This document shows, one piece after another, positions 1-64,000 of a DNA stretch of 64,000 bases. The position numbers were made by a program, and so were the translations under genes. A model generated the notes under the pieces. That model was not told where the DNA came from, did no database searches, and worked only from the letters and a program-made list of their open reading frames with translations. Position 1 is the stretch's first letter. Each line of letters opens with the position of its first letter. Source of the stretch: Marinitoga aeolica (GTDB lineage Bacteria; Thermotogota; Thermotogae; Petrotogales; Petrotogaceae); the NCBI RefSeq assembly GCF_029910535.1, contig NZ_CP069362.1:1550001-1614000 (forward strand), written 5' to 3'.

Positions 1-231
1 CATTTATACAGTGCAGTATATAAATCTCTTGAAAAGGCAGATGAAATGAAATTAAAAACGATCTCTTTACCAGCAATTAGTTCTGGGATTTTTGGTTATC
101 CTTTTGAGAAAGCATGTGATGTTTATTCTAAAGCTATTAATGACTTTTCCAAAACCGCAAAATCTTTAAGAGAAATAAGATTCTGCTTTTTGGAAAAAAA
201 GAAAGCTTTGGAATTCTCAAGAAAAGTTTAG
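1..231 (+). CDS. Macro-domain (ADP-ribose-binding) protein, C-terminal part
   Basis: The reading frame is open from the first base, so the gene starts upstream of the window; only about 76 C-terminal residues are visible. The stretch LPAISSGIFGYPFEKA is the signature of the second ligand loop of macro domains, which bind or hydrolyse ADP-ribose derivatives (Appr-1''-p processing family). The stop codon overlaps the AGGAGG ribosome binding site of the next gene, so the two are probably co-transcribed. The substrate cannot be told from this fragment. The family call is fairly secure; the exact role is unknown. Confidence 0.8.
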   Translation, partial: HLYSAVYKSLEKADEMKLKTISLPAISSGIFGYPFEKACDVYSKAINDFSKTAKSLREIRFCFLEKKKALEFSRKV

Positions 232-240
232 GAGGACAAA

Positions 241-837
241 ATGGCAACATTAAAAATACATAATGAAAAGAAGAAGAAAATAGAAAAGAAACATCACTTA
301 TCAGAAAAAGTTAATCCTGTAAGAATATATAATAAACCAGAATATGAAAAACAACAGGAAATAGCCGGAAAATTTTCTTCTGGTAATGCTGGAATAGGTT
401 GGTTAAAAATTGTTTTTTCCAGTTTTAATTTTTTAATTTCATTAATATTAACTTTGATGGTAGGAATTGTATATTTTCAAAAACCATTAATTCAAAGTAT
501 GCTTGGAAATCAATTTACTTTAGATGTAGTCAATATAATATTGCTCGGTATATTATATTTAAGTTATAGCATTTTTGAGCAATTTAACGCTATATATTAT
601 TTAAAAGGTAATCTTAGGGCCACAAGGATTACGGCGTTTGTAAAATTTTTAATATCTATGATTATGATTTTTGCTATACTATATCTGATTTTTAAACATG
701 GAATACAATGGTTTGGGGCGTCGTTATTTGGAAATACCAGTTTAGGAAAAAATCAAGTATTTTATATTCCGAGTATAGTTTATTTGACATATTCTGTATT
801 TTTGTCATTGTTATCATATTACGATATTTTGAAATAG
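241..837 (+). CDS. Four-helix integral membrane protein, unknown function
   Basis: The 198-residue protein has a very lysine-rich N-terminus (a run KKKKIEKK near residues 11-18) followed by about four hydrophobic segments near residues 58-79, 95-115, 127-150 and 172-192. No family motif is recognised. The ATG has a perfect AGGAGG five bases upstream and follows the macro-domain gene by nine bases, so it is probably the last gene of that operon. A terminator hairpin overlaps its stop codon. I do not recognise the gene; it could be a small accessory membrane protein. Confidence 0.7.
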   Translation: MATLKIHNEKKKKIEKKHHLSEKVNPVRIYNKPEYEKQQEIAGKFSSGNAGIGWLKIVFSSFNFLISLILTLMVGIVYFQKPLIQSMLGNQFTLDVVNIILLGILYLSYSIFEQFNAIYYLKGNLRATRITAFVKFLISMIMIFAILYLIFKHGIQWFGASLFGNTSLGKNQVFYIPSIVYLTYSVFLSLLSYYDILK

Positions 838-855
838 GAGCAAAGCTCCTTTTAT
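836..855 (+). terminator. Rho-independent terminator
   Basis: Six-base-pair stem AGGAGC/GCTCCT with loop AAA, followed by TTTATTTTT. It begins inside the stop codon of the membrane protein gene and would end the macro-domain operon. Confidence 0.75.
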
Positions 856-947
856 TTTTGATAATAATGTTAATAATTACACCATTTGATTAATATAGAA
901 TATCAATTAGAATATCAAAATTAAATAGAGTTTTTGGAGGTGTGAAA

Positions 948-2297
948 ATGGAAAAGATGGAATATGATGTGGTTATCCTTGGTGGGGTCGCGGCTGGTAC
1001 GAGTGCAGCAGCAAGTGCTAAAAGAATAAATAAAAATTTGAAAATTGCAATATTTCAAAAGGAACCATACATATCTTATGGTGGATGTGGATTACCATAT
1101 GTAATAAGTGGAGATGTTTCTTCACCAGAAGCGGTTATAGCATTAACACCAGATATCTTTAAAGAGAAAAAAGGTGCTGATGTTTTTGTTAAACACGAAG
1201 CATATGAAATAGATTTTTCAAATAAAATCGTTTATATTAAATCAGAAGAAGGTGAAAAGGAAGTTTCTTATAACAAATTGGTAATTTCAACAGGTGCTTC
1301 ACCCATTATTCCACCGTTCCAAGCATGGGGAGAAAAAGGGATTTTTAAATTGAGGAATCCAGATGATGCAAAGAATATTTTAAATTTTATAAAAGAAGAA
1401 AATCCTGAAAAAGCAATTATTATTGGAGGAGGATTTATTGGTATAGAAACTGCTGAAGCTTTAAAAAAACATGGAATAGAAATTACTATTATTGAAGGTA
1501 TGGATCATATACTTGGAAATATAGAACCGGAAATTCATGAAGAATTTATACATGGCATAAGAGAAAAAGGAGTCAATGTTGTATTTAATACATTTGCAAA
1601 AGATGTTATAAAAGAAAATGGGGTTTTTAAAGTAATTACAGAAGATAATGAATATACTGGGGATATGGTAATTATATCTATTGGGGTAAAACCAAATACA
1701 TTATTTTTAAAGGACAAAGGTTTAAATTTAGCAAAAAATGGAGCTATTATAGTTAACGAAAAAATGGAGACAAATATTAATAATGTATATGCAGCAGGAG
1801 ATTGCGCTACGGTAAATCATTTTATAACAGGTAAAAATGTATATATTCCTTTAGGGACAACTGCCAATAAGCAGGGAAGAATAGCTGGTAAAAACTTAGC
1901 AGGTGGGAATGATTCTTTTATAGGAGTTGTTGGATCATTAATTACAAAATTCGAAGATATAGAGTATGCTAAAACAGGATTAACTTTACAAGAAGCTATA
2001 AATGAAGGATTTAATGCAGAAGCGGTATTTATTAAATCTGGAAGTAAAGCACATTATTATAAAGGTTCCAAAAAATTAAAGATAAAACTTGTTTTTGAGA
2101 AAAAAACTGGTAGAATTTTAGGAGCACAATTTGTTGGTGGGGAAATACATCCAAGATTAAATGCAATAACTTCTCTAATATATACTAATGGAACTGTTGA
2201 TAAATTAAGAAATATGGATTTAGCTTACTCTCCGCCATTTTCACCAGTATGGGACATAGATTTAGTAGCTGCAAATCAAGCAATAAAGAAGATCTAA
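948..2297 (+). CDS. CoA-disulfide reductase / NADH oxidase family flavoenzyme
   Basis: A 449-residue pyridine-nucleotide disulfide oxidoreductase. It shows the FAD-binding GGVAAGTSAA motif near residue 12, a second dinucleotide-binding motif IIGGGFIGIE in the middle, and a late FAD motif ending AAGDCA. A single redox cysteine lies in SYGGCGLPY near residue 47, as in coenzyme A disulfide reductases and related NADH oxidases, which reduce CoA disulfide, polysulfide or O2 with NAD(P)H. The C-terminal dimerisation domain is present and the length is normal. ATG at 948 is chosen because GGAGGT ends six bases before it; an in-frame GTG at 942 lies right against that site. A probable role in thiol or oxygen/sulfur redox defence is inferred; the electron acceptor cannot be assigned from sequence. 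Confidence 0.88.
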   Translation: MEKMEYDVVILGGVAAGTSAAASAKRINKNLKIAIFQKEPYISYGGCGLPYVISGDVSSPEAVIALTPDIFKEKKGADVFVKHEAYEIDFSNKIVYIKSEEGEKEVSYNKLVISTGASPIIPPFQAWGEKGIFKLRNPDDAKNILNFIKEENPEKAIIIGGGFIGIETAEALKKHGIEITIIEGMDHILGNIEPEIHEEFIHGIREKGVNVVFNTFAKDVIKENGVFKVITEDNEYTGDMVIISIGVKPNTLFLKDKGLNLAKNGAIIVNEKMETNINNVYAAGDCATVNHFITGKNVYIPLGTTANKQGRIAGKNLAGGNDSFIGVVGSLITKFEDIEYAKTGLTLQEAINEGFNAEAVFIKSGSKAHYYKGSKKLKIKLVFEKKTGRILGAQFVGGEIHPRLNAITSLIYTNGTVDKLRNMDLAYSPPFSPVWDIDLVAANQAIKKI

Positions 2298-2299
2298 AA

Positions 2300-2328
2300 A
2301 CAAGCATCTGAAAGATGCTTGTTTTTTT
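2300..2328 (+). terminator. Rho-independent terminator of the CoA-disulfide reductase gene
   Basis: Ten-base-pair stem ACAAGCATCT/AGATGCTTGT with GAA loop, followed by a run of T. Confidence 0.9.
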
Positions 2329-2384
2329 AAAAGGTTAGTAAGTTTAAAAATTTCGTTTTTTTAACTTTTTTATAGATTTTATAG

Positions 2385-2416
2385 AAACTGAGACATCTTT
2401 TAAGATGTCTCAGTTT
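2385..2416. repeat. Long perfect hairpin at left border of repeat element
   Basis: A 15-bp perfect stem (AAACTGAGACATCTT and its complement) around TT. No T-run follows. Its core of 23 bases recurs exactly at 2700-2722 as the stem of a terminator, so the same hairpin brackets the 289-bp element in direct orientation. It may be a duplicated terminator created by insertion, or two related terminators. Confidence 0.7.
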
Positions 2417-2699
2417 GTAGACAAAGTGCAAAATAAAATATTCAAAATAATATTCGTGTCTAAGGTGAAAATTCTTATTCCTCAAAAATGCTCATGAACA
2501 TATTTTTAATGCGCAGCATTAAAAATAAACAAATGTTTATATATTAAAAAAATACAATAATTAATATAGGTTATAAATAAAGCAATATTTTAGTTTATAA
2601 TATTTAAAATTATAATATTTAAAATTTCGCGAAGCGAAAGTTTGGGAATTTTCAAGGATTCTCTCATATTATTTTTTCATATTTTATTTTGTCAACATT
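2411..2699. repeat. Dispersed repeat element, copy 1 (TIR-bearing, non-coding)
   Basis: This fills most of the 500-base gap between the reductase gene and polC. The left end begins CAGTTTGTAGACAAAG and the right 54 bases (2644-2697) are identical to 36368-36421. Read from the right end inward on the other strand it starts TTGACAAAATAAAATATG, so the left and right ends form about 50 bp of imperfect terminal inverted repeats that include GACAAA, AATAAAATAT, AATAATAT and GAAAATTC. The centre is not shared with copy 2; it holds a 12-bp perfect hairpin (TATTTTTAATGC arm, 2501-2527) and a TTTCGC/GCGAAA hairpin (2625-2639). There is no ORF. It looks like a miniature transposable element or a structured intergenic repeat. 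Confidence 0.8.
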
Positions 2700-2702
2700 C
2701 TG

Positions 2703-2728
2703 AGACATCTTTTAAGATGTCTTTTTTT
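2703..2728 (+). terminator. Rho-independent terminator upstream of polC
   Basis: Stem AGACATCTT/AAGATGTCT followed by seven T. It would block read-through into the polC promoter that starts five bases later. Confidence 0.75.
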
Positions 2729-2732
2729 AAAA

Positions 2733-2762
2733 TTGACATATTAATTTTAAAATTAATATGGT
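2733..2762 (+). promoter_or_regulatory. polC promoter with an embedded 22-bp palindrome
   Basis: A perfect -35 box TTGACA (2733-2738) is followed by a plausible -10 TATGGT (2757-2762) at 18-bp spacing. The whole spacer is a perfect palindrome (arm ATATTAATTTT, centre between 2748 and 2749, 2738-2759). A site in this position would be occluded if a repressor bound it. The palindrome and -35 are seen directly; the -10 assignment is uncertain. Confidence 0.55.
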
Positions 2763-2798
2763 ATAGTTAATGATGATATTCTTTCAGGAGGTCTTTCG

Positions 2799-5700
2799 AT
2801 GAAAATTTCAGATTTTTTGCTTTCAAAATTAGGGTTTGACCCTTTTAATCTTCAAGGTGAAATAGAAATAAATGAATTTCTTCTTCTAAAGCTTTATAAT
2901 CCATTAAGTGAAAATGAAGAAAAAAATATAAAAAGGTTTTTTTCAAGGCTTATGAAAATGCCGGTTAAATTTGTCTTGCTTATAAAAAAGGATTTAAACT
3001 ATATTCTGGAAAATTGGATAGATTTAATAAAGGGTAATGAAGAAGAAAATTATCTTCGTTTTTTGTTACCTGATGTTTCTGATAATGAACTAATATTTAG
3101 AGTTTCAAATAGATTTGCTCTTGAAAGAATAAAGAAAAACAAAGAAATTATAGATAAAATACTGAATAGAAGTTTGGGATATTCGCCAAACTATGAATTC
3201 CTTTTTGATGAATCCTTGAATATTGATTATACTGAAATAGAAAATAACGATTATGAATTAATTGAGGATTATGATGAAGAGGCTAATGATAAAAATCTTA
3301 AATCAATAATTTCTATGGGTCATAATACAGAAAGTAATGAAAAAAGTGATTTAAATAATGATGAAATTATCTTGGGAAATAATTTTAAAAAAGTTTCTAT
3401 TCCTCTTGAAAGGCTAAGTGAAATAATGTATCAAACTTCAAAAGTAGTTGTGGAAGGTGAAGTGTTCTATAAGGAATATAATGATAGAGCTATTATTTTA
3501 ACAATGTTTATTACTGATAATACAGATTCTATTACTATAAAAGCATTTAAAAATTCTGCAGAAAAACTAAATGCAAATATAAAAGAAAAAGACTTTATAA
3601 AGGTTGAAGGAAGAATAACCTATGATGAATATCAGAAGGAATATGTAATAATTCCAGATAATATCATAAAAATACCACCTAAAGAAAGAATAGATGATGC
3701 AGAGGTAAAAAGAGTAGAATTACATGCACATTCTAAATTTAGTGCACTTGATTCCGTTTTAGATGTTGAAGAATTGGTAAAAACGGCGGCAAAATGGGGG
3801 CATAAAGCTGTAGCTATTACAGATCATGAGGTAGTTCAATCTATACCTGTTTTTTATAATGTAGCGAAAAAAAATAATATAAAACCAATATATGGTTGTG
3901 AAATTAATGTGGTTAATAACAAAGTTTCGATTATAAACAATTTTTCAAAAGAAATAAAATTTAATTCTAAATTTGTAGTTTTTGATTTTGAAACAACAGG
4001 ATTTGACCCAAATGTTGAGGAGATAATTGAAATTGGTGCTGTTAAAATAGAAAATGGAGAAATTAAAGAAGTTTTTCATAAAATGATAAAACCAAATAAG
4101 AATGTTCCCCAAAAAATTCAAGAAATTACTGGAATTACGAACGAAATGTTGGAAAATTCTCCTTCAATTGAAGAAATTTTACCAGAATTTATGGAATTTA
4201 TAACTGATTCTGTCTTGGTTGCACATAATGCCAATTTTGACTATAGATTTTTAAGAAGGTGGGCTAAAGAAGTTTTAAATATTGAAATAAAAATGCCATA
4301 TGTCGATACTCTTGCAATGGCAAGAGCTTTATTAAATTTAAAAGGTGGTCATTCACTTGATAAAGTAGTAAAAGCATTGGGATTAGGAAATTTTGAACAT
4401 CACAGGGCACATGAAGATGCCAAAGTTACAGCATATGCGTTTTTAAAATTATTGGAAAAAGCTAAAGGAAGAGGCATTAAAACATTAAATGAATTAATTA
4501 ATTTAGAAAAAATGATAGATTTTAAAAAATTAAGGAAATATCATGCCGCTGTCCTTGTTAAAAATAGAACGGGATTAAAAAACCTATACAAATTGATATC
4601 CAAAGCCCATACAGAATATTTTTATAGAGATACTACAATTTTATTAAATGAGTTGCTTGAAAATAGAGAAGGACTCTTAATAGGTAGTGGCTGTACCAAA
4701 AATATAATATTTGAAGAATACTCTAAGGGAGCATCTATTGATGAAATAAATTCATTAATTAGTTTATTTGACTATATTGAAATACAGCCTCTTGATAGTG
4801 TTGAACATAATGGAGTCGATAAAAATAAAATAAAAGAATTTTATAAGCTTTTGTATAATTCTGCAAAAAGCTATAATATTCCAGTAGTAATGACGGGGAA
4901 TGCTCACTATTTAAATAAAGAAGATAAAAAAGCTAGAGATGCATTAATAATAGGTTCAGCTACTAAAGGTAAAAAGAAAAAAATATATGATTCTAATAAA
5001 TATTTTAGAACAACTAAAGAAATGTTGGAAGCAGCTTATGAAATATTTGAGGATGAAGAAATTGCTAAAGAAATAGTGATTGAAAATACCAATAAAATAG
5101 CAGATTTGATAGAAGAAATTAAACCATTAGAAGGGAAATTGCATCCACCTATAATAGAAGGTGCAGATGATACAGTAAGAGAATTATCCTGGAAAACAGC
5201 AAAAGAGATATATGGTGATCCCCTGCCAGAAATAGTGAAATCTCGAATAGAGAGAGAATTAAAATCTATTATTAATCACGGTTATGCAGTATTGTATTTG
5301 ATGGCACAAAAAATAGTAAAAAAATCTAATGATGATGGATATCTTGTTGGTTCGAGAGGATCTGTAGGATCTTCCTTAGTTGCAACAATGATGGGAATAA
5401 CAGAAGTTAATCCGTTGCCACCTCACTATGTATGCCCAAAGTGCAAATATAGTGAATTTATTACTGATGGATCATACGATTCTGGTTATGATTTGCCTGA
5501 TAAAAAATGTCCCAAATGTGGAATGGAAATGAAAAAGAATGGTCAGGATATACCTTTTGAAACATTTATGGGTTTTGAAGGAGATAAGGTACCCGATATT
5601 GATTTGAATTTTTCTGGTGAATATCAATCGCGAGCACATAAATTTATTGAGGAATTGTTTGGTGTTGATCACGTATTTAGAGCAGGTACTATATCAACAG

Positions 5701-7025
5701 TTGCAGAAAAAACAGCATATGGATATGTAAAAAAGTATGCAGAAGAATATGCAGGAGATTTGAAAAATCCAGAAATAATAAGATTAGCTAAAAAGATTGA
5801 AGGGGCAAGAAGAACTACAGGACAACATCCAGGCGGATTAATGATTGTCCCTAAAAACATGGAGGTTTACGATTTTACTCCTGTTCAATATCCTGCGAAT
5901 GATAGAAAAGCGAATACTATGACGACTCATTTTGATTATCATGTTATTCACGATGATTTAGTAAAGTTAGATGCATTGGGACATGATGATCCTACGTTTT
6001 TAAAAATGTTGAGCGATTTGACAGGTGTAGAATACAAAAATATAAAAATGGATGATAAAGAAACCATGTCGATTTTTTCATCATCAAAGGCTTTAGGTGT
6101 AGATTTGAGTTCTGAATTAAGAACAACTGTTGGAACATTGGGAATACCAGAATTTGGAACACAATTTGTTAGAGGAATGCTTGAAGAAACTAAGCCAAAA
6201 ACTTTTGCAGCACTTGTAAGAATCTCAGGTTTGTCCCATGGAACAGATGTGTGGTTAAATAATGCGAGAGATTTAATAGCTGCAAAAAAAGCCACGGTTG
6301 ACGAGGTTATTGCATGTCGTGATGATATTATGAATTATTTGATACAAAAAGGATTGGATAAAAAACATTCATTTTTTATAATGGAAAAGGTAAGAAAAGG
6401 TAAAGGCTTAGCCTCAGAAGATGAAGATGAAATGAAAAAAAATAATGTTCCAGAATGGTTTATCAATTCATGTAAAAAAATAAAATACTTATTTCCAAAA
6501 GCTCACGCAGCAGCATATGTAAGTATGGCATTTAGAATTGCATATTTTAAAGTGCACTATCCATTGGCATTTTATGCTACATATTTTTCAGTTAAAGGTG
6601 ATGAATTTAATACAGAAATAATATTGAAAGGTAGAAATTCTATTAGAGCAAGAATTTTTGATTTGAAATCATTAAAATCTCTAGATGTAAAAGAAAAAAA
6701 CGAATTAACTGTTTTGGAATTAGCTTATGAAATGCTATTGCGTGGCTTTGGATTTTTGCCTCCTGATATATATAAATCAGATGCTAAAAACTTTATCATT
6801 GAAAACAATAAACTAAGAATACCTTTTATAAAAGTTCCAAATTTAGGAGAAAAAGCTGCTATAAGTATAGTAAAAGCAAGACAAGAGAAGGAGTTTTTAT
6901 CAGTTGAAGACTTATTAAAAAGAACTGGTATTAATAAGACAACAGTTGAAACGTTTAGAAAACTAGGTATGTTAAAAGGATTGCCTGAAAAAAATCAGGT
7001 TAATTTATTTGAGGGATTAATGTGA
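2799..7025 (+). CDS. polC: DNA polymerase III alpha subunit, PolC type
   Basis: Replicative polymerase of 1408 residues with its own proofreading exonuclease. In order: an N-terminal PolC domain, an OB-fold near residues 210-290, a PHP domain with HAH at 309-311 and AITDHE, a DEDDh exonuclease inserted in the PHP domain (DFE at 396-398, later HEDA), a palm with zinc-binding cysteines C879/C882/C904/C907, the catalytic pair in PDIDLN (D933, D935), and a helix-hairpin-helix region near the C-terminus. This order is diagnostic of PolC, which Thermotogota share with low-GC Gram-positives. GGAGG lies about eight bases before the ATG. It stands alone apart from the receiver fragment that follows. 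A second Pol III alpha subunit (short DnaE) is at 55729-58023. Confidence 0.97.
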   Translation: MKISDFLLSKLGFDPFNLQGEIEINEFLLLKLYNPLSENEEKNIKRFFSRLMKMPVKFVLLIKKDLNYILENWIDLIKGNEEENYLRFLLPDVSDNELIFRVSNRFALERIKKNKEIIDKILNRSLGYSPNYEFLFDESLNIDYTEIENNDYELIEDYDEEANDKNLKSIISMGHNTESNEKSDLNNDEIILGNNFKKVSIPLERLSEIMYQTSKVVVEGEVFYKEYNDRAIILTMFITDNTDSITIKAFKNSAEKLNANIKEKDFIKVEGRITYDEYQKEYVIIPDNIIKIPPKERIDDAEVKRVELHAHSKFSALDSVLDVEELVKTAAKWGHKAVAITDHEVVQSIPVFYNVAKKNNIKPIYGCEINVVNNKVSIINNFSKEIKFNSKFVVFDFETTGFDPNVEEIIEIGAVKIENGEIKEVFHKMIKPNKNVPQKIQEITGITNEMLENSPSIEEILPEFMEFITDSVLVAHNANFDYRFLRRWAKEVLNIEIKMPYVDTLAMARALLNLKGGHSLDKVVKALGLGNFEHHRAHEDAKVTAYAFLKLLEKAKGRGIKTLNELINLEKMIDFKKLRKYHAAVLVKNRTGLKNLYKLISKAHTEYFYRDTTILLNELLENREGLLIGSGCTKNIIFEEYSKGASIDEINSLISLFDYIEIQPLDSVEHNGVDKNKIKEFYKLLYNSAKSYNIPVVMTGNAHYLNKEDKKARDALIIGSATKGKKKKIYDSNKYFRTTKEMLEAAYEIFEDEEIAKEIVIENTNKIADLIEEIKPLEGKLHPPIIEGADDTVRELSWKTAKEIYGDPLPEIVKSRIERELKSIINHGYAVLYLMAQKIVKKSNDDGYLVGSRGSVGSSLVATMMGITEVNPLPPHYVCPKCKYSEFITDGSYDSGYDLPDKKCPKCGMEMKKNGQDIPFETFMGFEGDKVPDIDLNFSGEYQSRAHKFIEELFGVDHVFRAGTISTVAEKTAYGYVKKYAEEYAGDLKNPEIIRLAKKIEGARRTTGQHPGGLMIVPKNMEVYDFTPVQYPANDRKANTMTTHFDYHVIHDDLVKLDALGHDDPTFLKMLSDLTGVEYKNIKMDDKETMSIFSSSKALGVDLSSELRTTVGTLGIPEFGTQFVRGMLEETKPKTFAALVRISGLSHGTDVWLNNARDLIAAKKATVDEVIACRDDIMNYLIQKGLDKKHSFFIMEKVRKGKGLASEDEDEMKKNNVPEWFINSCKKIKYLFPKAHAAAYVSMAFRIAYFKVHYPLAFYATYFSVKGDEFNTEIILKGRNSIRARIFDLKSLKSLDVKEKNELTVLELAYEMLLRGFGFLPPDIYKSDAKNFIIENNKLRIPFIKVPNLGEKAAISIVKARQEKEFLSVEDLLKRTGINKTTVETFRKLGMLKGLPEKNQVNLFEGLM

Positions 7026-7034
7026 GGTGATATT

Positions 7035-7387
7035 TTGTATAACATCCTTATTGTTGATGATTCGAGATTTGATAGAATAATTATCAGAGATATGATTGAG
7101 GAGATTGGATATAATGTTATTGGTGAAGCAGAAAATGGGAAAGAAGCTATAAATATGTACTTTAAAATATATCCGGATATTGTATTTATGAATTTAATAA
7201 TGCCTGTGATGGATGGACTAGAAGCAATGAAATTTATATTGGAAAATGATCCAGAAGCTAAAATAATTGTGACCTCTTCATATTCGGAAAAAAATACGTT
7301 AAAGAAGCTATATTAAATGGCGCTAAAGATTTTCTAGCTATTCCTATAAAAAAAGAAAAATTAATAGAGATTTTAGAAAAAATATAA
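7035..7387 (+). pseudogene. CheY-like receiver protein interrupted by a frameshift
   Basis: A TTG start with GAGGTGAT four bases upstream opens a response-regulator receiver: IVDDSR (acidic pair) near residue 8, a usual phospho-acceptor position replaced (IVFMNLIMPVMDG has N where Asp is normal), then IIVTSS with the conserved Thr/Ser. The frame ends early at 7316. The missing last part, YVKEAILNGAKDFLAIPIKK with the conserved Lys before the Pro, continues in the -1 frame from 7295 to TAA at 7385. The break is at a run of seven A (7288-7294). One lost A would explain it; so would -1 slippage at the heptamer A_AAA_AAT or transcriptional slippage. With Asn in place of the phosphorylated Asp, even the full-length product may be phosphorylation-independent. 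It follows polC by nine bases. Confidence 0.8.
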
Positions 7388-7415
7388 TCCCAGAAGCTCT
7401 GGGATTATATTTTTG
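7384..7415. terminator. Bidirectional terminator between the receiver gene and fabD
   Basis: An 11-bp stem (ATAATCCCAGA arm) with AGC loop overlaps the stop codon of the shifted receiver frame. A T-run follows on the plus strand and ATTTTTTC follows on the minus strand, so it can serve the convergent polC and fab operons. Confidence 0.9.
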
Positions 7416-7437
7416 GCTGTCTTGTGATTTTGTATAT

Positions 7438-8325
7438 TTATACTTTTAATATATTTTTTGGATTTAAGCTTTTATCTATTCTTTTTACTAAACCAGTAAG
7501 AACTTTTCCTGGGCCAACTTCGTATACTTGAGTAACCCCAATTTTCTTCATTTTTCTAATGCTATCTACCCATTTTACTGTTCCAGTAATTTGCTTAATT
7601 ATATTTTCTTTTATTTTTTCTGGATCATATTCTAAGTCACCAATATAATTTTGTATAATTTTGTATTTTGGGTTATTAAATTTAATATTTTCTAATTCAT
7701 GTTTCATTTTTTCTTGAGCGGGTTCAACGAGTTTTGAATGAAATGGTCCACTCACGTTTAATTCAACAACTTTTTTTGCACCTTTTTCTTTTAGTACTTC
7801 AAGGGCTTTTAAAACTTCTTGTTTTTCACCACTAATTACAATTTGTTCTGGGGAATTATGATTCGCAATATTAACATTATTAAATTGAGATAAGACTTCT
7901 TGTATATTTTCTATATTTAATCCAATTACTGCTCCCATGCCACCAATTCCAGGGGGGCAAGCTTCACTCATATATTTACCTCTAAGGCGGACTAATTTTA
8001 CAGCATCTTCAAAAGAGATAACTTCTGCCGTTGTTAATGCTGTCCATTCGCCCAAAGAATGACCAGCAACAACATCAGGAATAATATTTAATTTTTCAAC
8101 TGCATACATATACATTATATATGAAATAGTCAATAATGCAGGTTGAGCATTTTCTGTTAGAGTTAAAGTTTTTTCATCATCTCCAAAAATAATAGATTCT
8201 AAATTTACACTAATGGTTTCAGAAGCTTTATCTAAATACTTTTTATATTCAGGATATTTTTCTAAAATTTCTTTTCCCATTCCAAGAGATTGAGATCCCT
8301 GACCTGGAAAGACAAATGCTATCAT
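7438..8325 (-). CDS. fabD: Malonyl-CoA:ACP transacylase
   Basis: Transfers malonyl groups from CoA to acyl carrier protein for fatty acid elongation. The 295-residue protein starts FVFPGQGSQ, has the nucleophile serine in GHSLGEW (near residue 90) and the catalytic His in GPFHSKL, all normal for FabD. ATG at 8325 is chosen because GAGAGGTG lies just before it; a longer frame to 8376 would overlap fabK more deeply and lacks a good ribosome binding site. It is the last gene of the fab operon and is followed by the bidirectional terminator. Confidence 0.96.
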   Translation of the reverse strand: MIAFVFPGQGSQSLGMGKEILEKYPEYKKYLDKASETISVNLESIIFGDDEKTLTLTENAQPALLTISYIMYMYAVEKLNIIPDVVAGHSLGEWTALTTAEVISFEDAVKLVRLRGKYMSEACPPGIGGMGAVIGLNIENIQEVLSQFNNVNIANHNSPEQIVISGEKQEVLKALEVLKEKGAKKVVELNVSGPFHSKLVEPAQEKMKHELENIKFNNPKYKIIQNYIGDLEYDPEKIKENIIKQITGTVKWVDSIRKMKKIGVTQVYEVGPGKVLTGLVKRIDKSLNPKNILKV

Positions 8326-8329
8326 TTTA

Positions 8330-9244
8330 TCACCTCTCAAAATATTTTTTGAGTTCTTCGCCAAATTCTTCAACAATTTCTTTAACGCTTTTTATTTCAT
8401 TGATCAATCCAGCACTTTGTCCAGCCATGAAAGATCCATTTTCTAAGTCTCCATCCATAAAGGCTTTTCTCAAACTTCCGACAAGCATTTCTTCTGCTTC
8501 TTCTGGTGAAGCAACTTCGAGTTGCTTTATCTTCTTAGCAAATTTTGTTTTTATGACTCTTGCTGGATGCCCAATTGATGCACCAGTAACAATAGCATCT
8601 CTTATGCCAGCTTTTAAAATTAATTTTTTATAATTTTCATGTGCCTCACATTCATGAGTAGCGACAAATCTTGTTCCCATTTGAATTCCTTCAGCACCCA
8701 ATGCTAAAGCAGCTCTTGCACCTCTTAAATCAGCAATACCTCCTGCTGCAATAACAGGAATATTTAAAACATCAACGAGCTTTGGTATTAAAACCATAGT
8801 AGAGACATCACCTATATGTCCTCCACATTCCATTCCTTCACCAATAATGGCATCAACTCCAGTTTTTTCTAATCTTTTAGCCAGATTTTCTGATGAAACT
8901 ACAGCTAAAACTTTTATATTTTTTTCTTTTAATTGAGGAATGTATTTCCCTGGATTACCAGCTCCAAAAATTACTACAGGAACATTTTCTTCTTTTACTA
9001 TTTCAACTAATTGATCGGCATAAGGGTTTACTAATATAATATTTACAGCAAAAGTTTTATCAGTTAATGTTTTTATTGTCTTAATAGATTCTTTTAAAAT
9101 ATCAGGGGTCATACTTCCAGCACCAATGGTTCCAAGGCCACCAGCTTCAGAAACTGCTGCGGCTAATTTTGCTGTTCCAACCCATGCCATTCCACCTTCT
9201 AAAACAGGATATTTGATATTAAGTAGTTCTGTTACTCTATTCAT
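8330..9244 (-). CDS. fabK: Enoyl-ACP reductase, FMN-dependent FabK type
   Basis: Catalyses the last reductive step of each elongation cycle. The 304-residue 2-nitropropane-dioxygenase/FabK fold shows PVLEGGMAWVG at the N-terminus, the catalytic His in ECGGHIG near residue 140, the FMN phosphate loop AAGGIAD and GTRFVATHE, as in FabK of streptococci and Thermotoga. GGAGGTG precedes the ATG, which overlaps the end of fabH by eight bases. FabK enzymes replace FabI and are triclosan-tolerant (known of the family). The position inside the fab operon favours FabK over a plain nitronate monooxygenase. Confidence 0.93.
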   Translation of the reverse strand: MNRVTELLNIKYPVLEGGMAWVGTAKLAAAVSEAGGLGTIGAGSMTPDILKESIKTIKTLTDKTFAVNIILVNPYADQLVEIVKEENVPVVIFGAGNPGKYIPQLKEKNIKVLAVVSSENLAKRLEKTGVDAIIGEGMECGGHIGDVSTMVLIPKLVDVLNIPVIAAGGIADLRGARAALALGAEGIQMGTRFVATHECEAHENYKKLILKAGIRDAIVTGASIGHPARVIKTKFAKKIKQLEVASPEEAEEMLVGSLRKAFMDGDLENGSFMAGQSAGLINEIKSVKEIVEEFGEELKKYFER

Positions 9245-10118
9245 TGTTGCACCTCCAGGTTATTGCTGATGTTGTCATTCCTCCACCAACTGAAATAAGT
9301 AAATGATCTTTTAATGAAATTTTGGTATTTCCATAAGTTTTAAATAAAGTCAAAGGAATGCTTGCAGCGCCAGTATTTCCATATTTTTCTATAATATCTA
9401 AAAATTCAAAATCATTAAAGTTTTTTTTGACGCTTTCTAATATTCTCTTGTTTGCTTGATGGGGGACAATAATTTTTTTACCATAATCATTAATATATTG
9501 TGATAACATCTTTTTCATATTATTTACAGCAAATTTATATACTCTTTTACCATCCATTATAATTTTTTTATTTTCATTTATATTTAAAGCATCTAAATAT
9601 TCTGAATCATACATAACTCTATGATCGCAAATACATTTGTCATGATTTTCCAAAATCATAGCAACAGCAGCATCAGAAAATAAAATTGCAGTATTGATAT
9701 CATTTTCTTCGACAAGATCTGATAATTTTTCTGAAACTATTAATAAAATTTTATTTGCAATATTTTCTCTGAACATGACATCTGCAATATGTAATGAGGT
9801 TACAAAACCCACAAATCCATTTGATACGTCAATACCATAACGTGAATTTTTAATCTTCAATTTTTCAAATATTCTGACATAAAAAGGAACATAATGTGCT
9901 CCTACAGAAGAAACGAATAGTACAGTATCAACTCCATCAATATCTAAAACTTCTGCTGCTTTTATTCCCATTTGAAATACATCTATTTCAGATATATACC
10001 TATTTTTTATACCAGTTCTTTTATATATCCAATCTTCAGAGACATTGAATTTTTTGGCTAAAATTTGATTATCCAATTTTTTTTCTGGGATAAAAGCATT
10101 AATTTGTGATATGTGCAT
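9237..10118 (-). CDS. fabH: FabH-like ketoacyl-ACP synthase III lacking the catalytic cysteine
   Basis: KAS III normally starts fatty acid synthesis by condensing acetyl-CoA with malonyl-ACP. This 293-residue protein has the FabH fold motifs: WIYKRTGIKNR near residue 30, catalytic His in PHQANKR (H220) and Asn in YGNTGAAS (N248), plus the C-terminal GGGMT. The nucleophile position, usually DxSxxC, reads DVSNGFVGF, so the cysteine is replaced by Phe (F102); I re-read the codon as TTT. No other cysteine lies near. Without Cys it should not form an acyl-enzyme but could still decarboxylate malonyl-ACP using the remaining His and Asn. It sits between fabZ and fabK. FabH-like identity is sure; condensing activity is doubtful. 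Confidence 0.85.
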   Translation of the reverse strand: MHISQINAFIPEKKLDNQILAKKFNVSEDWIYKRTGIKNRYISEIDVFQMGIKAAEVLDIDGVDTVLFVSSVGAHYVPFYVRIFEKLKIKNSRYGIDVSNGFVGFVTSLHIADVMFRENIANKILLIVSEKLSDLVEENDINTAILFSDAAVAMILENHDKCICDHRVMYDSEYLDALNINENKKIIMDGKRVYKFAVNNMKKMLSQYINDYGKKIIVPHQANKRILESVKKNFNDFEFLDIIEKYGNTGAASIPLTLFKTYGNTKISLKDHLLISVGGGMTTSAITWRCNNE

Positions 10119-10119
10119 A

Positions 10120-10548
10120 TTATCCCTTCTTTATTCCAACCATTAATTCTGCACTGGTAACGGTTTTATTTTCAACCTTAGCATTCGCTTTTAATTTGAA
10201 CATACCCATTTTTTCTTGAATTACTTCAATTTCATATATTAATTTATCTCCTGGTCTAACTTCCCTTTTAAATCTTGCTTTATCAATTCCAAGAAATAAA
10301 GGTATAGAATTTTCTTTTAAATCTTTCATCAATAATAATCCTGCAGTTTGTGCCAATCCTTCTATTATTAATACGCCCGGCATAATAGGATAATCCGGGA
10401 AATGACCTTGAAAATGAGGTTCGTTTATACTAACGTTTTTATATGCAATTATTTTATTTTCAGTTATTTCGATAACACCATCGACAAGCAAAAATGGATA
10501 TCTATGTGGTAGTATTTTCATTATTTCATCAATATTCATTATTCCCAT
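10120..10548 (-). CDS. fabZ: 3-hydroxyacyl-ACP dehydratase
   Basis: Dehydrates 3-hydroxyacyl-ACP in the elongation cycle. The 142-residue hot-dog protein has the catalytic His in LPHRYPFLLVD near residue 14 and the catalytic Glu in PGVLIIEGLAQ near residue 63, both standard for FabZ. The ATG follows GGTGAT by five bases and overlaps the end of degV. Length is normal. It lies between the DegV-like gene and fabH in the fab operon. Confidence 0.96.
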   Translation of the reverse strand: MGIMNIDEIMKILPHRYPFLLVDGVIEITENKIIAYKNVSINEPHFQGHFPDYPIMPGVLIIEGLAQTAGLLLMKDLKENSIPLFLGIDKARFKREVRPGDKLIYEIEVIQEKMGMFKLKANAKVENKTVTSAELMVGIKKG

Positions 10549-11384
10549 TGTGTAATCACCCCCACAGCATCTGGACCTAAATGAGTACCTATTACAGGAT
10601 CAAGTAGAGAATATATGATATCATCATCATGAATTCCTTTATTTCTGAGTTCTTCAATTATTAATCCACCATACTTTAGGTTGCTTGTATGAATAACAGC
10701 AATTTTTTTTAACCTTAAAGTGTCTATTCTGGCGAGAGATTGATTTACTACTTCTTTTATCATTTTGTTAATTCCTCGAGAGTTTTTTACCGGTATTATT
10801 TCACCTTCCTCCAAAGAGAGAATAGGCTTCATATTTAATAAACCGCCCATTAATGCTTTTGCTTTTCCAATTCTTCCGCCTTTATATAAATAATCAATGT
10901 TGGTTACACTAAAAATAGTTTTCACTGTAGTATAAAAATTTCGTGCATATTCCAATAATTGTTCTATTTCATAAATTCCAGATTCAATTTTATTTTTTAA
11001 TTCTAATACTAAAAATCCCAAGCCAAAACTGGTTAATTTGGTATCAATAGTAAAAATTCTTTTTTCATCTACTATAGATGCCGCAAGTCTTGCTGAGTTT
11101 AAGGTTCCGCTTAATTTTTCTGAAATAGTGAGCGTGATCAAATAATCATATCTTTTTAACATATCTCTATAAACTTCTTCGAAGTCCTTTACAGATGGTT
11201 GAGAAGTTAAAGGTACATATGAACCTACTTTTAGTTCTTCGTAAAATGTAGTAGGACATAAATCTACAGCTTTTATATGTTTGCTTTCTCTCAAAATATA
11301 AAGAGATGCATATCCAATGTCATTTTTTTCTAAAAAATCTGTAGGTAAATTACAGGTATTATCAGTTACAATTCCAATTTTCAT
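10539..11384 (-). CDS. DegV-family fatty-acid-binding protein (FakB-like)
   Basis: The 281-residue protein starts IGIVTDNTCNLP, contains LTSQPSV near residue 60 and LYKGGRIGKAKA near residue 165, the hallmarks of the DegV family. Family members bind a fatty acid and, where studied (FakB), present it to the kinase FakA for phosphorylation and entry to phospholipid synthesis. It lies between fabF and fabZ and overlaps fabZ, which supports a role in fatty acid handling here. No FakA-type kinase is in the window. Family certain; partnership with a kinase is inferred. Confidence 0.9.
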   Translation of the reverse strand: MKIGIVTDNTCNLPTDFLEKNDIGYASLYILRESKHIKAVDLCPTTFYEELKVGSYVPLTSQPSVKDFEEVYRDMLKRYDYLITLTISEKLSGTLNSARLAASIVDEKRIFTIDTKLTSFGLGFLVLELKNKIESGIYEIEQLLEYARNFYTTVKTIFSVTNIDYLYKGGRIGKAKALMGGLLNMKPILSLEEGEIIPVKNSRGINKMIKEVVNQSLARIDTLRLKKIAVIHTSNLKYGGLIIEELRNKGIHDDDIIYSLLDPVIGTHLGPDAVGVITQWE

Positions 11385-11398
11385 TTCGCATCAACTCC

Positions 11399-12628
11399 TT
11401 ATAAACCCCTATACACAATTGAAACATTATGTCCTCCAAATCCAAAAGCATTTTTAATTGCATATTTTGCTTTAAAATCAATAGTTTCTTTGGGTATTTT
11501 TAAATCTTTTAATTCATCATTTGGTTCTACTAAATTTGGCATACCGTGTATGAATCCTTCTTTCATTTGTAAAACAAGTCCAACAAATTCAATTGCAGCT
11601 GCTCCACCAAGTGCATGTCCAAATAGTGTTTTAGATCCTTGAATAAAAATATCTTTAGCGTGTTCACCTAAAGCATTCCTTAAAGCTCTGGTTTCTGCAA
11701 TATCTCCTGCTGGGGTTGAAGTTGCATGACAGTTTGCTAAATCAATTTTTTCTGGTTCAACATTTGCATCCTTTAAAGCTAATTTTATAGCTTTAGCAGC
11801 TCCAGTTCCCTGTTCGTCAGGTGCACTAATATGATATGCATCACCACTCATACCGAATCCTTCAATATATCCATAAATATCTGCATTTCTTTTTTTAGCA
11901 TGTTCTTCAGATTCTAAAATAATTATACCGGCTCCTTCACCCATAACAAATCCATCACGTTCTTTATCAAAAGGCCTTGAAGAACCCTTTGGATCATCAT
12001 TTCTTGTAGATAAAGCTTTCATATTAGCAAAAGCTGCTATTGGCATTGGGTCTATAGTAGCTTCTGCTCCACCAACAATAGCAACATCAATATATCCATG
12101 TCTAATTAACATACTTCCCATTGCAATTGCATGTAAAGAAGAAGCACATGCGCTTACTGTATTGAAATTAGGTCCTTTTAAACCAAATTCTATTGAGACA
12201 ACTCCAGACGCCATATCCGAGATCATCATTGGTATTAAAAATGGACTTACAACTTTTGGGCCCTTTTTTTCCATTTTTTGGAATTCTTTATATAATGTTT
12301 TAAATCCACCAATTCCAGAAGCCACAATTACAGCGGCATTTTCTTTCCATTCTTCACCTTCAAGATTACTATCTTCTAAAGCTTCTTTAGTAGCTGCTAT
12401 AGCGAATTGTAAAAATCTATCATATCTTCTGGCAAGTTTTTTATCCATATATAAAACTGGGTCAAAATCCTTTACCTCGCCTGCAATTTTAACTTTATGG
12501 TCTGTTGTATCAAATTGAGTTATATGGTCTATACCAATAGTCATCTTTTTTAAATTCTCTTTAAACTCATTTTTTGATTTTGCTATTGAATTAATGGTAC
12601 CCAACCCTGTTACTGCTACTTTATTCAT
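11399..12628 (-). CDS. fabF: Beta-ketoacyl-ACP synthase II
   Basis: Main condensing enzyme of chain elongation, 409 residues. The active-site cysteine lies in VSACASSLHA (near residue 165), with both histidines in NCHATSTPAGD and GHALGGAAAIE, and the C-terminal NAFGFGGHN. An AGGAGG lies a few bases before the ATG. First gene of the minus-strand fab operon, downstream of the shared control region. As FabH lacks its nucleophile, this may be the only competent condensing enzyme encoded in the operon. Confidence 0.97.
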   Translation of the reverse strand: MNKVAVTGLGTINSIAKSKNEFKENLKKMTIGIDHITQFDTTDHKVKIAGEVKDFDPVLYMDKKLARRYDRFLQFAIAATKEALEDSNLEGEEWKENAAVIVASGIGGFKTLYKEFQKMEKKGPKVVSPFLIPMMISDMASGVVSIEFGLKGPNFNTVSACASSLHAIAMGSMLIRHGYIDVAIVGGAEATIDPMPIAAFANMKALSTRNDDPKGSSRPFDKERDGFVMGEGAGIIILESEEHAKKRNADIYGYIEGFGMSGDAYHISAPDEQGTGAAKAIKLALKDANVEPEKIDLANCHATSTPAGDIAETRALRNALGEHAKDIFIQGSKTLFGHALGGAAAIEFVGLVLQMKEGFIHGMPNLVEPNDELKDLKIPKETIDFKAKYAIKNAFGFGGHNVSIVYRGL

Positions 12629-12719
12629 TTTTCTACCTCCTAAAATTTTTTATTTTAAATTAAAATAATTGAATGCCATAATTACATATAAGCAACACTA
12701 TGCCAACCGTATTTATATA

Positions 12720-12731
12720 GAACATATGTTC
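12720..12731. promoter_or_regulatory. LexA/DinR-box-like palindrome
   Basis: Perfect 12-bp palindrome GAACATATGTTC. It fits the Gram-positive SOS-box pattern GAACnnnnGTTC and lies just upstream of the weak fabF -35. The match is to a pattern only; whether LexA of this organism reads such a box is not known from this window. Confidence 0.4.
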
Positions 12732-12737
12732 CATGTA

Positions 12738-12754
12738 AGTATAAAAATTATACT
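12738..12754. promoter_or_regulatory. Operator-like inverted repeat 1
   Basis: AGTATAAAAATTATACT, seven paired bases in each arm. It matches the second site (12780-12796) at 15 of 17 positions. Confidence 0.55.
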
Positions 12755-12779
12755 CATAACAAAAATTCAATTAGGAATG

Positions 12780-12796
12780 AGTATAAAATTTGTACT
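12780..12796. promoter_or_regulatory. Operator-like inverted repeat 2
   Basis: AGTATAAAATTTGTACT, extended by G and C to a 19-bp near-palindrome. Its centre is 42 bases (about four helical turns) from that of the first site, which suits cooperative binding by one regulator. Confidence 0.55.
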
Positions 12797-12864
12797 CTAA
12801 AAATATATTCAACAAAAAATGTTAATAGTAGTCACATACTTTTTTAGCACTTCCTGGAAGGATA

Positions 12865-12873
12865 TGTTATAAT
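12865..12873 (+). promoter_or_regulatory. Extended -10 promoter of the Pel-like operon
   Basis: TGTTATAAT gives a TGn extension and a consensus TATAAT. No good -35 is visible, as expected for an extended -10 promoter. It lies about 46 bases before the chosen ATG of the PilZ gene and is the only obvious promoter for the following 13 kb. Confidence 0.65.
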
Positions 12874-12918
12874 ATTATATATATAACTTTGAAATTAAAG
12901 ATAAAAAGGAGAAGAATT

Positions 12919-13596
12919 ATGAAGCATAATGAAAGTGTTTTTATAGAAAAAATAAAAGTAAAGAAGATATTATCTATTGGCGATTTGGTTGATGTAGAGC
13001 TACCGCATCAACATATTATTGGTAATAGTCGAGTGATATTATTAAATTTTTTAGGTAAATATGCACAGATACTGCCTCCTATATATAGAAATTCAAGGAT
13101 TAAATTATATACAGGAGAAAAATTGAATATACGAGTATATGAAAATGGTTCAAATATAATGATAAAATCCAGTGTGTTGAAAATTGAAAAAGAAAAAATA
13201 ACAGTTTTTTTACCTAAAATTGCTTTTAAAATTCAGAAAAGATTATTTTTTAGAATACCAATAATAAGAGAAGGAATATTAATAGATAATGAAGAAAATA
13301 AGTTAATTCCTTTTGAAACAAGGGATTTTAGTGCTGGTGGAATGCAGATTGTTGTAAAAGAATATCTGGCTGAGGAAAGAGAATATATTATAAAGACTTT
13401 AATTATGGATGATAATTTAATATTAAAAGAAATAAATACAAGGGCTGTTAGACTTGTAGGTGAAAATATATATGGTGAAAAAATATATGGAATGAAATTT
13501 ATGAATATAGATTATAAAACAGAGAAGAATATTGTTCGATATGCTAACTTATATTCTATAAAAGCAAAACATGGAATTTTGGGGGATGGAAAATGA
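12919..13596 (+). CDS. PilZ-domain c-di-GMP receptor, YcgR-like
   Basis: A 225-residue protein with an N-terminal YcgR-type beta-barrel domain and a C-terminal PilZ domain. Both c-di-GMP contact motifs are present: RxxxR in QKRLFFR (R108, R112) and DxSxxG in DFSAGG (D136, S138, G141). Such proteins bind c-di-GMP and alter flagellar or exopolysaccharide machinery. ATG at 12919 has AAAGGAG seven bases upstream; the longer TTG-started frame from 12889 has none. It is the first gene of the Pel-like operon and overlaps pelD by four bases, which suggests a receptor acting on exopolysaccharide synthesis. Confidence 0.85.
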   Translation: MKHNESVFIEKIKVKKILSIGDLVDVELPHQHIIGNSRVILLNFLGKYAQILPPIYRNSRIKLYTGEKLNIRVYENGSNIMIKSSVLKIEKEKITVFLPKIAFKIQKRLFFRIPIIREGILIDNEENKLIPFETRDFSAGGMQIVVKEYLAEEREYIIKTLIMDDNLILKEINTRAVRLVGENIYGEKIYGMKFMNIDYKTEKNIVRYANLYSIKAKHGILGDGK

Positions 13597-14810
13597 AAAG
13601 CACTAAAATTTATGCAGTTTTTGAAATAATAATAATTTTAACTTTGTTGTTTATTTTGGATTTAAATAGAAAATATTTTGGTTATATTTATATTTATCCA
13701 AATCCATATTTTATATTTTCGATTTTTATTGCAATAAGATATGGTATTAATTTTTCTTTGTTTACAGGCGGATTGAGTGCTATTTATATTTTTTTATCAA
13801 TATTTTTTAATGTTAAAGAGGATTTTTTTAAAATAATAATTTCGTGGGATGTTTTAAAAGTTCCTCTTTTTATTTTTGCTTTTGGATTTATTATAGGATT
13901 TTTTAGGGATATGTATGTTCAAAAAATAGATTCTCAGAAAGAAGAAATAGATTTATTAAAAGAAAAAATAAAATCTCTTGAAGAAGATATACGAAAGTAT
14001 AAAAACATTACGGATGACCTTGAACATAAATTGGTTTTGGAAAAACAAGGGGTGTCACTATTAGTTGAAAAACTAAAAGATATTGAATATAATAGTTCAG
14101 AAGATATATTTAATGAAACAATAGATCTTATATCAGAATTTATTTATGCTAAAACAGTATCTATTTATACTTTAGGAAAAAATAATTTTTTAAGATTAAA
14201 AGTGAGAAAAGGTTCACAGTTTTTGCCTAATTCATTTCCTATGGAAAAATCAATTGTTATTTCAATGGCTAAAGAATTTGGAAGTGCAAATGCTAATGTT
14301 TTATATTTAACAGAGATGGAATATGATTTTGAATATGAACCTGCTATGGCAGTAAGTGTAAAACACAATGAAGAAATATTGGGTTTTATAATAGTTGAAA
14401 TAATAGATCCGGAAAAAATAAATAAGAATACTGAAATTTATTTGAAAATTTTAGCAAATTGGTTAAGCACGCTTCTTTTAGCATCGAGTGATTTAACAGA
14501 AAATGAGAATATGATTTTTAAACCAATGGAAAAATTTAATAGTATATTAGATAAGATAGAGGAGAGAAAGGAAAGATTTAAAATTCCATATTCAGTGATA
14601 ATTGCTGAATATAATAATGATATTTCAATAGATATATTAAAATCATTTATAAGAGACACTGATTTTCTTTTTTTAGATGAAGAAAAAAAAGAATTTAGAA
14701 TTATTTTAACTTCCTGTTCTGAAAAAGGTTTAAAAAGAGTTTTAAACATTATTTCTAAATATTCTGGAATAAAGATTTTGGAGGCATATTCGAAAAATGA
14801 AAATGAATAA
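13593..14810 (+). CDS. pelD: PelD-like c-di-GMP receptor of exopolysaccharide synthase
   Basis: The 405-residue architecture matches PelD: about four N-terminal membrane helices (residues 7-106), a coiled coil (about 110-152), a GAF-like domain (about 155-295) and a C-terminal degenerate GGDEF domain. In the last, RDTD (R354-D357) matches the RxxD inhibitory site that binds c-di-GMP in Pseudomonas PelD, while the active-site motif is reduced to EKKEF, so no cyclase activity is expected. In known Pel systems PelD gates the PelF/PelG synthase on the inner membrane. Here it overlaps the PilZ gene and the pelE-like gene. The call rests on architecture, the RxxD site and adjacency to pelF/pelG. 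Confidence 0.82.
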   Translation: MKSTKIYAVFEIIIILTLLFILDLNRKYFGYIYIYPNPYFIFSIFIAIRYGINFSLFTGGLSAIYIFLSIFFNVKEDFFKIIISWDVLKVPLFIFAFGFIIGFFRDMYVQKIDSQKEEIDLLKEKIKSLEEDIRKYKNITDDLEHKLVLEKQGVSLLVEKLKDIEYNSSEDIFNETIDLISEFIYAKTVSIYTLGKNNFLRLKVRKGSQFLPNSFPMEKSIVISMAKEFGSANANVLYLTEMEYDFEYEPAMAVSVKHNEEILGFIIVEIIDPEKINKNTEIYLKILANWLSTLLLASSDLTENENMIFKPMEKFNSILDKIEERKERFKIPYSVIIAEYNNDISIDILKSFIRDTDFLFLDEEKKEFRIILTSCSEKGLKRVLNIISKYSGIKILEAYSKNENE

Positions 14811-15741
14811 ATATATTTATTTTTTTACAATATTAGCTTTAATATTAGGAATAATTGATATATTTTTATTTATATTTCATCATTATAATCTAGGATTTAT
14901 TGTATTGGCGATATATTATCTTATTTTATTTATATTTAATTATTTAAGTGAGAAAAAACTTTTTACTGCTTTGATAAAAACTTTTTTAGCTTTTATCTTA
15001 TTTCCTTTTTATCCTTTGATTTTATTATTACAATATAAAAGGATTGAACCATTATATAAACCTATTAATTTTTATGAACATAAATTGGTAGATACAAGTA
15101 ATATCGGATTTTCTTCTGTTGATTTAGCTCCGTTTAATATCATATTAAAATATGGTGACCCCAATCAACGAAAATATGTTGTAAGACTGGTATATAATTC
15201 TATAAAAGAAGAAAAAATAGACTTTATTGGAGGTATAAATTTAATCAGGAATGCTATTAAAGAGGATACACACCCAGATGTTATTTTATATGCTTCTGAT
15301 GCTTTGACAAATTTGGAAAATCATTTAATTAGCAAGATTTCTCACTATATGGGAAATTTAAATACACTAGAAGATTATATTAATTATGCTAAATATTCAT
15401 ATTATTATGCTAATTCAGGATTTCTTGCAGGGGAACATAAATTTGAGGTCTTATGGCAAAGTTCTATAATTTTACGAACAGCAATAGAAATGTTTCCGGA
15501 AAGTCCATTGTTAATTGTTTATACGTTAAGAATACTTGAGTCTTTGAATGAATATGAAAATTTAGAGGAAGTGCTAAATGAAAAAATCAATAAAATTAGA
15601 GCGCAGGAATTATATGAATATGCTATTATGTATTATATAAAAAGAAGAAAGCCAAAAAGTGTTCAAAAATTGGTTTCTGAATTTATAGATCTGGGGTTTT
15701 CTCCGGAGCATGAGTCGATAAAATTTTTATTGGGGGGATAA
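14797..15741 (+). CDS. pelE: PelE-like membrane/helical-repeat protein
   Basis: The 314-residue protein has N-terminal membrane helices (about residues 6-28, 32-50 and 58-80) and a soluble region of helical repeats rich in paired helices (about 150-310), resembling the TPR region of PelE. Known PelE proteins have this layout and lie directly after pelD, as here. The gene overlaps pelD by 14 bases; GGAGG is 13 bases before the ATG. Sequence identity to PelE cannot be judged by eye, so the assignment is mainly by layout and order. Confidence 0.6.
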   Translation: MKMNKYIYFFTILALILGIIDIFLFIFHHYNLGFIVLAIYYLILFIFNYLSEKKLFTALIKTFLAFILFPFYPLILLLQYKRIEPLYKPINFYEHKLVDTSNIGFSSVDLAPFNIILKYGDPNQRKYVVRLVYNSIKEEKIDFIGGINLIRNAIKEDTHPDVILYASDALTNLENHLISKISHYMGNLNTLEDYINYAKYSYYYANSGFLAGEHKFEVLWQSSIILRTAIEMFPESPLLIVYTLRILESLNEYENLEEVLNEKINKIRAQELYEYAIMYYIKRRKPKSVQKLVSEFIDLGFSPEHESIKFLLGG

Positions 15742-15742
15742 A

Positions 15743-16330
15743 ATGAAATTCAAAATAAAATTGTTTCAGCCATATTATTTATTATTTGCATTGACTTTAT
15801 TATTAATAGCTGTGATTATAATTGTCAATTATAATAGTAATTATAGTTTTGATCCAGATTATGTAAAAAATCTTCCTTGGAACAAAAGGTCTTCATATAT
15901 AAGACAAAAAGAAATTTTAACAAAATTAGAACATAAAAAAAGCTATACAGATAAAGATTTACTCTTAATAAATCAGTTAATTTCTATTTCATTTGCTTTA
16001 GAAGATATAGATACGCTTGAATATGCTCAAAAACTAAAATATGAATATTTGATAACTTCTTTTAAGCAACTATCTAATGAAAAAAAATTTGAAGATTTTA
16101 TAGATAAATTAAATTTTAAAAATAAATTGGGCTTGTATTTGCTTTCTGATAATGAAAAGTTTTTAATTAAATTAATAAGAAAGTCATCTAGAACTGAGAA
16201 GCTGCAGATATTGTTTATATTAAATCTTTTTTATCCAGAAAAGTTGAAAAAAGTATCTTATTTATTTAGTAAAAAAGATATAGAAGATGTAAGGTTAATA
16301 GTTGAATATCTTAAATTAAAAGGTGAATAA
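15743..16330 (+). CDS. Unknown single-pass membrane protein in the Pel-like operon
   Basis: A 195-residue protein with one N-terminal membrane helix (about residues 10-29) and a charged, all-helical remainder. No family recognised. It starts one base after the pelE-like stop and its end reaches into the ribosome binding site of pelF, so it is translated with the synthase genes. It is not part of the pelDEA-F-G set known from other bacteria and may be a split-off second half of PelE or a lineage-specific accessory subunit. Confidence 0.65.
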   Translation: MKFKIKLFQPYYLLFALTLLLIAVIIIVNYNSNYSFDPDYVKNLPWNKRSSYIRQKEILTKLEHKKSYTDKDLLLINQLISISFALEDIDTLEYAQKLKYEYLITSFKQLSNEKKFEDFIDKLNFKNKLGLYLLSDNEKFLIKLIRKSSRTEKLQILFILNLFYPEKLKKVSYLFSKKDIEDVRLIVEYLKLKGE

Positions 16331-16331
16331 T

Positions 16332-17738
16332 ATGAGAGTGGGAATAATATTTGAAGGGACATATCCATATGTTACTGGAGGAGTTTCAAGTTGGGGAAAT
16401 ACTTTGATAAAAAACATGAAAGATGTTGAATTTTGTATAATTCAGATTGGTGATGTACCAAAAATAAGAATACCCAAATATACCTTTTCTGAAAATGTAG
16501 TAGATTATTTTGAATATTTTTTATTTGCTAAATATAATTTTTCAAAAAAGCAAAAAATAACAAAAGATTTTGGTAAGAAATTACAGGATATTTTAAAATA
16601 TCCATTTGATGAGAAAGTTATGTCAGATAAATTATATAAACTTTTTCATGATTATTTTAATTATGATTTTACGAGTATTTTAAAATCAGAAATTTATTGG
16701 GAAGTTATGCTTGAGTTTTATAAAGCATATATACCGTATGAAAATTTTACCAATTATTTTTGGACGCTACAGTCGATGCTTTTGCCTTTTTTAAATTCAA
16801 TGACAGTAGATTTTCCAAAATGCGATATTTATCATACAATAACTACTGGTTATGCGGGTATATCTGCTATTATGAATGGAATAAAAAATAATACGCCTGT
16901 AATATTGACGGAGCATGGTATATACCATAGGGAAAGACAATTAGAAGTATTAAAAGCTGGATGGATAAAAGATGAATATAGATTGGCATGGATTAAGCTA
17001 TTTAATACAATTAGTTCTTTGGTATATAAAGGATCAAAAAAAATTACAACATTGTTTTCTAAAAATCAAATATTTGAAAAAGAATTATGTGACGATGAAT
17101 CTAAAATGTATGTAATACCAAATGGAATTGATTATGAAAAATTTTCAAAATTAGAATATAGAAAAGAAAAAGAACCTTATGTAGTTGGATTAGTTGGAAG
17201 AGTTGTTGAAATTAAGGATATAAAAACAGCAATTAAAGCTGCAAAAATGGTGAAAGAGAAAATACCGCATTTTAAATTGCTTATAATAGGGCCTACAGAT
17301 GAAGAACCAGAATATTATAAAGAATGTCAGGAAATGATAAATATATTCAGACTTGAGGATACAATAGAATTTACTGGAAAAGTAAATGTTTTGGAGTATT
17401 ATCCAAAACTAAACGTGTTGTTATTATCCAGCGTTAGTGAAGGGCAACCACTTGTGATTCTAGAAGCATTTGCAGTGGGGATTCCAGTGGTAACTACTGA
17501 TGTTGGAGCATGTTCAGAAATGATACATGGTTCAAAAGAAGATATTATAGGAGAAGCGGGAATAGTTGTAAAACCTAAAGATTTTGTTGGATTAGCAAAT
17601 GGTATGATAAAATTATATGAGGATGATGAGTTTAGATATAATGCATCAAAAATAGCTAAAATTCGTGTGGAAAAAAGATATAAACTTGAACAGATGATAA
17701 AAAATTATCGTGACTTGTATCTTTCGGTGGTGAAATAA
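16332..17738 (+). CDS. pelF: PelF-type glycosyltransferase (GT4)
   Basis: Cytosolic glycosyltransferase that polymerises the Pel polysaccharide from nucleotide sugars. The 468-residue protein begins IIFEGTYPYVTGGVSSW, the signature N-terminus of PelF, contains TEHGIYHRER, and has the GT4 EX7E motif EGQPLVILE (E370, E378) in the C-terminal Rossmann domain. ATG at 16332 has GGTG six bases upstream; a GTG at 16323 in the same frame is embedded in that site. Pairing with PelG directly downstream is diagnostic of Pel loci. Confidence 0.92.
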   Translation: MRVGIIFEGTYPYVTGGVSSWGNTLIKNMKDVEFCIIQIGDVPKIRIPKYTFSENVVDYFEYFLFAKYNFSKKQKITKDFGKKLQDILKYPFDEKVMSDKLYKLFHDYFNYDFTSILKSEIYWEVMLEFYKAYIPYENFTNYFWTLQSMLLPFLNSMTVDFPKCDIYHTITTGYAGISAIMNGIKNNTPVILTEHGIYHRERQLEVLKAGWIKDEYRLAWIKLFNTISSLVYKGSKKITTLFSKNQIFEKELCDDESKMYVIPNGIDYEKFSKLEYRKEKEPYVVGLVGRVVEIKDIKTAIKAAKMVKEKIPHFKLLIIGPTDEEPEYYKECQEMINIFRLEDTIEFTGKVNVLEYYPKLNVLLLSSVSEGQPLVILEAFAVGIPVVTTDVGACSEMIHGSKEDIIGEAGIVVKPKDFVGLANGMIKLYEDDEFRYNASKIAKIRVEKRYKLEQMIKNYRDLYLSVVK

Positions 17739-17739
17739 A

Positions 17740-19158
17740 TTGGCTGGAGTTGGTTTTAGATTAAATAAAATGTTCCATAAAGGTGGTGTATCTACAGATT
17801 TATTAGCTATTGCCTATTCTGTGGTGGTTTCATCTGGCCCATGGATAATTACAACGATCTCTTTATGGATAATATTAAATTTTTTTAAAATTACAAATCT
17901 TTATTTTAATATAGCTATAGTATATTCTTTTGTATTTTCTATAATAATTTCAGGATTATTTATTATGTTTGAATCAAGGCGAATCTCTGATCTGATTTAT
18001 ATGAAACAGTATAAAAAAATTATACCAGAAGTGATGGGAATGCTGGTATATGCTATTTTATTTACAATTCTATTTTTACTTGTGTTTTTTCTATTCAACA
18101 AACATGAATTATGGTTTGTTTTATCCTTTGCCTATTTGTTCATTTCTTTATTAACATTGTGGATAATTTCTATAGCTTCTGTTTCTACAGATGCAGTAAA
18201 TTGGTATATAATGGCATATTTGATTATGGGGTTTTTCTCTATAATACTTTCTAATTATTTTGGATCTGAGAATAATCCATTGGGATATATTTTGGGATAT
18301 GCGTTTGGGGTTAATATTGGGACGTTCGTTCATTATATGATAACTTTAATTTATTTTGGAACTGAAATGAATATAACTTTCGAATGGATGAAAGAGATAA
18401 AGAAGTATTGGCAAAATATTTTTATAGGATTTACATATTATTTGGCATTGTGGATTGATGATTTTATCACATGGCATTCTAAGAATTTTGGAGAAATTCC
18501 ATTAAAAGGTTTTCATTTTTCTTTTATTTATGATAGTCCGATGTTCTTAGCTTACCTGACAATAATTCCTACAGCTACAATGTTTATACTGGTTTTGGAA
18601 ACAAGATTTTATAAAACATATAAATTATTTTATGATTCACTTATAGAAGGTTATAACTATTCCGAAATTCTTATTAGACAAAAAAATATGGAAAAGGAAT
18701 TAAAATTCGATATAAATTTAACAGTAAGAGTTCAGATAATTATTACCCTTATATTATTTTTTTTGAATGAAATGAATTTATTACCTTTTGTGTCAGAAAT
18801 GTTTAAACCAGTTTTAAGACTTGGATTGATTGGTGCTATGATGAATTCGTTTTACTTAATGATTATGTTGTTACTTTTATATTTTGATTTTAGAAATATA
18901 GCTTTATATTTGAATATAGGCGTTTTTTTGATAAATTTTCTTTTAAGTATAATATTTATTAATAAATTTGGGTATTATACATTAGGAGCAAGTTATTCCT
19001 TTGCATTTGCAATAGGGACTTTTATAGGCTATAAAATATTAATTAAAAATGTTCAAAACTTAATTAAAATAGAATATTATAGACAAAAATTAGCAGTTGA
19101 AGAAGGTTTTTACATTAAATATAGTGATATAAAAAAAATAATGGGGGAAGAGAGATGA
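17740..19158 (+). CDS. pelG: PelG-type membrane transporter of the Pel synthase
   Basis: A 472-residue polytopic membrane protein with about 12 helices. The N-terminus MAGVGFRLNKMF and SSGPWIITTIS are typical of PelG, the MATE/MOP-like partner that with PelD, PelE and PelF forms the inner-membrane synthase complex. The start is TTG one base after the pelF stop, with GGTGGTGA upstream. Its end overlaps the next gene by four bases (ATGA). Identity is strong because of sequence and neighbour. Confidence 0.92.
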   Translation: MAGVGFRLNKMFHKGGVSTDLLAIAYSVVVSSGPWIITTISLWIILNFFKITNLYFNIAIVYSFVFSIIISGLFIMFESRRISDLIYMKQYKKIIPEVMGMLVYAILFTILFLLVFFLFNKHELWFVLSFAYLFISLLTLWIISIASVSTDAVNWYIMAYLIMGFFSIILSNYFGSENNPLGYILGYAFGVNIGTFVHYMITLIYFGTEMNITFEWMKEIKKYWQNIFIGFTYYLALWIDDFITWHSKNFGEIPLKGFHFSFIYDSPMFLAYLTIIPTATMFILVLETRFYKTYKLFYDSLIEGYNYSEILIRQKNMEKELKFDINLTVRVQIIITLILFFLNEMNLLPFVSEMFKPVLRLGLIGAMMNSFYLMIMLLLLYFDFRNIALYLNIGVFLINFLLSIIFINKFGYYTLGASYSFAFAIGTFIGYKILIKNVQNLIKIEYYRQKLAVEEGFYIKYSDIKKIMGEER

Positions 19159-21461
19159 AAAAAAATATTTTGATTTTCTTGATATTTCTTATGACAATAA
19201 CTTTATTTGGGCAAAAGGATTTATTATTATTGTATAAAAAATCAGAACAATATGGAGAATTTATGTTTAAATACCATATAATACCTATTTTAGAAAAATA
19301 TCATATAAATTATGAACTAAAAAATATAGAAGATATGAACTATTATAGGATTGATAATAGTAAATATTTTGGTGTTATTACATGGTATTATTCTCCAAAT
19401 TTAAAAAATTCACATTTATATTTAAGGCAATTATCGAGTTTTGTAGAAAATGGTGGTTTTTTCTTTTTCTTTAATAATTTAGGTGTAACATCAGACATTA
19501 GAGAAATAAATAATTTATTAAATAAAATCGGAATTCATTATATGTATGGATATCGTGAATTAAAAAATTACACAGTTAATTATAAAAAAGAGTATTTTTT
19601 AACTAGTCCACCAACTTCATTAAAAGAACCTGTTGAAAGATATGTTGTTTTTGGTAATAATGATGAAATTTTATTATCCTATAAAGCAAATAATAACATG
19701 GAATATCCTATGATAATATTATCAAAAAATGGTGGTGGTGCAATATTTGGAAGTTTTATAAATGAGAAAGGTGATATTATTTTAAATATTGAGAAAATAA
19801 TATCAAGTTTAATTAATCAAAAAGTTGGTATTGAGGATAAGGTTTTAATTATAAAAACAAAGTTTGATAATATGCAATATTTAAAATCACAGCAAGAATT
19901 GTATAAAATATTTGAATATGCAAAGATAAATTATGAATCTATTAATGTAAATGAATTTTATAACCTGTCTTTAATAGATTTAATCCCATATAAATATATT
20001 ATATGGGATACAGATGCCGAATATGTTGAAACTCGAACAATAAAAAATTTTATTGAAAATGGAGGAACTTTTATATTTACAACACTCCTTTCCAATACAC
20101 CATGGAAAGAAGGAATAAAAAATGAATCTATTAGTATATCTAAAATAATATTTGTAAAAGATTTATTTCCTATTGGGAATATGAAAAATGGAGAAAGCAT
20201 CATTGAAAGATATTTTAATATCTCTTTTAATATAGACCTTTCTAAGGAAAATATAGTTTTAGCTTATTTAGGTGGTAATGATATAAAAGTTCCAGCAATA
20301 TGGTATAAAAAAGTAGATTCTGGATATATGGGGTATATATATCCGGGAATTATTGTGAAAGAATTAAGAGGGTTAATTTTACAATCAATTTTAGAAATGC
20401 AGGATGTTTCAATTGCTGGTATATTAAATTCATTCATTTTTTATATAGATGATTTTCCTTTACCTTCATATAATGTAAAAAAAGCAAAAGTTGATAATAA
20501 AATGATTACAGATGATGAATATTATTACAATATATGGTGGCCATCTATAAAAGTATTTGCTGAAGAATATAATATAAAATATACGTTTGTTACGCCATTG
20601 AGTTATAATGGTTCAAGTACTCCGCCTTTTGAATTTACAGAGTTTTTTGTCAGTAAGAACAATAATCCTTATAAAGCTATGAGGGAAATTGATAAATCCG
20701 ATTTTGAGCTTGGACTTCATGGGTATAATCATAATTCCTTAACTAAGGATAGATGGGCCAATCCTGAAAATATTATATCAAGTTTGAATGCGGCGAAAAG
20801 ATTTATAAGTGAAATACTTGGGCACCCTGTAGTTATAAGCAGTTATGTGGCACCAAACAATATTATAGATGAATTTGGAGCAAAAAATTTATTAAAAGCA
20901 ATACCAACAATAAAAACAATAGGTACATCATATGAAGGGAAAAATGAATTTTCTGAATATAGAATCACAAATAATTTTGTGGTGGTTATTCCACGATCGA
21001 CATATGGTTATTATCCTTTAAAAAGAATATATTTATCAACTATAAATACCTTGGCGAATTTTGGAACATTTCAACATTTTATACATCCAGATGATTTATT
21101 TGCAACAGATAGAAATCCTGAGAATAGATCATGGGATGAAATGTATAATAATTTGAGAACATTTTATGATACAATAAAACAGAAGTTCCCATGGTTAAGA
21201 AATCAAACGGCTTCTGAAGCGTATCCATATTTTTTTGATTATTTAATTCAGACTGTAAAATATTATTGGAAAAATAACGGATTAAATGTGATATTACCTG
21301 ATTCAACTATATTTCCAAAATATTTTATGATAAAATCAAAAAAGATAATAAAAAAAGTTAATGGTGGAAAAATAGTTAAATACTATAGAGAAAATAGATT
21401 ATATATAATTGAAATGAATAAAAGCATTATGCACATTGATTTTATGGATGTGAGAAAATGA
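19155..21461 (+). CDS. Secreted PelA-like DUF2194 polysaccharide deacetylase
   Basis: A 768-residue protein with a signal peptide (MKKNILIFLIFLMTITLFGQ). The first 400 residues hold two similar alpha/beta modules with ENGG(F/T)F motifs, like the amidotransferase-like part of DUF2194 proteins. The deacetylase domain follows: the acidic pair in YIDDFPLP (D432, D433), the metal-binding HxxxH in LGLHGYNHNS (H522, H526) and a late FQHFIHPDD. In Pel systems deacetylation of the N-acetylgalactosamine-rich polymer is needed for its function; PelA carries such a domain. Here the glycosidase domain of PelA is absent but a GH114 protein is encoded at 23710-24639. The gene overlaps pelG and the next gene by ATGA. 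Confidence 0.8.
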   Translation: MKKNILIFLIFLMTITLFGQKDLLLLYKKSEQYGEFMFKYHIIPILEKYHINYELKNIEDMNYYRIDNSKYFGVITWYYSPNLKNSHLYLRQLSSFVENGGFFFFFNNLGVTSDIREINNLLNKIGIHYMYGYRELKNYTVNYKKEYFLTSPPTSLKEPVERYVVFGNNDEILLSYKANNNMEYPMIILSKNGGGAIFGSFINEKGDIILNIEKIISSLINQKVGIEDKVLIIKTKFDNMQYLKSQQELYKIFEYAKINYESINVNEFYNLSLIDLIPYKYIIWDTDAEYVETRTIKNFIENGGTFIFTTLLSNTPWKEGIKNESISISKIIFVKDLFPIGNMKNGESIIERYFNISFNIDLSKENIVLAYLGGNDIKVPAIWYKKVDSGYMGYIYPGIIVKELRGLILQSILEMQDVSIAGILNSFIFYIDDFPLPSYNVKKAKVDNKMITDDEYYYNIWWPSIKVFAEEYNIKYTFVTPLSYNGSSTPPFEFTEFFVSKNNNPYKAMREIDKSDFELGLHGYNHNSLTKDRWANPENIISSLNAAKRFISEILGHPVVISSYVAPNNIIDEFGAKNLLKAIPTIKTIGTSYEGKNEFSEYRITNNFVVVIPRSTYGYYPLKRIYLSTINTLANFGTFQHFIHPDDLFATDRNPENRSWDEMYNNLRTFYDTIKQKFPWLRNQTASEAYPYFFDYLIQTVKYYWKNNGLNVILPDSTIFPKYFMIKSKKIIKKVNGGKIVKYYRENRLYIIEMNKSIMHIDFMDVRK

Positions 21462-22003
21462 AAGATGGGATAAGGAAAAAGATATTAGAAAAAAGATTAA
21501 ATTTGGAGGAAAAGTTGTATAATGAATATAATTTTTTAATTATAAATAAAGTTTTTAATTTTATTAAAGATTTTGAATTCCAAAGCATAGCTATGTATTA
21601 TCCATTTAGAAAAGAAGTAAATCTTTTGAATTTGGTTGAATTATTGAAAAACAGAGATATATTATTTCCAAAAATAAAAGGTAAAAGTATGCAATTTATA
21701 AAAGTTAGAAATTTTGATGAATTTAAAAAAGGAAAATTTGGTATAATGGAACCAATAGGTGAATATTATGATAAAGAAATAGATATATTTTTGGTACCTG
21801 GAGTAGCTTTTGATAAAAAACTATATAGGTTGGGGTATGGTGGAGGATATTATGATAGATATTTTTCAAATCATAAAAAAGGTTTTTTAATAGGAGTGGC
21901 TTTTGATTTTCAAATTTTAAACGAACTTCCAATTTTTGAACATGACATAAAAATGGATGTTATAATTACAGAAAAAAGAATTTTGAAGGGTGAAAAAATA
22001 TGA
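21458..22003 (+). CDS. 5-formyltetrahydrofolate cyclo-ligase family protein
   Basis: A 181-residue protein of the cyclo-ligase family, which converts 5-formyl-THF to 5,10-methenyl-THF with ATP. Visible motifs are the basic N-terminus IRKKILEKR, LVPGVAFD, the phosphate loop YGGGYYDRYF near residue 130 and the C-terminal DVIITEKRIL. Length is normal. It overlaps the deacetylase gene and the next gene by four bases, so it is translationally coupled although its folate role has no clear link to exopolysaccharide. Confidence 0.92.
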   Translation: MKDGIRKKILEKRLNLEEKLYNEYNFLIINKVFNFIKDFEFQSIAMYYPFRKEVNLLNLVELLKNRDILFPKIKGKSMQFIKVRNFDEFKKGKFGIMEPIGEYYDKEIDIFLVPGVAFDKKLYRLGYGGGYYDRYFSNHKKGFLIGVAFDFQILNELPIFEHDIKMDVIITEKRILKGEKI

Positions 22004-22782
22004 AAATAGGATTAGTTCAATTTAGGCCAGAACTTTTTCAAGTAAAAGAAAACGTTGAAAAAGGAATAAAATTAATAGAGAATAAAGATGCAGAATTATT
22101 TGTTTTCCCTGAATTAGCTTTTACAGGATATACTTTTAATACAAAGAATGAAGTTGAATGGGTTTCCGAAGACAAAAATGGTTTTTCGGTGAAAATGTTC
22201 AAAGATTTTGCAATTTCTAAGAAAACCAATATTGTTTTTGGATTTGTTGAAAAGTATGAAAATAAATATTATAATTCTTCTATACTTATTAAATATGATG
22301 GAAGCTATAAAATATATAGAAAAACACATTTGTTTTATGAAGAAAAATTATTTTTTGAGAAAGGAGATACCGGTTTTTGGGTTGAAGATGTTAATGGTGT
22401 TAAGATTGGTTTAGCTATTTGTTTTGATTGGTTTTTTCCGGAATCATTTAGAACGCTTGCATTAAAAGGAGCACAAATTATTGCACATAGTGCAAATTTG
22501 GTAATGCCTTATTGCCAGGAAGCAAATAAAATACGATCTCTTGAAAACAAAGTATTTATAGTAACCTCAAATAGATGGGGAGAAGAGGTAAATCTCTTAA
22601 ACTCAAATATCTTTACAGGTATGAGTCAGATTACCAATCCGAAAGGTGAGGTAATTATAAGATTTCCTCAAAAAGGGGATAAAGTAAAAGTTGTTGATAT
22701 AAATCCCGATGAAGCTCTTAATAAAAATATTAATAAATATAATAATATATTTGAAGATAGAATAGAAAAATTTTATAAATAG
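22000..22782 (+). CDS. Carbon-nitrogen hydrolase (nitrilase superfamily)
   Basis: A 260-residue nitrilase-fold amidase. The catalytic triad is visible: Glu38 in FPELAFTGY, Lys108 in RKTHLF and Cys141 in AICFDWFFPE. Members cleave amide C-N bonds; omega-amidases and deaminated-glutathione amidases have this size. The substrate cannot be chosen from sequence. It overlaps the cyclo-ligase gene and is followed after 11 bases by the sugar kinase. Confidence 0.9.
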   Translation: MKIGLVQFRPELFQVKENVEKGIKLIENKDAELFVFPELAFTGYTFNTKNEVEWVSEDKNGFSVKMFKDFAISKKTNIVFGFVEKYENKYYNSSILIKYDGSYKIYRKTHLFYEEKLFFEKGDTGFWVEDVNGVKIGLAICFDWFFPESFRTLALKGAQIIAHSANLVMPYCQEANKIRSLENKVFIVTSNRWGEEVNLLNSNIFTGMSQITNPKGEVIIRFPQKGDKVKVVDINPDEALNKNINKYNNIFEDRIEKFYK

Positions 22783-22793
22783 GAGAGGAGAGA

Positions 22794-23699
22794 ATGTTTT
22801 TATCAATAGGAGAAGTATTAATAGACATGATAACAGAATCTGATTCATTATATAATGCAACCGTTTTCCAAAAATTTTTTGGCGGGTCACCAGCAAATAT
22901 TGCTATAAATGTGGCTAGGCAAGGAATTGAAAGCCATTTGTTATCAACTATAGGAAAAGATCCTTTTGGCAAGTTTATAGAAGATTTCTTATTAAAGAAT
23001 AATGTAAAAATAGACTATTTAGTGGAAAGAGAAGATATATATACTGATATTGTTTTTGTCAATAAATCAAAAAAAACACCTGAATTTAAGGCTTATAGAA
23101 ATGCATCATTAAAATTAGAAATTCCTGATAATTTAGATCTGGAAAAAATTAGAATTATCCATATATCATCATGGGCAGTATCTGAAACGAAACAATTTGA
23201 AAAGATATATGAATTGGTAAAAGAAGCAAAGAAAAAAAATATTTTAATAGGATTTGATCCAAATTATAGAAAAATATTATGGAATAATAAATATAGCATA
23301 ATTGATGTTTTAAAAGTGTTAGGGCCTTATATAGATATATCTAAACCATCATTTGATGATGCAGAAAATATTTTTGGAAAAGACACTATTAAAAATTATA
23401 TAAAATATTTTGAAGAAAATGGAATAAAGAATATTATATTTACACTAGGGAAAGATGGTGCTTTGATACATAATAAAAAATATGAAGAAAATATTCCAAC
23501 TTTTGCTACAAAAGTTATTGATGTAACAGGTGCTGGGGATGCTGTTTGGTCTGGAATATATACAGGATTGTTGAATGATCTTAATATTATTGAATCAACA
23601 AAATTAGGACTGGCTTTTGCAGCGGAAAAATTAAAATATATTGGTGCAATTACACCTATCGAACATTGGGAAATATTAAAAGATAAATATGAAATATAA
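22794..23699 (+). CDS. PfkB-family carbohydrate kinase, fructokinase-like
   Basis: A 301-residue ribokinase-fold kinase. It has the N-terminal GEVLIDM, the sugar-binding GGSPANIA near residue 28 and the catalytic anion hole DVTGAGDAVW (base D249). Together with the sucrose-phosphate-synthase-like gene two genes downstream, phosphorylation of fructose or another ketose is likely. The start has GGAGAGGAG upstream. It overlaps or abuts the GH114 gene. Family sure, substrate inferred. Confidence 0.88.
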   Translation: MFLSIGEVLIDMITESDSLYNATVFQKFFGGSPANIAINVARQGIESHLLSTIGKDPFGKFIEDFLLKNNVKIDYLVEREDIYTDIVFVNKSKKTPEFKAYRNASLKLEIPDNLDLEKIRIIHISSWAVSETKQFEKIYELVKEAKKKNILIGFDPNYRKILWNNKYSIIDVLKVLGPYIDISKPSFDDAENIFGKDTIKNYIKYFEENGIKNIIFTLGKDGALIHNKKYEENIPTFATKVIDVTGAGDAVWSGIYTGLLNDLNIIESTKLGLAFAAEKLKYIGAITPIEHWEILKDKYEI

Positions 23700-23709
23700 G
23701 GTGAAAATT

Positions 23710-24639
23710 ATGTCAAAAGAATTAATTATTATAACATCAGTATTTATATTACTTATATCTTTCTTTTTTATACCTAAAAAGGAAATTATTGAAGTTCCTA
23801 TGATCTATCAAATAAATGGCCCTAATATTGATAATATAATTAGCAATTATAAACCCAAATTTGCAATTTTAGATTATTCTAAAGATGGAACAGAGGAAAA
23901 AAAATTTACGCATGATGAAATAAATAAATTAAAAAATATGGATATAATTCCTTTAGCATATTTAAGTATAGGCGAAGCTGAAGATTATAGATATTATTGG
24001 AAAGATTCATGGAATGAAAATCCACCATCATGGCTAGATGGTGAAAATCCCAGGTGGCCTGGAAATTATAAAGTGAAATATTGGTATAATGAATGGAAAA
24101 ATGTAATTTTTGATTATTTAGATAAGATTATTGATCAAGGATTTATGGGAGTATATTTAGATTTGATTGATTCTTATAAATTCTGGGCAGAAAATGGATA
24201 TGATATTGAATCAACAGCTTCTGAAATGATTAAGTTTGTAATTGAAATTGCTGAATATGCTAGAAAAAAGAATCCTGTATTTTTAGTAATTCCTCAAAAT
24301 GCAGAAGATATTTTAAAATATGATAAGAATAATCAATATTTATATTCCATATCAGGTATAGGAGTAGAAAGTTTGTTTTATAAAAAAACTAGAAAACGTT
24401 CTGAAAAATATGTAAATAACAGACTTAAATACATATTAAAAATTAAAAATGTTGGAAAGTTTGTGCTTGTTACTGATTATGTGTATGATCAAAAAAATCC
24501 CAGCGAAAAGATAATTCTTGACTTTATAAATTTATGTGAGAAATATGGTTTTTATGGTTATCCCGCGAATGTAAACCAAAAATTAAATGATATATCTGGT
24601 GCATTAAAATATTATAAAGTAAAAGAGGTGAAAAAATGA
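23710..24639 (+). CDS. GH114-type (TM1410-like) glycosidase, membrane-anchored or secreted
   Basis: A 309-residue protein with an N-terminal hydrophobic anchor (residues 5-21) and a TIM-barrel of the TM1410/GH114 family. Family motifs are YLSIGEAEDYRYYW (E89) and GVYLDLIDSYKFW (D151, D154), which hold the likely acidic catalytic residues. Characterised GH114 enzymes cleave alpha-1,4-galactosamine polymers, the chemistry also of the related hydrolase domain in PelA. Its place in the Pel-like operon suggests trimming or release of the polymer (inference). ATG at 23710 has AAGGTG six bases upstream. Its stop overlaps the next ATG. Confidence 0.85.
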   Translation: MSKELIIITSVFILLISFFFIPKKEIIEVPMIYQINGPNIDNIISNYKPKFAILDYSKDGTEEKKFTHDEINKLKNMDIIPLAYLSIGEAEDYRYYWKDSWNENPPSWLDGENPRWPGNYKVKYWYNEWKNVIFDYLDKIIDQGFMGVYLDLIDSYKFWAENGYDIESTASEMIKFVIEIAEYARKKNPVFLVIPQNAEDILKYDKNNQYLYSISGIGVESLFYKKTRKRSEKYVNNRLKYILKIKNVGKFVLVTDYVYDQKNPSEKIILDFINLCEKYGFYGYPANVNQKLNDISGALKYYKVKEVKK

Positions 24640-26099
24640 GAATAGCATTTTTTAATCCCCAGGGAAATTTTGATAAAAACAGTTCTAGATTAACAGAACA
24701 TCCTGATTTTGGAGGTCAGTTAATATATGTAAGAGAGGTTGCTATGGAATTATCAAAATTGGGAATTGAAGTGGATATTTTTACAAGAAAAATAATTGAT
24801 GAGAATTGGCCAGAGTTTAAAGAAACTTTTGATTATTATGAAGGATATAATAATTTGAGAATTATAAGAATACCTTTTGGCGGAAATAAATTTTTGAGAA
24901 AAGAGTTATTATGGCCACATTTAAAAGAATTTGCAGAAGGCATTTTAAAATATTATGATTCTATAGGTAAAATGCCAGATTTTGTAACAACACATTATGG
25001 AGATGGGGGGATTACTGGAGCGATATTTGAAGATATTACTCATATCCCATTTTCTTTCACAGCACATTCTTTAGGAGCGCAAAAAATGGATAAATTAGGA
25101 GTAAATAAATTTAATTTTGATGGATATGATGAAGAATATAATTTTTCTATAAGAATAAATGCAGAAAGAGTTTCCATGAATCGTTCGGCATTTAATATAG
25201 TAAGTACCAATCTTGAAAGATTCGAGCAGTATGGGCATCAACTGTATAATGGCGCTATAGATATAAATGATGACTCTAAGTTTAAAGTTATTCCACCTGG
25301 AGTAAATGTTAAAACATTTTCATCAGAAAATAAGGAATTAGATAATGATTTTTGGAATGAAATAGAAAAATATTTAATTAGAGATATAGAAAATAGAGAG
25401 AAGCAATATATAGTTGTTTCCAGTAGAGTGGATGAAAAAAAGAATCATCTTGGTGTGGTTAGAGCATATGCAAGGTCTAAAGAACTTCAAAAAATGGCGA
25501 ATCTGGTTATTTTTGTTAGAGGTTTAAAGAATGGTTTTAAGGATATGGACAAATTATCTGAAAAAGAGCAAAAAATAATAGGAGAAATAAAAAGAATAGT
25601 TGAAGATCATCAATTATATGGTAAAGTATCATTATTTGATGTGCCTGGACAAGAGGAATTAGCCAGCGCTTATAGATATTTTGTTAGAAAAAAATCTGTT
25701 TTTGTTTTGCCTGCTTTTTATGAACCATTTGGATTAGCTCCTATTGAGGCAGCAGCAGTGGGGCTTGCTGTTGTTGCAACTAAAAATGGCGGTCCTATGG
25801 AATCATTTGATAAAGGTAAATATGGGGTATTGATAGATCCATTTGATATAAAAGATATAGAAAAAGGTATTTTAGATGGATTGAAAAATTTTGATAAATA
25901 TTCTGAATTAGGTAAAAAGAGAGTTTTAGAAAATTATACATGGGAAATTACTGCTAAAAGATATCTTAAAAGTATAGAAGAATATTTAAAAAATCCTATT
26001 AGAAAAGAGAATTATTTGAAGATACCTGGATTCTTTTTTAATGAAAAAAATGAAGTAGATAAAAGCTTGATATTAGAATATTTGAAAAGTACAAATTAA
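24636..26099 (+). CDS. Sucrose-phosphate-synthase-like glycosyltransferase (GT4)
   Basis: A 487-residue GT4 enzyme. The N-terminus FFNPQGNF followed by TEHPDFGGQLIYV is typical of bacterial sucrose-phosphate synthases, which join a nucleotide-glucose and fructose 6-phosphate. Later motifs are the donor region SSRVDEKKNH and EPFGLAPIE (EX7E). Mannosylfructose-phosphate synthase is an alternative. The upstream PfkB kinase could supply the sugar phosphate. No sucrose-phosphatase is seen nearby. It overlaps the GH114 gene by ATGA and ends the long operon at a terminator. Confidence 0.85.
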   Translation: MRIAFFNPQGNFDKNSSRLTEHPDFGGQLIYVREVAMELSKLGIEVDIFTRKIIDENWPEFKETFDYYEGYNNLRIIRIPFGGNKFLRKELLWPHLKEFAEGILKYYDSIGKMPDFVTTHYGDGGITGAIFEDITHIPFSFTAHSLGAQKMDKLGVNKFNFDGYDEEYNFSIRINAERVSMNRSAFNIVSTNLERFEQYGHQLYNGAIDINDDSKFKVIPPGVNVKTFSSENKELDNDFWNEIEKYLIRDIENREKQYIVVSSRVDEKKNHLGVVRAYARSKELQKMANLVIFVRGLKNGFKDMDKLSEKEQKIIGEIKRIVEDHQLYGKVSLFDVPGQEELASAYRYFVRKKSVFVLPAFYEPFGLAPIEAAAVGLAVVATKNGGPMESFDKGKYGVLIDPFDIKDIEKGILDGLKNFDKYSELGKKRVLENYTWEITAKRYLKSIEEYLKNPIRKENYLKIPGFFFNEKNEVDKSLILEYLKSTN

Positions 26100-26124
26100 A
26101 AGGAGCCGGAAGGCTCCTTTTAAT
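26095..26124. terminator. Bidirectional terminator between the long operon and ssrA
   Basis: A 13-bp stem (ATTAAAAGGAGCC arm) capped by a GGAA tetraloop; T-rich on both strands. It overlaps the stop codon of the glycosyltransferase and ends six bases from the tmRNA 3' end. Confidence 0.9.
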
Positions 26125-26129
26125 TATGA

Positions 26130-26490
26130 TGGTGGAGACGGCGGGAGTCGAACCCGCGTCCGAAAGTAAAGTAAGCCGGACATCTCCGAGCGCAGCCTGT
26201 GTTTTAAATTTTGCCTTTTCTTCTCCCACAGGCAGGATAAAAAAAGGCTATCTCCCTGAGATTTCCCCAAAAACCCGGGAGAAAGGTTTTTAGGTAAGGG
26301 TCATAATTATGACGTCCTATTTAACCATTTGACCCAGAACGGTTAATAGGACGGCTGCTAATTAAATTAAGCAGCTAAAGCGTAATTTTCTTCGGCAACT
26401 CTCTTTTTTGACCGATTATTTAACGTGGTAACAGTCTTCCACGGCTCGCTTTCCGACTTACTCTACCCCCGTCGAAACCGTTTCGTCCCC
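26130..26490 (-). ncRNA. ssrA: tmRNA (one-piece)
   Basis: Rescues stalled ribosomes and tags their nascent chains. The 361-nt RNA starts GGGGACGAAACGG and ends CGUCUCCACCA with encoded CCA; these form the seven-base-pair tRNA-like acceptor stem with one G-U pair. The T-arm GGGTTCGACTCCC is present at the 3' end. The reading frame after the resume codon GCC encodes AEENYALAA and then TAA (near 26365-26394), ending in the LAA recognised by proteases such as ClpXP and Lon. Pseudoknot-type hairpins fill the rest. Confidence 0.97.
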
Positions 26491-26500
26491 AGCGCTATAC

Positions 26501-26529
26501 ATTATAACATAAATGATTTTGTTTTTCAA
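26501..26529 (-). promoter_or_regulatory. ssrA promoter
   Basis: On the minus strand, TTGAAA (26524-26529) and TATAAT (26501-26506) at exact 17-bp spacing, ten bases before the tmRNA 5' end. It is the clearest sigma-70-type promoter in the window. Confidence 0.88.
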
Positions 26530-26564
26530 CTCTTTAGACGATAAAAATTTAAATGAGGTTTTAA

Positions 26565-27824
26565 TTATTCTTTAATATTTATTGTTTTTTTGATTATTGA
26601 GTTGTAATTATAATACGTACATTCTATTTCAAATATATATGTTTTAGGAAAGTTTTCATTTATAGGAACTTTAAATTTATTCTTATATATTTGAATTTTT
26701 TCTTTATTATAAAAAATCCCAAAATTATTTATAATTTTTTCCTGTGCATTAGAAAATAAAATTTTTGGATTTTTTATTTCAAAAATTGCATAATTTCCTT
26801 CTTTTCCCAAATAATTAATTTTTACATCTATTTTTTTTATATTTTTTGGATTATTTTTTATTTCTATAGTTTTTATGCCATTAATATATTTATCATTAAC
26901 TTTAGTTTCAAAATATAAATCATAAATTCCTGCATTTTTAAATGGCACCAAAATTAATGAATTATTTAAATAAGAATAGTTAATTTCCCTGTAATCACCT
27001 AAGATTTTAAATTTCCAGAATTTAATATTATATTTTTTTATTTCATTGGAATATTTATCATATACTTTTATATTTTTAAGTTTTAAAAGATATTCGTTAT
27101 CTGTGAAAATAACATTTTTATCAAAGTCAAAAGAAACTTTTGAAGGCTCTTCTGGTAATATATTTAGCTGTATTTCCTTTACTTTATTATTATCAGCAAA
27201 AATAGACAAACTATATTTACCAGCTTTATATATAGCAGGAATAGTTATTTTTATCTCTCCAAATTCATTTGTTTTTCCTGCATAAACTTTTTCTTCATCA
27301 TTTATGCTGTAAAAAATATTGACATTTTCTGAAAAAAGATTGTTATATGTGGCGATTAATTTAATATTTTCTTTTTTCCCAGCAGGTATTTCTAAATAAT
27401 TTGGACCGTTAATATAAAAAACTTTATCTTTTCCGAATTTTATAATAGGCATAGATAAACCAATACCGAAATACTGAATCATGTTTTTATTTAAATTATA
27501 GTTCAAGTAAAAATTATATAATCTTGCCATTACACCAATTGAATACATAGAATCATATTTGATATATGGTTCTATATAAAGTTTTCCAAAACGGGCAAAA
27601 GTGGAAATAATACCTGTGGGTTGTAAGTTTGAATAGCTTCCAACCTGTAATTTTAAAGGTACATTACCAAAATCATATCCGGCATAGAATGAATGTATGT
27701 TTGTAGGGATAAAAGAATTATCATATTTGAAAAAATCATAGTTATAATTAATAAAAATATTATTTAAACGACCAAAAGAAATTATTGAAAAAACTATCAT
27801 TATTAGAGTTAAGATCTTTTTCAT
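26565..27824 (-). CDS. Secreted protein with Ig-like region, possible outer-envelope component
   Basis: A 419-residue protein with a signal peptide (MKKILTLIMIVFSIISFG) and no lipobox. Residues 20-125 alternate aromatic and polar residues with many Tyr, Phe and Asn, like a small beta-barrel or surface region; the rest resembles two or three Ig-like beta-sandwich modules. No enzyme motif. ATG at 27824 has GGAGG five bases upstream; an in-frame ATG at 27836 overlaps that site. It is coupled to the giant lipoprotein gene just upstream, so both may work together on the cell surface or in the periplasm. Family not recognised. Confidence 0.7.
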   Translation of the reverse strand: MKKILTLIMIVFSIISFGRLNNIFINYNYDFFKYDNSFIPTNIHSFYAGYDFGNVPLKLQVGSYSNLQPTGIISTFARFGKLYIEPYIKYDSMYSIGVMARLYNFYLNYNLNKNMIQYFGIGLSMPIIKFGKDKVFYINGPNYLEIPAGKKENIKLIATYNNLFSENVNIFYSINDEEKVYAGKTNEFGEIKITIPAIYKAGKYSLSIFADNNKVKEIQLNILPEEPSKVSFDFDKNVIFTDNEYLLKLKNIKVYDKYSNEIKKYNIKFWKFKILGDYREINYSYLNNSLILVPFKNAGIYDLYFETKVNDKYINGIKTIEIKNNPKNIKKIDVKINYLGKEGNYAIFEIKNPKILFSNAQEKIINNFGIFYNKEKIQIYKNKFKVPINENFPKTYIFEIECTYYNYNSIIKKTINIKE

Positions 27825-27837
27825 ATTATCCTCCATT

Positions 27838-30800
27838 CTATTCTGGTGTATTCCATCCTATAAGATTTGAATCTGTTTTTATTAAATAGGCATTGCCGTT
27901 TTCAGTATCGCTAAATGATTTAGTTGATCCAAAAATAATGTATCCATTATCAGAAGCTTTTATTATACCATTTGCAATATCTTCATTTTCTCTGCCAAAT
28001 GTTGATTTTTTTATGACATTAAGCGATTTATCAGTTTTTATAACTTCTATATCTCCGTTGTTATTATTTAAAATTATTATATATCCATCATCATTTTTTA
28101 ATATTTTAGCAAAATTGTTCTTGAAGTTATTTTCATAAATAGGAGTCCATTCTTCATTGAGTCTATAACTATATTTTTTAATAATCAAATTATTATTCTT
28201 AAATCCTGACACTATAAATCCATCTTTTGTATCTTCAACATCAAATAGAGCATCTATATCATCAAGTGTTTTTTCAGATTCTTTGTTGAAGTTTTCATCT
28301 GTTTTTAATATATAACCTTGATTGTTTGAAGCTCCAATAATAATAAATTTTTTATTACTATCTTCATCTGTTATTCCTATAATAGCATTTAAAGTAATGT
28401 CGCTATAAGAAACAGTATTTAATAATGTTGAACCGTTGGATAAATTAACTTTCGAAATAAAACTATTTCCAGAATTATTTCCGATAATAATATATGAACC
28501 ATCAGATAATCGCAAATGATCTTTTATAGACGTAGCATCAATATTAGTTGGAGTAGCATTTTTTAATGTTAAAGAATCATTATACTCTTCAAAAGAAACT
28601 TTGCCAGAATTAATTCCTGTTACTATAATATTAGAATTATAGTAATCAAGTAATTTAGGATCAATACCGCTTAAAACTGAAGAAGTTTCAGTTCCAGAGG
28701 AATCGAATTTTATTAAAGTATAATTTGAATTATCTTTTTGTATAGCGATGATCTCGTTATTTATATCAAGAGCATTAATTATTTCATTTTTTTCAGATGT
28801 GTTTCCTCTTTCGATTGTAAAGATGTTCGTATCTGATTTTTCTGTTTTAAATGAAATAATGTTTTCGCTTTTGCTTTCTTTTGAATCTATAGCTCGAAGT
28901 TTCCAATAGTATGTAGAATTTGGTTTTAATCTTTTTGCGTAATATTCAAGCTGTGTTGTATTATATAACACTGTACTATAGTCAGTTCCATTTGAAGAAA
29001 TTAATAAATCATATGTTAAATTTTGACCTTCTGGGTCATAAGCCTTCCAGGAAATTGTTGATTCTAAACCGTTTTGTAAAACATATGTTATATTTGGGAT
29101 GCTTGGCGCTTTGTTAACAGTAAAGCTCATAATATCTGATACAGCATAACCATCATAATAATCTTTTGCAATAACCTTCCAATAATATGTAAGTCCTTCA
29201 GTTAAAGAGCTTAAATTATAAGAATTGTAGATATAATCAGTTGCGATTTTGGTTAAATTAAGTTTATTAGTTCCAAAATATAAATCATATTTTAAAGTAT
29301 CATTATCATTATCGCTGGCATTCCATTTCAAAGTAACGTTTTTTTCTACTCCAAGAGCATTATTAGAAGGATAAAATTTATCTTCTTCGAAAACGGGAAC
29401 TGCGTTAGTTTTAAATGATTTTATTTCAGATTCGGTTTTTCCTCCTTTATCATCATAAGCAATAATCTTCCAATAATATGTTTGATTATATTCTAGATTA
29501 GTTAATGAATATTCCGATAAAGTAGTAGAGCCAATCAAATTTAAATTGTTTTTAGAGGTTCCTAAATATACTTCATAGGTTAGATCATCACCATCTTGAT
29601 CATAGGCATTCCAATAAACATTATTACCATTTTTCATATGATCTAAGCTATCTGAACGTAATGAATCATTATAGATTATAGGTGCTTTAGTTGTTGAAAA
29701 AGTTATTTCTGTTGAATCAGAAGAACCTTTATCATCTTTAACTGTGATTTTTAATATATAATTTGAATTAGATAATAACTTTAAAGAATAATCATTATTA
29801 GATGTAGTGGCTTTTAGAGTTTCATATCCATTTCTACTTAAATTAATATCAAAGGTTAATGGATCACCATCATTATCAGTAGCATTCCAAGTTATATTTG
29901 TATTTAAAGAAACATTAGTTGAACCGCTGGATAAATTTATAAAAGTTATATGTGGTTTATAAGTAGTGGTGAATTTTCTAAAATTAGTTTCTGTAACACC
30001 ATGCATTTCATCTTCAAGTTTTAATTTCCAATAATATGTAGTTCCTGGTTTTAATATTTTATTAATTGTATAATCATTTGTTCCATTTGCATTAGAAATA
30101 TATTCACTGTTTAAATTATTAACAGTTTCTCCAAAATAAATATATATGTTAAAAGTAGAAGAATCATGATCATCAGCGTTCCATATAATTTTTGGTGTTA
30201 AAGGTATATTTGTTTCATTGTTTTGTGGTGAAAAATCTAATAAAATTGGTGGTTCATTGATATTTAAAGCAATAGAATTTCCTTTTAAATAAAATCCCTT
30301 ATTATTGAATGCTTTTACATAAATATTATAAATCCCGCCTTCTGGGATATTGATAGTTGTATAATTTTCTGTAACATTGGTAGCAATGGGGGTTTCTATA
30401 CCATCTTTCTCTTTATATACATTATAATATATGGCATTTGAGCTGGTTAACCATTTTATTTTCATTTTGTTAGGATATTTATTTTCATTAAATGTATATT
30501 CTTTTGAAGGATCATAATAATCGTAAATATTTGTAATATCAGGATTATTAAATGGATTGGAATCAGTAGTGAATGTTGATTCATCAGAAATGGATGTTGC
30601 AAAATTACTATCTATTGTCATAACTTTCCATATATATGTTTTATTTGCAGTTAAATCAGTTAGTGTATAATTTGAATTTGTTGTTGTTGCGATTTCAGTA
30701 TCATCAAGATAAATTTTATAATATAAATTATCATTATCTGGATCATAAGAATTCCATTTTAGAGTAACTGTAGCCCCTAAGTTTTCTTCAGAAATAGGAT

Positions 30801-32904
30801 AAGTTAAAGTGATTGTTGGCTGATGTGTTGTTTTAAATGTTTGCGTTGCTGAAATTATTGTGGCCATATTGCTATCTCTTACTAAAACACTCCATGAATA
30901 TTCTGTATCTGGTAACAAAAAACTATCATACTCTAAAGATGTAGATTTTGTTGTTTTAGTTATCGTTTTATCTGGAAATACCAGATTTAATGTATATTCT
31001 AATTCATCATTATCTGTGTCTGTTGAACTCCATGTAAATACTGGTTTTAAAGACACATTATTTCCTTTTGGAGATTTTAATTCTATTTCAGGAAGTGACG
31101 TTGTAGTGAAATAACTTATTTTACTTGTTGCTGAGGCATTTTTGCTATCATAAGCGACAACTTCCCACTTATACGTGGTTTGAGGAAATAAATAATAATT
31201 AAATTTATATCTATTTTCTGTTAATGTAGCTATTAAAGATAAACTTTCAGAACTTTTTGAAAAGTATAGATTGTAATATAAAATTTCATCATCGGGATCC
31301 TCAAAATTCCATTTTAATTCTGGCATCAAATTTATATTTTTTTCATTATTTTCAGGGGAAATATCTTTGAAAATAGGTTTTTCATTTGTCATAAAGGTTG
31401 CTATATCACTTATAGATGTAGCATTATTTGAATCAATTGCTTCAACCTGCCAATAATAAATTTTACCATAATCAAGATTGTGAAGTATATAATAATTATG
31501 GTTAATATTTTCTTTAAAAGCTATATTATCCGCGCTATTCCCAAAATAAATATTATAAGTTAATTTATTATTATCTATATCATATGATTCCCAGGTTAAA
31601 GTAGCAATGTCCGTTGGAATATTTATTTTATTATTCGGATATAAATCATATGGTTTGGCAGGATTTGAATTTGTCCTGAATTTTATAATGTTGCTTTTGG
31701 CTATATTTCCTTTGTTATCATCGGCCAATATTTGTAAGGCATAATATTGATTCTTTTTTAGTTGAACATCATAAAAATTATTTTTAATTTTTTCATCAAT
31801 CAATAGATCTGTGGAAAAATCTATGTTTTTAATATCAATTTCAGGATTTTCTGAAATGTTTTTTAATTTAATGTTATAGGTTAAATCATCATCATCAGCA
31901 TCGGTGGCATTCCAAGTTATTTTTGTATCAACAGGTATGCCAATGGCATAATTTTCTATTTCTGTATTTTTTATAGGATAAGTTATTTCAATTTCAGGTT
32001 TATAAGAGGTTGTAAAAGTTAAAATAGGACTTTTGAAACTATTGTTTTTATCAATAACTTCCCAATAAAATGTGGTTCCTGGAGGCAAATTTTTAATAGT
32101 ATAAGAGTTTTTTGAAGTTTCTATTTGCTTATAATATTTACCATCGTCAAATGAACTGCTAGTAGAAAATAATAAAATATAATTTGAATTAATTGTATAA
32201 TCCCATTTTAGTGTAACTTCATTTATAGGCACACTTTTTTCGTTATTTGAAGGATAAAAGTTGTAAAAACCGAAATCAGCCACATTAATTACTAATACTT
32301 TTTCACTACTTTCATCAATATTATCAAAAGCTATTAATTTAATATAATAAGTTTTTCCGTAAGATAGATCTTCTAATCTGAAACTTGTATCTTTTCCAGA
32401 ATAAGAAAGCTCCTTATCCGAAAAATCGGGAGTTGTACTTTTATATAATTCGTATTTTTTAATTCCATCTTTGTCATATCCACTCCATCGTAATTCTACA
32501 TAATTTTTATAAATAGTAGTTTTGTCTATAATAAAAGATATTTCAGGTTTATCAGTAGTTTTAATTTTATAAATTTCAGAATCAGTGTATTCATTTCCTT
32601 TAATAGTTCTGATTTTTATGTAATATTCATTTTCAGGTTCTAAATTTTCAAGTCTAGTAAATGTATTAGAGGTAGATATTTTATTGTCAAATGATGTTTC
32701 AGATTTGCCATAATATATTTCAAAGTTGAAGTCATCATTTTTTTCACTTCCTTCCAGTGTCCAGAATAAATCGATGCTTGTAGGAAGGTTATTGAAATTT
32801 GTTGGATATGTTAAAATAGCCTTTGGAGGCCTAACTTTAAAAACACATGAATTTAATAGCAAAAATAAAGATATTAATAATATATAAAATAATAATTTTT
32901 TCAT
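27838..32904 (-). CDS. Giant lipoprotein with about 14 fibronectin-III-like repeats
   Basis: The 1688-residue protein begins with a lipoprotein signal peptide and lipobox (LLLNSC, Cys near residue 20). About 14 modules of 85-100 residues follow, up to about residue 1360. Each has a W near the start (KWNA, TWES), often an acidic D-x-D-x-D-x-L loop that could bind calcium, and an ending like TYYWKVIAYD followed by FTT. They resemble fibronectin III/cadherin-like domains with a tyrosine corner. The last 320 residues carry repeats like DGYIIFGS and GYILKTD, probably a beta-propeller. It is likely anchored to a membrane facing the periplasm or sheath and binds polymers or other proteins. Exact function unknown. 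Confidence 0.85.
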   Translation of the reverse strand: MKKLLFYILLISLFLLLNSCVFKVRPPKAILTYPTNFNNLPTSIDLFWTLEGSEKNDDFNFEIYYGKSETSFDNKISTSNTFTRLENLEPENEYYIKIRTIKGNEYTDSEIYKIKTTDKPEISFIIDKTTIYKNYVELRWSGYDKDGIKKYELYKSTTPDFSDKELSYSGKDTSFRLEDLSYGKTYYIKLIAFDNIDESSEKVLVINVADFGFYNFYPSNNEKSVPINEVTLKWDYTINSNYILLFSTSSSFDDGKYYKQIETSKNSYTIKNLPPGTTFYWEVIDKNNSFKSPILTFTTSYKPEIEITYPIKNTEIENYAIGIPVDTKITWNATDADDDDLTYNIKLKNISENPEIDIKNIDFSTDLLIDEKIKNNFYDVQLKKNQYYALQILADDNKGNIAKSNIIKFRTNSNPAKPYDLYPNNKINIPTDIATLTWESYDIDNNKLTYNIYFGNSADNIAFKENINHNYYILHNLDYGKIYYWQVEAIDSNNATSISDIATFMTNEKPIFKDISPENNEKNINLMPELKWNFEDPDDEILYYNLYFSKSSESLSLIATLTENRYKFNYYLFPQTTYKWEVVAYDSKNASATSKISYFTTTSLPEIELKSPKGNNVSLKPVFTWSSTDTDNDELEYTLNLVFPDKTITKTTKSTSLEYDSFLLPDTEYSWSVLVRDSNMATIISATQTFKTTHQPTITLTYPISEENLGATVTLKWNSYDPDNDNLYYKIYLDDTEIATTTNSNYTLTDLTANKTYIWKVMTIDSNFATSISDESTFTTDSNPFNNPDITNIYDYYDPSKEYTFNENKYPNKMKIKWLTSSNAIYYNVYKEKDGIETPIATNVTENYTTINIPEGGIYNIYVKAFNNKGFYLKGNSIALNINEPPILLDFSPQNNETNIPLTPKIIWNADDHDSSTFNIYIYFGETVNNLNSEYISNANGTNDYTINKILKPGTTYYWKLKLEDEMHGVTETNFRKFTTTYKPHITFINLSSGSTNVSLNTNITWNATDNDGDPLTFDINLSRNGYETLKATTSNNDYSLKLLSNSNYILKITVKDDKGSSDSTEITFSTTKAPIIYNDSLRSDSLDHMKNGNNVYWNAYDQDGDDLTYEVYLGTSKNNLNLIGSTTLSEYSLTNLEYNQTYYWKIIAYDDKGGKTESEIKSFKTNAVPVFEEDKFYPSNNALGVEKNVTLKWNASDNDNDTLKYDLYFGTNKLNLTKIATDYIYNSYNLSSLTEGLTYYWKVIAKDYYDGYAVSDIMSFTVNKAPSIPNITYVLQNGLESTISWKAYDPEGQNLTYDLLISSNGTDYSTVLYNTTQLEYYAKRLKPNSTYYWKLRAIDSKESKSENIISFKTEKSDTNIFTIERGNTSEKNEIINALDINNEIIAIQKDNSNYTLIKFDSSGTETSSVLSGIDPKLLDYYNSNIIVTGINSGKVSFEEYNDSLTLKNATPTNIDATSIKDHLRLSDGSYIIIGNNSGNSFISKVNLSNGSTLLNTVSYSDITLNAIIGITDEDSNKKFIIIGASNNQGYILKTDENFNKESEKTLDDIDALFDVEDTKDGFIVSGFKNNNLIIKKYSYRLNEEWTPIYENNFKNNFAKILKNDDGYIIILNNNNGDIEVIKTDKSLNVIKKSTFGRENEDIANGIIKASDNGYIIFGSTKSFSDTENGNAYLIKTDSNLIGWNTPE

Positions 32905-32911
32905 TATATCA

Positions 32912-32936
32912 CCTCGTTAGATTATTCTATACGAGG
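32912..32936 (-). promoter_or_regulatory. Possible ribosome-binding-site hairpin before the giant lipoprotein gene
   Basis: On the minus strand CCTCGT and ACGAGG are separated by 13 bases. The second arm overlaps the GAGGTGAT ribosome binding site, so folding would hide it. Six base pairs only; tentative. Confidence 0.3.
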
Positions 32937-32956
32937 GAGAAAAATTCTTAAAGTAA

Positions 32957-33652
32957 TTATTTTTTTGAAATAAAATACAACAAATTTTCTTTTGGTTTTA
33001 CAAACCTCGTTGGATAATCTTTGCCTTCAAAAATTTCTTTTAAAATTTTTATCTTTTTTTCTCCAGATAGTAGAAACATAACATTTTTGCTGTTATTAAT
33101 GGTCTTGTATGTGAATGTTATTCTTGGGATTTTGGGGGTTGCATTTTTGGGATAAGTTATATCAACGTATTTATCGTCTGAAACCGGGGTATCTGGGAAG
33201 ATAGAAGCTGTATGTCCATCATTTCCCATACCCAATAGGATTAAATCAAAAGAAACATCTTTCTTTTTCGACTTGAAAAAGTCTAGTATTCTGTTTTCAT
33301 AATCTTTTGCACATTTTTCTATAGGTAAAATTTCTGTTTTAACTCTATATACATTAGTTTTCGGAATATCAATTTTTGAAATCAATGTTTCCGTTGCCAT
33401 GTTATAATTGCTATATACATCATTTTTATCAACGTATCGTTCATCACCAAAAAATAGGTGTACATCATTCCAATTTATTTTATTTTTATATTCAGAAGAT
33501 AAAATCCCATATAATAATTTAGGAGTATTTCCACCTGCTAACACCAGTGTGAAATAATTCTGTTTTTTTATATAATAATTATAAAAATTATAAATCGTTT
33601 TTGCAGCATCATAACTCATTTCATTAATATTATTATATTCAAATATCCTCAT
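32957..33652 (-). CDS. pgl: 6-phosphogluconolactonase
   Basis: Hydrolyses 6-phosphogluconolactone in the oxidative pentose phosphate pathway. The 231-residue NagB-like fold shows LVLAGGNTPK near residue 40, FFGDERYV near residue 70 and LLGMGNDGHTASIFP near residue 140, all typical of the SOL/DevB type. ATG at 33652 has GGAGG five bases before it and overlaps the zwf stop as ATGA; a GTG at 33664 is less likely. Third gene of the gnd-zwf-pgl operon. Confidence 0.95.
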   Translation of the reverse strand: MRIFEYNNINEMSYDAAKTIYNFYNYYIKKQNYFTLVLAGGNTPKLLYGILSSEYKNKINWNDVHLFFGDERYVDKNDVYSNYNMATETLISKIDIPKTNVYRVKTEILPIEKCAKDYENRILDFFKSKKKDVSFDLILLGMGNDGHTASIFPDTPVSDDKYVDITYPKNATPKIPRITFTYKTINNSKNVMFLLSGEKKIKILKEIFEGKDYPTRFVKPKENLLYFISKK

Positions 33653-35151
33653 AATTTCCTCCACTTTCTTCCATCCTTTTCAATTAAAATATCCGCTTCT
33701 TTAGGTCCCCAACTTCCGGAAGGATAATAATATATTCCATCGTTATTGTTCTCCCAATACTCTAATACAGGAGTTACTAACTTCCAGGATTCTTCCATAA
33801 CATCATTTCTTACATATAAAGTTTGATCGCCTAATAAGGCATCTAATATTAATCTCTCATATGCGTCTTGTGGCTCATAGTCAAAAAAGTTTCTGTATTT
33901 AAACTCCATACTTAATGTATTTATACATATTTTTGATCCGGGCTGTTTTGCTTGTAATATAAGATTAAAACCTTCATCTGGCTGTATCCTAATAACAAGT
34001 GCGTTGGGTTCTATCTTTACAGGATAAAAGTTTGAAAAGATTGAATGAGGGACATCTTTAAAGACTATTGCAACCTCTGATACTTTCTTTTTTAATCTTT
34101 TTCCTGTTCTAATATAAAATGGAACTCCACTCCATCTCCAATTATCTATAAGCAATTTTGCAGCCAAAAATGTTTCAGTTGTTGAAGTTTTTCCAATCTC
34201 TTCAATATAAGATGATTTTTCTTCATTGTTAATAATTCCTTTTGTATATTGTCCTCTAATTATAAAATCATTTAAATTTTCAATATCAAAAGGTCTAACA
34301 GATTTTAAAATTTTTATTTTTTCATCATGTATCATATCTGCATCAAGTGAGGCTGGAGGTTCCATAGCTATTAAAGTTAATAGTTGTAATATATGATTTT
34401 GAAACATATCCCTTAATAGTCCGGTATTTTCAAAATATCCTACTCTATTTTCTACACCTAAATCTTCTGCAACAGTAATTTGAATGTGATCTATATATTT
34501 ATAATTCCATATAGGCTCAAATACTATATTTGCAAATCTCATCATTAATATATTTTGTACCGTTTCTTTACCTAAGTAATGGTCTATCCTATATATCTGA
34601 TTTTCGTTTAAATATCTATGCAATTCAAAGTCCAGTTTTTGGGCAGTTTCTAAATCTCTACCAAATGGTTTTTCGATTATAATTCTGGAATAGTTTTCAT
34701 TTTCTTTTGTTAATTCAAATTTCCCTAGATGTCTAATAATAGACAGATAAATATTTGGTGGTGTTGCAAAATAAAAAAGTTTATTATCTTTTGTATTATG
34801 TTTATTGTTTAAATTTTCTAATCTATTTTTTAAGTTTAAATACAATTCATCATTATCATAATTACCAGATAAAAAATATACGTGGTTTAAAAATTTTGAT
34901 ATTAATTCATTATTACCCAACGATTCCCTTATTTTTTCTCTAAAATCTTCATCGCTATAATTCGTTCTGCCGACACCTAATATATAGAAATTTACTAACT
35001 TTCTATTTTTAAACAATTTAAAAATTGAAGGGAAAAGCTTTCTAAAACTCAAATCTCCAGAGGCACCGAAGATAATAATTCCTGCAGGATCTGGAGTGGG
35101 ATCTTCGCAAAGCTCCACGATAGATCCTAATTTATTTTCTACAAATCCCAT
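33649..35151 (-). CDS. zwf: Glucose-6-phosphate 1-dehydrogenase
   Basis: Oxidises glucose 6-phosphate and yields NAD(P)H. The 500-residue protein has the coenzyme motif FGASGDLSFRKL near residue 35 and the substrate/catalytic motif RIDHYLGKE near residue 190. Length is usual. ATG at 35151 is preceded by GAAGGTGATATA and lies four bases after the gnd stop; an upstream in-frame start would overlap gnd. It lies between gnd and pgl. Confidence 0.97.
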   Translation of the reverse strand: MGFVENKLGSIVELCEDPTPDPAGIIIFGASGDLSFRKLFPSIFKLFKNRKLVNFYILGVGRTNYSDEDFREKIRESLGNNELISKFLNHVYFLSGNYDNDELYLNLKNRLENLNNKHNTKDNKLFYFATPPNIYLSIIRHLGKFELTKENENYSRIIIEKPFGRDLETAQKLDFELHRYLNENQIYRIDHYLGKETVQNILMMRFANIVFEPIWNYKYIDHIQITVAEDLGVENRVGYFENTGLLRDMFQNHILQLLTLIAMEPPASLDADMIHDEKIKILKSVRPFDIENLNDFIIRGQYTKGIINNEEKSSYIEEIGKTSTTETFLAAKLLIDNWRWSGVPFYIRTGKRLKKKVSEVAIVFKDVPHSIFSNFYPVKIEPNALVIRIQPDEGFNLILQAKQPGSKICINTLSMEFKYRNFFDYEPQDAYERLILDALLGDQTLYVRNDVMEESWKLVTPVLEYWENNNDGIYYYPSGSWGPKEADILIEKDGRKWRKL

Positions 35152-35155
35152 TATA

Positions 35156-36133
35156 TCACCTTCTAAACTTTTCATCAGGATTTGCAGCTTGAACTTTTCC
35201 TGCGCCAGCTATATTTTTTTTCACTTCTTCAGATTTTTTGTATACAGCATGACCACCAAATTCCCTTCTAAGAGCTGCAACTACTTTATCAGAAAATACA
35301 TCTTTTTGCCTTGATTGGAATCTTTTAAATAATGAATTAGAAATTATTGGAACAGAGACACCACTTTCTACAGCTTCTAATACTGTCCATCTTGCTTCTC
35401 CAGAATCTTCTACATAACCCTGAATTTCTTCTAAGTTTCCATCTTCTTTAAATGCATTTTCTAATAATTCAAGTAACCAGGATCTAATTACACTTCCTTG
35501 GTTCCATAAATGAGCTACTTTATGTAAATCTAAATTTTCTCCATATTTTGATGCTTTTAAAAGTTCAAACCCTTCACCATATGCTTCCATTAAACCATAT
35601 TCAATACCATTATGTACCATTTTAACAAAATGTCCAGCTCCAGTTGGGCCACAATACAAGTAACCATCTTTTGGTGCTAACGTTTTTAAAATAGGTTCAA
35701 TATAATCAAAAATTTCTTTCTCTCCACCGATCATTGTACAATAACCTTCTTTTAACCCCCATACACCACCTGAAACTCCAGCATCCATATAATGAATACC
35801 ATATTTATTTAATTTCTCAGCTCTCTTTAAATCATCTTTATAATAGCTATTTGCACCATCAATTATGATGTCACCTTTATCTAATAATGGAATTAAATTA
35901 TCAATATTATTATCTGTTACTTCGCCAGCAGGTAACATAAGCCAAATAACTCGTGGTGTATCTAATTTTTCTATGAATTCTTTCAAAGAGTATGCACCAA
36001 TAAGTCCTTCCTCTTGCATTTCTTTAACTTTTTCTTTGGTTCTATTATACACAACAACATCATGTCCGCCTTTAAATAATCTTCTGGCCATATTTTTACC
36101 CATTCTACCTAAACCAATAATGCCTATTTTCAT
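35156..36133 (-). CDS. gnd: 6-phosphogluconate dehydrogenase, decarboxylating, short type
   Basis: Converts 6-phosphogluconate to ribulose 5-phosphate and CO2. The 326-residue protein starts IGIIGLGRMGKNMARRL (Rossmann fold), then has DAGVSGGVWGLKEG near residue 120 and GAGHFVKMVHNGIEYG near residue 175 with the catalytic Lys and His-Asn. The size fits the short YqeC/GntZ branch rather than the 470-residue E. coli type. The frame extends upstream to 36268 but GGAGAGGTGATAG directly precedes the ATG at 36133, and the extra N-terminus looks non-coding. First gene of the operon. Confidence 0.95.
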   Translation of the reverse strand: MKIGIIGLGRMGKNMARRLFKGGHDVVVYNRTKEKVKEMQEEGLIGAYSLKEFIEKLDTPRVIWLMLPAGEVTDNNIDNLIPLLDKGDIIIDGANSYYKDDLKRAEKLNKYGIHYMDAGVSGGVWGLKEGYCTMIGGEKEIFDYIEPILKTLAPKDGYLYCGPTGAGHFVKMVHNGIEYGLMEAYGEGFELLKASKYGENLDLHKVAHLWNQGSVIRSWLLELLENAFKEDGNLEEIQGYVEDSGEARWTVLEAVESGVSVPIISNSLFKRFQSRQKDVFSDKVVAALRREFGGHAVYKKSEEVKKNIAGAGKVQAANPDEKFRR

Positions 36134-36193
36134 ACTATCACCTCTCCCATAATTTATAATAAAATTTATAGTAAAATATATAATAATAAATTT

Positions 36194-36428
36194 CAGTTTA
36201 TAGACAAAGGACAAAATAAAATATTCAAAATAATATTTGTTCATCCGGTGAAAATTCTTATTCCTCAAAAATTCTTATTCTTGCCTGTCGCTCAAACTCA
36301 CATCCATGTTCGGTTTCGCTCAATTTTGCATCCATGCAAAATTGTCAGGCTCCATTCGCATTTTTTCGGGAATTTTCAAGGATTCTCTCATATTATTTTT
36401 TCATATTTTATTTTGTCAACAGTCCGAA
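36194..36428. repeat. Dispersed repeat element, copy 2
   Basis: Fills the gap between gnd and the next minus-strand gene. The left 80 bases are about 89% identical by eye to copy 1 (both start CAGTTTrTAGACAAAG) and the right 54 bases (36368-36421) are identical to 2644-2697. The unshared centre contains an 11-bp perfect hairpin CAATTTTGCAT/ATGCAAAATTG (36321-36344) within a larger GCCTG/CAGGC pair. The 15 bases TATAATAATAAATTT occur on both sides, which could be a target duplication, but the area is AT-rich. The right flank reaches the 3' end of the neighbouring gene. Confidence 0.8.
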
Positions 36429-36430
36429 AT

Positions 36431-37150
36431 TTATAATAATAAATTTTTTAATATTTCTCTATATCTTTCATTAATAATAATTTTTCCTTTTTCTCCAAAA
36501 ATAATTTTTTCTTTATTTTCTGGTGAATTTCTTGATATTGCACTGGTAAACGCAGAAACAGATCGAGTATCTTTTAAACTTAAATTTTTTATTAAATCAT
36601 CTTTAGTACTTTTGCCATTTATTACAATATATTTTAAAAATTCCTTGGTAGAATCAGTTAATGAATTAATTAAACTTTTTAATTCTTCTTCAGTCCATTT
36701 TTCCTCTGTTATATTTGAGCCATATATTAATTCTTTAAAATATTTAATACGCTTTGAAATATCATCAGATAATATTCCAAAAAGATATTCTGTTGGTAAA
36801 TTTCCATAATCAATTAATTCAATTAATTCTTTTAATATTGGTTCCATATATATTATACCTTTATTAAGACCAAAAATATCCAAATTAATCTTTTCATTAC
36901 CATATATTAAAATTCTCTTTTCAATATCAATAGATATTCGTAATCGGTTAAATAATGATATAATAAACAAAGAGAGGAATTTTTCTTCAACTTTTTGGGA
37001 AAAAGTCTCAGATTTTAAAAATTCTAAAACTTCATAAAAATCATTTTTAGAATTTAATTTGCCAAAAATTTCGTTTTTTAGTTTTTCTTCTTCATTTATG
37101 ATATTGTCACCGAGAAAAGAATATAATGTTTTGAGTATTTCTTTGTACAA
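36431..37150 (-). CDS. Unknown protein with a C-terminal winged-helix-like region
   Basis: About 239 residues, mostly helical and charged. The final 75 residues (from STKEFLKYIVINGKSTKDDL on) read like a helix-turn-helix with a beta wing, IIFGEKGKIIINERYR. No catalytic motif. TTG at 37150 is the likely start because GAGGTGAT ends five bases before it; a GTG at 37159 lies inside that site. It is divergent from the pseudouridine synthase gene and ends at the repeat element. A regulator is possible, but I do not recognise the family. Confidence 0.6.
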   Translation of the reverse strand: MYKEILKTLYSFLGDNIINEEEKLKNEIFGKLNSKNDFYEVLEFLKSETFSQKVEEKFLSLFIISLFNRLRISIDIEKRILIYGNEKINLDIFGLNKGIIYMEPILKELIELIDYGNLPTEYLFGILSDDISKRIKYFKELIYGSNITEEKWTEEELKSLINSLTDSTKEFLKYIVINGKSTKDDLIKNLSLKDTRSVSAFTSAISRNSPENKEKIIFGEKGKIIINERYREILKNLLL

Positions 37151-37212
37151 AATTATCACCTCTTTATAATTTTATATGATTATATATATTATATCAAAAA
37201 GGGAGTGTTTAT

Positions 37213-38100
37213 ATGCAAAAGGTTATAATTGTAGATGAAAAAAATTATTATAAAAGATTGGATAAGTTTTTGAGAAATTATTATAGTAATTTAAAATTAG
37301 GATTTATATACAAAATGCTTAGAAAAGGATTTGTCTATGTTAATAATAAAAAAGTAAAAAAGCAAGATTTCGAATTGAATATAGGAGATACTGTTGAAAT
37401 AAGATATAATGGCCCATTAGATGAGAGGAAAAAAGAAGAAAAGATATTACCAAGACCTTTAGATTTAGATATTGTTTTTGAAGATGATAAAATAATAGCT
37501 ATAAACAAACCGGCAGGTATTTCAGTTCATCCAGGTAGAAACGAAGAAAAAGTAACTGTAATAGAAGGATTGTTATATTATGCGAACGGAAATTTTGAAC
37601 CACATTTAGTACATAGACTGGATAAACATACTTCCGGAGTGTTAGTGATAGCAAAAAATAAGATTGTTTCAAGAGAATTGACAGAAATAATAAAGGGAAG
37701 AAATATAACAAAGAAGTATCAGGCATTGGTTGTAGGTAAATTAAAAGGGGAAAAAAATAAATTAGAAAGTGTTTTAGAGGATAAAAAAGCACTTTTATAT
37801 TATGATGTTTTAGGAAATTATAAAGTGAAAAATATAGATTTAACATTGGTAGATATAGAATTAAAAACGGGAAGAAAACATCAAATTAGAAAGCAATTTT
37901 CAGAAATCAATTCTCCTGTTGCAGGGGATAATAAATATGGGAATTTTGAAGTGAATAGAATATTAAAAAAATCAATTGGTCTTAAAAGATATTTTCTGCA
38001 TTCGTACTTTTTAGAATTTGAATATAAGAATAAAAGATATACATTAATTTCAAATCTAACGCCTGATTTGAAAAAAGTTTTAAATAGATTAGGAGAGTGA
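37213..38100 (+). CDS. RluA-family 23S rRNA pseudouridine synthase
   Basis: Isomerises uridine to pseudouridine in RNA, probably 23S rRNA. The 295-residue protein has an N-terminal S4-like RNA-binding domain (RLDKFLRNYY, FVYVNNKKVKK) and the catalytic Asp in HRLDKHTSGVL near residue 140, then GRKHQIRKQF. RluC/RluD subtypes cannot be separated by eye. ATG has GGGAG seven bases upstream. First of a plus-strand set running to the alpha-glucosidase. Confidence 0.93.
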   Translation: MQKVIIVDEKNYYKRLDKFLRNYYSNLKLGFIYKMLRKGFVYVNNKKVKKQDFELNIGDTVEIRYNGPLDERKKEEKILPRPLDLDIVFEDDKIIAINKPAGISVHPGRNEEKVTVIEGLLYYANGNFEPHLVHRLDKHTSGVLVIAKNKIVSRELTEIIKGRNITKKYQALVVGKLKGEKNKLESVLEDKKALLYYDVLGNYKVKNIDLTLVDIELKTGRKHQIRKQFSEINSPVAGDNKYGNFEVNRILKKSIGLKRYFLHSYFLEFEYKNKRYTLISNLTPDLKKVLNRLGE

Positions 38101-38104
38101 TTCT

Positions 38105-39376
38105 TTGAAAAAAATAAAAAAGTATATATTTTGGATTTCAATATTATATGCAGTTATAGTATTTATATATATATCTTTTAATGATTATAATTATTTAAAA
38201 AGTGGATATCATATCATAGACAATAATAATCTAAAAAAACAATCAATTATGATTGATAATAAGGTTATTGAATATTATAATTATGAAGGATATGCATTAA
38301 TAAGTGAAAATTCTACTAATATTGAATTAGATGATTTTAAAAAATTTATTCAAAAATTTGATTATATTATTGTAGCAGAATTTTCTGATTTTGGATATTT
38401 ATTTGATAAATATAAGGTATTTCTTAGTAAAAAGGAATTAATGAAAATAAGATATGCCCATTATATTAAACCAAGAGAAATGGATAAATATAATATTTCT
38501 CAAATAGTACAAAGGTTTTGGAGAGCATTTAATGAAAGAAGAATAAATATATTTTATATTCCAGATCATGTAAAAAGGAATGAAATAATAAAAGCAATAA
38601 AAAAAAGGATGATAAACTATAATGAAAAAATACCTGTAATAAAATCTCCACCTATAAATATTAGAGTAATTTCAGTTGCTGTAATTTCAATATATATGTT
38701 AATGATAAGTCCTGCAATATCATTGTTAAATATATTGTTGTATATATTCTTAAATTCATGGTCGTATGTATTTATTGCAATAATTTTTTCCTTTATATCC
38801 TGGATGAAATGGAAGAAGTATAAACAGATTTTCAAAATAATGTTATTAAATATTATGTATGGAGTTTTAATTTATTCTACAGGATATACTTATTTTTATA
38901 TTTATAAAATATCTGTAATCAGAGGAATAAAGTTATTATTAGTATCCTTACCTTTTATTTTGTTTATTGTTCAAATTAAAAATTTTAAATTAAAGAAAAA
39001 AGATATATTTTTATCAGCAATATTTCTTGGAATTATAGCTGTTTATTATATTTTAAGAAGTGGTAATTTTGGATTTTCAACGATGTTTGAAAGAAATATA
39101 AGAGATTTTCTTGAAAAAGCATTAATAGCAAGACCAAGATTTAAAGAATTATTTGCTTATATTTTTGTTTTTACAAAATCACCAACGATATTTTTTGAAA
39201 TATTCTGGAATATTGGGCAATCTATACTTTTTGTATCAATTTTAGATACATTTTTACATTTTCAAACACCTTTATATCTTGGAGTATTAAGAACCATAAA
39301 TGCATATATGCTAGCATTTATTATTTATAGGGTTATATCTTTAATATGGAGGAGAAAAAATGGAAAAAGAAATTAA
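38105..39376 (+). CDS. DUF5693-like polytopic membrane protein
   Basis: 423 residues with a TTG start four bases after the pseudouridine synthase gene. One N-terminal membrane helix is followed by an extracytoplasmic domain of about 150 residues, then about seven or eight membrane helices. The motif ALIARPRFKE in the second half is characteristic of DUF5693, a family often found near cell-surface polysaccharide genes such as csaB in Firmicutes. A role in envelope polymer export or modification is inferred only. It overlaps the next gene by 17 bases. Confidence 0.7.
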   Translation: MKKIKKYIFWISILYAVIVFIYISFNDYNYLKSGYHIIDNNNLKKQSIMIDNKVIEYYNYEGYALISENSTNIELDDFKKFIQKFDYIIVAEFSDFGYLFDKYKVFLSKKELMKIRYAHYIKPREMDKYNISQIVQRFWRAFNERRINIFYIPDHVKRNEIIKAIKKRMINYNEKIPVIKSPPINIRVISVAVISIYMLMISPAISLLNILLYIFLNSWSYVFIAIIFSFISWMKWKKYKQIFKIMLLNIMYGVLIYSTGYTYFYIYKISVIRGIKLLLVSLPFILFIVQIKNFKLKKKDIFLSAIFLGIIAVYYILRSGNFGFSTMFERNIRDFLEKALIARPRFKELFAYIFVFTKSPTIFFEIFWNIGQSILFVSILDTFLHFQTPLYLGVLRTINAYMLAFIIYRVISLIWRRKNGKRN

Positions 39377-40160
39377 AATAAAAACTCTAGATGCAGGTGG
39401 AAATATTGACATACAGATGATAGCTGCCAAATTACAATTACCAATAGCAACAAAGTGGGAAATGCCATTAATTTTAAATTATAATCAAAAGGATGTTCAT
39501 ATATATCAATTTGGTTCGTTTGTTTTTTTTAATTTTCTCGATAAAGAGATAAAAGAATTTATAAATTATTTGGAAAAATTATTGGAAATAGAAATTAAAA
39601 CAAAATTTGAGGATGAATTAACTATAAATATAGTAGAAGACATTGATAAAAATTTTTATATGGATAATAACAATGAAATTTTGTTTATAAAAAAAGAAAT
39701 TATTTCAAGTGAAATATATGCTTTAATATCTCTTTCTATATCTCAAAGTGTTGCATTGGAGAGATATGAACAATTATCAGACGATTTAGAAGAAGATATA
39801 GAAAAAATTATAAATAAATATAATAAATATAAACATTTTTTACCAATTATGAGAAATGTTGCTATAGGAAAAGCATTAAATTTGATAAAAACAAGGCACG
39901 AAATTATCTCTGATATTATGATTTTAGATAAACCTTCTATAACATGGGAATGGAATGTTTATGATGAATTATATGAAATTCTTGCAAGATTTTTTGAATT
40001 AACCAGGAGATATAAGATACTTTCGCATAAATTAGATAGTGCGTTAGAGAGCTATACAGTTTTAAATGAAATCAATGAGGGAGCACGTGCAAATTTTCTT
40101 GAATTCTTAATAGTTGTTTTAATTGTATTTGAAATTATAATGGCATTTTTTCATATATAA
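39360..40160 (+). CDS. RMD1/YagE (DUF155) family protein
   Basis: 266 residues. A mixed alpha/beta N-terminal half contains IYQFGSFVFFNF, as in the RMD1/sif2/DUF155 family; the C-terminal half is helical with TWEWNVYDELYEILARFFEL and a final membrane helix (about 245-264). Eukaryotic members are mitochondrial proteins that support translation; the bacterial function is unknown. GGAGG lies upstream within the DUF5693 gene and the genes overlap, so they are co-translated. Confidence 0.82.
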   Translation: MEKEIKIKTLDAGGNIDIQMIAAKLQLPIATKWEMPLILNYNQKDVHIYQFGSFVFFNFLDKEIKEFINYLEKLLEIEIKTKFEDELTINIVEDIDKNFYMDNNNEILFIKKEIISSEIYALISLSISQSVALERYEQLSDDLEEDIEKIINKYNKYKHFLPIMRNVAIGKALNLIKTRHEIISDIMILDKPSITWEWNVYDELYEILARFFELTRRYKILSHKLDSALESYTVLNEINEGARANFLEFLIVVLIVFEIIMAFFHI

Positions 40161-40175
40161 GAAAGGAGCGTGGCA

Positions 40176-42350
40176 ATGCGTTTTACAAGATTGTTGAATT
40201 TTACTAAATTATACAGATTTGGGAAACCATTTGCAACTGATGCAACGGTAATAAAACCTGAAGAAAAAGATTTGAAAAATTGTGAAAAAGTAAATTATTT
40301 TGATATCAAAGTAAAAGAAAATAAAACTGTATTAACCTTAAATTTGGATTATGAAGATAGAATATATGGATTAGGCGAAACATTAGGAGGATTAAACAAA
40401 AGAGGAAAGATATATAAATTATATGCTACAGATGATCCTGTTCATAGTCCGGAAAAAGAGTCATTATACAGTTCTCATCCATTTGTAATTATAGATAAAA
40501 AATTTGGATTTTTTATTGATTATCCATCAGAAATAATTTTTGATATTGGATATACCAAATTTGATGAGATGATTATAACTATTAATTCAAAAGATTTTGA
40601 CTTATATATATTTGAGTCAAAAAGAGCTTTAGAAGTCATTCGAGAATATTTGAGGTTAACAGGAATACCCTATATTCCTCCAAAATGGGCTTTTGGATAT
40701 CAGCAATGTAGATGGAGTTATCCAGATGCAAAAACTATAAAAAATATTGCTAATAATTTTAGAGAAAAGGGCATTCCATGTGATGCCATTTACATGGATA
40801 TAGATTATATGAAAGATTATAAAGTTTTTACCATAGATGAGAATAAATTTCCAAATTTTCCAGAATTCGTATCAGAAATGAAAGAAAAAGGGTTTAATTT
40901 AGTTCCTATAGTAGACCCTGGTGTAAAGATAGAAAAAAAATATGATGTGTATGAAGAGGGAGTGGAAAATAATTATTTTTGTAAAGATGAAAAAGGGGAA
41001 GAGTTTGTAGCAACGGTATGGCCAGGTTTTACTCATTTTCCAGATTTTTTAAATCCAGAAGTTAGAAAATGGTGGGGAGAAAAATATAAATTATTTACAG
41101 ATTTAGGAATTAGAGGTTTTTGGAATGATATGAATGAACCTTCTATATTTTTTGTTCCTGAAAGGCTTAAAAATTATCTTGATAAGATATATGAATTAAA
41201 AAATAAAGAAGTAGGATTAGAATTTTTTATGATAAAAGATAAAATATTATTGTTATCAAATAATAGAGATGATTATAAAAGCTTTTATCATGTAACACCA
41301 TATGGAAAATATTCAAATGATCAATTACATAATTTATATGGTTATTATATGGCGAAGGCTACTGTTGAAGAAGGATTTGAAAAAATAATTCCTAATGAAA
41401 GATATTTATTATTATCCAGGAGTAGTTATTCTGGGCACCATAGAATAGCTACGATATGGATGGGAGATAATATGTCGTGGTGGGAGCATATGCTTGTTAA
41501 TATAAGAATGCTTATGTCATTAAACATGGCAGGATTTTTCTATACAGGTGCAGATATAGGTGGTTTTGGAGCAAATTCATCACCAGAATTAGTTGTAAGA
41601 TGGATGCAATTAGGTATATTTTCACCTTTGTATAGGAATCATTCGGCATTAGGAACGAGAAATCAGGAACCATGGGTATTTGATGAAAATATAGAAAAAA
41701 TATTAAGAAATACAATAAAATTAAGGTATGCTCTTATTCCATATCTTTACTCGGAATTTTTTAATTCAATAAATAATCTAAAACCATTCATTTCTCCATT
41801 ATTTTTTCATTTTGATGATAAAATTTCTAAGGAAGTTGAAGATCAATTTATGATAGGAAATTCCATAATGGCAACGCCTATTATTCAACCTAATGCCAGA
41901 GGAAGATATGTGCATTTGCCAGAAGCAAAGTGGTTATATTGGAGCGCATCAAACTTTAAAGAAAGAAATATGAAAATATATGAGCCAGGAGATTATTATA
42001 TAAAAGCTGAGTTAAATGAGATTCCTATATTCATAAAAGAAAATTCTTTAATCCTATTAAATGAAGAAGAAATAAATTATGTAAATGAAAAACCGATAAA
42101 AGAATTAACAGTAATTGGTTTTGTTACTGGTAGTGCGGAATTTACATATTTTGATGATGATGGAGAAACATATAATTTTAAAAATGGAAAATATGTAAAA
42201 ATAAATATAGTGGTAAAGAAAACAGAAAATGGATATAATTATGAAATAGAAAAAGATGAGTCTGAAGATTTTGTAAGTACAGTAGAAAGAATTAAATTTG
42301 AAATATATGATGAAAAAGGAAATAAACACACACAAATTTTTGAGATATAG
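40176..42350 (+). CDS. GH31 alpha-glucosidase
   Basis: Hydrolyses alpha-linked glucosides. The 724-residue protein has the GH31 nucleophile in GFWNDMNEPS (D318), the acid/base region in GADIGGFGANS (D460), RNHSALGTRNQEPW, and the usual beta-sandwich domains at both ends. There is no signal peptide, so it is cytoplasmic. ATG at 40176 has AAAGGAG seven bases upstream; the GTG at 40170 is too close to that site. It could act on maltodextrins or sucrose-type sugars. A bidirectional terminator follows. Confidence 0.95.
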   Translation: MRFTRLLNFTKLYRFGKPFATDATVIKPEEKDLKNCEKVNYFDIKVKENKTVLTLNLDYEDRIYGLGETLGGLNKRGKIYKLYATDDPVHSPEKESLYSSHPFVIIDKKFGFFIDYPSEIIFDIGYTKFDEMIITINSKDFDLYIFESKRALEVIREYLRLTGIPYIPPKWAFGYQQCRWSYPDAKTIKNIANNFREKGIPCDAIYMDIDYMKDYKVFTIDENKFPNFPEFVSEMKEKGFNLVPIVDPGVKIEKKYDVYEEGVENNYFCKDEKGEEFVATVWPGFTHFPDFLNPEVRKWWGEKYKLFTDLGIRGFWNDMNEPSIFFVPERLKNYLDKIYELKNKEVGLEFFMIKDKILLLSNNRDDYKSFYHVTPYGKYSNDQLHNLYGYYMAKATVEEGFEKIIPNERYLLLSRSSYSGHHRIATIWMGDNMSWWEHMLVNIRMLMSLNMAGFFYTGADIGGFGANSSPELVVRWMQLGIFSPLYRNHSALGTRNQEPWVFDENIEKILRNTIKLRYALIPYLYSEFFNSINNLKPFISPLFFHFDDKISKEVEDQFMIGNSIMATPIIQPNARGRYVHLPEAKWLYWSASNFKERNMKIYEPGDYYIKAELNEIPIFIKENSLILLNEEEINYVNEKPIKELTVIGFVTGSAEFTYFDDDGETYNFKNGKYVKINIVVKKTENGYNYEIEKDESEDFVSTVERIKFEIYDEKGNKHTQIFEI

Positions 42351-42376
42351 AAAATCCCCCTTTTCAGGGGGATTTT
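42351..42376. terminator. Bidirectional terminator
   Basis: Ten-base-pair stem AAAATCCCCC/GGGGGATTTT with a six-base loop, between the convergent alpha-glucosidase and 5'-nucleotidase genes. Confidence 0.9.
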
Positions 42377-42377
42377 A

Positions 42378-44159
42378 TTAATTATTAGAAATTATTGGTT
42401 TATAAATTATCAATTTTTGACCAACAAAGATTAAATCAGGATTTTTAATATTATTCCATTTTGCAATAGTATAAGGATTTACATTATACATTCTACCTAA
42501 TTTAAATAATGTATCTCCAGATTTGACATTATACATAACATCTGTTGCAACATACCAATTATGATCAACTTTTGCTTCTATAACTTTATGCTCCATAATA
42601 TAATCAGCCATCAATTCTGAAACTTCCATCATAACTTCTTTTACAACAGGTTTTCCGGCGAACATTGAGTATCCACCACCGCCACCTGCTCTATAATTAT
42701 TTAATACAATATCATATTCTTTATCCATTTCAACAGGTTTTCCCTCATATTCTAACCAAACAACTCTTTCTCCAACAGGTTTTTCAACATCAATAATGTA
42801 ATTGATACCTTCCCACATATCATAATTATAATGCCTTGGTTTTGGTTCTACCCATGATTTGTTTACATCTACTTTACCATTTTTATATACAAAGTAATCT
42901 GCGCTTTTTTCTATAGCATCTTTTATATCTTTTCCTGTAACTCTTAATACTTTTAATGTGTTTGGATAAATATATACACCATTAATATCTCTTAATGTAA
43001 TAGGACCTGACTTCCAACCTTTTATATCATTGTTAAATAATGCAGTTGAAGAAATTTTAACTCCGGAATATGTTTGTTGAACTGTGTTTACAAATTCAAT
43101 TAAAGGGTGATCTGCCAATCTGACTTTTAATGGATCATATACATAAAAATCGCCTTTAGCTGTACCTACTGGTTGATCTAACCATTTTTGAACTTTATCT
43201 TCATAATCTTGCACAAGAGCTAATACTTCTTTATCTGATTCTACTGTTTTTGAATCTAATAATTCAGCTTTTTTAGAAACTACTTTCCATTTACCATCAG
43301 AATTGTCAAGAGTTAATTCAATTCTACCAACCTTTTTTCCCCAACTACTTGGCATTGTAACTGCTACATTATTATATACACCAGAAATAGATCTGTGTTG
43401 GTGCCCTGTTAATAATACATCAATACCTGGAACTTCCATTAATAACTGATAACCTTCATTTTCTCCGGTTAATTCTTCAGTTGGTTCTCCTGTATTCAAA
43501 TCTCTTTCAAAACCGCCATGATATCCTACAATTAAAACATCAACTTTTTCTTGATCTCTTAAGATTTTTACATATTTTTTTGTGACTTCAACCGGATCAT
43601 AAAAATCTAAATTTCTAATATTTTTTGGATCTTCCCAGTGAGGAATATACTTTGTGGTTAAACCTAGTATCCCGATTTTTACACCTTTATAGTCTATAAC
43701 CATATAAGGTTTAAATATGGGCTTTCCAGTGTCTCCATCTACAATATTCGCGCTTAAAAATGGGAAATTGGCTTCTGAAATAGCCTTATTTAATACTTTT
43801 TTTCCATAATTAAATTCATGATTTCCTATAACAGATGCAATATATCCCAGATGATTCATAACTTTAACCATAGGATCTATAGGTTTATTGTCTATCCTTG
43901 CATGGTAGTATTCGAGTGGAGTTCCCTGAATGAGATCACCTGTATCAATTAAAAGAACATTAGGATTTTTCTCTTTTTCCATATTATAGAAAGTAGCAAC
44001 TCTACCCAAGCCAACATAATAAGGTTTATTTGTTGCATAGTTAACAGGAAAAATATTACCATGTAAATCACTTGTGTGGAGAATAACTAAGTTCATCTGT
44101 TCAGCAAAAACAAACAAACCGAGAATTAAAATACTAAACAAAATAAGCACTTTTTTCAT
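42378..44159 (-). CDS. Secreted 5'-nucleotidase/phosphoesterase with C-terminal LysM domain
   Basis: 593 residues with a signal peptide (MKKVLILFSILILGLFVFA). The calcineurin-like metallophosphatase domain has HTSDLHGN, LLIDTGDLIQG, IGNHEFNYG and LTGHQHRS, the UshA/5'-nucleotidase metal-site series. The 5'-nucleotidase C-terminal substrate domain follows (NNYRAGGGGGYS). The last 45 residues, YNVKSGDTLFKLGRMYNVNP and on, form one LysM module that should bind peptidoglycan. It would hold a nucleotide-scavenging enzyme at the cell wall. Confidence 0.93.
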   Translation of the reverse strand: MKKVLILFSILILGLFVFAEQMNLVILHTSDLHGNIFPVNYATNKPYYVGLGRVATFYNMEKEKNPNVLLIDTGDLIQGTPLEYYHARIDNKPIDPMVKVMNHLGYIASVIGNHEFNYGKKVLNKAISEANFPFLSANIVDGDTGKPIFKPYMVIDYKGVKIGILGLTTKYIPHWEDPKNIRNLDFYDPVEVTKKYVKILRDQEKVDVLIVGYHGGFERDLNTGEPTEELTGENEGYQLLMEVPGIDVLLTGHQHRSISGVYNNVAVTMPSSWGKKVGRIELTLDNSDGKWKVVSKKAELLDSKTVESDKEVLALVQDYEDKVQKWLDQPVGTAKGDFYVYDPLKVRLADHPLIEFVNTVQQTYSGVKISSTALFNNDIKGWKSGPITLRDINGVYIYPNTLKVLRVTGKDIKDAIEKSADYFVYKNGKVDVNKSWVEPKPRHYNYDMWEGINYIIDVEKPVGERVVWLEYEGKPVEMDKEYDIVLNNYRAGGGGGYSMFAGKPVVKEVMMEVSELMADYIMEHKVIEAKVDHNWYVATDVMYNVKSGDTLFKLGRMYNVNPYTIAKWNNIKNPDLIFVGQKLIIYKPIISNN

Positions 44160-44188
44160 TTTTACACCCCCTGTTTTTTTAGTGCAAA

Positions 44189-44197
44189 TTTATTATA
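44189..44197 (-). promoter_or_regulatory. Extended -10 promoter of the 5'-nucleotidase gene
   Basis: On the minus strand TATAAT (44192-44197 on plus as ATTATA), preceded by TGA giving a TGn extension, about 30 bases before the start codon. No convincing -35. Confidence 0.55.
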
Positions 44198-44226
44198 TCA
44201 CTTTTTACAAAATAATAAAATATATA

Positions 44227-44784
44227 TTAATAATATATATGTTTATATATTTCATCTTTTATTATATCAATAAATTTGAAATTAATTTTGTTTTCGAGTA
44301 TATCAATTATTAAAATACTATGTGGAGTATTTTCTTTTGGAATAGAAACACTTCCTGGGTTTATTATGATTAATCCATTTTGTTCTTTGTATTTAGAAAT
44401 ATGCGTATGTCCGTGAATTAAATATTGACATTTATATTTTTTTGCTAAAGAAATAGAATCCTCTAAGTTAGGATCCCAACCATGTGTGAAGAAAAAATTA
44501 TATGGACCATAACTTTCTACAACATAAGGTGTAGGTTCTGGAATGTTGACTAATTTTAAATCAATAGGAGAGTCACAGTTTCCAGTTATAAATGTCCTTT
44601 TTTTAAAGTTTTTCAATAATTCAGCTAATTTCATAGGATTATAGCCTTCGGGCAAAGGATTACGGGGGCCATGATATAAATAATCTCCTAAATGGATTAT
44701 TCTATCAACATCTTTTAAATAATTAAAGGCTTTTTTAAAATAAAATAGTGATCCATGAGTATCGCTTAAAATTCCAAGTTTCAT
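44227..44784 (-). CDS. yfcE: YfcE/MJ0936-type metallophosphodiesterase
   Basis: 185 residues with the compact calcineurin-like fold: ILSDTHGS at the start, HLGDYLYHG, TGNCDS, FTHGWDP and HGHTH. This is the metal-ligand series of small cytosolic phosphodiesterases such as YfcE. ATG at 44784 has AGGAGG upstream; the frame extends to 44826 but without a site. It lies upstream of and on the same strand as the LysM nucleotidase but is probably a separate gene, as a promoter lies between them. The physiological substrate is unknown. Confidence 0.9.
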   Translation of the reverse strand: MKLGILSDTHGSLFYFKKAFNYLKDVDRIIHLGDYLYHGPRNPLPEGYNPMKLAELLKNFKKRTFITGNCDSPIDLKLVNIPEPTPYVVESYGPYNFFFTHGWDPNLEDSISLAKKYKCQYLIHGHTHISKYKEQNGLIIINPGSVSIPKENTPHSILIIDILENKINFKFIDIIKDEIYKHIYY

Positions 44785-44905
44785 TTTTGTACCTCCTATT
44801 ATATAAATAATATTGTTGATAGTCAATAATATTTTATCATAAAAACAGAATATAATAAATTACACTAAATTTTTTTAAGATTTAGTGTTTTATATATGTA
44901 AAATA

Positions 44906-44914
44906 TGATATAAT
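44906..44914 (+). promoter_or_regulatory. Extended -10 promoter of the PhnP-like gene
   Basis: TGATATAAT: a TGn extension and consensus TATAAT, about 34 bases before the ATG at 44948. Confidence 0.6.
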
Positions 44915-44947
44915 TAAGAAAAATCATAATTTTGAGGGGGAAATGGT

Positions 44948-45769
44948 ATGGAAATTTTATTTTTGGGTACAGCAGCATCTGAAGGGTTTCCAAATCCTTT
45001 TTGTTCATGCGAAAATTGTACAAAAGCACGAGAAGAAGGGAAAAAAAGTATTAGGTTGAGATCAAGTGTATTAGTTGATGAAGAGTTATTGATTGATTTT
45101 GGCCCTGATATTGTTTCTTCGACAAATAGATTTGGAAAAAATTTATCAAATATCAAGCATATATTAATAACTCATGGACATTCAGATCATTTGTTTTTAA
45201 AGAATTTCGAGTATCGAAACCCTATTTTTTCAGGTACATTTGAAAACTTATATCATTGTGATTTAATTGTTCCAGATAAGTTAGGAACTGTTATTAAAGA
45301 AAAAATAGAACTTCCCAAAGTTAGTTTGATGTCTGTTGAACCATATAAAACACTGCATTTGAACGGTTATGTTATTCATACATTAAAGGCAAACCATACA
45401 TCGGAATATGGAGAAACCCCGTTAAATTATATTATTGAAAGGAATGGAATTAAGTTATTATATGCAGTTGATTCTGGGAAAGTATTACCAGAAACATTAG
45501 AATTTATAAAGAATAATATACATTATTTAGATATTGTAATATTAGATGCAACAATGGGATTTAATAAAAAATATGAATTCCACATGGGATATGAAGAAGT
45601 TTTAGAAACTAGAAAAATATTGCAAAATGAAGGAATTACCGATAGTAATACAAAATATATAGCTACACATTTTTCTCATTTACATAATCCTGTTCATTCT
45701 GTACTTGAAGAAATATATCTTAAGGATAATATAATAACAGCTTATGATGGATTAAAAATAAAGAAATGA
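44948..45769 (+). CDS. PhnP-like metallo-beta-lactamase-fold hydrolase
   Basis: 273 residues. The MBL motif is THGHSDH near residue 78, with later metal ligands LKANHTSEYG and DSGKVLP. Near the N-terminus FCSCENCTKAR provides the three cysteines seen in PhnP, where they bind a structural zinc. PhnP is a cyclic phosphodiesterase of phosphonate breakdown, but no phn genes are nearby, so another phosphodiester may be the substrate. The start has GAGGGGG upstream. Monocistronic between a promoter and a terminator. Confidence 0.88.
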   Translation: MEILFLGTAASEGFPNPFCSCENCTKAREEGKKSIRLRSSVLVDEELLIDFGPDIVSSTNRFGKNLSNIKHILITHGHSDHLFLKNFEYRNPIFSGTFENLYHCDLIVPDKLGTVIKEKIELPKVSLMSVEPYKTLHLNGYVIHTLKANHTSEYGETPLNYIIERNGIKLLYAVDSGKVLPETLEFIKNNIHYLDIVILDATMGFNKKYEFHMGYEEVLETRKILQNEGITDSNTKYIATHFSHLHNPVHSVLEEIYLKDNIITAYDGLKIKK

Positions 45770-45792
45770 CGACTCATTACGAGTCGTCATTT
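45764..45792. terminator. Bidirectional terminator
   Basis: Twelve-base-pair stem AAATGACGACTC/GAGTCGTCATTT with ATTAC loop, overlapping the stop of the PhnP-like gene and serving the convergent maltose-binding protein gene. Confidence 0.9.
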
Positions 45793-45801
45793 CTTTATTA
45801 A

Positions 45802-47010
45802 TTATTTTGAAATTGATGATTTTATTTTTTCAACAGCTTCTTTTAAAGCTTGTGCTGGTTCTAATTGACCATTAATGATTTGTGATAATGCATCACCCAT
45901 TGGTCCCCATACTGAACCCATTTCCGGTACATTAGGCATTGGTTCTCCACCAGCTGCACTTTTTACAAATGCATCAACGATTTCTTTAGGAACAGGTCCA
46001 CCTTTTTCTTCAATTATTTGGGCAACATCTGTTCTTGCTGGTAATCTTGGATCTGCTAAATAGAATTGGTAAATTCCATCTTTTGTAGCTAAATAATTGA
46101 TTATAAATTCTTTTGCTAATGCTTTGTTTTCACTTCTTGCATTAACCATTAAACCTTGTACTCCAACAAATGGTTTTCCATGATGACCATTTCCTAAATC
46201 TAATTCTGTTAAAGGTAATACGCCAAAATCAATACCAGCATTGATATAATCTTTTACTGCCCAAGGGCCATTGATAATCATTGCTGCTAAACCATCTTTA
46301 AACATTGAATCCATTGTTCCATAATTTGCGCCTTGTGGAATTAAACCTTCGTCAAAGAATGATTTAATCAATTCAGCACCTTTAATTGCACCTTCGTTTG
46401 CTAAACCAATGTTGTTTACATCATAACCATTTTCTTTTGTCCATTTAAATACATAACCACCATTTCCTGCAATAAATCCGTATGAGAAATAGAAGTTTCC
46501 TGCATCATATACAAATCCTAATGTTTCATCTGTAGTGTATTCTGCTGCAACTTTTTTTAATTCTTCAATTGTTTTAGGTGCTTCTTCAACATAATCTTTA
46601 TTGTATAATAATGCTACAGCTTCAATAGCATATGGAACACCATATAATTTTCCATTTACTGTAAATGCATCTAAACCTGATTTAGCAAATTTGCTTGTTT
46701 CAATAGCAGAGAATGGGATTGAATCGATTAATCCGTTTTCTACCAATTCTCCAACCCAGTCATGAGCACCAACGATAATGTCTGGTCCTTCACCTGCTTG
46801 TGCTGCTGTTAAGAACTTTGCTTTGATGTCGCCAAAATTTACTTGTTGTACTTCTACTAAAATACCAGTATCTCTTGTAAACTTTTCACCAAAAGTTTTC
46901 ATGAAATCTACTTGTTTTTCTGAACACCATACAACTATCTTGTTTGAAACAGCGAAGATAGAAGTGAAAGTAAGTAATACCAATAATACTAATACTGCAA
47001 CTTTTTTCAT
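45802..47010 (-). CDS. malE: Maltose/maltodextrin-binding protein of an ABC transporter
   Basis: 402 residues with a signal peptide ending near FTSIFAVSN. The mature part begins KIVVWCSEKQ and contains AGEGPDIIVGAHDWVGEL, YGVPYAIEAVALLYNKD and INGPWAVKDYINAG, matching MalE-type solute-binding proteins. It should capture maltose or maltodextrins outside the membrane. The permease genes malF and malG and the ATPase are not in the window, so it is an orphan here. There is one cysteine in the mature N-terminus but no lipobox. GGGAGGG precedes the ATG. Confidence 0.93.
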   Translation of the reverse strand: MKKVAVLVLLVLLTFTSIFAVSNKIVVWCSEKQVDFMKTFGEKFTRDTGILVEVQQVNFGDIKAKFLTAAQAGEGPDIIVGAHDWVGELVENGLIDSIPFSAIETSKFAKSGLDAFTVNGKLYGVPYAIEAVALLYNKDYVEEAPKTIEELKKVAAEYTTDETLGFVYDAGNFYFSYGFIAGNGGYVFKWTKENGYDVNNIGLANEGAIKGAELIKSFFDEGLIPQGANYGTMDSMFKDGLAAMIINGPWAVKDYINAGIDFGVLPLTELDLGNGHHGKPFVGVQGLMVNARSENKALAKEFIINYLATKDGIYQFYLADPRLPARTDVAQIIEEKGGPVPKEIVDAFVKSAAGGEPMPNVPEMGSVWGPMGDALSQIINGQLEPAQALKEAVEKIKSSISK

Positions 47011-47058
47011 CTTTTTACCCTCCCTTAACTATATTTATAAAAAAACTGTTACAAGAAA

Positions 47059-47067
47059 ATTATAACA
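47059..47067 (-). promoter_or_regulatory. Extended -10 promoter of malE
   Basis: On the minus strand TGTTATAAT: TGn extension plus consensus TATAAT, about 48 bases before the malE ATG. Confidence 0.6.
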
Positions 47068-47158
47068 CAAAAAATTTTATTTTTCTATCTATTTTTTTGT
47101 TTTTAAAAGTATTTACGTATGATTAATAGTATTTATTAGTAATTACATATTAAAAAAT

Positions 47159-48211
47159 TCATTTTATAACCAAATATGTTATGTTTTGGGTAACAAGTTT
47201 ATAGTCTTTAAAGTATAGGTTATATATATCATCAGTGAATTTATTTGATTCGATTTCAAAAACAGCTTTTCCGTTAGAATAATTATATGAAAATACTTTA
47301 AATGTAGTTTTAATTTTATTAGCTATATTTTGATATTCATTATTGGATAAATCCAGTACTACAATTTGAATAGGAATCCCATTGGCCAGATAGTCCATCC
47401 AGGTTTTTAAAATTTTTTTAGCCAGTTTTTTTCCAGCAATTTCTGAACTTTTTTTTATTGCGGTTTTAATAGCATTTAGTTTTGTAACATCTGAACCACC
47501 AGCTTCAGAGGTTACGCTTGCAATTAATTTTCCAGTAGATGCCCAATAAGCTTTTAAGTCTATTTTACATCTGGCAGTGCTTAATCCATAGTATTCACCA
47601 GAATACTCTGCATAAGCATTACCTGTAATCAGAATATCCAGCCCTTCATTTGCTAATTTTGTCTTATCAGATATTTCCTTTATCCTTTTTGAGTCGAATA
47701 AATTAAAACCATATTTGCTTAATTCTGATTCAACAGAAATTTCAGATATTTTGTCTTTTGATAAATCAATATCTGAAGATAATGAAATAGAAACACCTAT
47801 TTTTGGTTTCTTCATTTGTTGTAAAATATAAAAGAAATCATCATCACCAATATCTTTTGATACTTTGTATTTTACCTTTACAGTGTATATTCCGTTATTG
47901 TTATGTGTTTCTATTATTTGAGCCCCTTTTATGAATCCATATGTTTTTGATAAGATGGTTTTATCAACTAACTTAAAATTTTTTACAGTTGTTTGATTAT
48001 ATATCCTCATTCCTACTATATTTTGAAGTGCTTGAATTCTTGCGTTACTTTCAGCATCTTCTAATGTTACACCTTTACCTTCAGTAACAATTTCAGTATA
48101 GTTATTATCTTGAGGAGAGAAATATTCATAAGGTTCTTGGTTAGTTTGTGAAGAACAGGAAAATAGTGCAAGTGTTAATAAAAAAATAATAAAATATGAT
48201 ATCTTTTTCAT
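47159..48211 (-). CDS. Lipoprotein with LPP20/FlgT-like N-terminal domain
   Basis: About 350 residues with a lipoprotein signal (LALFSCSS, Cys near residue 19). Residues 40-130 contain TEGKGVTLEDAESNARIQAL and YTVKVKYKVSKD, the pattern of LPP20/FlgT N-terminal domains. The following part, LDILITGNAYAEYSG and KLIASVTSEAGGSD, resembles the nucleotide-binding-protein-like fold of CsgG/LpoB-type lipoproteins. FlgT is a flagellar outer-membrane ring protein; here a role in an envelope assembly is a guess. ATG at 48211 follows GGGGG by six bases; another ATG is at 48217. It overlaps the end of dprA. Confidence 0.75.
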   Translation of the reverse strand: MKKISYFIIFLLTLALFSCSSQTNQEPYEYFSPQDNNYTEIVTEGKGVTLEDAESNARIQALQNIVGMRIYNQTTVKNFKLVDKTILSKTYGFIKGAQIIETHNNNGIYTVKVKYKVSKDIGDDDFFYILQQMKKPKIGVSISLSSDIDLSKDKISEISVESELSKYGFNLFDSKRIKEISDKTKLANEGLDILITGNAYAEYSGEYYGLSTARCKIDLKAYWASTGKLIASVTSEAGGSDVTKLNAIKTAIKKSSEIAGKKLAKKILKTWMDYLANGIPIQIVVLDLSNNEYQNIANKIKTTFKVFSYNYSNGKAVFEIESNKFTDDIYNLYFKDYKLVTQNITYLVIK

Positions 48212-48213
48212 AA

Positions 48214-49191
48214 TCATCCCCCTTTATAATAATAAATTCCATTAGTTTCTATGATTAAATCTTCCATTGTTAGAATTGTCAAACGTTGCAAAATTATTGA
48301 AGGATTTTCGTTTGTGTAATATATAATCTTTTCAAAGGAATTATATCCGTTTGTTATTGCAGAAACTATTTTAATATCGATTGGACTCTTTAGTTTTATA
48401 TTTTTATTTTGTTTTATGTTGAATAAATCTTTTAAATGTTTTTCAGAAACAATAGGGGTAGCCCCATTATATATTAAGTTATTTGTTCCTTCTGAACTTT
48501 TTTTATTTATATCTCCTGGAACGGCATAAACATCTATTCCAGATTCTGCTGCTAATCTTGCAGTTATTAAAGAGCCACTTCTTTTTGCGGCTTCCACTAC
48601 AATAATTGATTTGCTTAATCCTACAATTATTCTATTTCTTTCAGGGAACCTAAATGGTTGTGCAGGAGTACCTGGAGCATATTCTGAAACAATACATCCA
48701 TTGTTATTTAATATTTCATAATAAAGATTGGCGTTGGAAACAGGGTAAGGAATATCTACCCCACTACCTAATACGGCAACTGTTCCATTTTTTATTGCGC
48801 CTTTATGAGCATAAGAATCAATGCCATATGCCATTCCGCTTACAATAACATATTCTTTAGATAAAATTTCTGAAAAGGAAAGGGTTATATTTTTGCCGTA
48901 TGATGTGCATTTTCTAGAACCTACAATACCTATTGATTCTCTTTTTAATAATTCGCTGTTACCCTTAATATATAGCATTACTGGTGGATTATATATTCTT
49001 TTTAATTTTTCTGGATATTCATCGTCAAAATAGGTAATTACCTTGATATTTTTTTCTTTAAGAAATTCAAGATATGAATTTAATTGTTTCTTTTCAATTA
49101 ATGGAATTTTATTATTTTTAATATTATTTATAATATTTTTATTTGATTCCTTTAAAAATTCTTTCATCCATATTATATTATCTCGAACCAT
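48214..49191 (-). CDS. dprA: DNA processing protein DprA/Smf
   Basis: About 325 residues. DprA loads RecA on incoming single-stranded DNA in natural transformation. Motifs: YPEKLKRIYNPP, GIVGSRKCTSYGK, SGMAYGIDSYAHKGA, LGSGVDIPYP, FPERNRIIVG and EAAKRSGSLITARLA, all of the DprA Rossmann fold, and a short C-terminal winged-helix region. The start is likely the ATG at 49191, eight bases after AAGGA; the ATG at 49200 overlaps that site. It overlaps the DUF1622 gene end. Confidence 0.95.
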   Translation of the reverse strand: MVRDNIIWMKEFLKESNKNIINNIKNNKIPLIEKKQLNSYLEFLKEKNIKVITYFDDEYPEKLKRIYNPPVMLYIKGNSELLKRESIGIVGSRKCTSYGKNITLSFSEILSKEYVIVSGMAYGIDSYAHKGAIKNGTVAVLGSGVDIPYPVSNANLYYEILNNNGCIVSEYAPGTPAQPFRFPERNRIIVGLSKSIIVVEAAKRSGSLITARLAAESGIDVYAVPGDINKKSSEGTNNLIYNGATPIVSEKHLKDLFNIKQNKNIKLKSPIDIKIVSAITNGYNSFEKIIYYTNENPSIILQRLTILTMEDLIIETNGIYYYKGG

Positions 49192-49537
49192 TTGCAACAT
49201 CCTTTTTATGTTCTTTTATTTCTTTAGTTAAAAAATAATTTAATGTTGTTCTTATTGCAATTATTGTAGCTAGTTGTCCGATATCATTCCACGTTGGAGC
49301 AACCGTTGTTTTTAAGATGCTGGAGCCTATTAAGAAGCCTAATCCTAAAGAAAATGAATGGCCTAATTCCAACCTACTTTCCCAAGTAGCTTCTTCAGAT
49401 TTTTTGCTTAATAATATATCTTTTAAAAAGATGGAAAATCCTTTTAACATACCAAAAAAGATTACTATAATAGCCATAATATAAGATATATCTGATATAT
49501 AACTTACTGTTAATTCGACGATATGATGAAGATTCAT
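49178..49537 (-). CDS. DUF1622 family membrane protein
   Basis: 119 residues with about two or three membrane helices. SRLELGHSFSLGLGFLIGSSILKTTVAPTWNDIGQLA is not quoted in full elsewhere, but its core ELGHSFSLGLGFLIGSSIL and the final LNYFLTKEIKEH are the signature of DUF1622 (YisB-like) proteins of unknown function. ATG at 49537 has AGGAGGG upstream; the longer frame to 49600 lacks a site. It overlaps dprA at its 3' end and is the first gene of the group with dprA and the lipoprotein. Confidence 0.85.
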   Translation of the reverse strand: MNLHHIVELTVSYISDISYIMAIIVIFFGMLKGFSIFLKDILLSKKSEEATWESRLELGHSFSLGLGFLIGSSILKTTVAPTWNDIGQLATIIAIRTTLNYFLTKEIKEHKKDVANGSR

Positions 49538-49591
49538 TTTATCCCTCCTGGCACTATTTACAATAATTTTACCATAAAACATATAAAAATA

Positions 49592-49618
49592 AAAGGACAA
49601 TCTAAAAGATTGTCCTTT
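49592..49618 (-). terminator. Terminator of the tagA-like gene
   Basis: Twelve-base-pair stem AAAGGACAATCT/AGATTGTCCTTT with AAA loop, overlapping the stop codon; on the minus strand it is followed by TATTTTTA. Confidence 0.85.
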
Positions 49619-50354
49619 AAAGATTTATTACTTCTAAATTTACTGGCATTTCTTTTGAACGATAAATTTTAAAATAAAAATTCATTAAATCTGGTAATTT
49701 TTTGAATCTCTTTGGTTCTCTTAACATTCTATATAGCCATTCAAGGCCAAATATTTGAAATACCTTAGGTGCTCTTGGAATCTTGCCAGAGATTACATCT
49801 ATACTTCCACCAACTCCCATAGCCATTTTTACATTTAACTTGTGTATATTTTTATAAATAAATTCTTCTTGTTTTGGAACTCCCATGCCTACAAAAAGAA
49901 TTTCGGCGCCGCTGTTATTTATTTTTTCTATCACTTCATTATGGTTTTTGAAATATCCATGATGGGTTCCAACTATGGAAATTTGTGGGAATTTTTCTTT
50001 TAAATGATTTTTAGCTTTATCAGCAATACCTGGTTGAGATCCTAATAAAAATATCTTATGTTCCTGCCATTCGCATATTTTTAGCATAGTATCTATTCCT
50101 GGACATCTCTCAGTAGCATATCCCCATTTTTCCAAATATTTAACAACACCAATTCCATCTGGTATTGAAATTGTGGAATTTTGTAATTCATATTTATATT
50201 CAGTATTTTTAAAATATTCCAGGAACATTAAAGCATTAAGTGTAACAACCCAGGTTTTTTCATCTGAGTTGATTTTTCTCTTTATAAAATTCCACATTTC
50301 CTCTTTCTTACCTGATAAGAGTTTTAGTCCAAACAATTCAATCATTTGAGTCAC
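49617..50354 (-). CDS. TagA/WecG/CpsF-family glycosyltransferase (GT26)
   Basis: 245 residues. Members transfer N-acetylmannosamine-type sugars to undecaprenyl-linked GlcNAc for wall or capsule polymers. Motifs: VTLNALMFLEY, SIPDGIGVVKY, FLLGSQPGIADKA, LFVGMGVPKQEEFI and RAPKVFQIFGLEWLYRM. The start GTG at 50354 has AGGTGGG six bases upstream. TATAAT lies on the minus strand (50429-50434). It points to a surface glycopolymer made elsewhere in the genome, in addition to the Pel-like one. Confidence 0.92.
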   Translation of the reverse strand: MTQMIELFGLKLLSGKKEEMWNFIKRKINSDEKTWVVTLNALMFLEYFKNTEYKYELQNSTISIPDGIGVVKYLEKWGYATERCPGIDTMLKICEWQEHKIFLLGSQPGIADKAKNHLKEKFPQISIVGTHHGYFKNHNEVIEKINNSGAEILFVGMGVPKQEEFIYKNIHKLNVKMAMGVGGSIDVISGKIPRAPKVFQIFGLEWLYRMLREPKRFKKLPDLMNFYFKIYRSKEMPVNLEVINL

Positions 50355-50566
50355 GCCATTCCCACCTTTTAATAATCGCTTCTATTTATTTTTTCTTTAT
50401 TTTTACCATAAATACCTAATAAATTACAATTATATGTGTTAAAATATAAATCGGCTTATATTTATTTCATATTAAAAAGTCTATTTCAATTGTATATTTT
50501 ACCATATTTCCGTCTTAATTTATTAATGTATATGTTAAATTTAGAATAAAAATGGAGGTTGAGTAT

Positions 50567-52930
50567 ATGGATAATAAAAAAAGTGCTATAGATAGATTTA
50601 TAGATCAATCTTTTAAAGAGAGTATTCCAGAAGAGTTACCTGTAATTGCTACTAGAGCAAAATTGGTTATTTTTCCAAATTCAATTCTACCTATGCTAAT
50701 TGGAAGAAAAAAATCTATTAAAGCATTGGAGGAATCTCTTGAGAAATATAATAATTTATTGTTTTTTGTTTCGCAAAAAGATATTGAATTAGAAAATCCT
50801 ACTATAGAAGATTTGTATAAAGTAGGAACAGTTGGTAGAGTGGTTCAGATTGCTAAATTACCTGATGGAGAATATAAGATTCTTGTAGAAGGTTTAAAAA
50901 GGGCAGAGGTAAAGAAAGTTATAGAAGAAAAAGATATGTTTAAGTTTAAAATATTCCCTTTAGAAAGAAAGTACAAAATAACAAAAGTATTAGAAGCACT
51001 TGTAAGAAAAGTTAAAGGATTGTTTGAAAAGTATATAGGGTTAACGAAAAAATTTCCACAAGAAGCAATAATGGTTTTAGAAGATACTAATGATCCGGAA
51101 GTTATAAGTGATTTAATTGCTTCCGTATTGCCTCTTGAACTTGAAGAAAAACAGGAATTGTTAGAGGAATTACATCCAAAGAAAAGATTAGAATTAGAAT
51201 TGGAAATTTTAACAAGAGAAATAGAATTGTTAGAAATAGAAGAAGTATTAGAATCAAAAGTAAGAGAAAAAATTGAAAAGGGACAAAAAGAATTTTATTT
51301 AAGAGAAAAACTAAAAGCAATTCAAGAAGAGCTTTCAGGTGAAGTTGATGAAGAAATGAAAGAAATAAAAGAAAAAATAGAAAATTCAGATTTACCAGAT
51401 TATGTAAAGGAAAAAGCCAAACATGAGTTATCACGACTTGAAAAAATGTCACCATATTCTCCTGAAGCTAATGTTGTTAGAACATATATAGATTGGATTA
51501 TAAATCTTCCATGGAATAGAAAAACAACAGATAGATTGAATATTAAGGATGCGGAAAAGTTATTGAACAAAAATCATTATGGATTAAAAGAACCTAAAGA
51601 AAGAATTTTAGAATTTTTAGCGGTGAGAAGACTATCTGATAAACCAAAGTCACCAATACTTTGTTTTGTTGGGGCTCCTGGCGTTGGTAAAACATCTCTT
51701 GGGAAGTCTGTGGCAGAAGCATTGGGAAGAAAGTTTGGTAGAATATCTCTTGGAGGAATGAGGGATGAGGCTGAAATAAGAGGTCATAGAAGAACATATG
51801 TTGGAGCAATGCCAGGAAGAATTATACAGCTAATTAAAAGATTGAATGTAAAAAATCCTGTTATAGTTCTTGATGAAATAGATAAAATGGGAATATCTTA
51901 TCAGGGAGATCCTGCTGCAGCTTTATTAGAAGTTTTAGATCCTGAACAAAACAATAGTTTTATAGATCATTATCTTGAGATTCCTTTTGATTTATCTGAA
52001 GTAATATTTATTACTACTGCAAATGTATTACATACAATACCGACAGCTTTAAGAGACAGGATGGAAATTATACAAATCCCAGGTTATACAGATGCGGAAA
52101 AATACTATATAGCAAAGGATTATATAATTCCAAAACTATTGGAAGAACATGGTTTAAATAAAACACAGGTTAAGATAAATAAATCAGCTTTGCAAAAGAT
52201 AATTTCTGAATATACAAGAGAAGCAGGAGTAAGATCATTAGAAAGAATTCTGGCAAAACTTATGAGGAAGATAGCTTTAAAAATAGCAGAAGGAGAAGAA
52301 AAGATAAATGTTAAGGTAAGCAATGTAAGAGACTTTTTAGGCACTCCACCTTATTTTAGATCAGATAAGTTAGAAAAACCAGAGATAGGTGTGGCTACTG
52401 GAATGGCATGGACGGCATATGGTGGAGAAATATTACAGGTTGAAACACTTATAACTTCTGGAAAAGGGAAAATAATAATTACAGGAAAACTTGGCGATGT
52501 GATGAAAGAATCAGCTCAAATAGCTTTAACATTATCTAAGTCGTTGATAGAGGAAATGGATGAATCTCTTATTGAAAAATTTAGTAATTGTAATTTTCAT
52601 ATCCATGTTCCAGAAGGTGCAGTACCTAAAGATGGACCGTCTGCAGGTGTGACATTAACAACATCAATAGTTTCGTCTTTATTAAAAAAACCAATAAATA
52701 ACGAAATAGCAATGACTGGTGAAATTACATTAATGGGAAAGGTATTACCAGTAGGAGGAATTAAAGAAAAATTGCTTTCTGCATATAGAAGTGGTATAAA
52801 AGAAGTAATAATACCTAAAGATAATGAAAAAGATTTAGAAAAAATTCCAGAAGAAATATTGAAAAAAATTAAAGTTCATAAGGTAAGTAATATAAAAGAA
52901 GTGTTAAAAATAGCTTTATTGGAGGAATAG
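50567..52930 (+). CDS. lon: ATP-dependent protease Lon
   Basis: Degrades damaged and regulatory proteins. The 787-residue protein has the N-terminal LON substrate domain, a coiled-coil stretch (about 190-260), an AAA+ domain with Walker [10 protein letters not shown] and Walker [11 protein letters not shown], and the protease domain with catalytic Ser in KDGPSAGV (S692) and Lys in IKEKLLSAY (K735). ATG at 50567 follows GGAGGTT; an ATG at 50552 would overlap that site. Followed two bases later by engB, a pairing also seen in Bacillus. Confidence 0.97.
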
Positions 52931-52932
52931 AT

Positions 52933-53511
52933 ATGTTTAAAAAAGTGGAGTTAATAAAAACTGCATATATGAAAGGTGATTATCCACCACCATTAAATGC
53001 CGAAATAGCATTTGCAGGTCGTTCGAATGTAGGGAAATCGAGTTTGTTGAATAAATTATTTGGTATTAAAATAGCTAAAATAAGTTCTAATCCTGGAAAA
53101 ACAAGATCTATAAACTTCTATAATGTAGATAATAAAGGATATCTTGTTGATTTACCAGGATATGGATTTGCAAGTGTTTCAAAAGAAGAAAAGAAAAAAT
53201 GGGCAAATTTATTAGAAGATTATTTTGTTAATAGATATTCTTTGCAAATGGTTTTTTTATTGATAGACCATAGACATGAACCGCAGAAAAAAGATATAGA
53301 AATGATTCAATGGCTAAGAGAATTAAAAATACCATTTATGATAGTTCTTACTAAATTAGATAAAGTAAAAAAGTCTGAAAGACAGAAAAAATTAAATTTA
53401 ATAAAATCTGTTCTATCAGGATATGGAGAATATTTATACTTTCCAGTATCTTCAAAAACTGGTGAAGGTATAGGGCTTTTGAAAAATGAAATAAGTAAAT
53501 TCCTAAAATAG
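52933..53511 (+). CDS. engB: Ribosome-biogenesis GTPase EngB/YsxC
   Basis: Essential GTPase for 50S subunit assembly. The 192-residue protein has G1 [11 protein letters not shown] near residue 27, G2 NPGKTRSI, G3 DLPGYGFA and G4 TKLDK, with SSKTGEG as G5. Length normal. The ribosome binding site GGAGG lies inside the end of lon, so the two are coupled. Confidence 0.97.
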
Positions 53512-53535
53512 CGGGTAATTATTACCCGCTATTTT
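53505..53535 (+). terminator. Terminator of lon-engB
   Basis: A 15-base inverted repeat (AAAATAGCGGGTAAT and its complement) around a single T, overlapping the engB stop and ending in TTTTAT. Confidence 0.85.
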
Positions 53536-53567
53536 ATATATTTTGGATATGCAATATTAGTAAAAAA

Positions 53568-53592
53568 AATACTGCACATTAAGTGCAGTATT
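53568..53592 (-). terminator. Terminator of the Fur-family gene
   Basis: Ten-base-pair stem AATACTGCAC/GTGCAGTATT; on the minus strand it is followed by eight T. Confidence 0.9.
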
Positions 53593-54016
53593 ATTTGCAT
53601 TCTGAGCACATTCCATATATCTTTAAATCAAAGTCTTTAATTTCGATATTTTCGTAAGGTAATATGCTTTTAATTTTATCTTTATCAAGGTCAAGTTTCA
53701 CAGCTTTTCCACAATTTTCACATATGAACAATACTTTTGGTTCATTTTCTATTTCTTCTATTAACTCATATCTGGGTGTTCCGTCTTCAAAATTGACTTT
53801 TCTTATAATTCCTAATTCTTCTAAAAGATCAATACCCCTTTTAACAGTCATTTTACTTGTTTTATGGTTTTTTCTTTTTCTAATATTCATATAAACATCA
53901 TCTAAACTCATTAATCTTCCTTTTGATTCCATAAATATTTTTAAAATCAACTCTCTTTGTGCTGTCATTCTTTGTTTTTTATCTCTGAGAACTTTTTTCA
54001 AAACCTGTTGGGACAT
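53591..54016 (-). CDS. Fur-family regulator lacking the usual histidines
   Basis: 141 residues. The N-terminal winged helix has RMTAQRELIL, and the dimerisation domain has two CxxC pairs, ICENCG (C99, C102) and CSEC (C137, C140), the structural zinc site of Fur/PerR/Zur. Usually a His-rich segment and several His, Glu or Asp ligands form the regulatory metal site; here only one His (H51) exists in the whole protein, and the recognition-helix TVYR reads TVKR. It may sense something other than iron, zinc or peroxide, or be constitutive. AGGAGGCGG precedes the start. Confidence 0.88.
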   Translation of the reverse strand: MSQQVLKKVLRDKKQRMTAQRELILKIFMESKGRLMSLDDVYMNIRKRKNHKTSKMTVKRGIDLLEELGIIRKVNFEDGTPRYELIEEIENEPKVLFICENCGKAVKLDLDKDKIKSILPYENIEIKDFDLKIYGMCSECK

Positions 54017-54120
54017 AGTGTTAAATCCGCCTCCTCATTTTTTAGTTCGATTCAATTTTACAGCAAAAAGAAGACTTTTTGATTTAAGTATTATTAAAAT
54101 TGTGTTCCTTTTTAATTAAT

Positions 54121-55146
54121 TCAAACAGTGTGTATATCTATTTTCCAACCGGTAATTTTGGCAGCAGCTCTTGCGTTTTGACCACCTTTACCTATTGCCA
54201 GAGAGAGTTGATTTTCTGGCACATGAACCAGAGCCATTTTGTTTTTCTTATCTAATTTTATATTTAAGACCTGAGCGGGAGCAAGTGCGTTTTTTATTAA
54301 TTCTTCAATATTATCAGACCATTTTATAACATCTATTTTTTCTAAGTTTTTTAAATCTTCTAATATTTGACTAATTCTAACACCATTTTCACCAATACAT
54401 GCTCCAACTGGGTCTATTTTTGGATCTTCAGAATATACAGCTATTTTACTTCTAATTCCGGGTTCTCTATAAACTTTTTTAATTTTTACAATACCATCTT
54501 CAATTTCTGGAATATTCATTTTAAATAATTCTTCAACAAACTCTGGAGCACTTCTTGTTACCAAAATTTTTGGACCTTTTGTAGTTTTTTGAATATTTTT
54601 TATATATACTTTTATAATATCTCCAGAATATAATGATTCATTTGGAATCCATTCTTTTTTAGGTAATTTTGTTTCTAATTTGCCTATTCTTATATCAGCA
54701 TATTCATTTGTTACTAACAATACCTCGGCAGTTGTAATTTTACCTTCAAGTGGAGAGTATTTATGATATAAGTTTTCTTTTTCTATTTCTCTTATACTTT
54801 GTTTAATTACTTGTTTTGCAGTTTGAGCCGCTATTCTTTTGAATTCTTTTTTAGGGTTAATTTTTTTCTTTACTAAATCACCTATTTGGACTTTTGAATT
54901 AATTTTTTTTGCATCTTCAATAGATATTTCCTCTCCTTCATTTTCAACCTTTTCAACAACCTTTAATATCTGATATATACTGATTTCACCATGATTTTTG
55001 TCAACTACTACTTCAACATTTTCCATTTCATAATTATTTTTATAAGCCTTTTCAATGGCTTTTTCAATAATTTCTAGCAACACTTCTTTTTTTATATCCT
55101 TTTCCCTTTCTAATTCTTCTAAAGCTTCAATTAAAACAACATTCAT
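54121..55146 (-). CDS. nusA: Transcription termination/antitermination protein NusA
   Basis: 341 residues: N-terminal RNA-polymerase-binding domain, S1 domain (about residues 130-195) and two KH domains, with PVGACIGENGVRI and LAIGKGGQNARAAAKITGW. The C-terminal acidic repeats of E. coli NusA are absent, as in most bacteria. AGGAGGTGAT precedes the ATG. It follows rimP directly, the common order, but infB does not follow; the Fur-family gene does. Confidence 0.97.
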   Translation of the reverse strand: MNVVLIEALEELEREKDIKKEVLLEIIEKAIEKAYKNNYEMENVEVVVDKNHGEISIYQILKVVEKVENEGEEISIEDAKKINSKVQIGDLVKKKINPKKEFKRIAAQTAKQVIKQSIREIEKENLYHKYSPLEGKITTAEVLLVTNEYADIRIGKLETKLPKKEWIPNESLYSGDIIKVYIKNIQKTTKGPKILVTRSAPEFVEELFKMNIPEIEDGIVKIKKVYREPGIRSKIAVYSEDPKIDPVGACIGENGVRISQILEDLKNLEKIDVIKWSDNIEELIKNALAPAQVLNIKLDKKNKMALVHVPENQLSLAIGKGGQNARAAAKITGWKIDIHTV

Positions 55147-55157
55147 TTTATCACCTC

Positions 55158-55622
55158 CTATAAATCTATTTCCAGATTTGCTCTAAGTATTTTAGCATAA
55201 GGTATTTTTATCAATTTTCCGCCATCTTTTTCTTTTACGAGAATAATATCATTTTCAATATTCACAATATAACCTTTTATAGCAGTTCTATTTTCGATTC
55301 TCTCTCTTAATATAATTTTTGCAAGGTTACCTTTAAAACGAATATAATCGTTTAAATTTCTTAAAGGTCTATCTAATCCTGGAGAACTAACTATTAAATC
55401 ATAAGAAGTTTCTATAAGGTCTTTTTCGTCTAAATAAGATTCAATTTCCCTGGAAAAAATTTCACACTCGTCTATTCCAACATAACCATTTAATTTATCT
55501 ATTATTATTTCTAATTTCAACTTTTTTCTCACTTTCTTTAGAGAAATGTCAAAAATTTCTAAATCCATTTTTTTAGCGATTTCATCAGCTTTTTCTTTTA
55601 TCAGGTCTTTAATATTATTCAT
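55158..55622 (-). CDS. rimP: Ribosome maturation factor RimP
   Basis: 154 residues needed for 30S subunit maturation. Motifs: LKLEIIIDKLNGYVGIDEC and the hallmark YDLIVSSPGLDRPLRN near residue 78, then an SH3-like C-terminal domain. AAGGAGGTG eight bases before the ATG. Translated just before nusA with an 11-base gap. Confidence 0.95.
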   Translation of the reverse strand: MNNIKDLIKEKADEIAKKMDLEIFDISLKKVRKKLKLEIIIDKLNGYVGIDECEIFSREIESYLDEKDLIETSYDLIVSSPGLDRPLRNLNDYIRFKGNLAKIILRERIENRTAIKGYIVNIENDIILVKEKDGGKLIKIPYAKILRANLEIDL

Positions 55623-55656
55623 ATGTCTTACACCTCCTTATTTTAAATAAAAGAGA

Positions 55657-55679
55657 GTTCGAGGGCCTAGCCCTCGAAC
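55657..55679 (-). terminator. Hairpin terminator after the short dnaE
   Basis: Ten-base-pair GC-rich stem GTTCGAGGGC/GCCCTCGAAC with a CTA loop; on the minus strand it is followed by TCTCTTTTATTT, a weak T-run. Confidence 0.7.
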
Positions 55680-55728
55680 ATCTTAATGTTTTATTTCAAT
55701 TGGATTATATCATATTTTTTTTATAAAA

Positions 55729-58023
55729 TCAAGACATACTCTGTATAGAAATACTAAAACCGAAAACTTCTTTTTCAAAATTAATTATATCTTCTTTTGA
55801 GGTTGTGATTTTCTTATCATTATTTTCAATATTTTCTCCAAAAACGTTGGATAATATTTTTTTAGAATCTTCACTAGCATACATTTCAATTTCTGAAATT
55901 TTTCTAAATAATTTTCTTCTATTTTTATCAAATATATCAAAAGTTCCACCTTTAATCATTTGTTCAATAATATTTCTTGTTATCCCAATATTTTTTGACC
56001 TTTTTATGAAATCTTCAAATGATATATATTTCCCATTTTTTTGAATATCTTCTAAAATACGCTTTTCTGCGAATTCTCCTACACCTTTTATTATTCGTAG
56101 AGGTAAAGTTATATGATTTTTTTTAGTTAATCCTATAGGATGGTTTATAGAAGGAATATCTAGGTTTATATTCATAAGTTTTATTTCATTAAAAAGCTCA
56201 AAAGAAAAACCTTTATATTTAATGTATTCAAGATAAAATTTTTCTGGATGTAAACTTTTTATTTCAGTAATCCAATAGCTTAAATGGGCATAAGCAACAC
56301 TATGAGATTTATTAAATGCATATTGAGCAAAATTTTCAATTTTAGAATACAATTTTTTTGCTTCATTAATACCAATTATTTTAGCAGCGTTAGAAATAAA
56401 TTTTGATTTTAAATTTTCAATTTTTTCAACATTCTTTTTAGCAATAGCTTTTCTAAAATTATCGGATTCATAAGGAGTTAATCCGCCCAATTTTTGAGCT
56501 AAATACATAACTTGTTCCTGAAATATAATAACTCCCTTTGTTTCCGATAGAAGTTTTTTTAAATATTCTTTACTGTTACCTTCAAGATATTCATCGAACA
56601 TTCCAGAATTTAATGGACCTGGCCTATTTAATGCTAGAAGAATATACAACTCATCAAAATTTTTTGGCTTTAACTTTTTAGCTAATTTTTTAGCAAGATT
56701 GGATTCAAGTTGAAATATTCCTTCAGTTAAACCTTTTGATATTATTTCATAAACTTTTTTGTTATTTAAATTTTGAAAATGATATTTTGAATATTTAAAA
56801 TCGAATTTTTTTAGTAGAGAAAGGGTATCAAGGGATAATAAATCGAATTTTTCTATACCAATTTCTTTTAATTCATCCATTTCCCATAAAGTTATAGAGA
56901 CTTTTCTCGATAAATCAAGAGGAATATGATCTTTTAGAGGTTTGTCAGATAAGATTATTCCGGCAGCATGAACGGATTCAGCAATTTCTAATCCTTCTAA
57001 ATAGAATGCAAGAATATAATAGTCTTTAAATTGGGGATTTTTATATAAATGAATATTTTCAGGAGATCTTATGGGTTTTTTAAACCTATTTGAGTAATCG
57101 ACCTCTAAAAATTCTTTTAATTTTTTGAATACACTTTTGCTTTTCATTTTTACATATGTTCTAACCTGAGCTATTTCAAATTCCCTTGAAAGATTTTCTA
57201 TAATTAAGTCTCTTTTTTCTGACTCTACATCAATATCAATGTCAGGAAGCTCTTGTCGGGAAACATTTAAAAATCTTTCAAAATATAGATTGTATTTTAT
57301 CGGATCTATAAGTGTTATTCCTAACAAATAAGCTACGAGAGATCCTACAGCAGAACCTCTTCCAGGTCCAACAAGACTGCCTGTTTTTTTTGCTATATCT
57401 ATTATTTTTTTTACTGATAAAATATAATCAGATACATTTAATTTTCTTATAACTTCTAATTCGCTTCTTAACCTTTCAACATAATTATCTGGTAATTTGC
57501 TTATTAAAGGCAAGATTGTTTCATATAATTTTTTAAAACCTCCCATTTTAGGAATACCAATGTAAAATTCTGAGATTTTATAATCAAATTTTGTTTTTAT
57601 AATATAATTATATAATCTCTTATCTACATAATTTTCTATTCCATAATCTTTTTTTATATAATCACCTTCGATATCATTTGTCAATTCTGAAAATCTTTTT
57701 GTTGGATAGACAATCTTTTTTAAAATATAATCTTTTTCAATAGATGGAAATTTAATTTCAATTCCGTTATAAAATTTGATTAACTTTTTTAGATCATTAG
57801 AATTTTTAGGAACATAAATCCTATCCCCTTTTTCAAATAGTATGATAGGTTTTAGTTTGTATTTATTGCACAATGAAATAAAACTAATCCATGATTTTGG
57901 ATGATCTTCAAATAATGCGATTCCATCATAATGAAATTTTTTTGCTAAAGGTATTAAATCCCTTAATTGTATATACGATTTTCCTATTGATTTAGAGGTA
58001 ACAACAGGACCTAATATCTTCAA
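55729..58023 (-). CDS. dnaE: Short DnaE-type DNA polymerase III alpha subunit
   Basis: 764 residues, against about 1160 in E. coli. The palm is intact: GPGRGSAVGS (near residue 219) and the catalytic aspartates in PDIDIDV (D263, D265), then IFQEQVMYLAQKLGG and the helix-hairpin-helix region (IIKGVGEFAEKRI). The catalytic aspartates lie about 140 residues earlier than in E. coli, because the N-terminal PHP domain is reduced: the HxH metal motif is gone, and only IALFEDHPKSW resembles the second PHP motif. The C-terminal OB domain also appears to be missing. Start TTG with GGGTGGT upstream. Thermotogota are known to have both PolC and a short DnaE. Confidence 0.92.
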   Translation of the reverse strand: MKILGPVVTSKSIGKSYIQLRDLIPLAKKFHYDGIALFEDHPKSWISFISLCNKYKLKPIILFEKGDRIYVPKNSNDLKKLIKFYNGIEIKFPSIEKDYILKKIVYPTKRFSELTNDIEGDYIKKDYGIENYVDKRLYNYIIKTKFDYKISEFYIGIPKMGGFKKLYETILPLISKLPDNYVERLRSELEVIRKLNVSDYILSVKKIIDIAKKTGSLVGPGRGSAVGSLVAYLLGITLIDPIKYNLYFERFLNVSRQELPDIDIDVESEKRDLIIENLSREFEIAQVRTYVKMKSKSVFKKLKEFLEVDYSNRFKKPIRSPENIHLYKNPQFKDYYILAFYLEGLEIAESVHAAGIILSDKPLKDHIPLDLSRKVSITLWEMDELKEIGIEKFDLLSLDTLSLLKKFDFKYSKYHFQNLNNKKVYEIISKGLTEGIFQLESNLAKKLAKKLKPKNFDELYILLALNRPGPLNSGMFDEYLEGNSKEYLKKLLSETKGVIIFQEQVMYLAQKLGGLTPYESDNFRKAIAKKNVEKIENLKSKFISNAAKIIGINEAKKLYSKIENFAQYAFNKSHSVAYAHLSYWITEIKSLHPEKFYLEYIKYKGFSFELFNEIKLMNINLDIPSINHPIGLTKKNHITLPLRIIKGVGEFAEKRILEDIQKNGKYISFEDFIKRSKNIGITRNIIEQMIKGGTFDIFDKNRRKLFRKISEIEMYASEDSKKILSNVFGENIENNDKKITTSKEDIINFEKEVFGFSISIQSMS

Positions 58024-58081
58024 AATACCACCCTCATTTTTGTATGCAATTTCTAATTGATTATTATCTATATTATAACAT

Positions 58082-58105
58082 AAAAAGCGCCCTACGGCGC
58101 TTTTT
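58082..58105 (-). terminator. Terminator of rpmB
   Basis: Ten-base-pair stem AAAAAGCGCC/GGCGCTTTTT with CTAC loop, 9 bases after the rpmB stop. Confidence 0.9.
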
Positions 58106-58113
58106 ATATGTTT

Positions 58114-58308
58114 TTATATAGCTCTTTTAACTTTTCCAGCTTTTAAACAGCTTGTGCATACATTCATTCTTTTAACAGTACCATCTTCTAAAACAACTTT
58201 TACTTTTTGGATATTTGGTTTCCACCATCTTCTTGTTGTTACTTTTGAGTGAGCAACACTATTTCCAGCTGTTGGTCTTTTACCACACACTTCACATACT
58301 CTAGCCAT
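58114..58308 (-). CDS. rpmB: Ribosomal protein bL28
   Basis: 64 residues: [16 protein letters not shown] at the start, SHSK-like [16 protein letters not shown] and a second CTSC pair near the end. Two Cys pairs (C5, C8 and C51, C54 approximately) form the zinc-ribbon version of L28. ATG at 58308 follows AGGAGGATG; the frame extends to 58368 but the extra residues are not ribosomal-protein-like. Confidence 0.97.
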
Positions 58309-58424
58309 TTCAATCATCCTCCTATATTTTATTATTATATTATTTATTTTTATAAGATTAAATAACAATAACCTTTATATATTATATACATAAAGATGAA
58401 TTTAATATTTAAAAAAGGTTAATT

Positions 58425-59924
58425 TTATTCGTCGGATTCCATTAATTTTTCTTCGTCTTCAAATTTCATAGGTTTAACTATTGGGTAAGCTATAACATCC
58501 CTTATTGTTTCTGCATTTGTAAGGAACATTACAAATCTATCAATTCCAATACCTAAACCGCCAGTTGGTGGAAGACCATATTCTAAAGCTCTAACAAAAT
58601 CTAAATCCATCATCTGAGCTTCCTCATCACCTTTTTCTTTTAATTCCACCTGCTTTTTAAATCTTTGCATTTGATCAACAGGATCATTTAATTCGCTAAA
58701 AGCATTAGCTAATTCTCTTCCATATATAATTAATTCAAATCTTTCTGTAACTCTTGGATCTTCCCTATGTCTTTTTGCCAATGGTGATATTTCTACAGGA
58801 TGTTCTAATACGAATGTTGGTTGAACAATCTTATCTTCTACTAAAGACCATAATTCATCAATATAATGACCTTTATCTTCAACCATTACCTCTACACCAT
58901 TTTTTTCTAAAACTTCAACTAATTTTTCATCAGGATCTTCTAATATATCAACTCCAAGATGTTCTTTGATAAAATCTCTCATTTTTACTCTTTTAAATGG
59001 TGGTTTAAAATCAATTTCAACACCTTGATAATTTATTTTTGTTGTACCATGTATTTTTTCGACAACATAAGACAAAACGTCTTCTGTAATTTTCATCATA
59101 TCAGTATAATCAGCATATGCCTGATATAATTCCATCATTGAAAACTCTGGATTGTGTTTATAAGATACTCCTTCATTTCTGAAATTTTTTCCAATCTCGT
59201 AAATTTTTTCCATACCACCAACAACTAATCTTTTTAAATATAATTCTGGTGCAATTCTTAAATACATATTAGTGTCATAAACATTTAAATGTGTAATAAA
59301 AGGTCTTGCATTTGCTCCTCCTAAAATAGGATGTAAAATAGGAGTTTCTACTTCGATAAAACCTTTTGAGTTTAAGAACTCTCTTATATATCTAATAGCT
59401 TTAAATCGTGTAACAAATGTTTTTAAGCTTTCATCATTTGCTATCATATCAACATATCTCTGTCTATATTTTACTTCTTTATCCTTTAAACCATGCCATT
59501 TTTCTGGCAAAGGCCTTAATGCTTTAGAAAGAATTTCAAAATCAAGTACTAATAATGTCAATTCGCCTGTATGAGTTTTAAAAGGAAATCCTTCTATTCC
59601 AATCCAATCACCAATATCCATATATTTTTTAAATTCATCAAATTTTCCATCTTGAACCTTATCTTTTCTTATATAAGCTTGAATCCTACCTGTATCATCT
59701 TTTAAAACAATGAAAGCGGATTTTCCATGTTTCCTTATTGACATTACTCTTCCTGCAAATTTAAATACTTCATTTTCTAATAATTCACCGTCAGAAATAT
59801 TGTTATATTTCTCTTTAATCTCTTCAACTTTCATATCCTTTTCAAATCTATAAGGATATGGATTTCTTCCTTCTTTTCTTATCTCTTCAATTAATTTTAA
59901 TCTTTGTTCTCTTAAATCGCTCAA
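58425..59924 (-). CDS. lysS: Lysyl-tRNA synthetase, class II
   Basis: About 499 residues: N-terminal OB-fold anticodon domain ([19 protein letters not shown]) and class II catalytic domain with [21 protein letters not shown] (motif 1/2 region), [14 protein letters not shown] and motif 3 [15 protein letters not shown]. The frame opens at an ATG (59939), but GGAGGTG lies just inside it; the TTG at 59924 is six bases after that site and directly follows the greA stop, so TTG is the likelier start. Length and motifs are normal. Confidence 0.95.
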
Positions 59925-59925
59925 A

Positions 59926-60426
59926 TCAAGCACCTCCATATTTTAATATAGCTAAAATTTCAAGTTCTCTTTCTTTATTTAGTGGCGTTTTAAACTTAAT
60001 TCTATCACCAATTCTCTTTTTTAATAAAGCCCTTCCTAGTGGCGATTCGGAGCTAATTTTTTTAGGTTCTGAAAAAATATCTGCTTCTTGAGAATTAACA
60101 ATTTTATAGGTTTCTTCAATATTCTTTTTTAAATCTTTAACTATAACAGTATTTCCTAAATTTACCTCTTCATTATTGCTTTCCGATTCATCAATAACTT
60201 CAGCATTTTCCAGGATATAATCTATTTCTTTAATTCTTGAATCTATTTTACCTTGTTCGTTTTTCGCTTCTTCATATTCACTATTTTCAGATAAATCTCC
60301 GAGTTCTCTTGCTTCTTTAATTCTTTCAGCTATTTCTGTCATTAATTTATTTTTTAGTGCTTCTTTCTCTTTTATTAAACTTTCATAACCTTCTCTGGTT
60401 AATTGTATTTTCTCACCTGGAATCAT
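59926..60426 (-). CDS. greA: Transcript cleavage factor GreA
   Basis: 166 residues. The N-terminal coiled coil has the acidic tip [18 protein letters not shown] near residue 41, which enters the polymerase channel to stimulate RNA cleavage; the C-terminal FKBP-like domain ends with [22 protein letters not shown] precedes the ATG. It overlaps the lysS ribosome binding region and follows nrdR by 12 bases. Confidence 0.97.
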
Positions 60427-60438
60427 ATTTAAACCTCC

Positions 60439-60897
60439 TTAATTTTCTTTTTTTCTTAAGTCATTTATTATTTTTACGAAATGATCTAAATCCCCAAACT
60501 CTTTGTAAACAGAAGCAAATCTAACATAAGCAACATGATCTATTTTTTTTAATTCGTTCATGATCATATCACCAATTTTAACGCTTTCAATTTCTGATGT
60601 TCCCATTTTTCTAATTTTTTCTTCTATTTCGGCTACTAAATTTTCAATTTGTTCATAACTTATAGCTCGTTTATGACAAGCCTTTATGAGACCATTTAAA
60701 ATTTTTTGTCTATCGAAAATTTCCCTTTGCCCGTTCTTTTTAATTACAAAGATTTTATGAGTTTCGTATCTTTCATAAGTTGTGAATCTGCTATTACATC
60801 TTAAACATTCACGTCTCCTTCGCGTCACAGTACCTTCTGCAATTGTTCGAGAATCTAAAACCCTGGTTTCTTCGAAACCACAATAAGGGCATTTCAT
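60439..60897 (-). CDS. nrdR: Transcriptional repressor NrdR
   Basis: 152 residues. The N-terminal zinc ribbon MKCPYCGFEETRVLDSR with CLRCNSRFTTYER and the ATP-cone domain are the full NrdR signature; it represses ribonucleotide reductase genes according to ATP/dATP levels. Its ATG overlaps the whiA stop as ATGA and has GAGGTG upstream. Confidence 0.97.
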   Translation of the reverse strand: MKCPYCGFEETRVLDSRTIAEGTVTRRRRECLRCNSRFTTYERYETHKIFVIKKNGQREIFDRQKILNGLIKACHKRAISYEQIENLVAEIEEKIRKMGTSEIESVKIGDMIMNELKKIDHVAYVRFASVYKEFGDLDHFVKIINDLRKKEN

Positions 60898-61814
60898 GGC
60901 AATTCACCTCTTTTTAAATCATTTGCGATTTTTTCTAATTTTTTCATTTTATAATATAAGGTGGATTTTGATATATTTAAATTTTCAGCCATTTCACTTA
61001 AACTATCACTTTCGTTTTCAAGTCTATATAAAGCTATTTGTTTTAAATCGTCTGGTAAATTATCCAATCCAATATTATTTAAAATTATAGTTATATTTTC
61101 AATTTGTTTTGAAGCACTTTCAGCAGTTTTTGTAGCATTTGCTGAGATAAAATTAAATGTTCGCGACACATTGCTTTTTAATTCGCGAACTTTGATAATA
61201 GTTGATATTTTTTCCACAGATTTATGAGCTCCAATTAATTCTAAGACATTTAAAATATCTTTAGATGATTTTATGTATATTTTTATTTTATTATTTTTTG
61301 TTATATAATTAGCTTTGATTCCTATAAGATTTTGTAAATTTTTTATTATCATTTGAGCAAAGAGTTCTGTGAAGTCTGAGAATATTTCAAAATGATAATT
61401 TTTAGTAATAGAAACAGATCCACAACTTAAAAATAAACCTCTCAAAAAAATACCAAATAAATAAGGATCTTTAGCGATATAATTTGGGACACCATCTGAG
61501 AAAATATCGATATTTCTTTCTTCAAATATAATTTTTGCATGCATTAGATTAAAATATAATTCTCCCATTCTTCCAAGTTTAAGCCTTTTTTCAATTTTTA
61601 TATATGTAGTTATCCATTCTTCAAATAATTCTTTGGAAAGTTTATAAACCCTTTTTAAGGTATTCATAGAAGAAATTGATAATTTTAAGAAATGATTATC
61701 TTCTTCTATAACAAAACTTCCTTTTCCTTTTATAAATCCAAATAATTCAATTTCAGGGTAATCAATCTTTGAATTTACCAGTTCTAATTTAACTTCTTCG
61801 GAAAATACAGACAT
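60894..61814 (-). CDS. whiA: WhiA-family DNA-binding protein
   Basis: 306 residues. LAGLIDADG-like N-terminal domain (ELFGFIKGKGSF, FLRGLFLSCGSVS) and a C-terminal helix-turn-helix (LSEMAENLNISKSTLYYKMKK). WhiA regulates sporulation genes in actinomycetes and affects division in Bacillus. ATG at 61814 has AGGTGATATT before it; the frame extends to 61853 without support. It follows rapZ; the gene usually found between them (yvcK) is absent. Confidence 0.93.
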   Translation of the reverse strand: MSVFSEEVKLELVNSKIDYPEIELFGFIKGKGSFVIEEDNHFLKLSISSMNTLKRVYKLSKELFEEWITTYIKIEKRLKLGRMGELYFNLMHAKIIFEERNIDIFSDGVPNYIAKDPYLFGIFLRGLFLSCGSVSITKNYHFEIFSDFTELFAQMIIKNLQNLIGIKANYITKNNKIKIYIKSSKDILNVLELIGAHKSVEKISTIIKVRELKSNVSRTFNFISANATKTAESASKQIENITIILNNIGLDNLPDDLKQIALYRLENESDSLSEMAENLNISKSTLYYKMKKLEKIANDLKRGELP

Positions 61815-61818
61815 AATA

Positions 61819-62691
61819 TCACCTATTGATATCTCTATGATAAATAGAAACATTATAATTTTTTGATTTTAATAAAGCATATAATTTTTCAGCAACATAT
61901 ACAGATCTATGTCGCCCACCGGTGCAACCTATGCCAACATTTATAGATACTCTTCCTGTTATAGAATACCATTTTTGAATTTTTATCAAAATTTCAAATA
62001 TTGAGTTAACAATCTCTTTGGACTCTTCGAAATGTTCCAGGTAATCTATAATCTCCTTATCTTTACCAGTTTGTACAAACAATTCTTTTATATAATAAGG
62101 ATTTGGAAGAAACCTTACGTCAAATAGATAATCTAAATCATTTGGTGATGAATATTTAAAACCAAAACTAATTATTTTTATTTTTGTATTATTTTCTTTT
62201 TGTTCGTCTAAAATTTCAAATATTTTTTCTCTAAATTTTGAAGGTTCAAGATTTGTTGTATCAACTACAATATCTGATATTTCTTTTATAGGGTTCATCA
62301 ATTCAATTTCTTTGTCTATAGATTCATCAAGTGTTAAATTTGAATTTTGTAAAGGATGTCCTCTTCTTGATTTCATAAATCTTATTTTTATTGTTTCTAT
62401 AGAAGAATCTAAAAAAATTACTTTGAAAGTAATATCGGTGTATTTAAAACGTTTTCGTATTTTTAGGATTTCTTTTTTTAGTTCTTTTGGATTTTTCCAT
62501 CTTATATCACTAACAAACGCAATGTTATCAATATCAGAACTATTTAATAACATTATTAAAAATTCCTCAATCAAATGAGGCGGAATATTATCTATTGTGT
62601 AATAATTGATATCTTCTAAAATCTTTAAAATTGTAGTTTTTCCAGCGCCAGATAAACCGGTAATTAACAATATTTTTCTTTTTTTTACCAT
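61819..62691 (-). CDS. rapZ: RapZ/YvcJ nucleotide-binding protein
   Basis: 290 residues. Walker A ITGLSGAGKTT near residue 10, the N-terminal kinase-like domain, and the C-terminal VSINVGIGCTGGRHRSVYVAEKL motif typical of RapZ. In E. coli it controls glmS small RNAs; in Bacillus YvcJ affects competence. The start codon lies within the overlapping end of murI and has GGAGTGG upstream. Confidence 0.95.
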   Translation of the reverse strand: MVKKRKILLITGLSGAGKTTILKILEDINYYTIDNIPPHLIEEFLIMLLNSSDIDNIAFVSDIRWKNPKELKKEILKIRKRFKYTDITFKVIFLDSSIETIKIRFMKSRRGHPLQNSNLTLDESIDKEIELMNPIKEISDIVVDTTNLEPSKFREKIFEILDEQKENNTKIKIISFGFKYSSPNDLDYLFDVRFLPNPYYIKELFVQTGKDKEIIDYLEHFEESKEIVNSIFEILIKIQKWYSITGRVSINVGIGCTGGRHRSVYVAEKLYALLKSKNYNVSIYHRDINR

Positions 62692-63464
62692 AAAACCACT
62701 CCGTTTTCCCCAAGGATTAAGGAGGAATATTTTACATTATAATTGTTTCTTCCTAAAATTCTTTCGGAATTATGTATAAACTTGTGTAAATCTCCTGAAA
62801 TATAAAATTGGATTTCAGGTGATGAATTTATAATTGGCAAATGTAACTTTAATGATTCAACAATTCCATCAGCAGGATCTATTATTTTTCCTTTGACAAC
62901 TTTTTTTATGTGTTTTTCTAATATTGGATAATGTGTACAACCTAAAATTATTTTATCATATTTTCTTTGTTTTTTTAGATAAAAATTTACAATAGATTCA
63001 GCTATAGGGCCATGCCATATTCCTTCTTCGATAAGAGGTACAAACAAAGGACACGCTATTTCAGTTAGTTTTGTATTTTTGGAGATTAATAATTCTCTAT
63101 ATGTACCTGTTTTCACTGTATTTTCAGTAGCTAATAACAATACATTTTCCTTTTCTTTTATTTGGGAAATGGCGTTTTCTAAGATGCTAATATATTTAAA
63201 GTTATATGAACCTATATCTATATAATTTCTTAAAATTATTGAATCAGATGTATTACAGGCCGCAACAACGATGTCTATTCCAATTTCTTCGTAAAATAGG
63301 AATAGATTCTTTAGTATATGTATGATTTTTTTAATTGGTTTTGAACCATAAGGAACATTTAAAGTATCTCCGAAATAAAAATAGTGGTGGCCTTTAAAGG
63401 TATCGACCACCTTTTTTAAAACGGTTAAACCACCTATTCCGGAATCAAAAAAGCCTATTTTCAT
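62685..63464 (-). CDS. murI: Glutamate racemase
   Basis: Supplies D-glutamate for peptidoglycan. 259 residues with FDSGIGGLTVLK at the start, the first catalytic Cys in VVAACNTSD near residue 72 and the second in LGCTHYPIL near residue 180. ATG at 63464 is seven bases after GGTGG; a GTG at 63470 lies against that site. It overlaps rapZ. Confidence 0.96.
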   Translation of the reverse strand: MKIGFFDSGIGGLTVLKKVVDTFKGHHYFYFGDTLNVPYGSKPIKKIIHILKNLFLFYEEIGIDIVVAACNTSDSIILRNYIDIGSYNFKYISILENAISQIKEKENVLLLATENTVKTGTYRELLISKNTKLTEIACPLFVPLIEEGIWHGPIAESIVNFYLKKQRKYDKIILGCTHYPILEKHIKKVVKGKIIDPADGIVESLKLHLPIINSSPEIQFYISGDLHKFIHNSERILGRNNYNVKYSSLILGENGVVLW

Positions 63465-63484
63465 TTTCACACCACCAAATTTCT

Positions 63485-63754
63485 TTATACTTTATTATGG
63501 GAGACAAAAGAGACTTTATCTATTAGTTCTTTTAAGCCATTTTTTAATTCTAATTTTTCCAGATTTTCATTTAAAAGAAGAAATAACAATATATGAACCA
63601 GATCTGGATTGTTCATTTTAGAATATATTTCTTCTACATTCCTTTTTATATTTTCTAAAATTTCACTTACAACTTCTTCTGGTTCATCGGTAATAAAATC
63701 GTATTTTTTTCCAAGTAAATCAAAATATATATGTTTTTGTCTCTTGTCTCCCAT
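63485..63754 (-). CDS. zapA: ZapA-like cell-division protein
   Basis: 89 residues. FDLLGKKYDFITDEPEEVV followed by a long helix fits the ZapA fold, which bundles FtsZ filaments. The second half is a helical stretch that would form the coiled coil. GAGGCGGTG precedes the ATG. Small, divergent family; the neighbours (murI and a coiled-coil protein) agree with a division or wall role. Confidence 0.65.
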   Translation of the reverse strand: MGDKRQKHIYFDLLGKKYDFITDEPEEVVSEILENIKRNVEEIYSKMNNPDLVHILLFLLLNENLEKLELKNGLKELIDKVSFVSHNKV

Positions 63755-63783
63755 AATTTCACCGCCTCTATACTATAACTATA

Positions 63784-64000
63784 TTACCATTTAGGCTCTT
63801 CGTGGGAAGTACCCTCTATGTTTGAGGAATCATTTGAAATTGTTTCATCAGGAATATAAGTTTCTGATGTTGCCTCAGAATTTTCTTCTCCTAAAATTTC
63901 TTTCAATTTATAATTGATTTCTTGAATGTATTTTTCCATTTCTTCTTCATTCTTTTTAAATTCATCAATTTGGTTTTTTAACATATCCCTTTCTCTTGTA
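63784..64000 (-). CDS. Coiled-coil protein, C-terminal part, cut by window edge
   Basis: The minus-strand frame is open to the end of the window (TREDM..., about 72 residues visible). The first 35 residues are a highly charged coiled coil (FKKNEEEMEKYIQEINYKL); the tail is acidic and Ser/Thr-rich, ending HEEPKW. No family can be named. It lies immediately upstream of the zapA-like gene, with a 29-base gap. Confidence 0.6.
   Translation of the reverse strand, partial: TRERDMLKNQIDEFKKNEEEMEKYIQEINYKLKEILGEENSEATSETYIPDETISNDSSNIEGTSHEEPKW

Follow-up and report, generated by a model that had tools for sequence, protein, structure and literature searches.

A probable pel operon with a two-protein PelA and predicted c-di-GMP control in Marinitoga (Thermotogota)

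Introduction

Pel is a sticky polysaccharide known chiefly from the biofilms of Pseudomonas and Bacillus. Pseudomonas aeruginosa carries the operon pelABCDEFG, in which PelA is one two-domain protein. In Bacillus cereus ATCC 10987 the operon is pelDEA_DAFG, a layout free of PelB and PelC with a separate gene for the hydrolase (PMC7112168, PMC13254593), and the RxxD motif of B. cereus PelD is required for c-di-GMP binding and biofilm formation (PMC7112168). An HMM survey published in 2020 mentioned Pel operons in Thermotogae in one sentence, and cautioned that the products of divergent pel operons may be other polymers (PMC7112194). The TM1410 family has recently become CAZy family GH191, of which one member, Env-GH191, cuts Pel; the Thermotoga maritima member, TmGH191, has a solved structure, is inactive on fungal GAG and is without a known substrate (PMC12054363). 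T. maritima makes exopolysaccharide in both pure and mixed culture (PMC3065215).

Here we analyzed a 64,000-nt stretch of DNA, referred to as the window, which is part of a 2.44-Mb single-contig Marinitoga genome. We consider it likely that the locus described below is a Thermotogota-lineage pel operon with c-di-GMP-switched Pel-type synthesis and a two-protein PelA. An earlier note on this DNA had called Pel in a sheathed thermophile little explored; Thermotogae loci are in fact already in print (PMC7112194), as a single line without their anatomy.

Results

Layout and extent of the locus

Seven collinear open reading frames, all on the + strand, occupy positions 12919–21461 of the window, and adjacent frames overlap slightly or lie at most a few bases apart, as the earlier note had read them. 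Its assignment to a probable Thermotogota host also held: the genome is that of a Marinitoga, and the PelF of M. lauensis is 94% identical to the window PelF. The same gene order was met again in related genomes, indicating that it is not due to chance.

The end point originally placed at 21461 proved too short. The pel functional set reaches further, to a previously missed GH191 gene at 23689–24639 (+), and the closely spaced + strand run continues to 26099, with an opposite-strand tmRNA gene shortly beyond. Three housekeeping-like genes (21458–23699, +) separate the pel core from the GH191 gene in Marinitoga; by inspection they were named 5-formyl-THF cyclo-ligase-like, carbon-nitrogen hydrolase-like and PfkB kinase-like, the last of which is missing in locus L032. 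Consensus promoters showed no excess in the sequence, with 117 counted versus 112 in shuffles.

PelF and PelG

The 471-aa protein (16323–17738, +) matched the NCBIfam equivalog NF038011 at 377 bits (cut-off 100) and DUF3492 at 231 bits, identifying it as PelF, a GT4 glycosyltransferase; its residues R293, K298, E373 and E381 are unchanged across 16 aligned Thermotogota PelF sequences. The 472-aa protein (17740–19158, +) matched PF16933 at 383 bits with the whole model covered (cut-off 29), identifying it as PelG, a MOP-type polysaccharide transporter. Both predicted identities are secure by curated profiles, and the HMM search thus put the two proteins in the families named for them in the earlier note. 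In a PelF tree, 29 Thermotogota rows fell on one side of a fully supported branch and 34 rows from other phyla on the other. As Bacillota were not represented in this tree, the case for a relation to Gram-positive loci is based on gene content and on the CE26-type deacetylase described below.

PelD, PelE and the extra gene X195

The 405-aa protein (13593–14810, +) has N-terminal membrane helices followed by a coiled coil, a GAF domain and a degenerate GGDEF domain with an intact RxxD. Its GAF_3 match is weak alone (E = 0.0013), and the domain was matched in 16 of 20 homologues, with a best value of 1e-8. The Pfam PelD GGDEF model gave no match to this protein, a phmmer search of the PDB with the window sequence alone found no PelD, and a profile search of the PDB returned five P. 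aeruginosa PelD sequences at E 0.4–0.7 amid coiled-coil noise. Because the sequence-only PDB searches gave nothing or noise, fold comparison was used. With a model of mean pLDDT 84, Foldseek ranks 1–7 against the PDB were all P. aeruginosa PelD chains (E 9e-8 to 8e-7); whole-chain TM-scores were low, so no domain arrangement is claimed. A Thermotogota PelD profile also matched PelD-position genes in many pel loci of other phyla, down to 9e-27. The RxxD of the C-terminal region (R354, D357) is invariant in 20 of 20 aligned Thermotogota homologues and aligns with the RxxD of several PelD proteins from other phyla. Taken together, the structural matches, the profile matches and the invariant motif support the identification as PelD, which had first been proposed from the membrane helices, GAF and degenerate GGDEF domains.

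The 314-aa protein that follows (14797–15741, +) matched no Pfam family. Its predicted structure (pLDDT 84, pTM 0.61) consists of membrane helices and a helical solenoid, and this model had no significant match in the PDB. A Thermotogota PelE profile matched open reading frames standing where PelE is encoded in other pel loci, down to 1e-13. Position, collinear profile matches and the predicted helical-repeat fold support its identification as PelE, in line with the PelE-like label given earlier. PelF, PelG, PelD and PelE are therefore each accounted for, and the pelDEFG minimal core is complete.

Between PelE and PelF lies X195 (15743–16330, +), a bitopic membrane protein with one membrane helix by hydropathy, which our locus survey found in pel loci of Marinitoga, Thermosipho-like and Petrotogaceae genomes. 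Its origin as a split-off part of PelE was ruled out (hhalign probability 0.4%). A gene of ~650 aa between PelE and PelF in the Bdellovibrionota-type loci L082, L088 and L121 was likewise ruled out as PelA, these being HEAT-repeat proteins.

PilZ and c-di-GMP control

The first gene (12919–13596, +) encodes the PilZ protein already recognized in the earlier reading, with matches to PF07238 (37 bits) and to the YcgR-type N-domain PF12945 (PilZNR; 29 bits). The motifs RxxxR (KRLFFR) and DxSxxG (DFSAGG) were read in its sequence as predicted c-di-GMP motifs. The genome holds 15 GGDEF domains and this one PilZ protein was found in it; in all 7 Marinitoga genomes the sole PilZ protein found heads the pel operon. 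Coordinate comparison of 72 other PilZ-bearing Thermotogota genomes saw no PilZ beside PelG.

The constant position of this gene at the head of the operon in 7 of 7 Marinitoga genomes would suit control by PilZ alone, with PelD reduced to a structural role and no longer responsive to c-di-GMP. We consider this very unlikely, as the I-site RxxD of PelD is invariant even in genera without a PilZ gene at the pel locus; moreover, the Marinitoga genus retains the flagellar FlhA, so PilZ may target motility instead. Control through PelD, with PilZ as a further input, is the reading we prefer, and the retention of FlhA makes a combined switch plausible, in which motility would be turned down and polymer production up.

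PelA as two proteins

The 768-aa protein encoded after PelG (19155–21461, +) matched PF09960 (DUF2194) at 601 bits and aligned over ~460 residues with 9ZAU, the B. cereus PelA_DA that is the founding member of CE26 (E = 2.5e-43). It keeps D432, D433, H522, H526, P567, N569, R614, H644, D646 and D647. These are the residues to which base, acid, metal or substrate functions have been assigned in B. cereus PelA_DA, and all except P567 are invariant in ten aligned Thermotogota homologues. The CE26 catalytic set (Asp-Asp, HxxxH, Arg, His-x-Asp-Asp) is thus complete. Given the 9ZAU alignment and the presence of all B. cereus catalytic residues, the protein can be called a PelA_DA homologue and is a predicted CE26-type de-N-acetylase, which sharpens its former description as a DUF2194 deacetylase. 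At its N terminus it carries a further domain of ~200 residues; compared with the adjacent carbohydrate-binding domain, of which it might be a duplicate, this domain gave a short match only, at 9% probability.

In Marinitoga the GH191 gene lies downstream of DUF2194, beyond the three spacers. Its N-terminally anchored product matched TIGR01370 at 313 bits, as well as Glyco_hydro_114, and aligned with 9EUX at E = 4e-77; the Asp/Glu catalytic pair D158/E227 and the loop tryptophan W123 are kept. Elsewhere in the phylum the linkage is closer. Genus g29 (L047, L048) and a Thermosipho MAG (L057) have the unbroken series PelD-PelE-X-PelF-PelG-DUF2194-GH191, and GH191 directly adjoins DUF2194 in g20, g29, g32 and g35, in differing orientations. 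Genome G090 carries a GH191 gene identical to that of the T. maritima TM1410 structure entry, in back-to-back arrangement with DUF2194-PelG-PelD (L049). Among 103 Thermotogota genomes, PelG and GH191 occurred together in 34, PelG only in 6 and GH191 only in 4. Counted by genus, the numbers were 13, 4 and 3 (p = 2e-4, Fisher test); at the level of genomes p was 1e-16, a figure that takes no account of kinship among them. The two genes lie no more than ~6 kb apart in 20 genomes (7 genera). Outside Thermotogota, GH191-profile matches stand immediately after PelG in loci L121 and L107.

The three housekeeping-like genes in Marinitoga leave room for another reading, that GH191 merely travels with a run of housekeeping genes and has another target, such as dietary or neighbour polymers. 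Consistent with this, 14 of the 34 genomes with both genes show no linkage between GH191 and PelG, and four more genomes carry GH191 but no PelG. We judge it improbable nonetheless, given the direct adjacency to DUF2194 in four genera in various orientations, the match beside PelG in Bdellovibrionota, and Fusobacteriota pel genes that adjoin an annotated polygalactosaminidase. The GH191 protein is accordingly best viewed, on the sequence evidence, as a probable candidate for the PelA hydrolase role. Since GH191 lies next to DUF2194-PelG in several genera of the phylum, T. maritima included, PelA is predicted to be split into two genes, one for a CE26-type deacetylase and one for a probable hydrolase.

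Export components

The absence of PelB and PelC asserted in the earlier note was upheld: no credible PelC match was obtained in 103 Thermotogota genomes with a profile that reaches Aquificota and Nitrospirota, and no PelB barrel was found in the locus's own genome. The PelB negative is the weaker of the two, because the profile used for it has lower sensitivity and lacked a positive control from Thermotogota.

Discussion

Thermotogota are surrounded by an outer sheath, the toga. In the working we propose, PelF would polymerize a nucleotide sugar on the cytoplasmic side, the putative and most likely substrate being UDP-GalNAc, which a galE equivalog present in the genome can in principle supply. 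PelD, PelE and PelG would form an inner-membrane complex that activates PelF and moves the chain across the membrane, with c-di-GMP at the PelD RxxD site turning synthesis on. Through the PilZ protein, c-di-GMP would probably also act by a second path, which may be a brake on motility. Beyond the membrane, the DUF2194/CE26 protein would deacetylate the chain and the anchored GH191 enzyme would cleave it, the two together covering both domain jobs of Pseudomonas PelA. As a further, less likely possibility, Thermotogota may use for Pel synthesis the layout known from bacteria without an outer membrane, with the polymer either retained as a matrix in the space under the toga or released via another exit, and with GH191 (TM1410) as a dedicated Pel hydrolase.

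The product itself might differ. A pel-derived machine could make another hexosamine or a mixed-sugar polymer, in which case the parts would be Pel-like and the product would not. The separate, long-branched lineage formed by Thermotogota PelF would fit this, as would the published warning about divergent pel operons (PMC7112194) and the failure of TmGH191 to cut fungal GAG (PMC12054363). However, a CE26-type deacetylase with all the B. cereus residues points to a galactosamine polymer, and so does a hydrolase family that includes a member able to cut Pel. We therefore regard a different polymer as unlikely and favour a Pel-type product, for which a partly deacetylated alpha-1,4-GalNAc polymer would be expected.

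On this preferred reading, the pel locus family provides a defined genetic candidate for the T. maritima exopolysaccharide or for a second polymer, and the structurally solved TmGH191 gains a specific candidate substrate, a Pel-type polymer. It also raises the question of how such a polymer passes, or is kept within, the Thermotogota sheath without PelB and PelC.

Comparison with known systems

Pel operons in Thermotogae (PMC7112194) were already known, as was the B. cereus layout, which lacks PelB and PelC and encodes the hydrolase separately. The Thermotogae operons of PMC7112194 belong to the same phylum as ours, and their anatomy, deacetylase, hydrolase and PilZ gene are not described there. 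New in the literature we searched are the gene-by-gene anatomy in Thermotogota, the predicted division of PelA into CE26 and GH191 proteins, the link between TM1410 and pel, the PilZ gene heading the Marinitoga operon, and the extra gene X195. The TmGH191 paper (PMC12054363) is silent on gene context; the window protein, a close homologue of TmGH191 (TM1410) with the D/E pair and W123 kept, is here placed beside a pel locus.

The locus shares with P. aeruginosa pelABCDEFG the D-E-F-G order of the inner-membrane core, the PelD fold and the RxxD. In contrast to that operon, no PelB or PelC was found in Marinitoga, and PelA appears as two proteins with a CE26-type deacetylase instead of one two-domain protein. 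In a Fusobacteriota pel locus, that of Cetobacterium somerae (L139), consecutive genes encode an annotated polygalactosaminidase, a GAF protein, DUF2194, a hypothetical protein, PelF and PelG; unlike in Marinitoga, the hydrolase comes first and the deacetylase lies upstream of pelF.

The operon of B. cereus ATCC 10987 (PMC7112168, PMC13254593) shares PelD with its RxxD, PelE, PelF, PelG and a CE26-type deacetylase with the Marinitoga locus, as well as the lack of PelB/PelC and the encoding of the hydrolase by a separate gene. The Gram-positive likeness proposed earlier is thus correct as to the missing PelB/PelC and incorrect as to order, which is D-E-X-F-G-A_DA and not the Bacillus D-E-A_DA-F-G: the deacetylase gene follows pelG in Marinitoga, whereas in B. 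cereus it lies between pelE and pelF. Marinitoga further differs from B. cereus in having X195 between PelE and PelF, a GH191-type hydrolase, a PilZ gene at the head of the operon and an outer sheath.

Downstream boundary of the operon gene run

The run of closely spaced genes that continues from the pel-type operon closes, after the GH191 gene, with a gene at window positions 24636-26099 whose GT4 product has an N-domain of the sucrose-synthase type. Together with the PfkB-like gene located between the DUF2194 and GH191 genes, this GT4 gene may form a sugar-metabolism pair without relation to Pel. A terminator-like hairpin at 26094-26125 separates the gene run from a tmRNA gene (Rfam RF00023, 208 bits), which lies shortly beyond the last gene of the run at 26130-26490 on the minus strand, opposite to the operon.

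Apparent gene splitting, and gene duplication, in related pel loci

In the M. lauensis assembly (loci L033 and L056), the PilZ, PelD, PfkB and GT4 genes were all split, and the flagellar gene FlhA was likewise split at another place in the same genome. These disruptions probably represent sequencing indels, not true gene loss. Two tandem copies of PelE were observed in two Marinitoga genomes (L035:13611-15495 and L037:5495-7385), and the locus of a T. maritima relative (L051, genome G093) carried two PelG and two PelF genes close together.

Comparison with Myxococcota- and Bdellovibrionota-type loci

In four pel loci from Myxococcota- or Bdellovibrionota-type genomes (L082, L088, L107 and L121), a gene encoding approximately 630-690 aa sits between PelE and PelF; its product was a HEAT-repeat protein in all three cases tested. 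Several of these loci also carry a response-regulator-like gene of approximately 120 aa immediately upstream of PelD.
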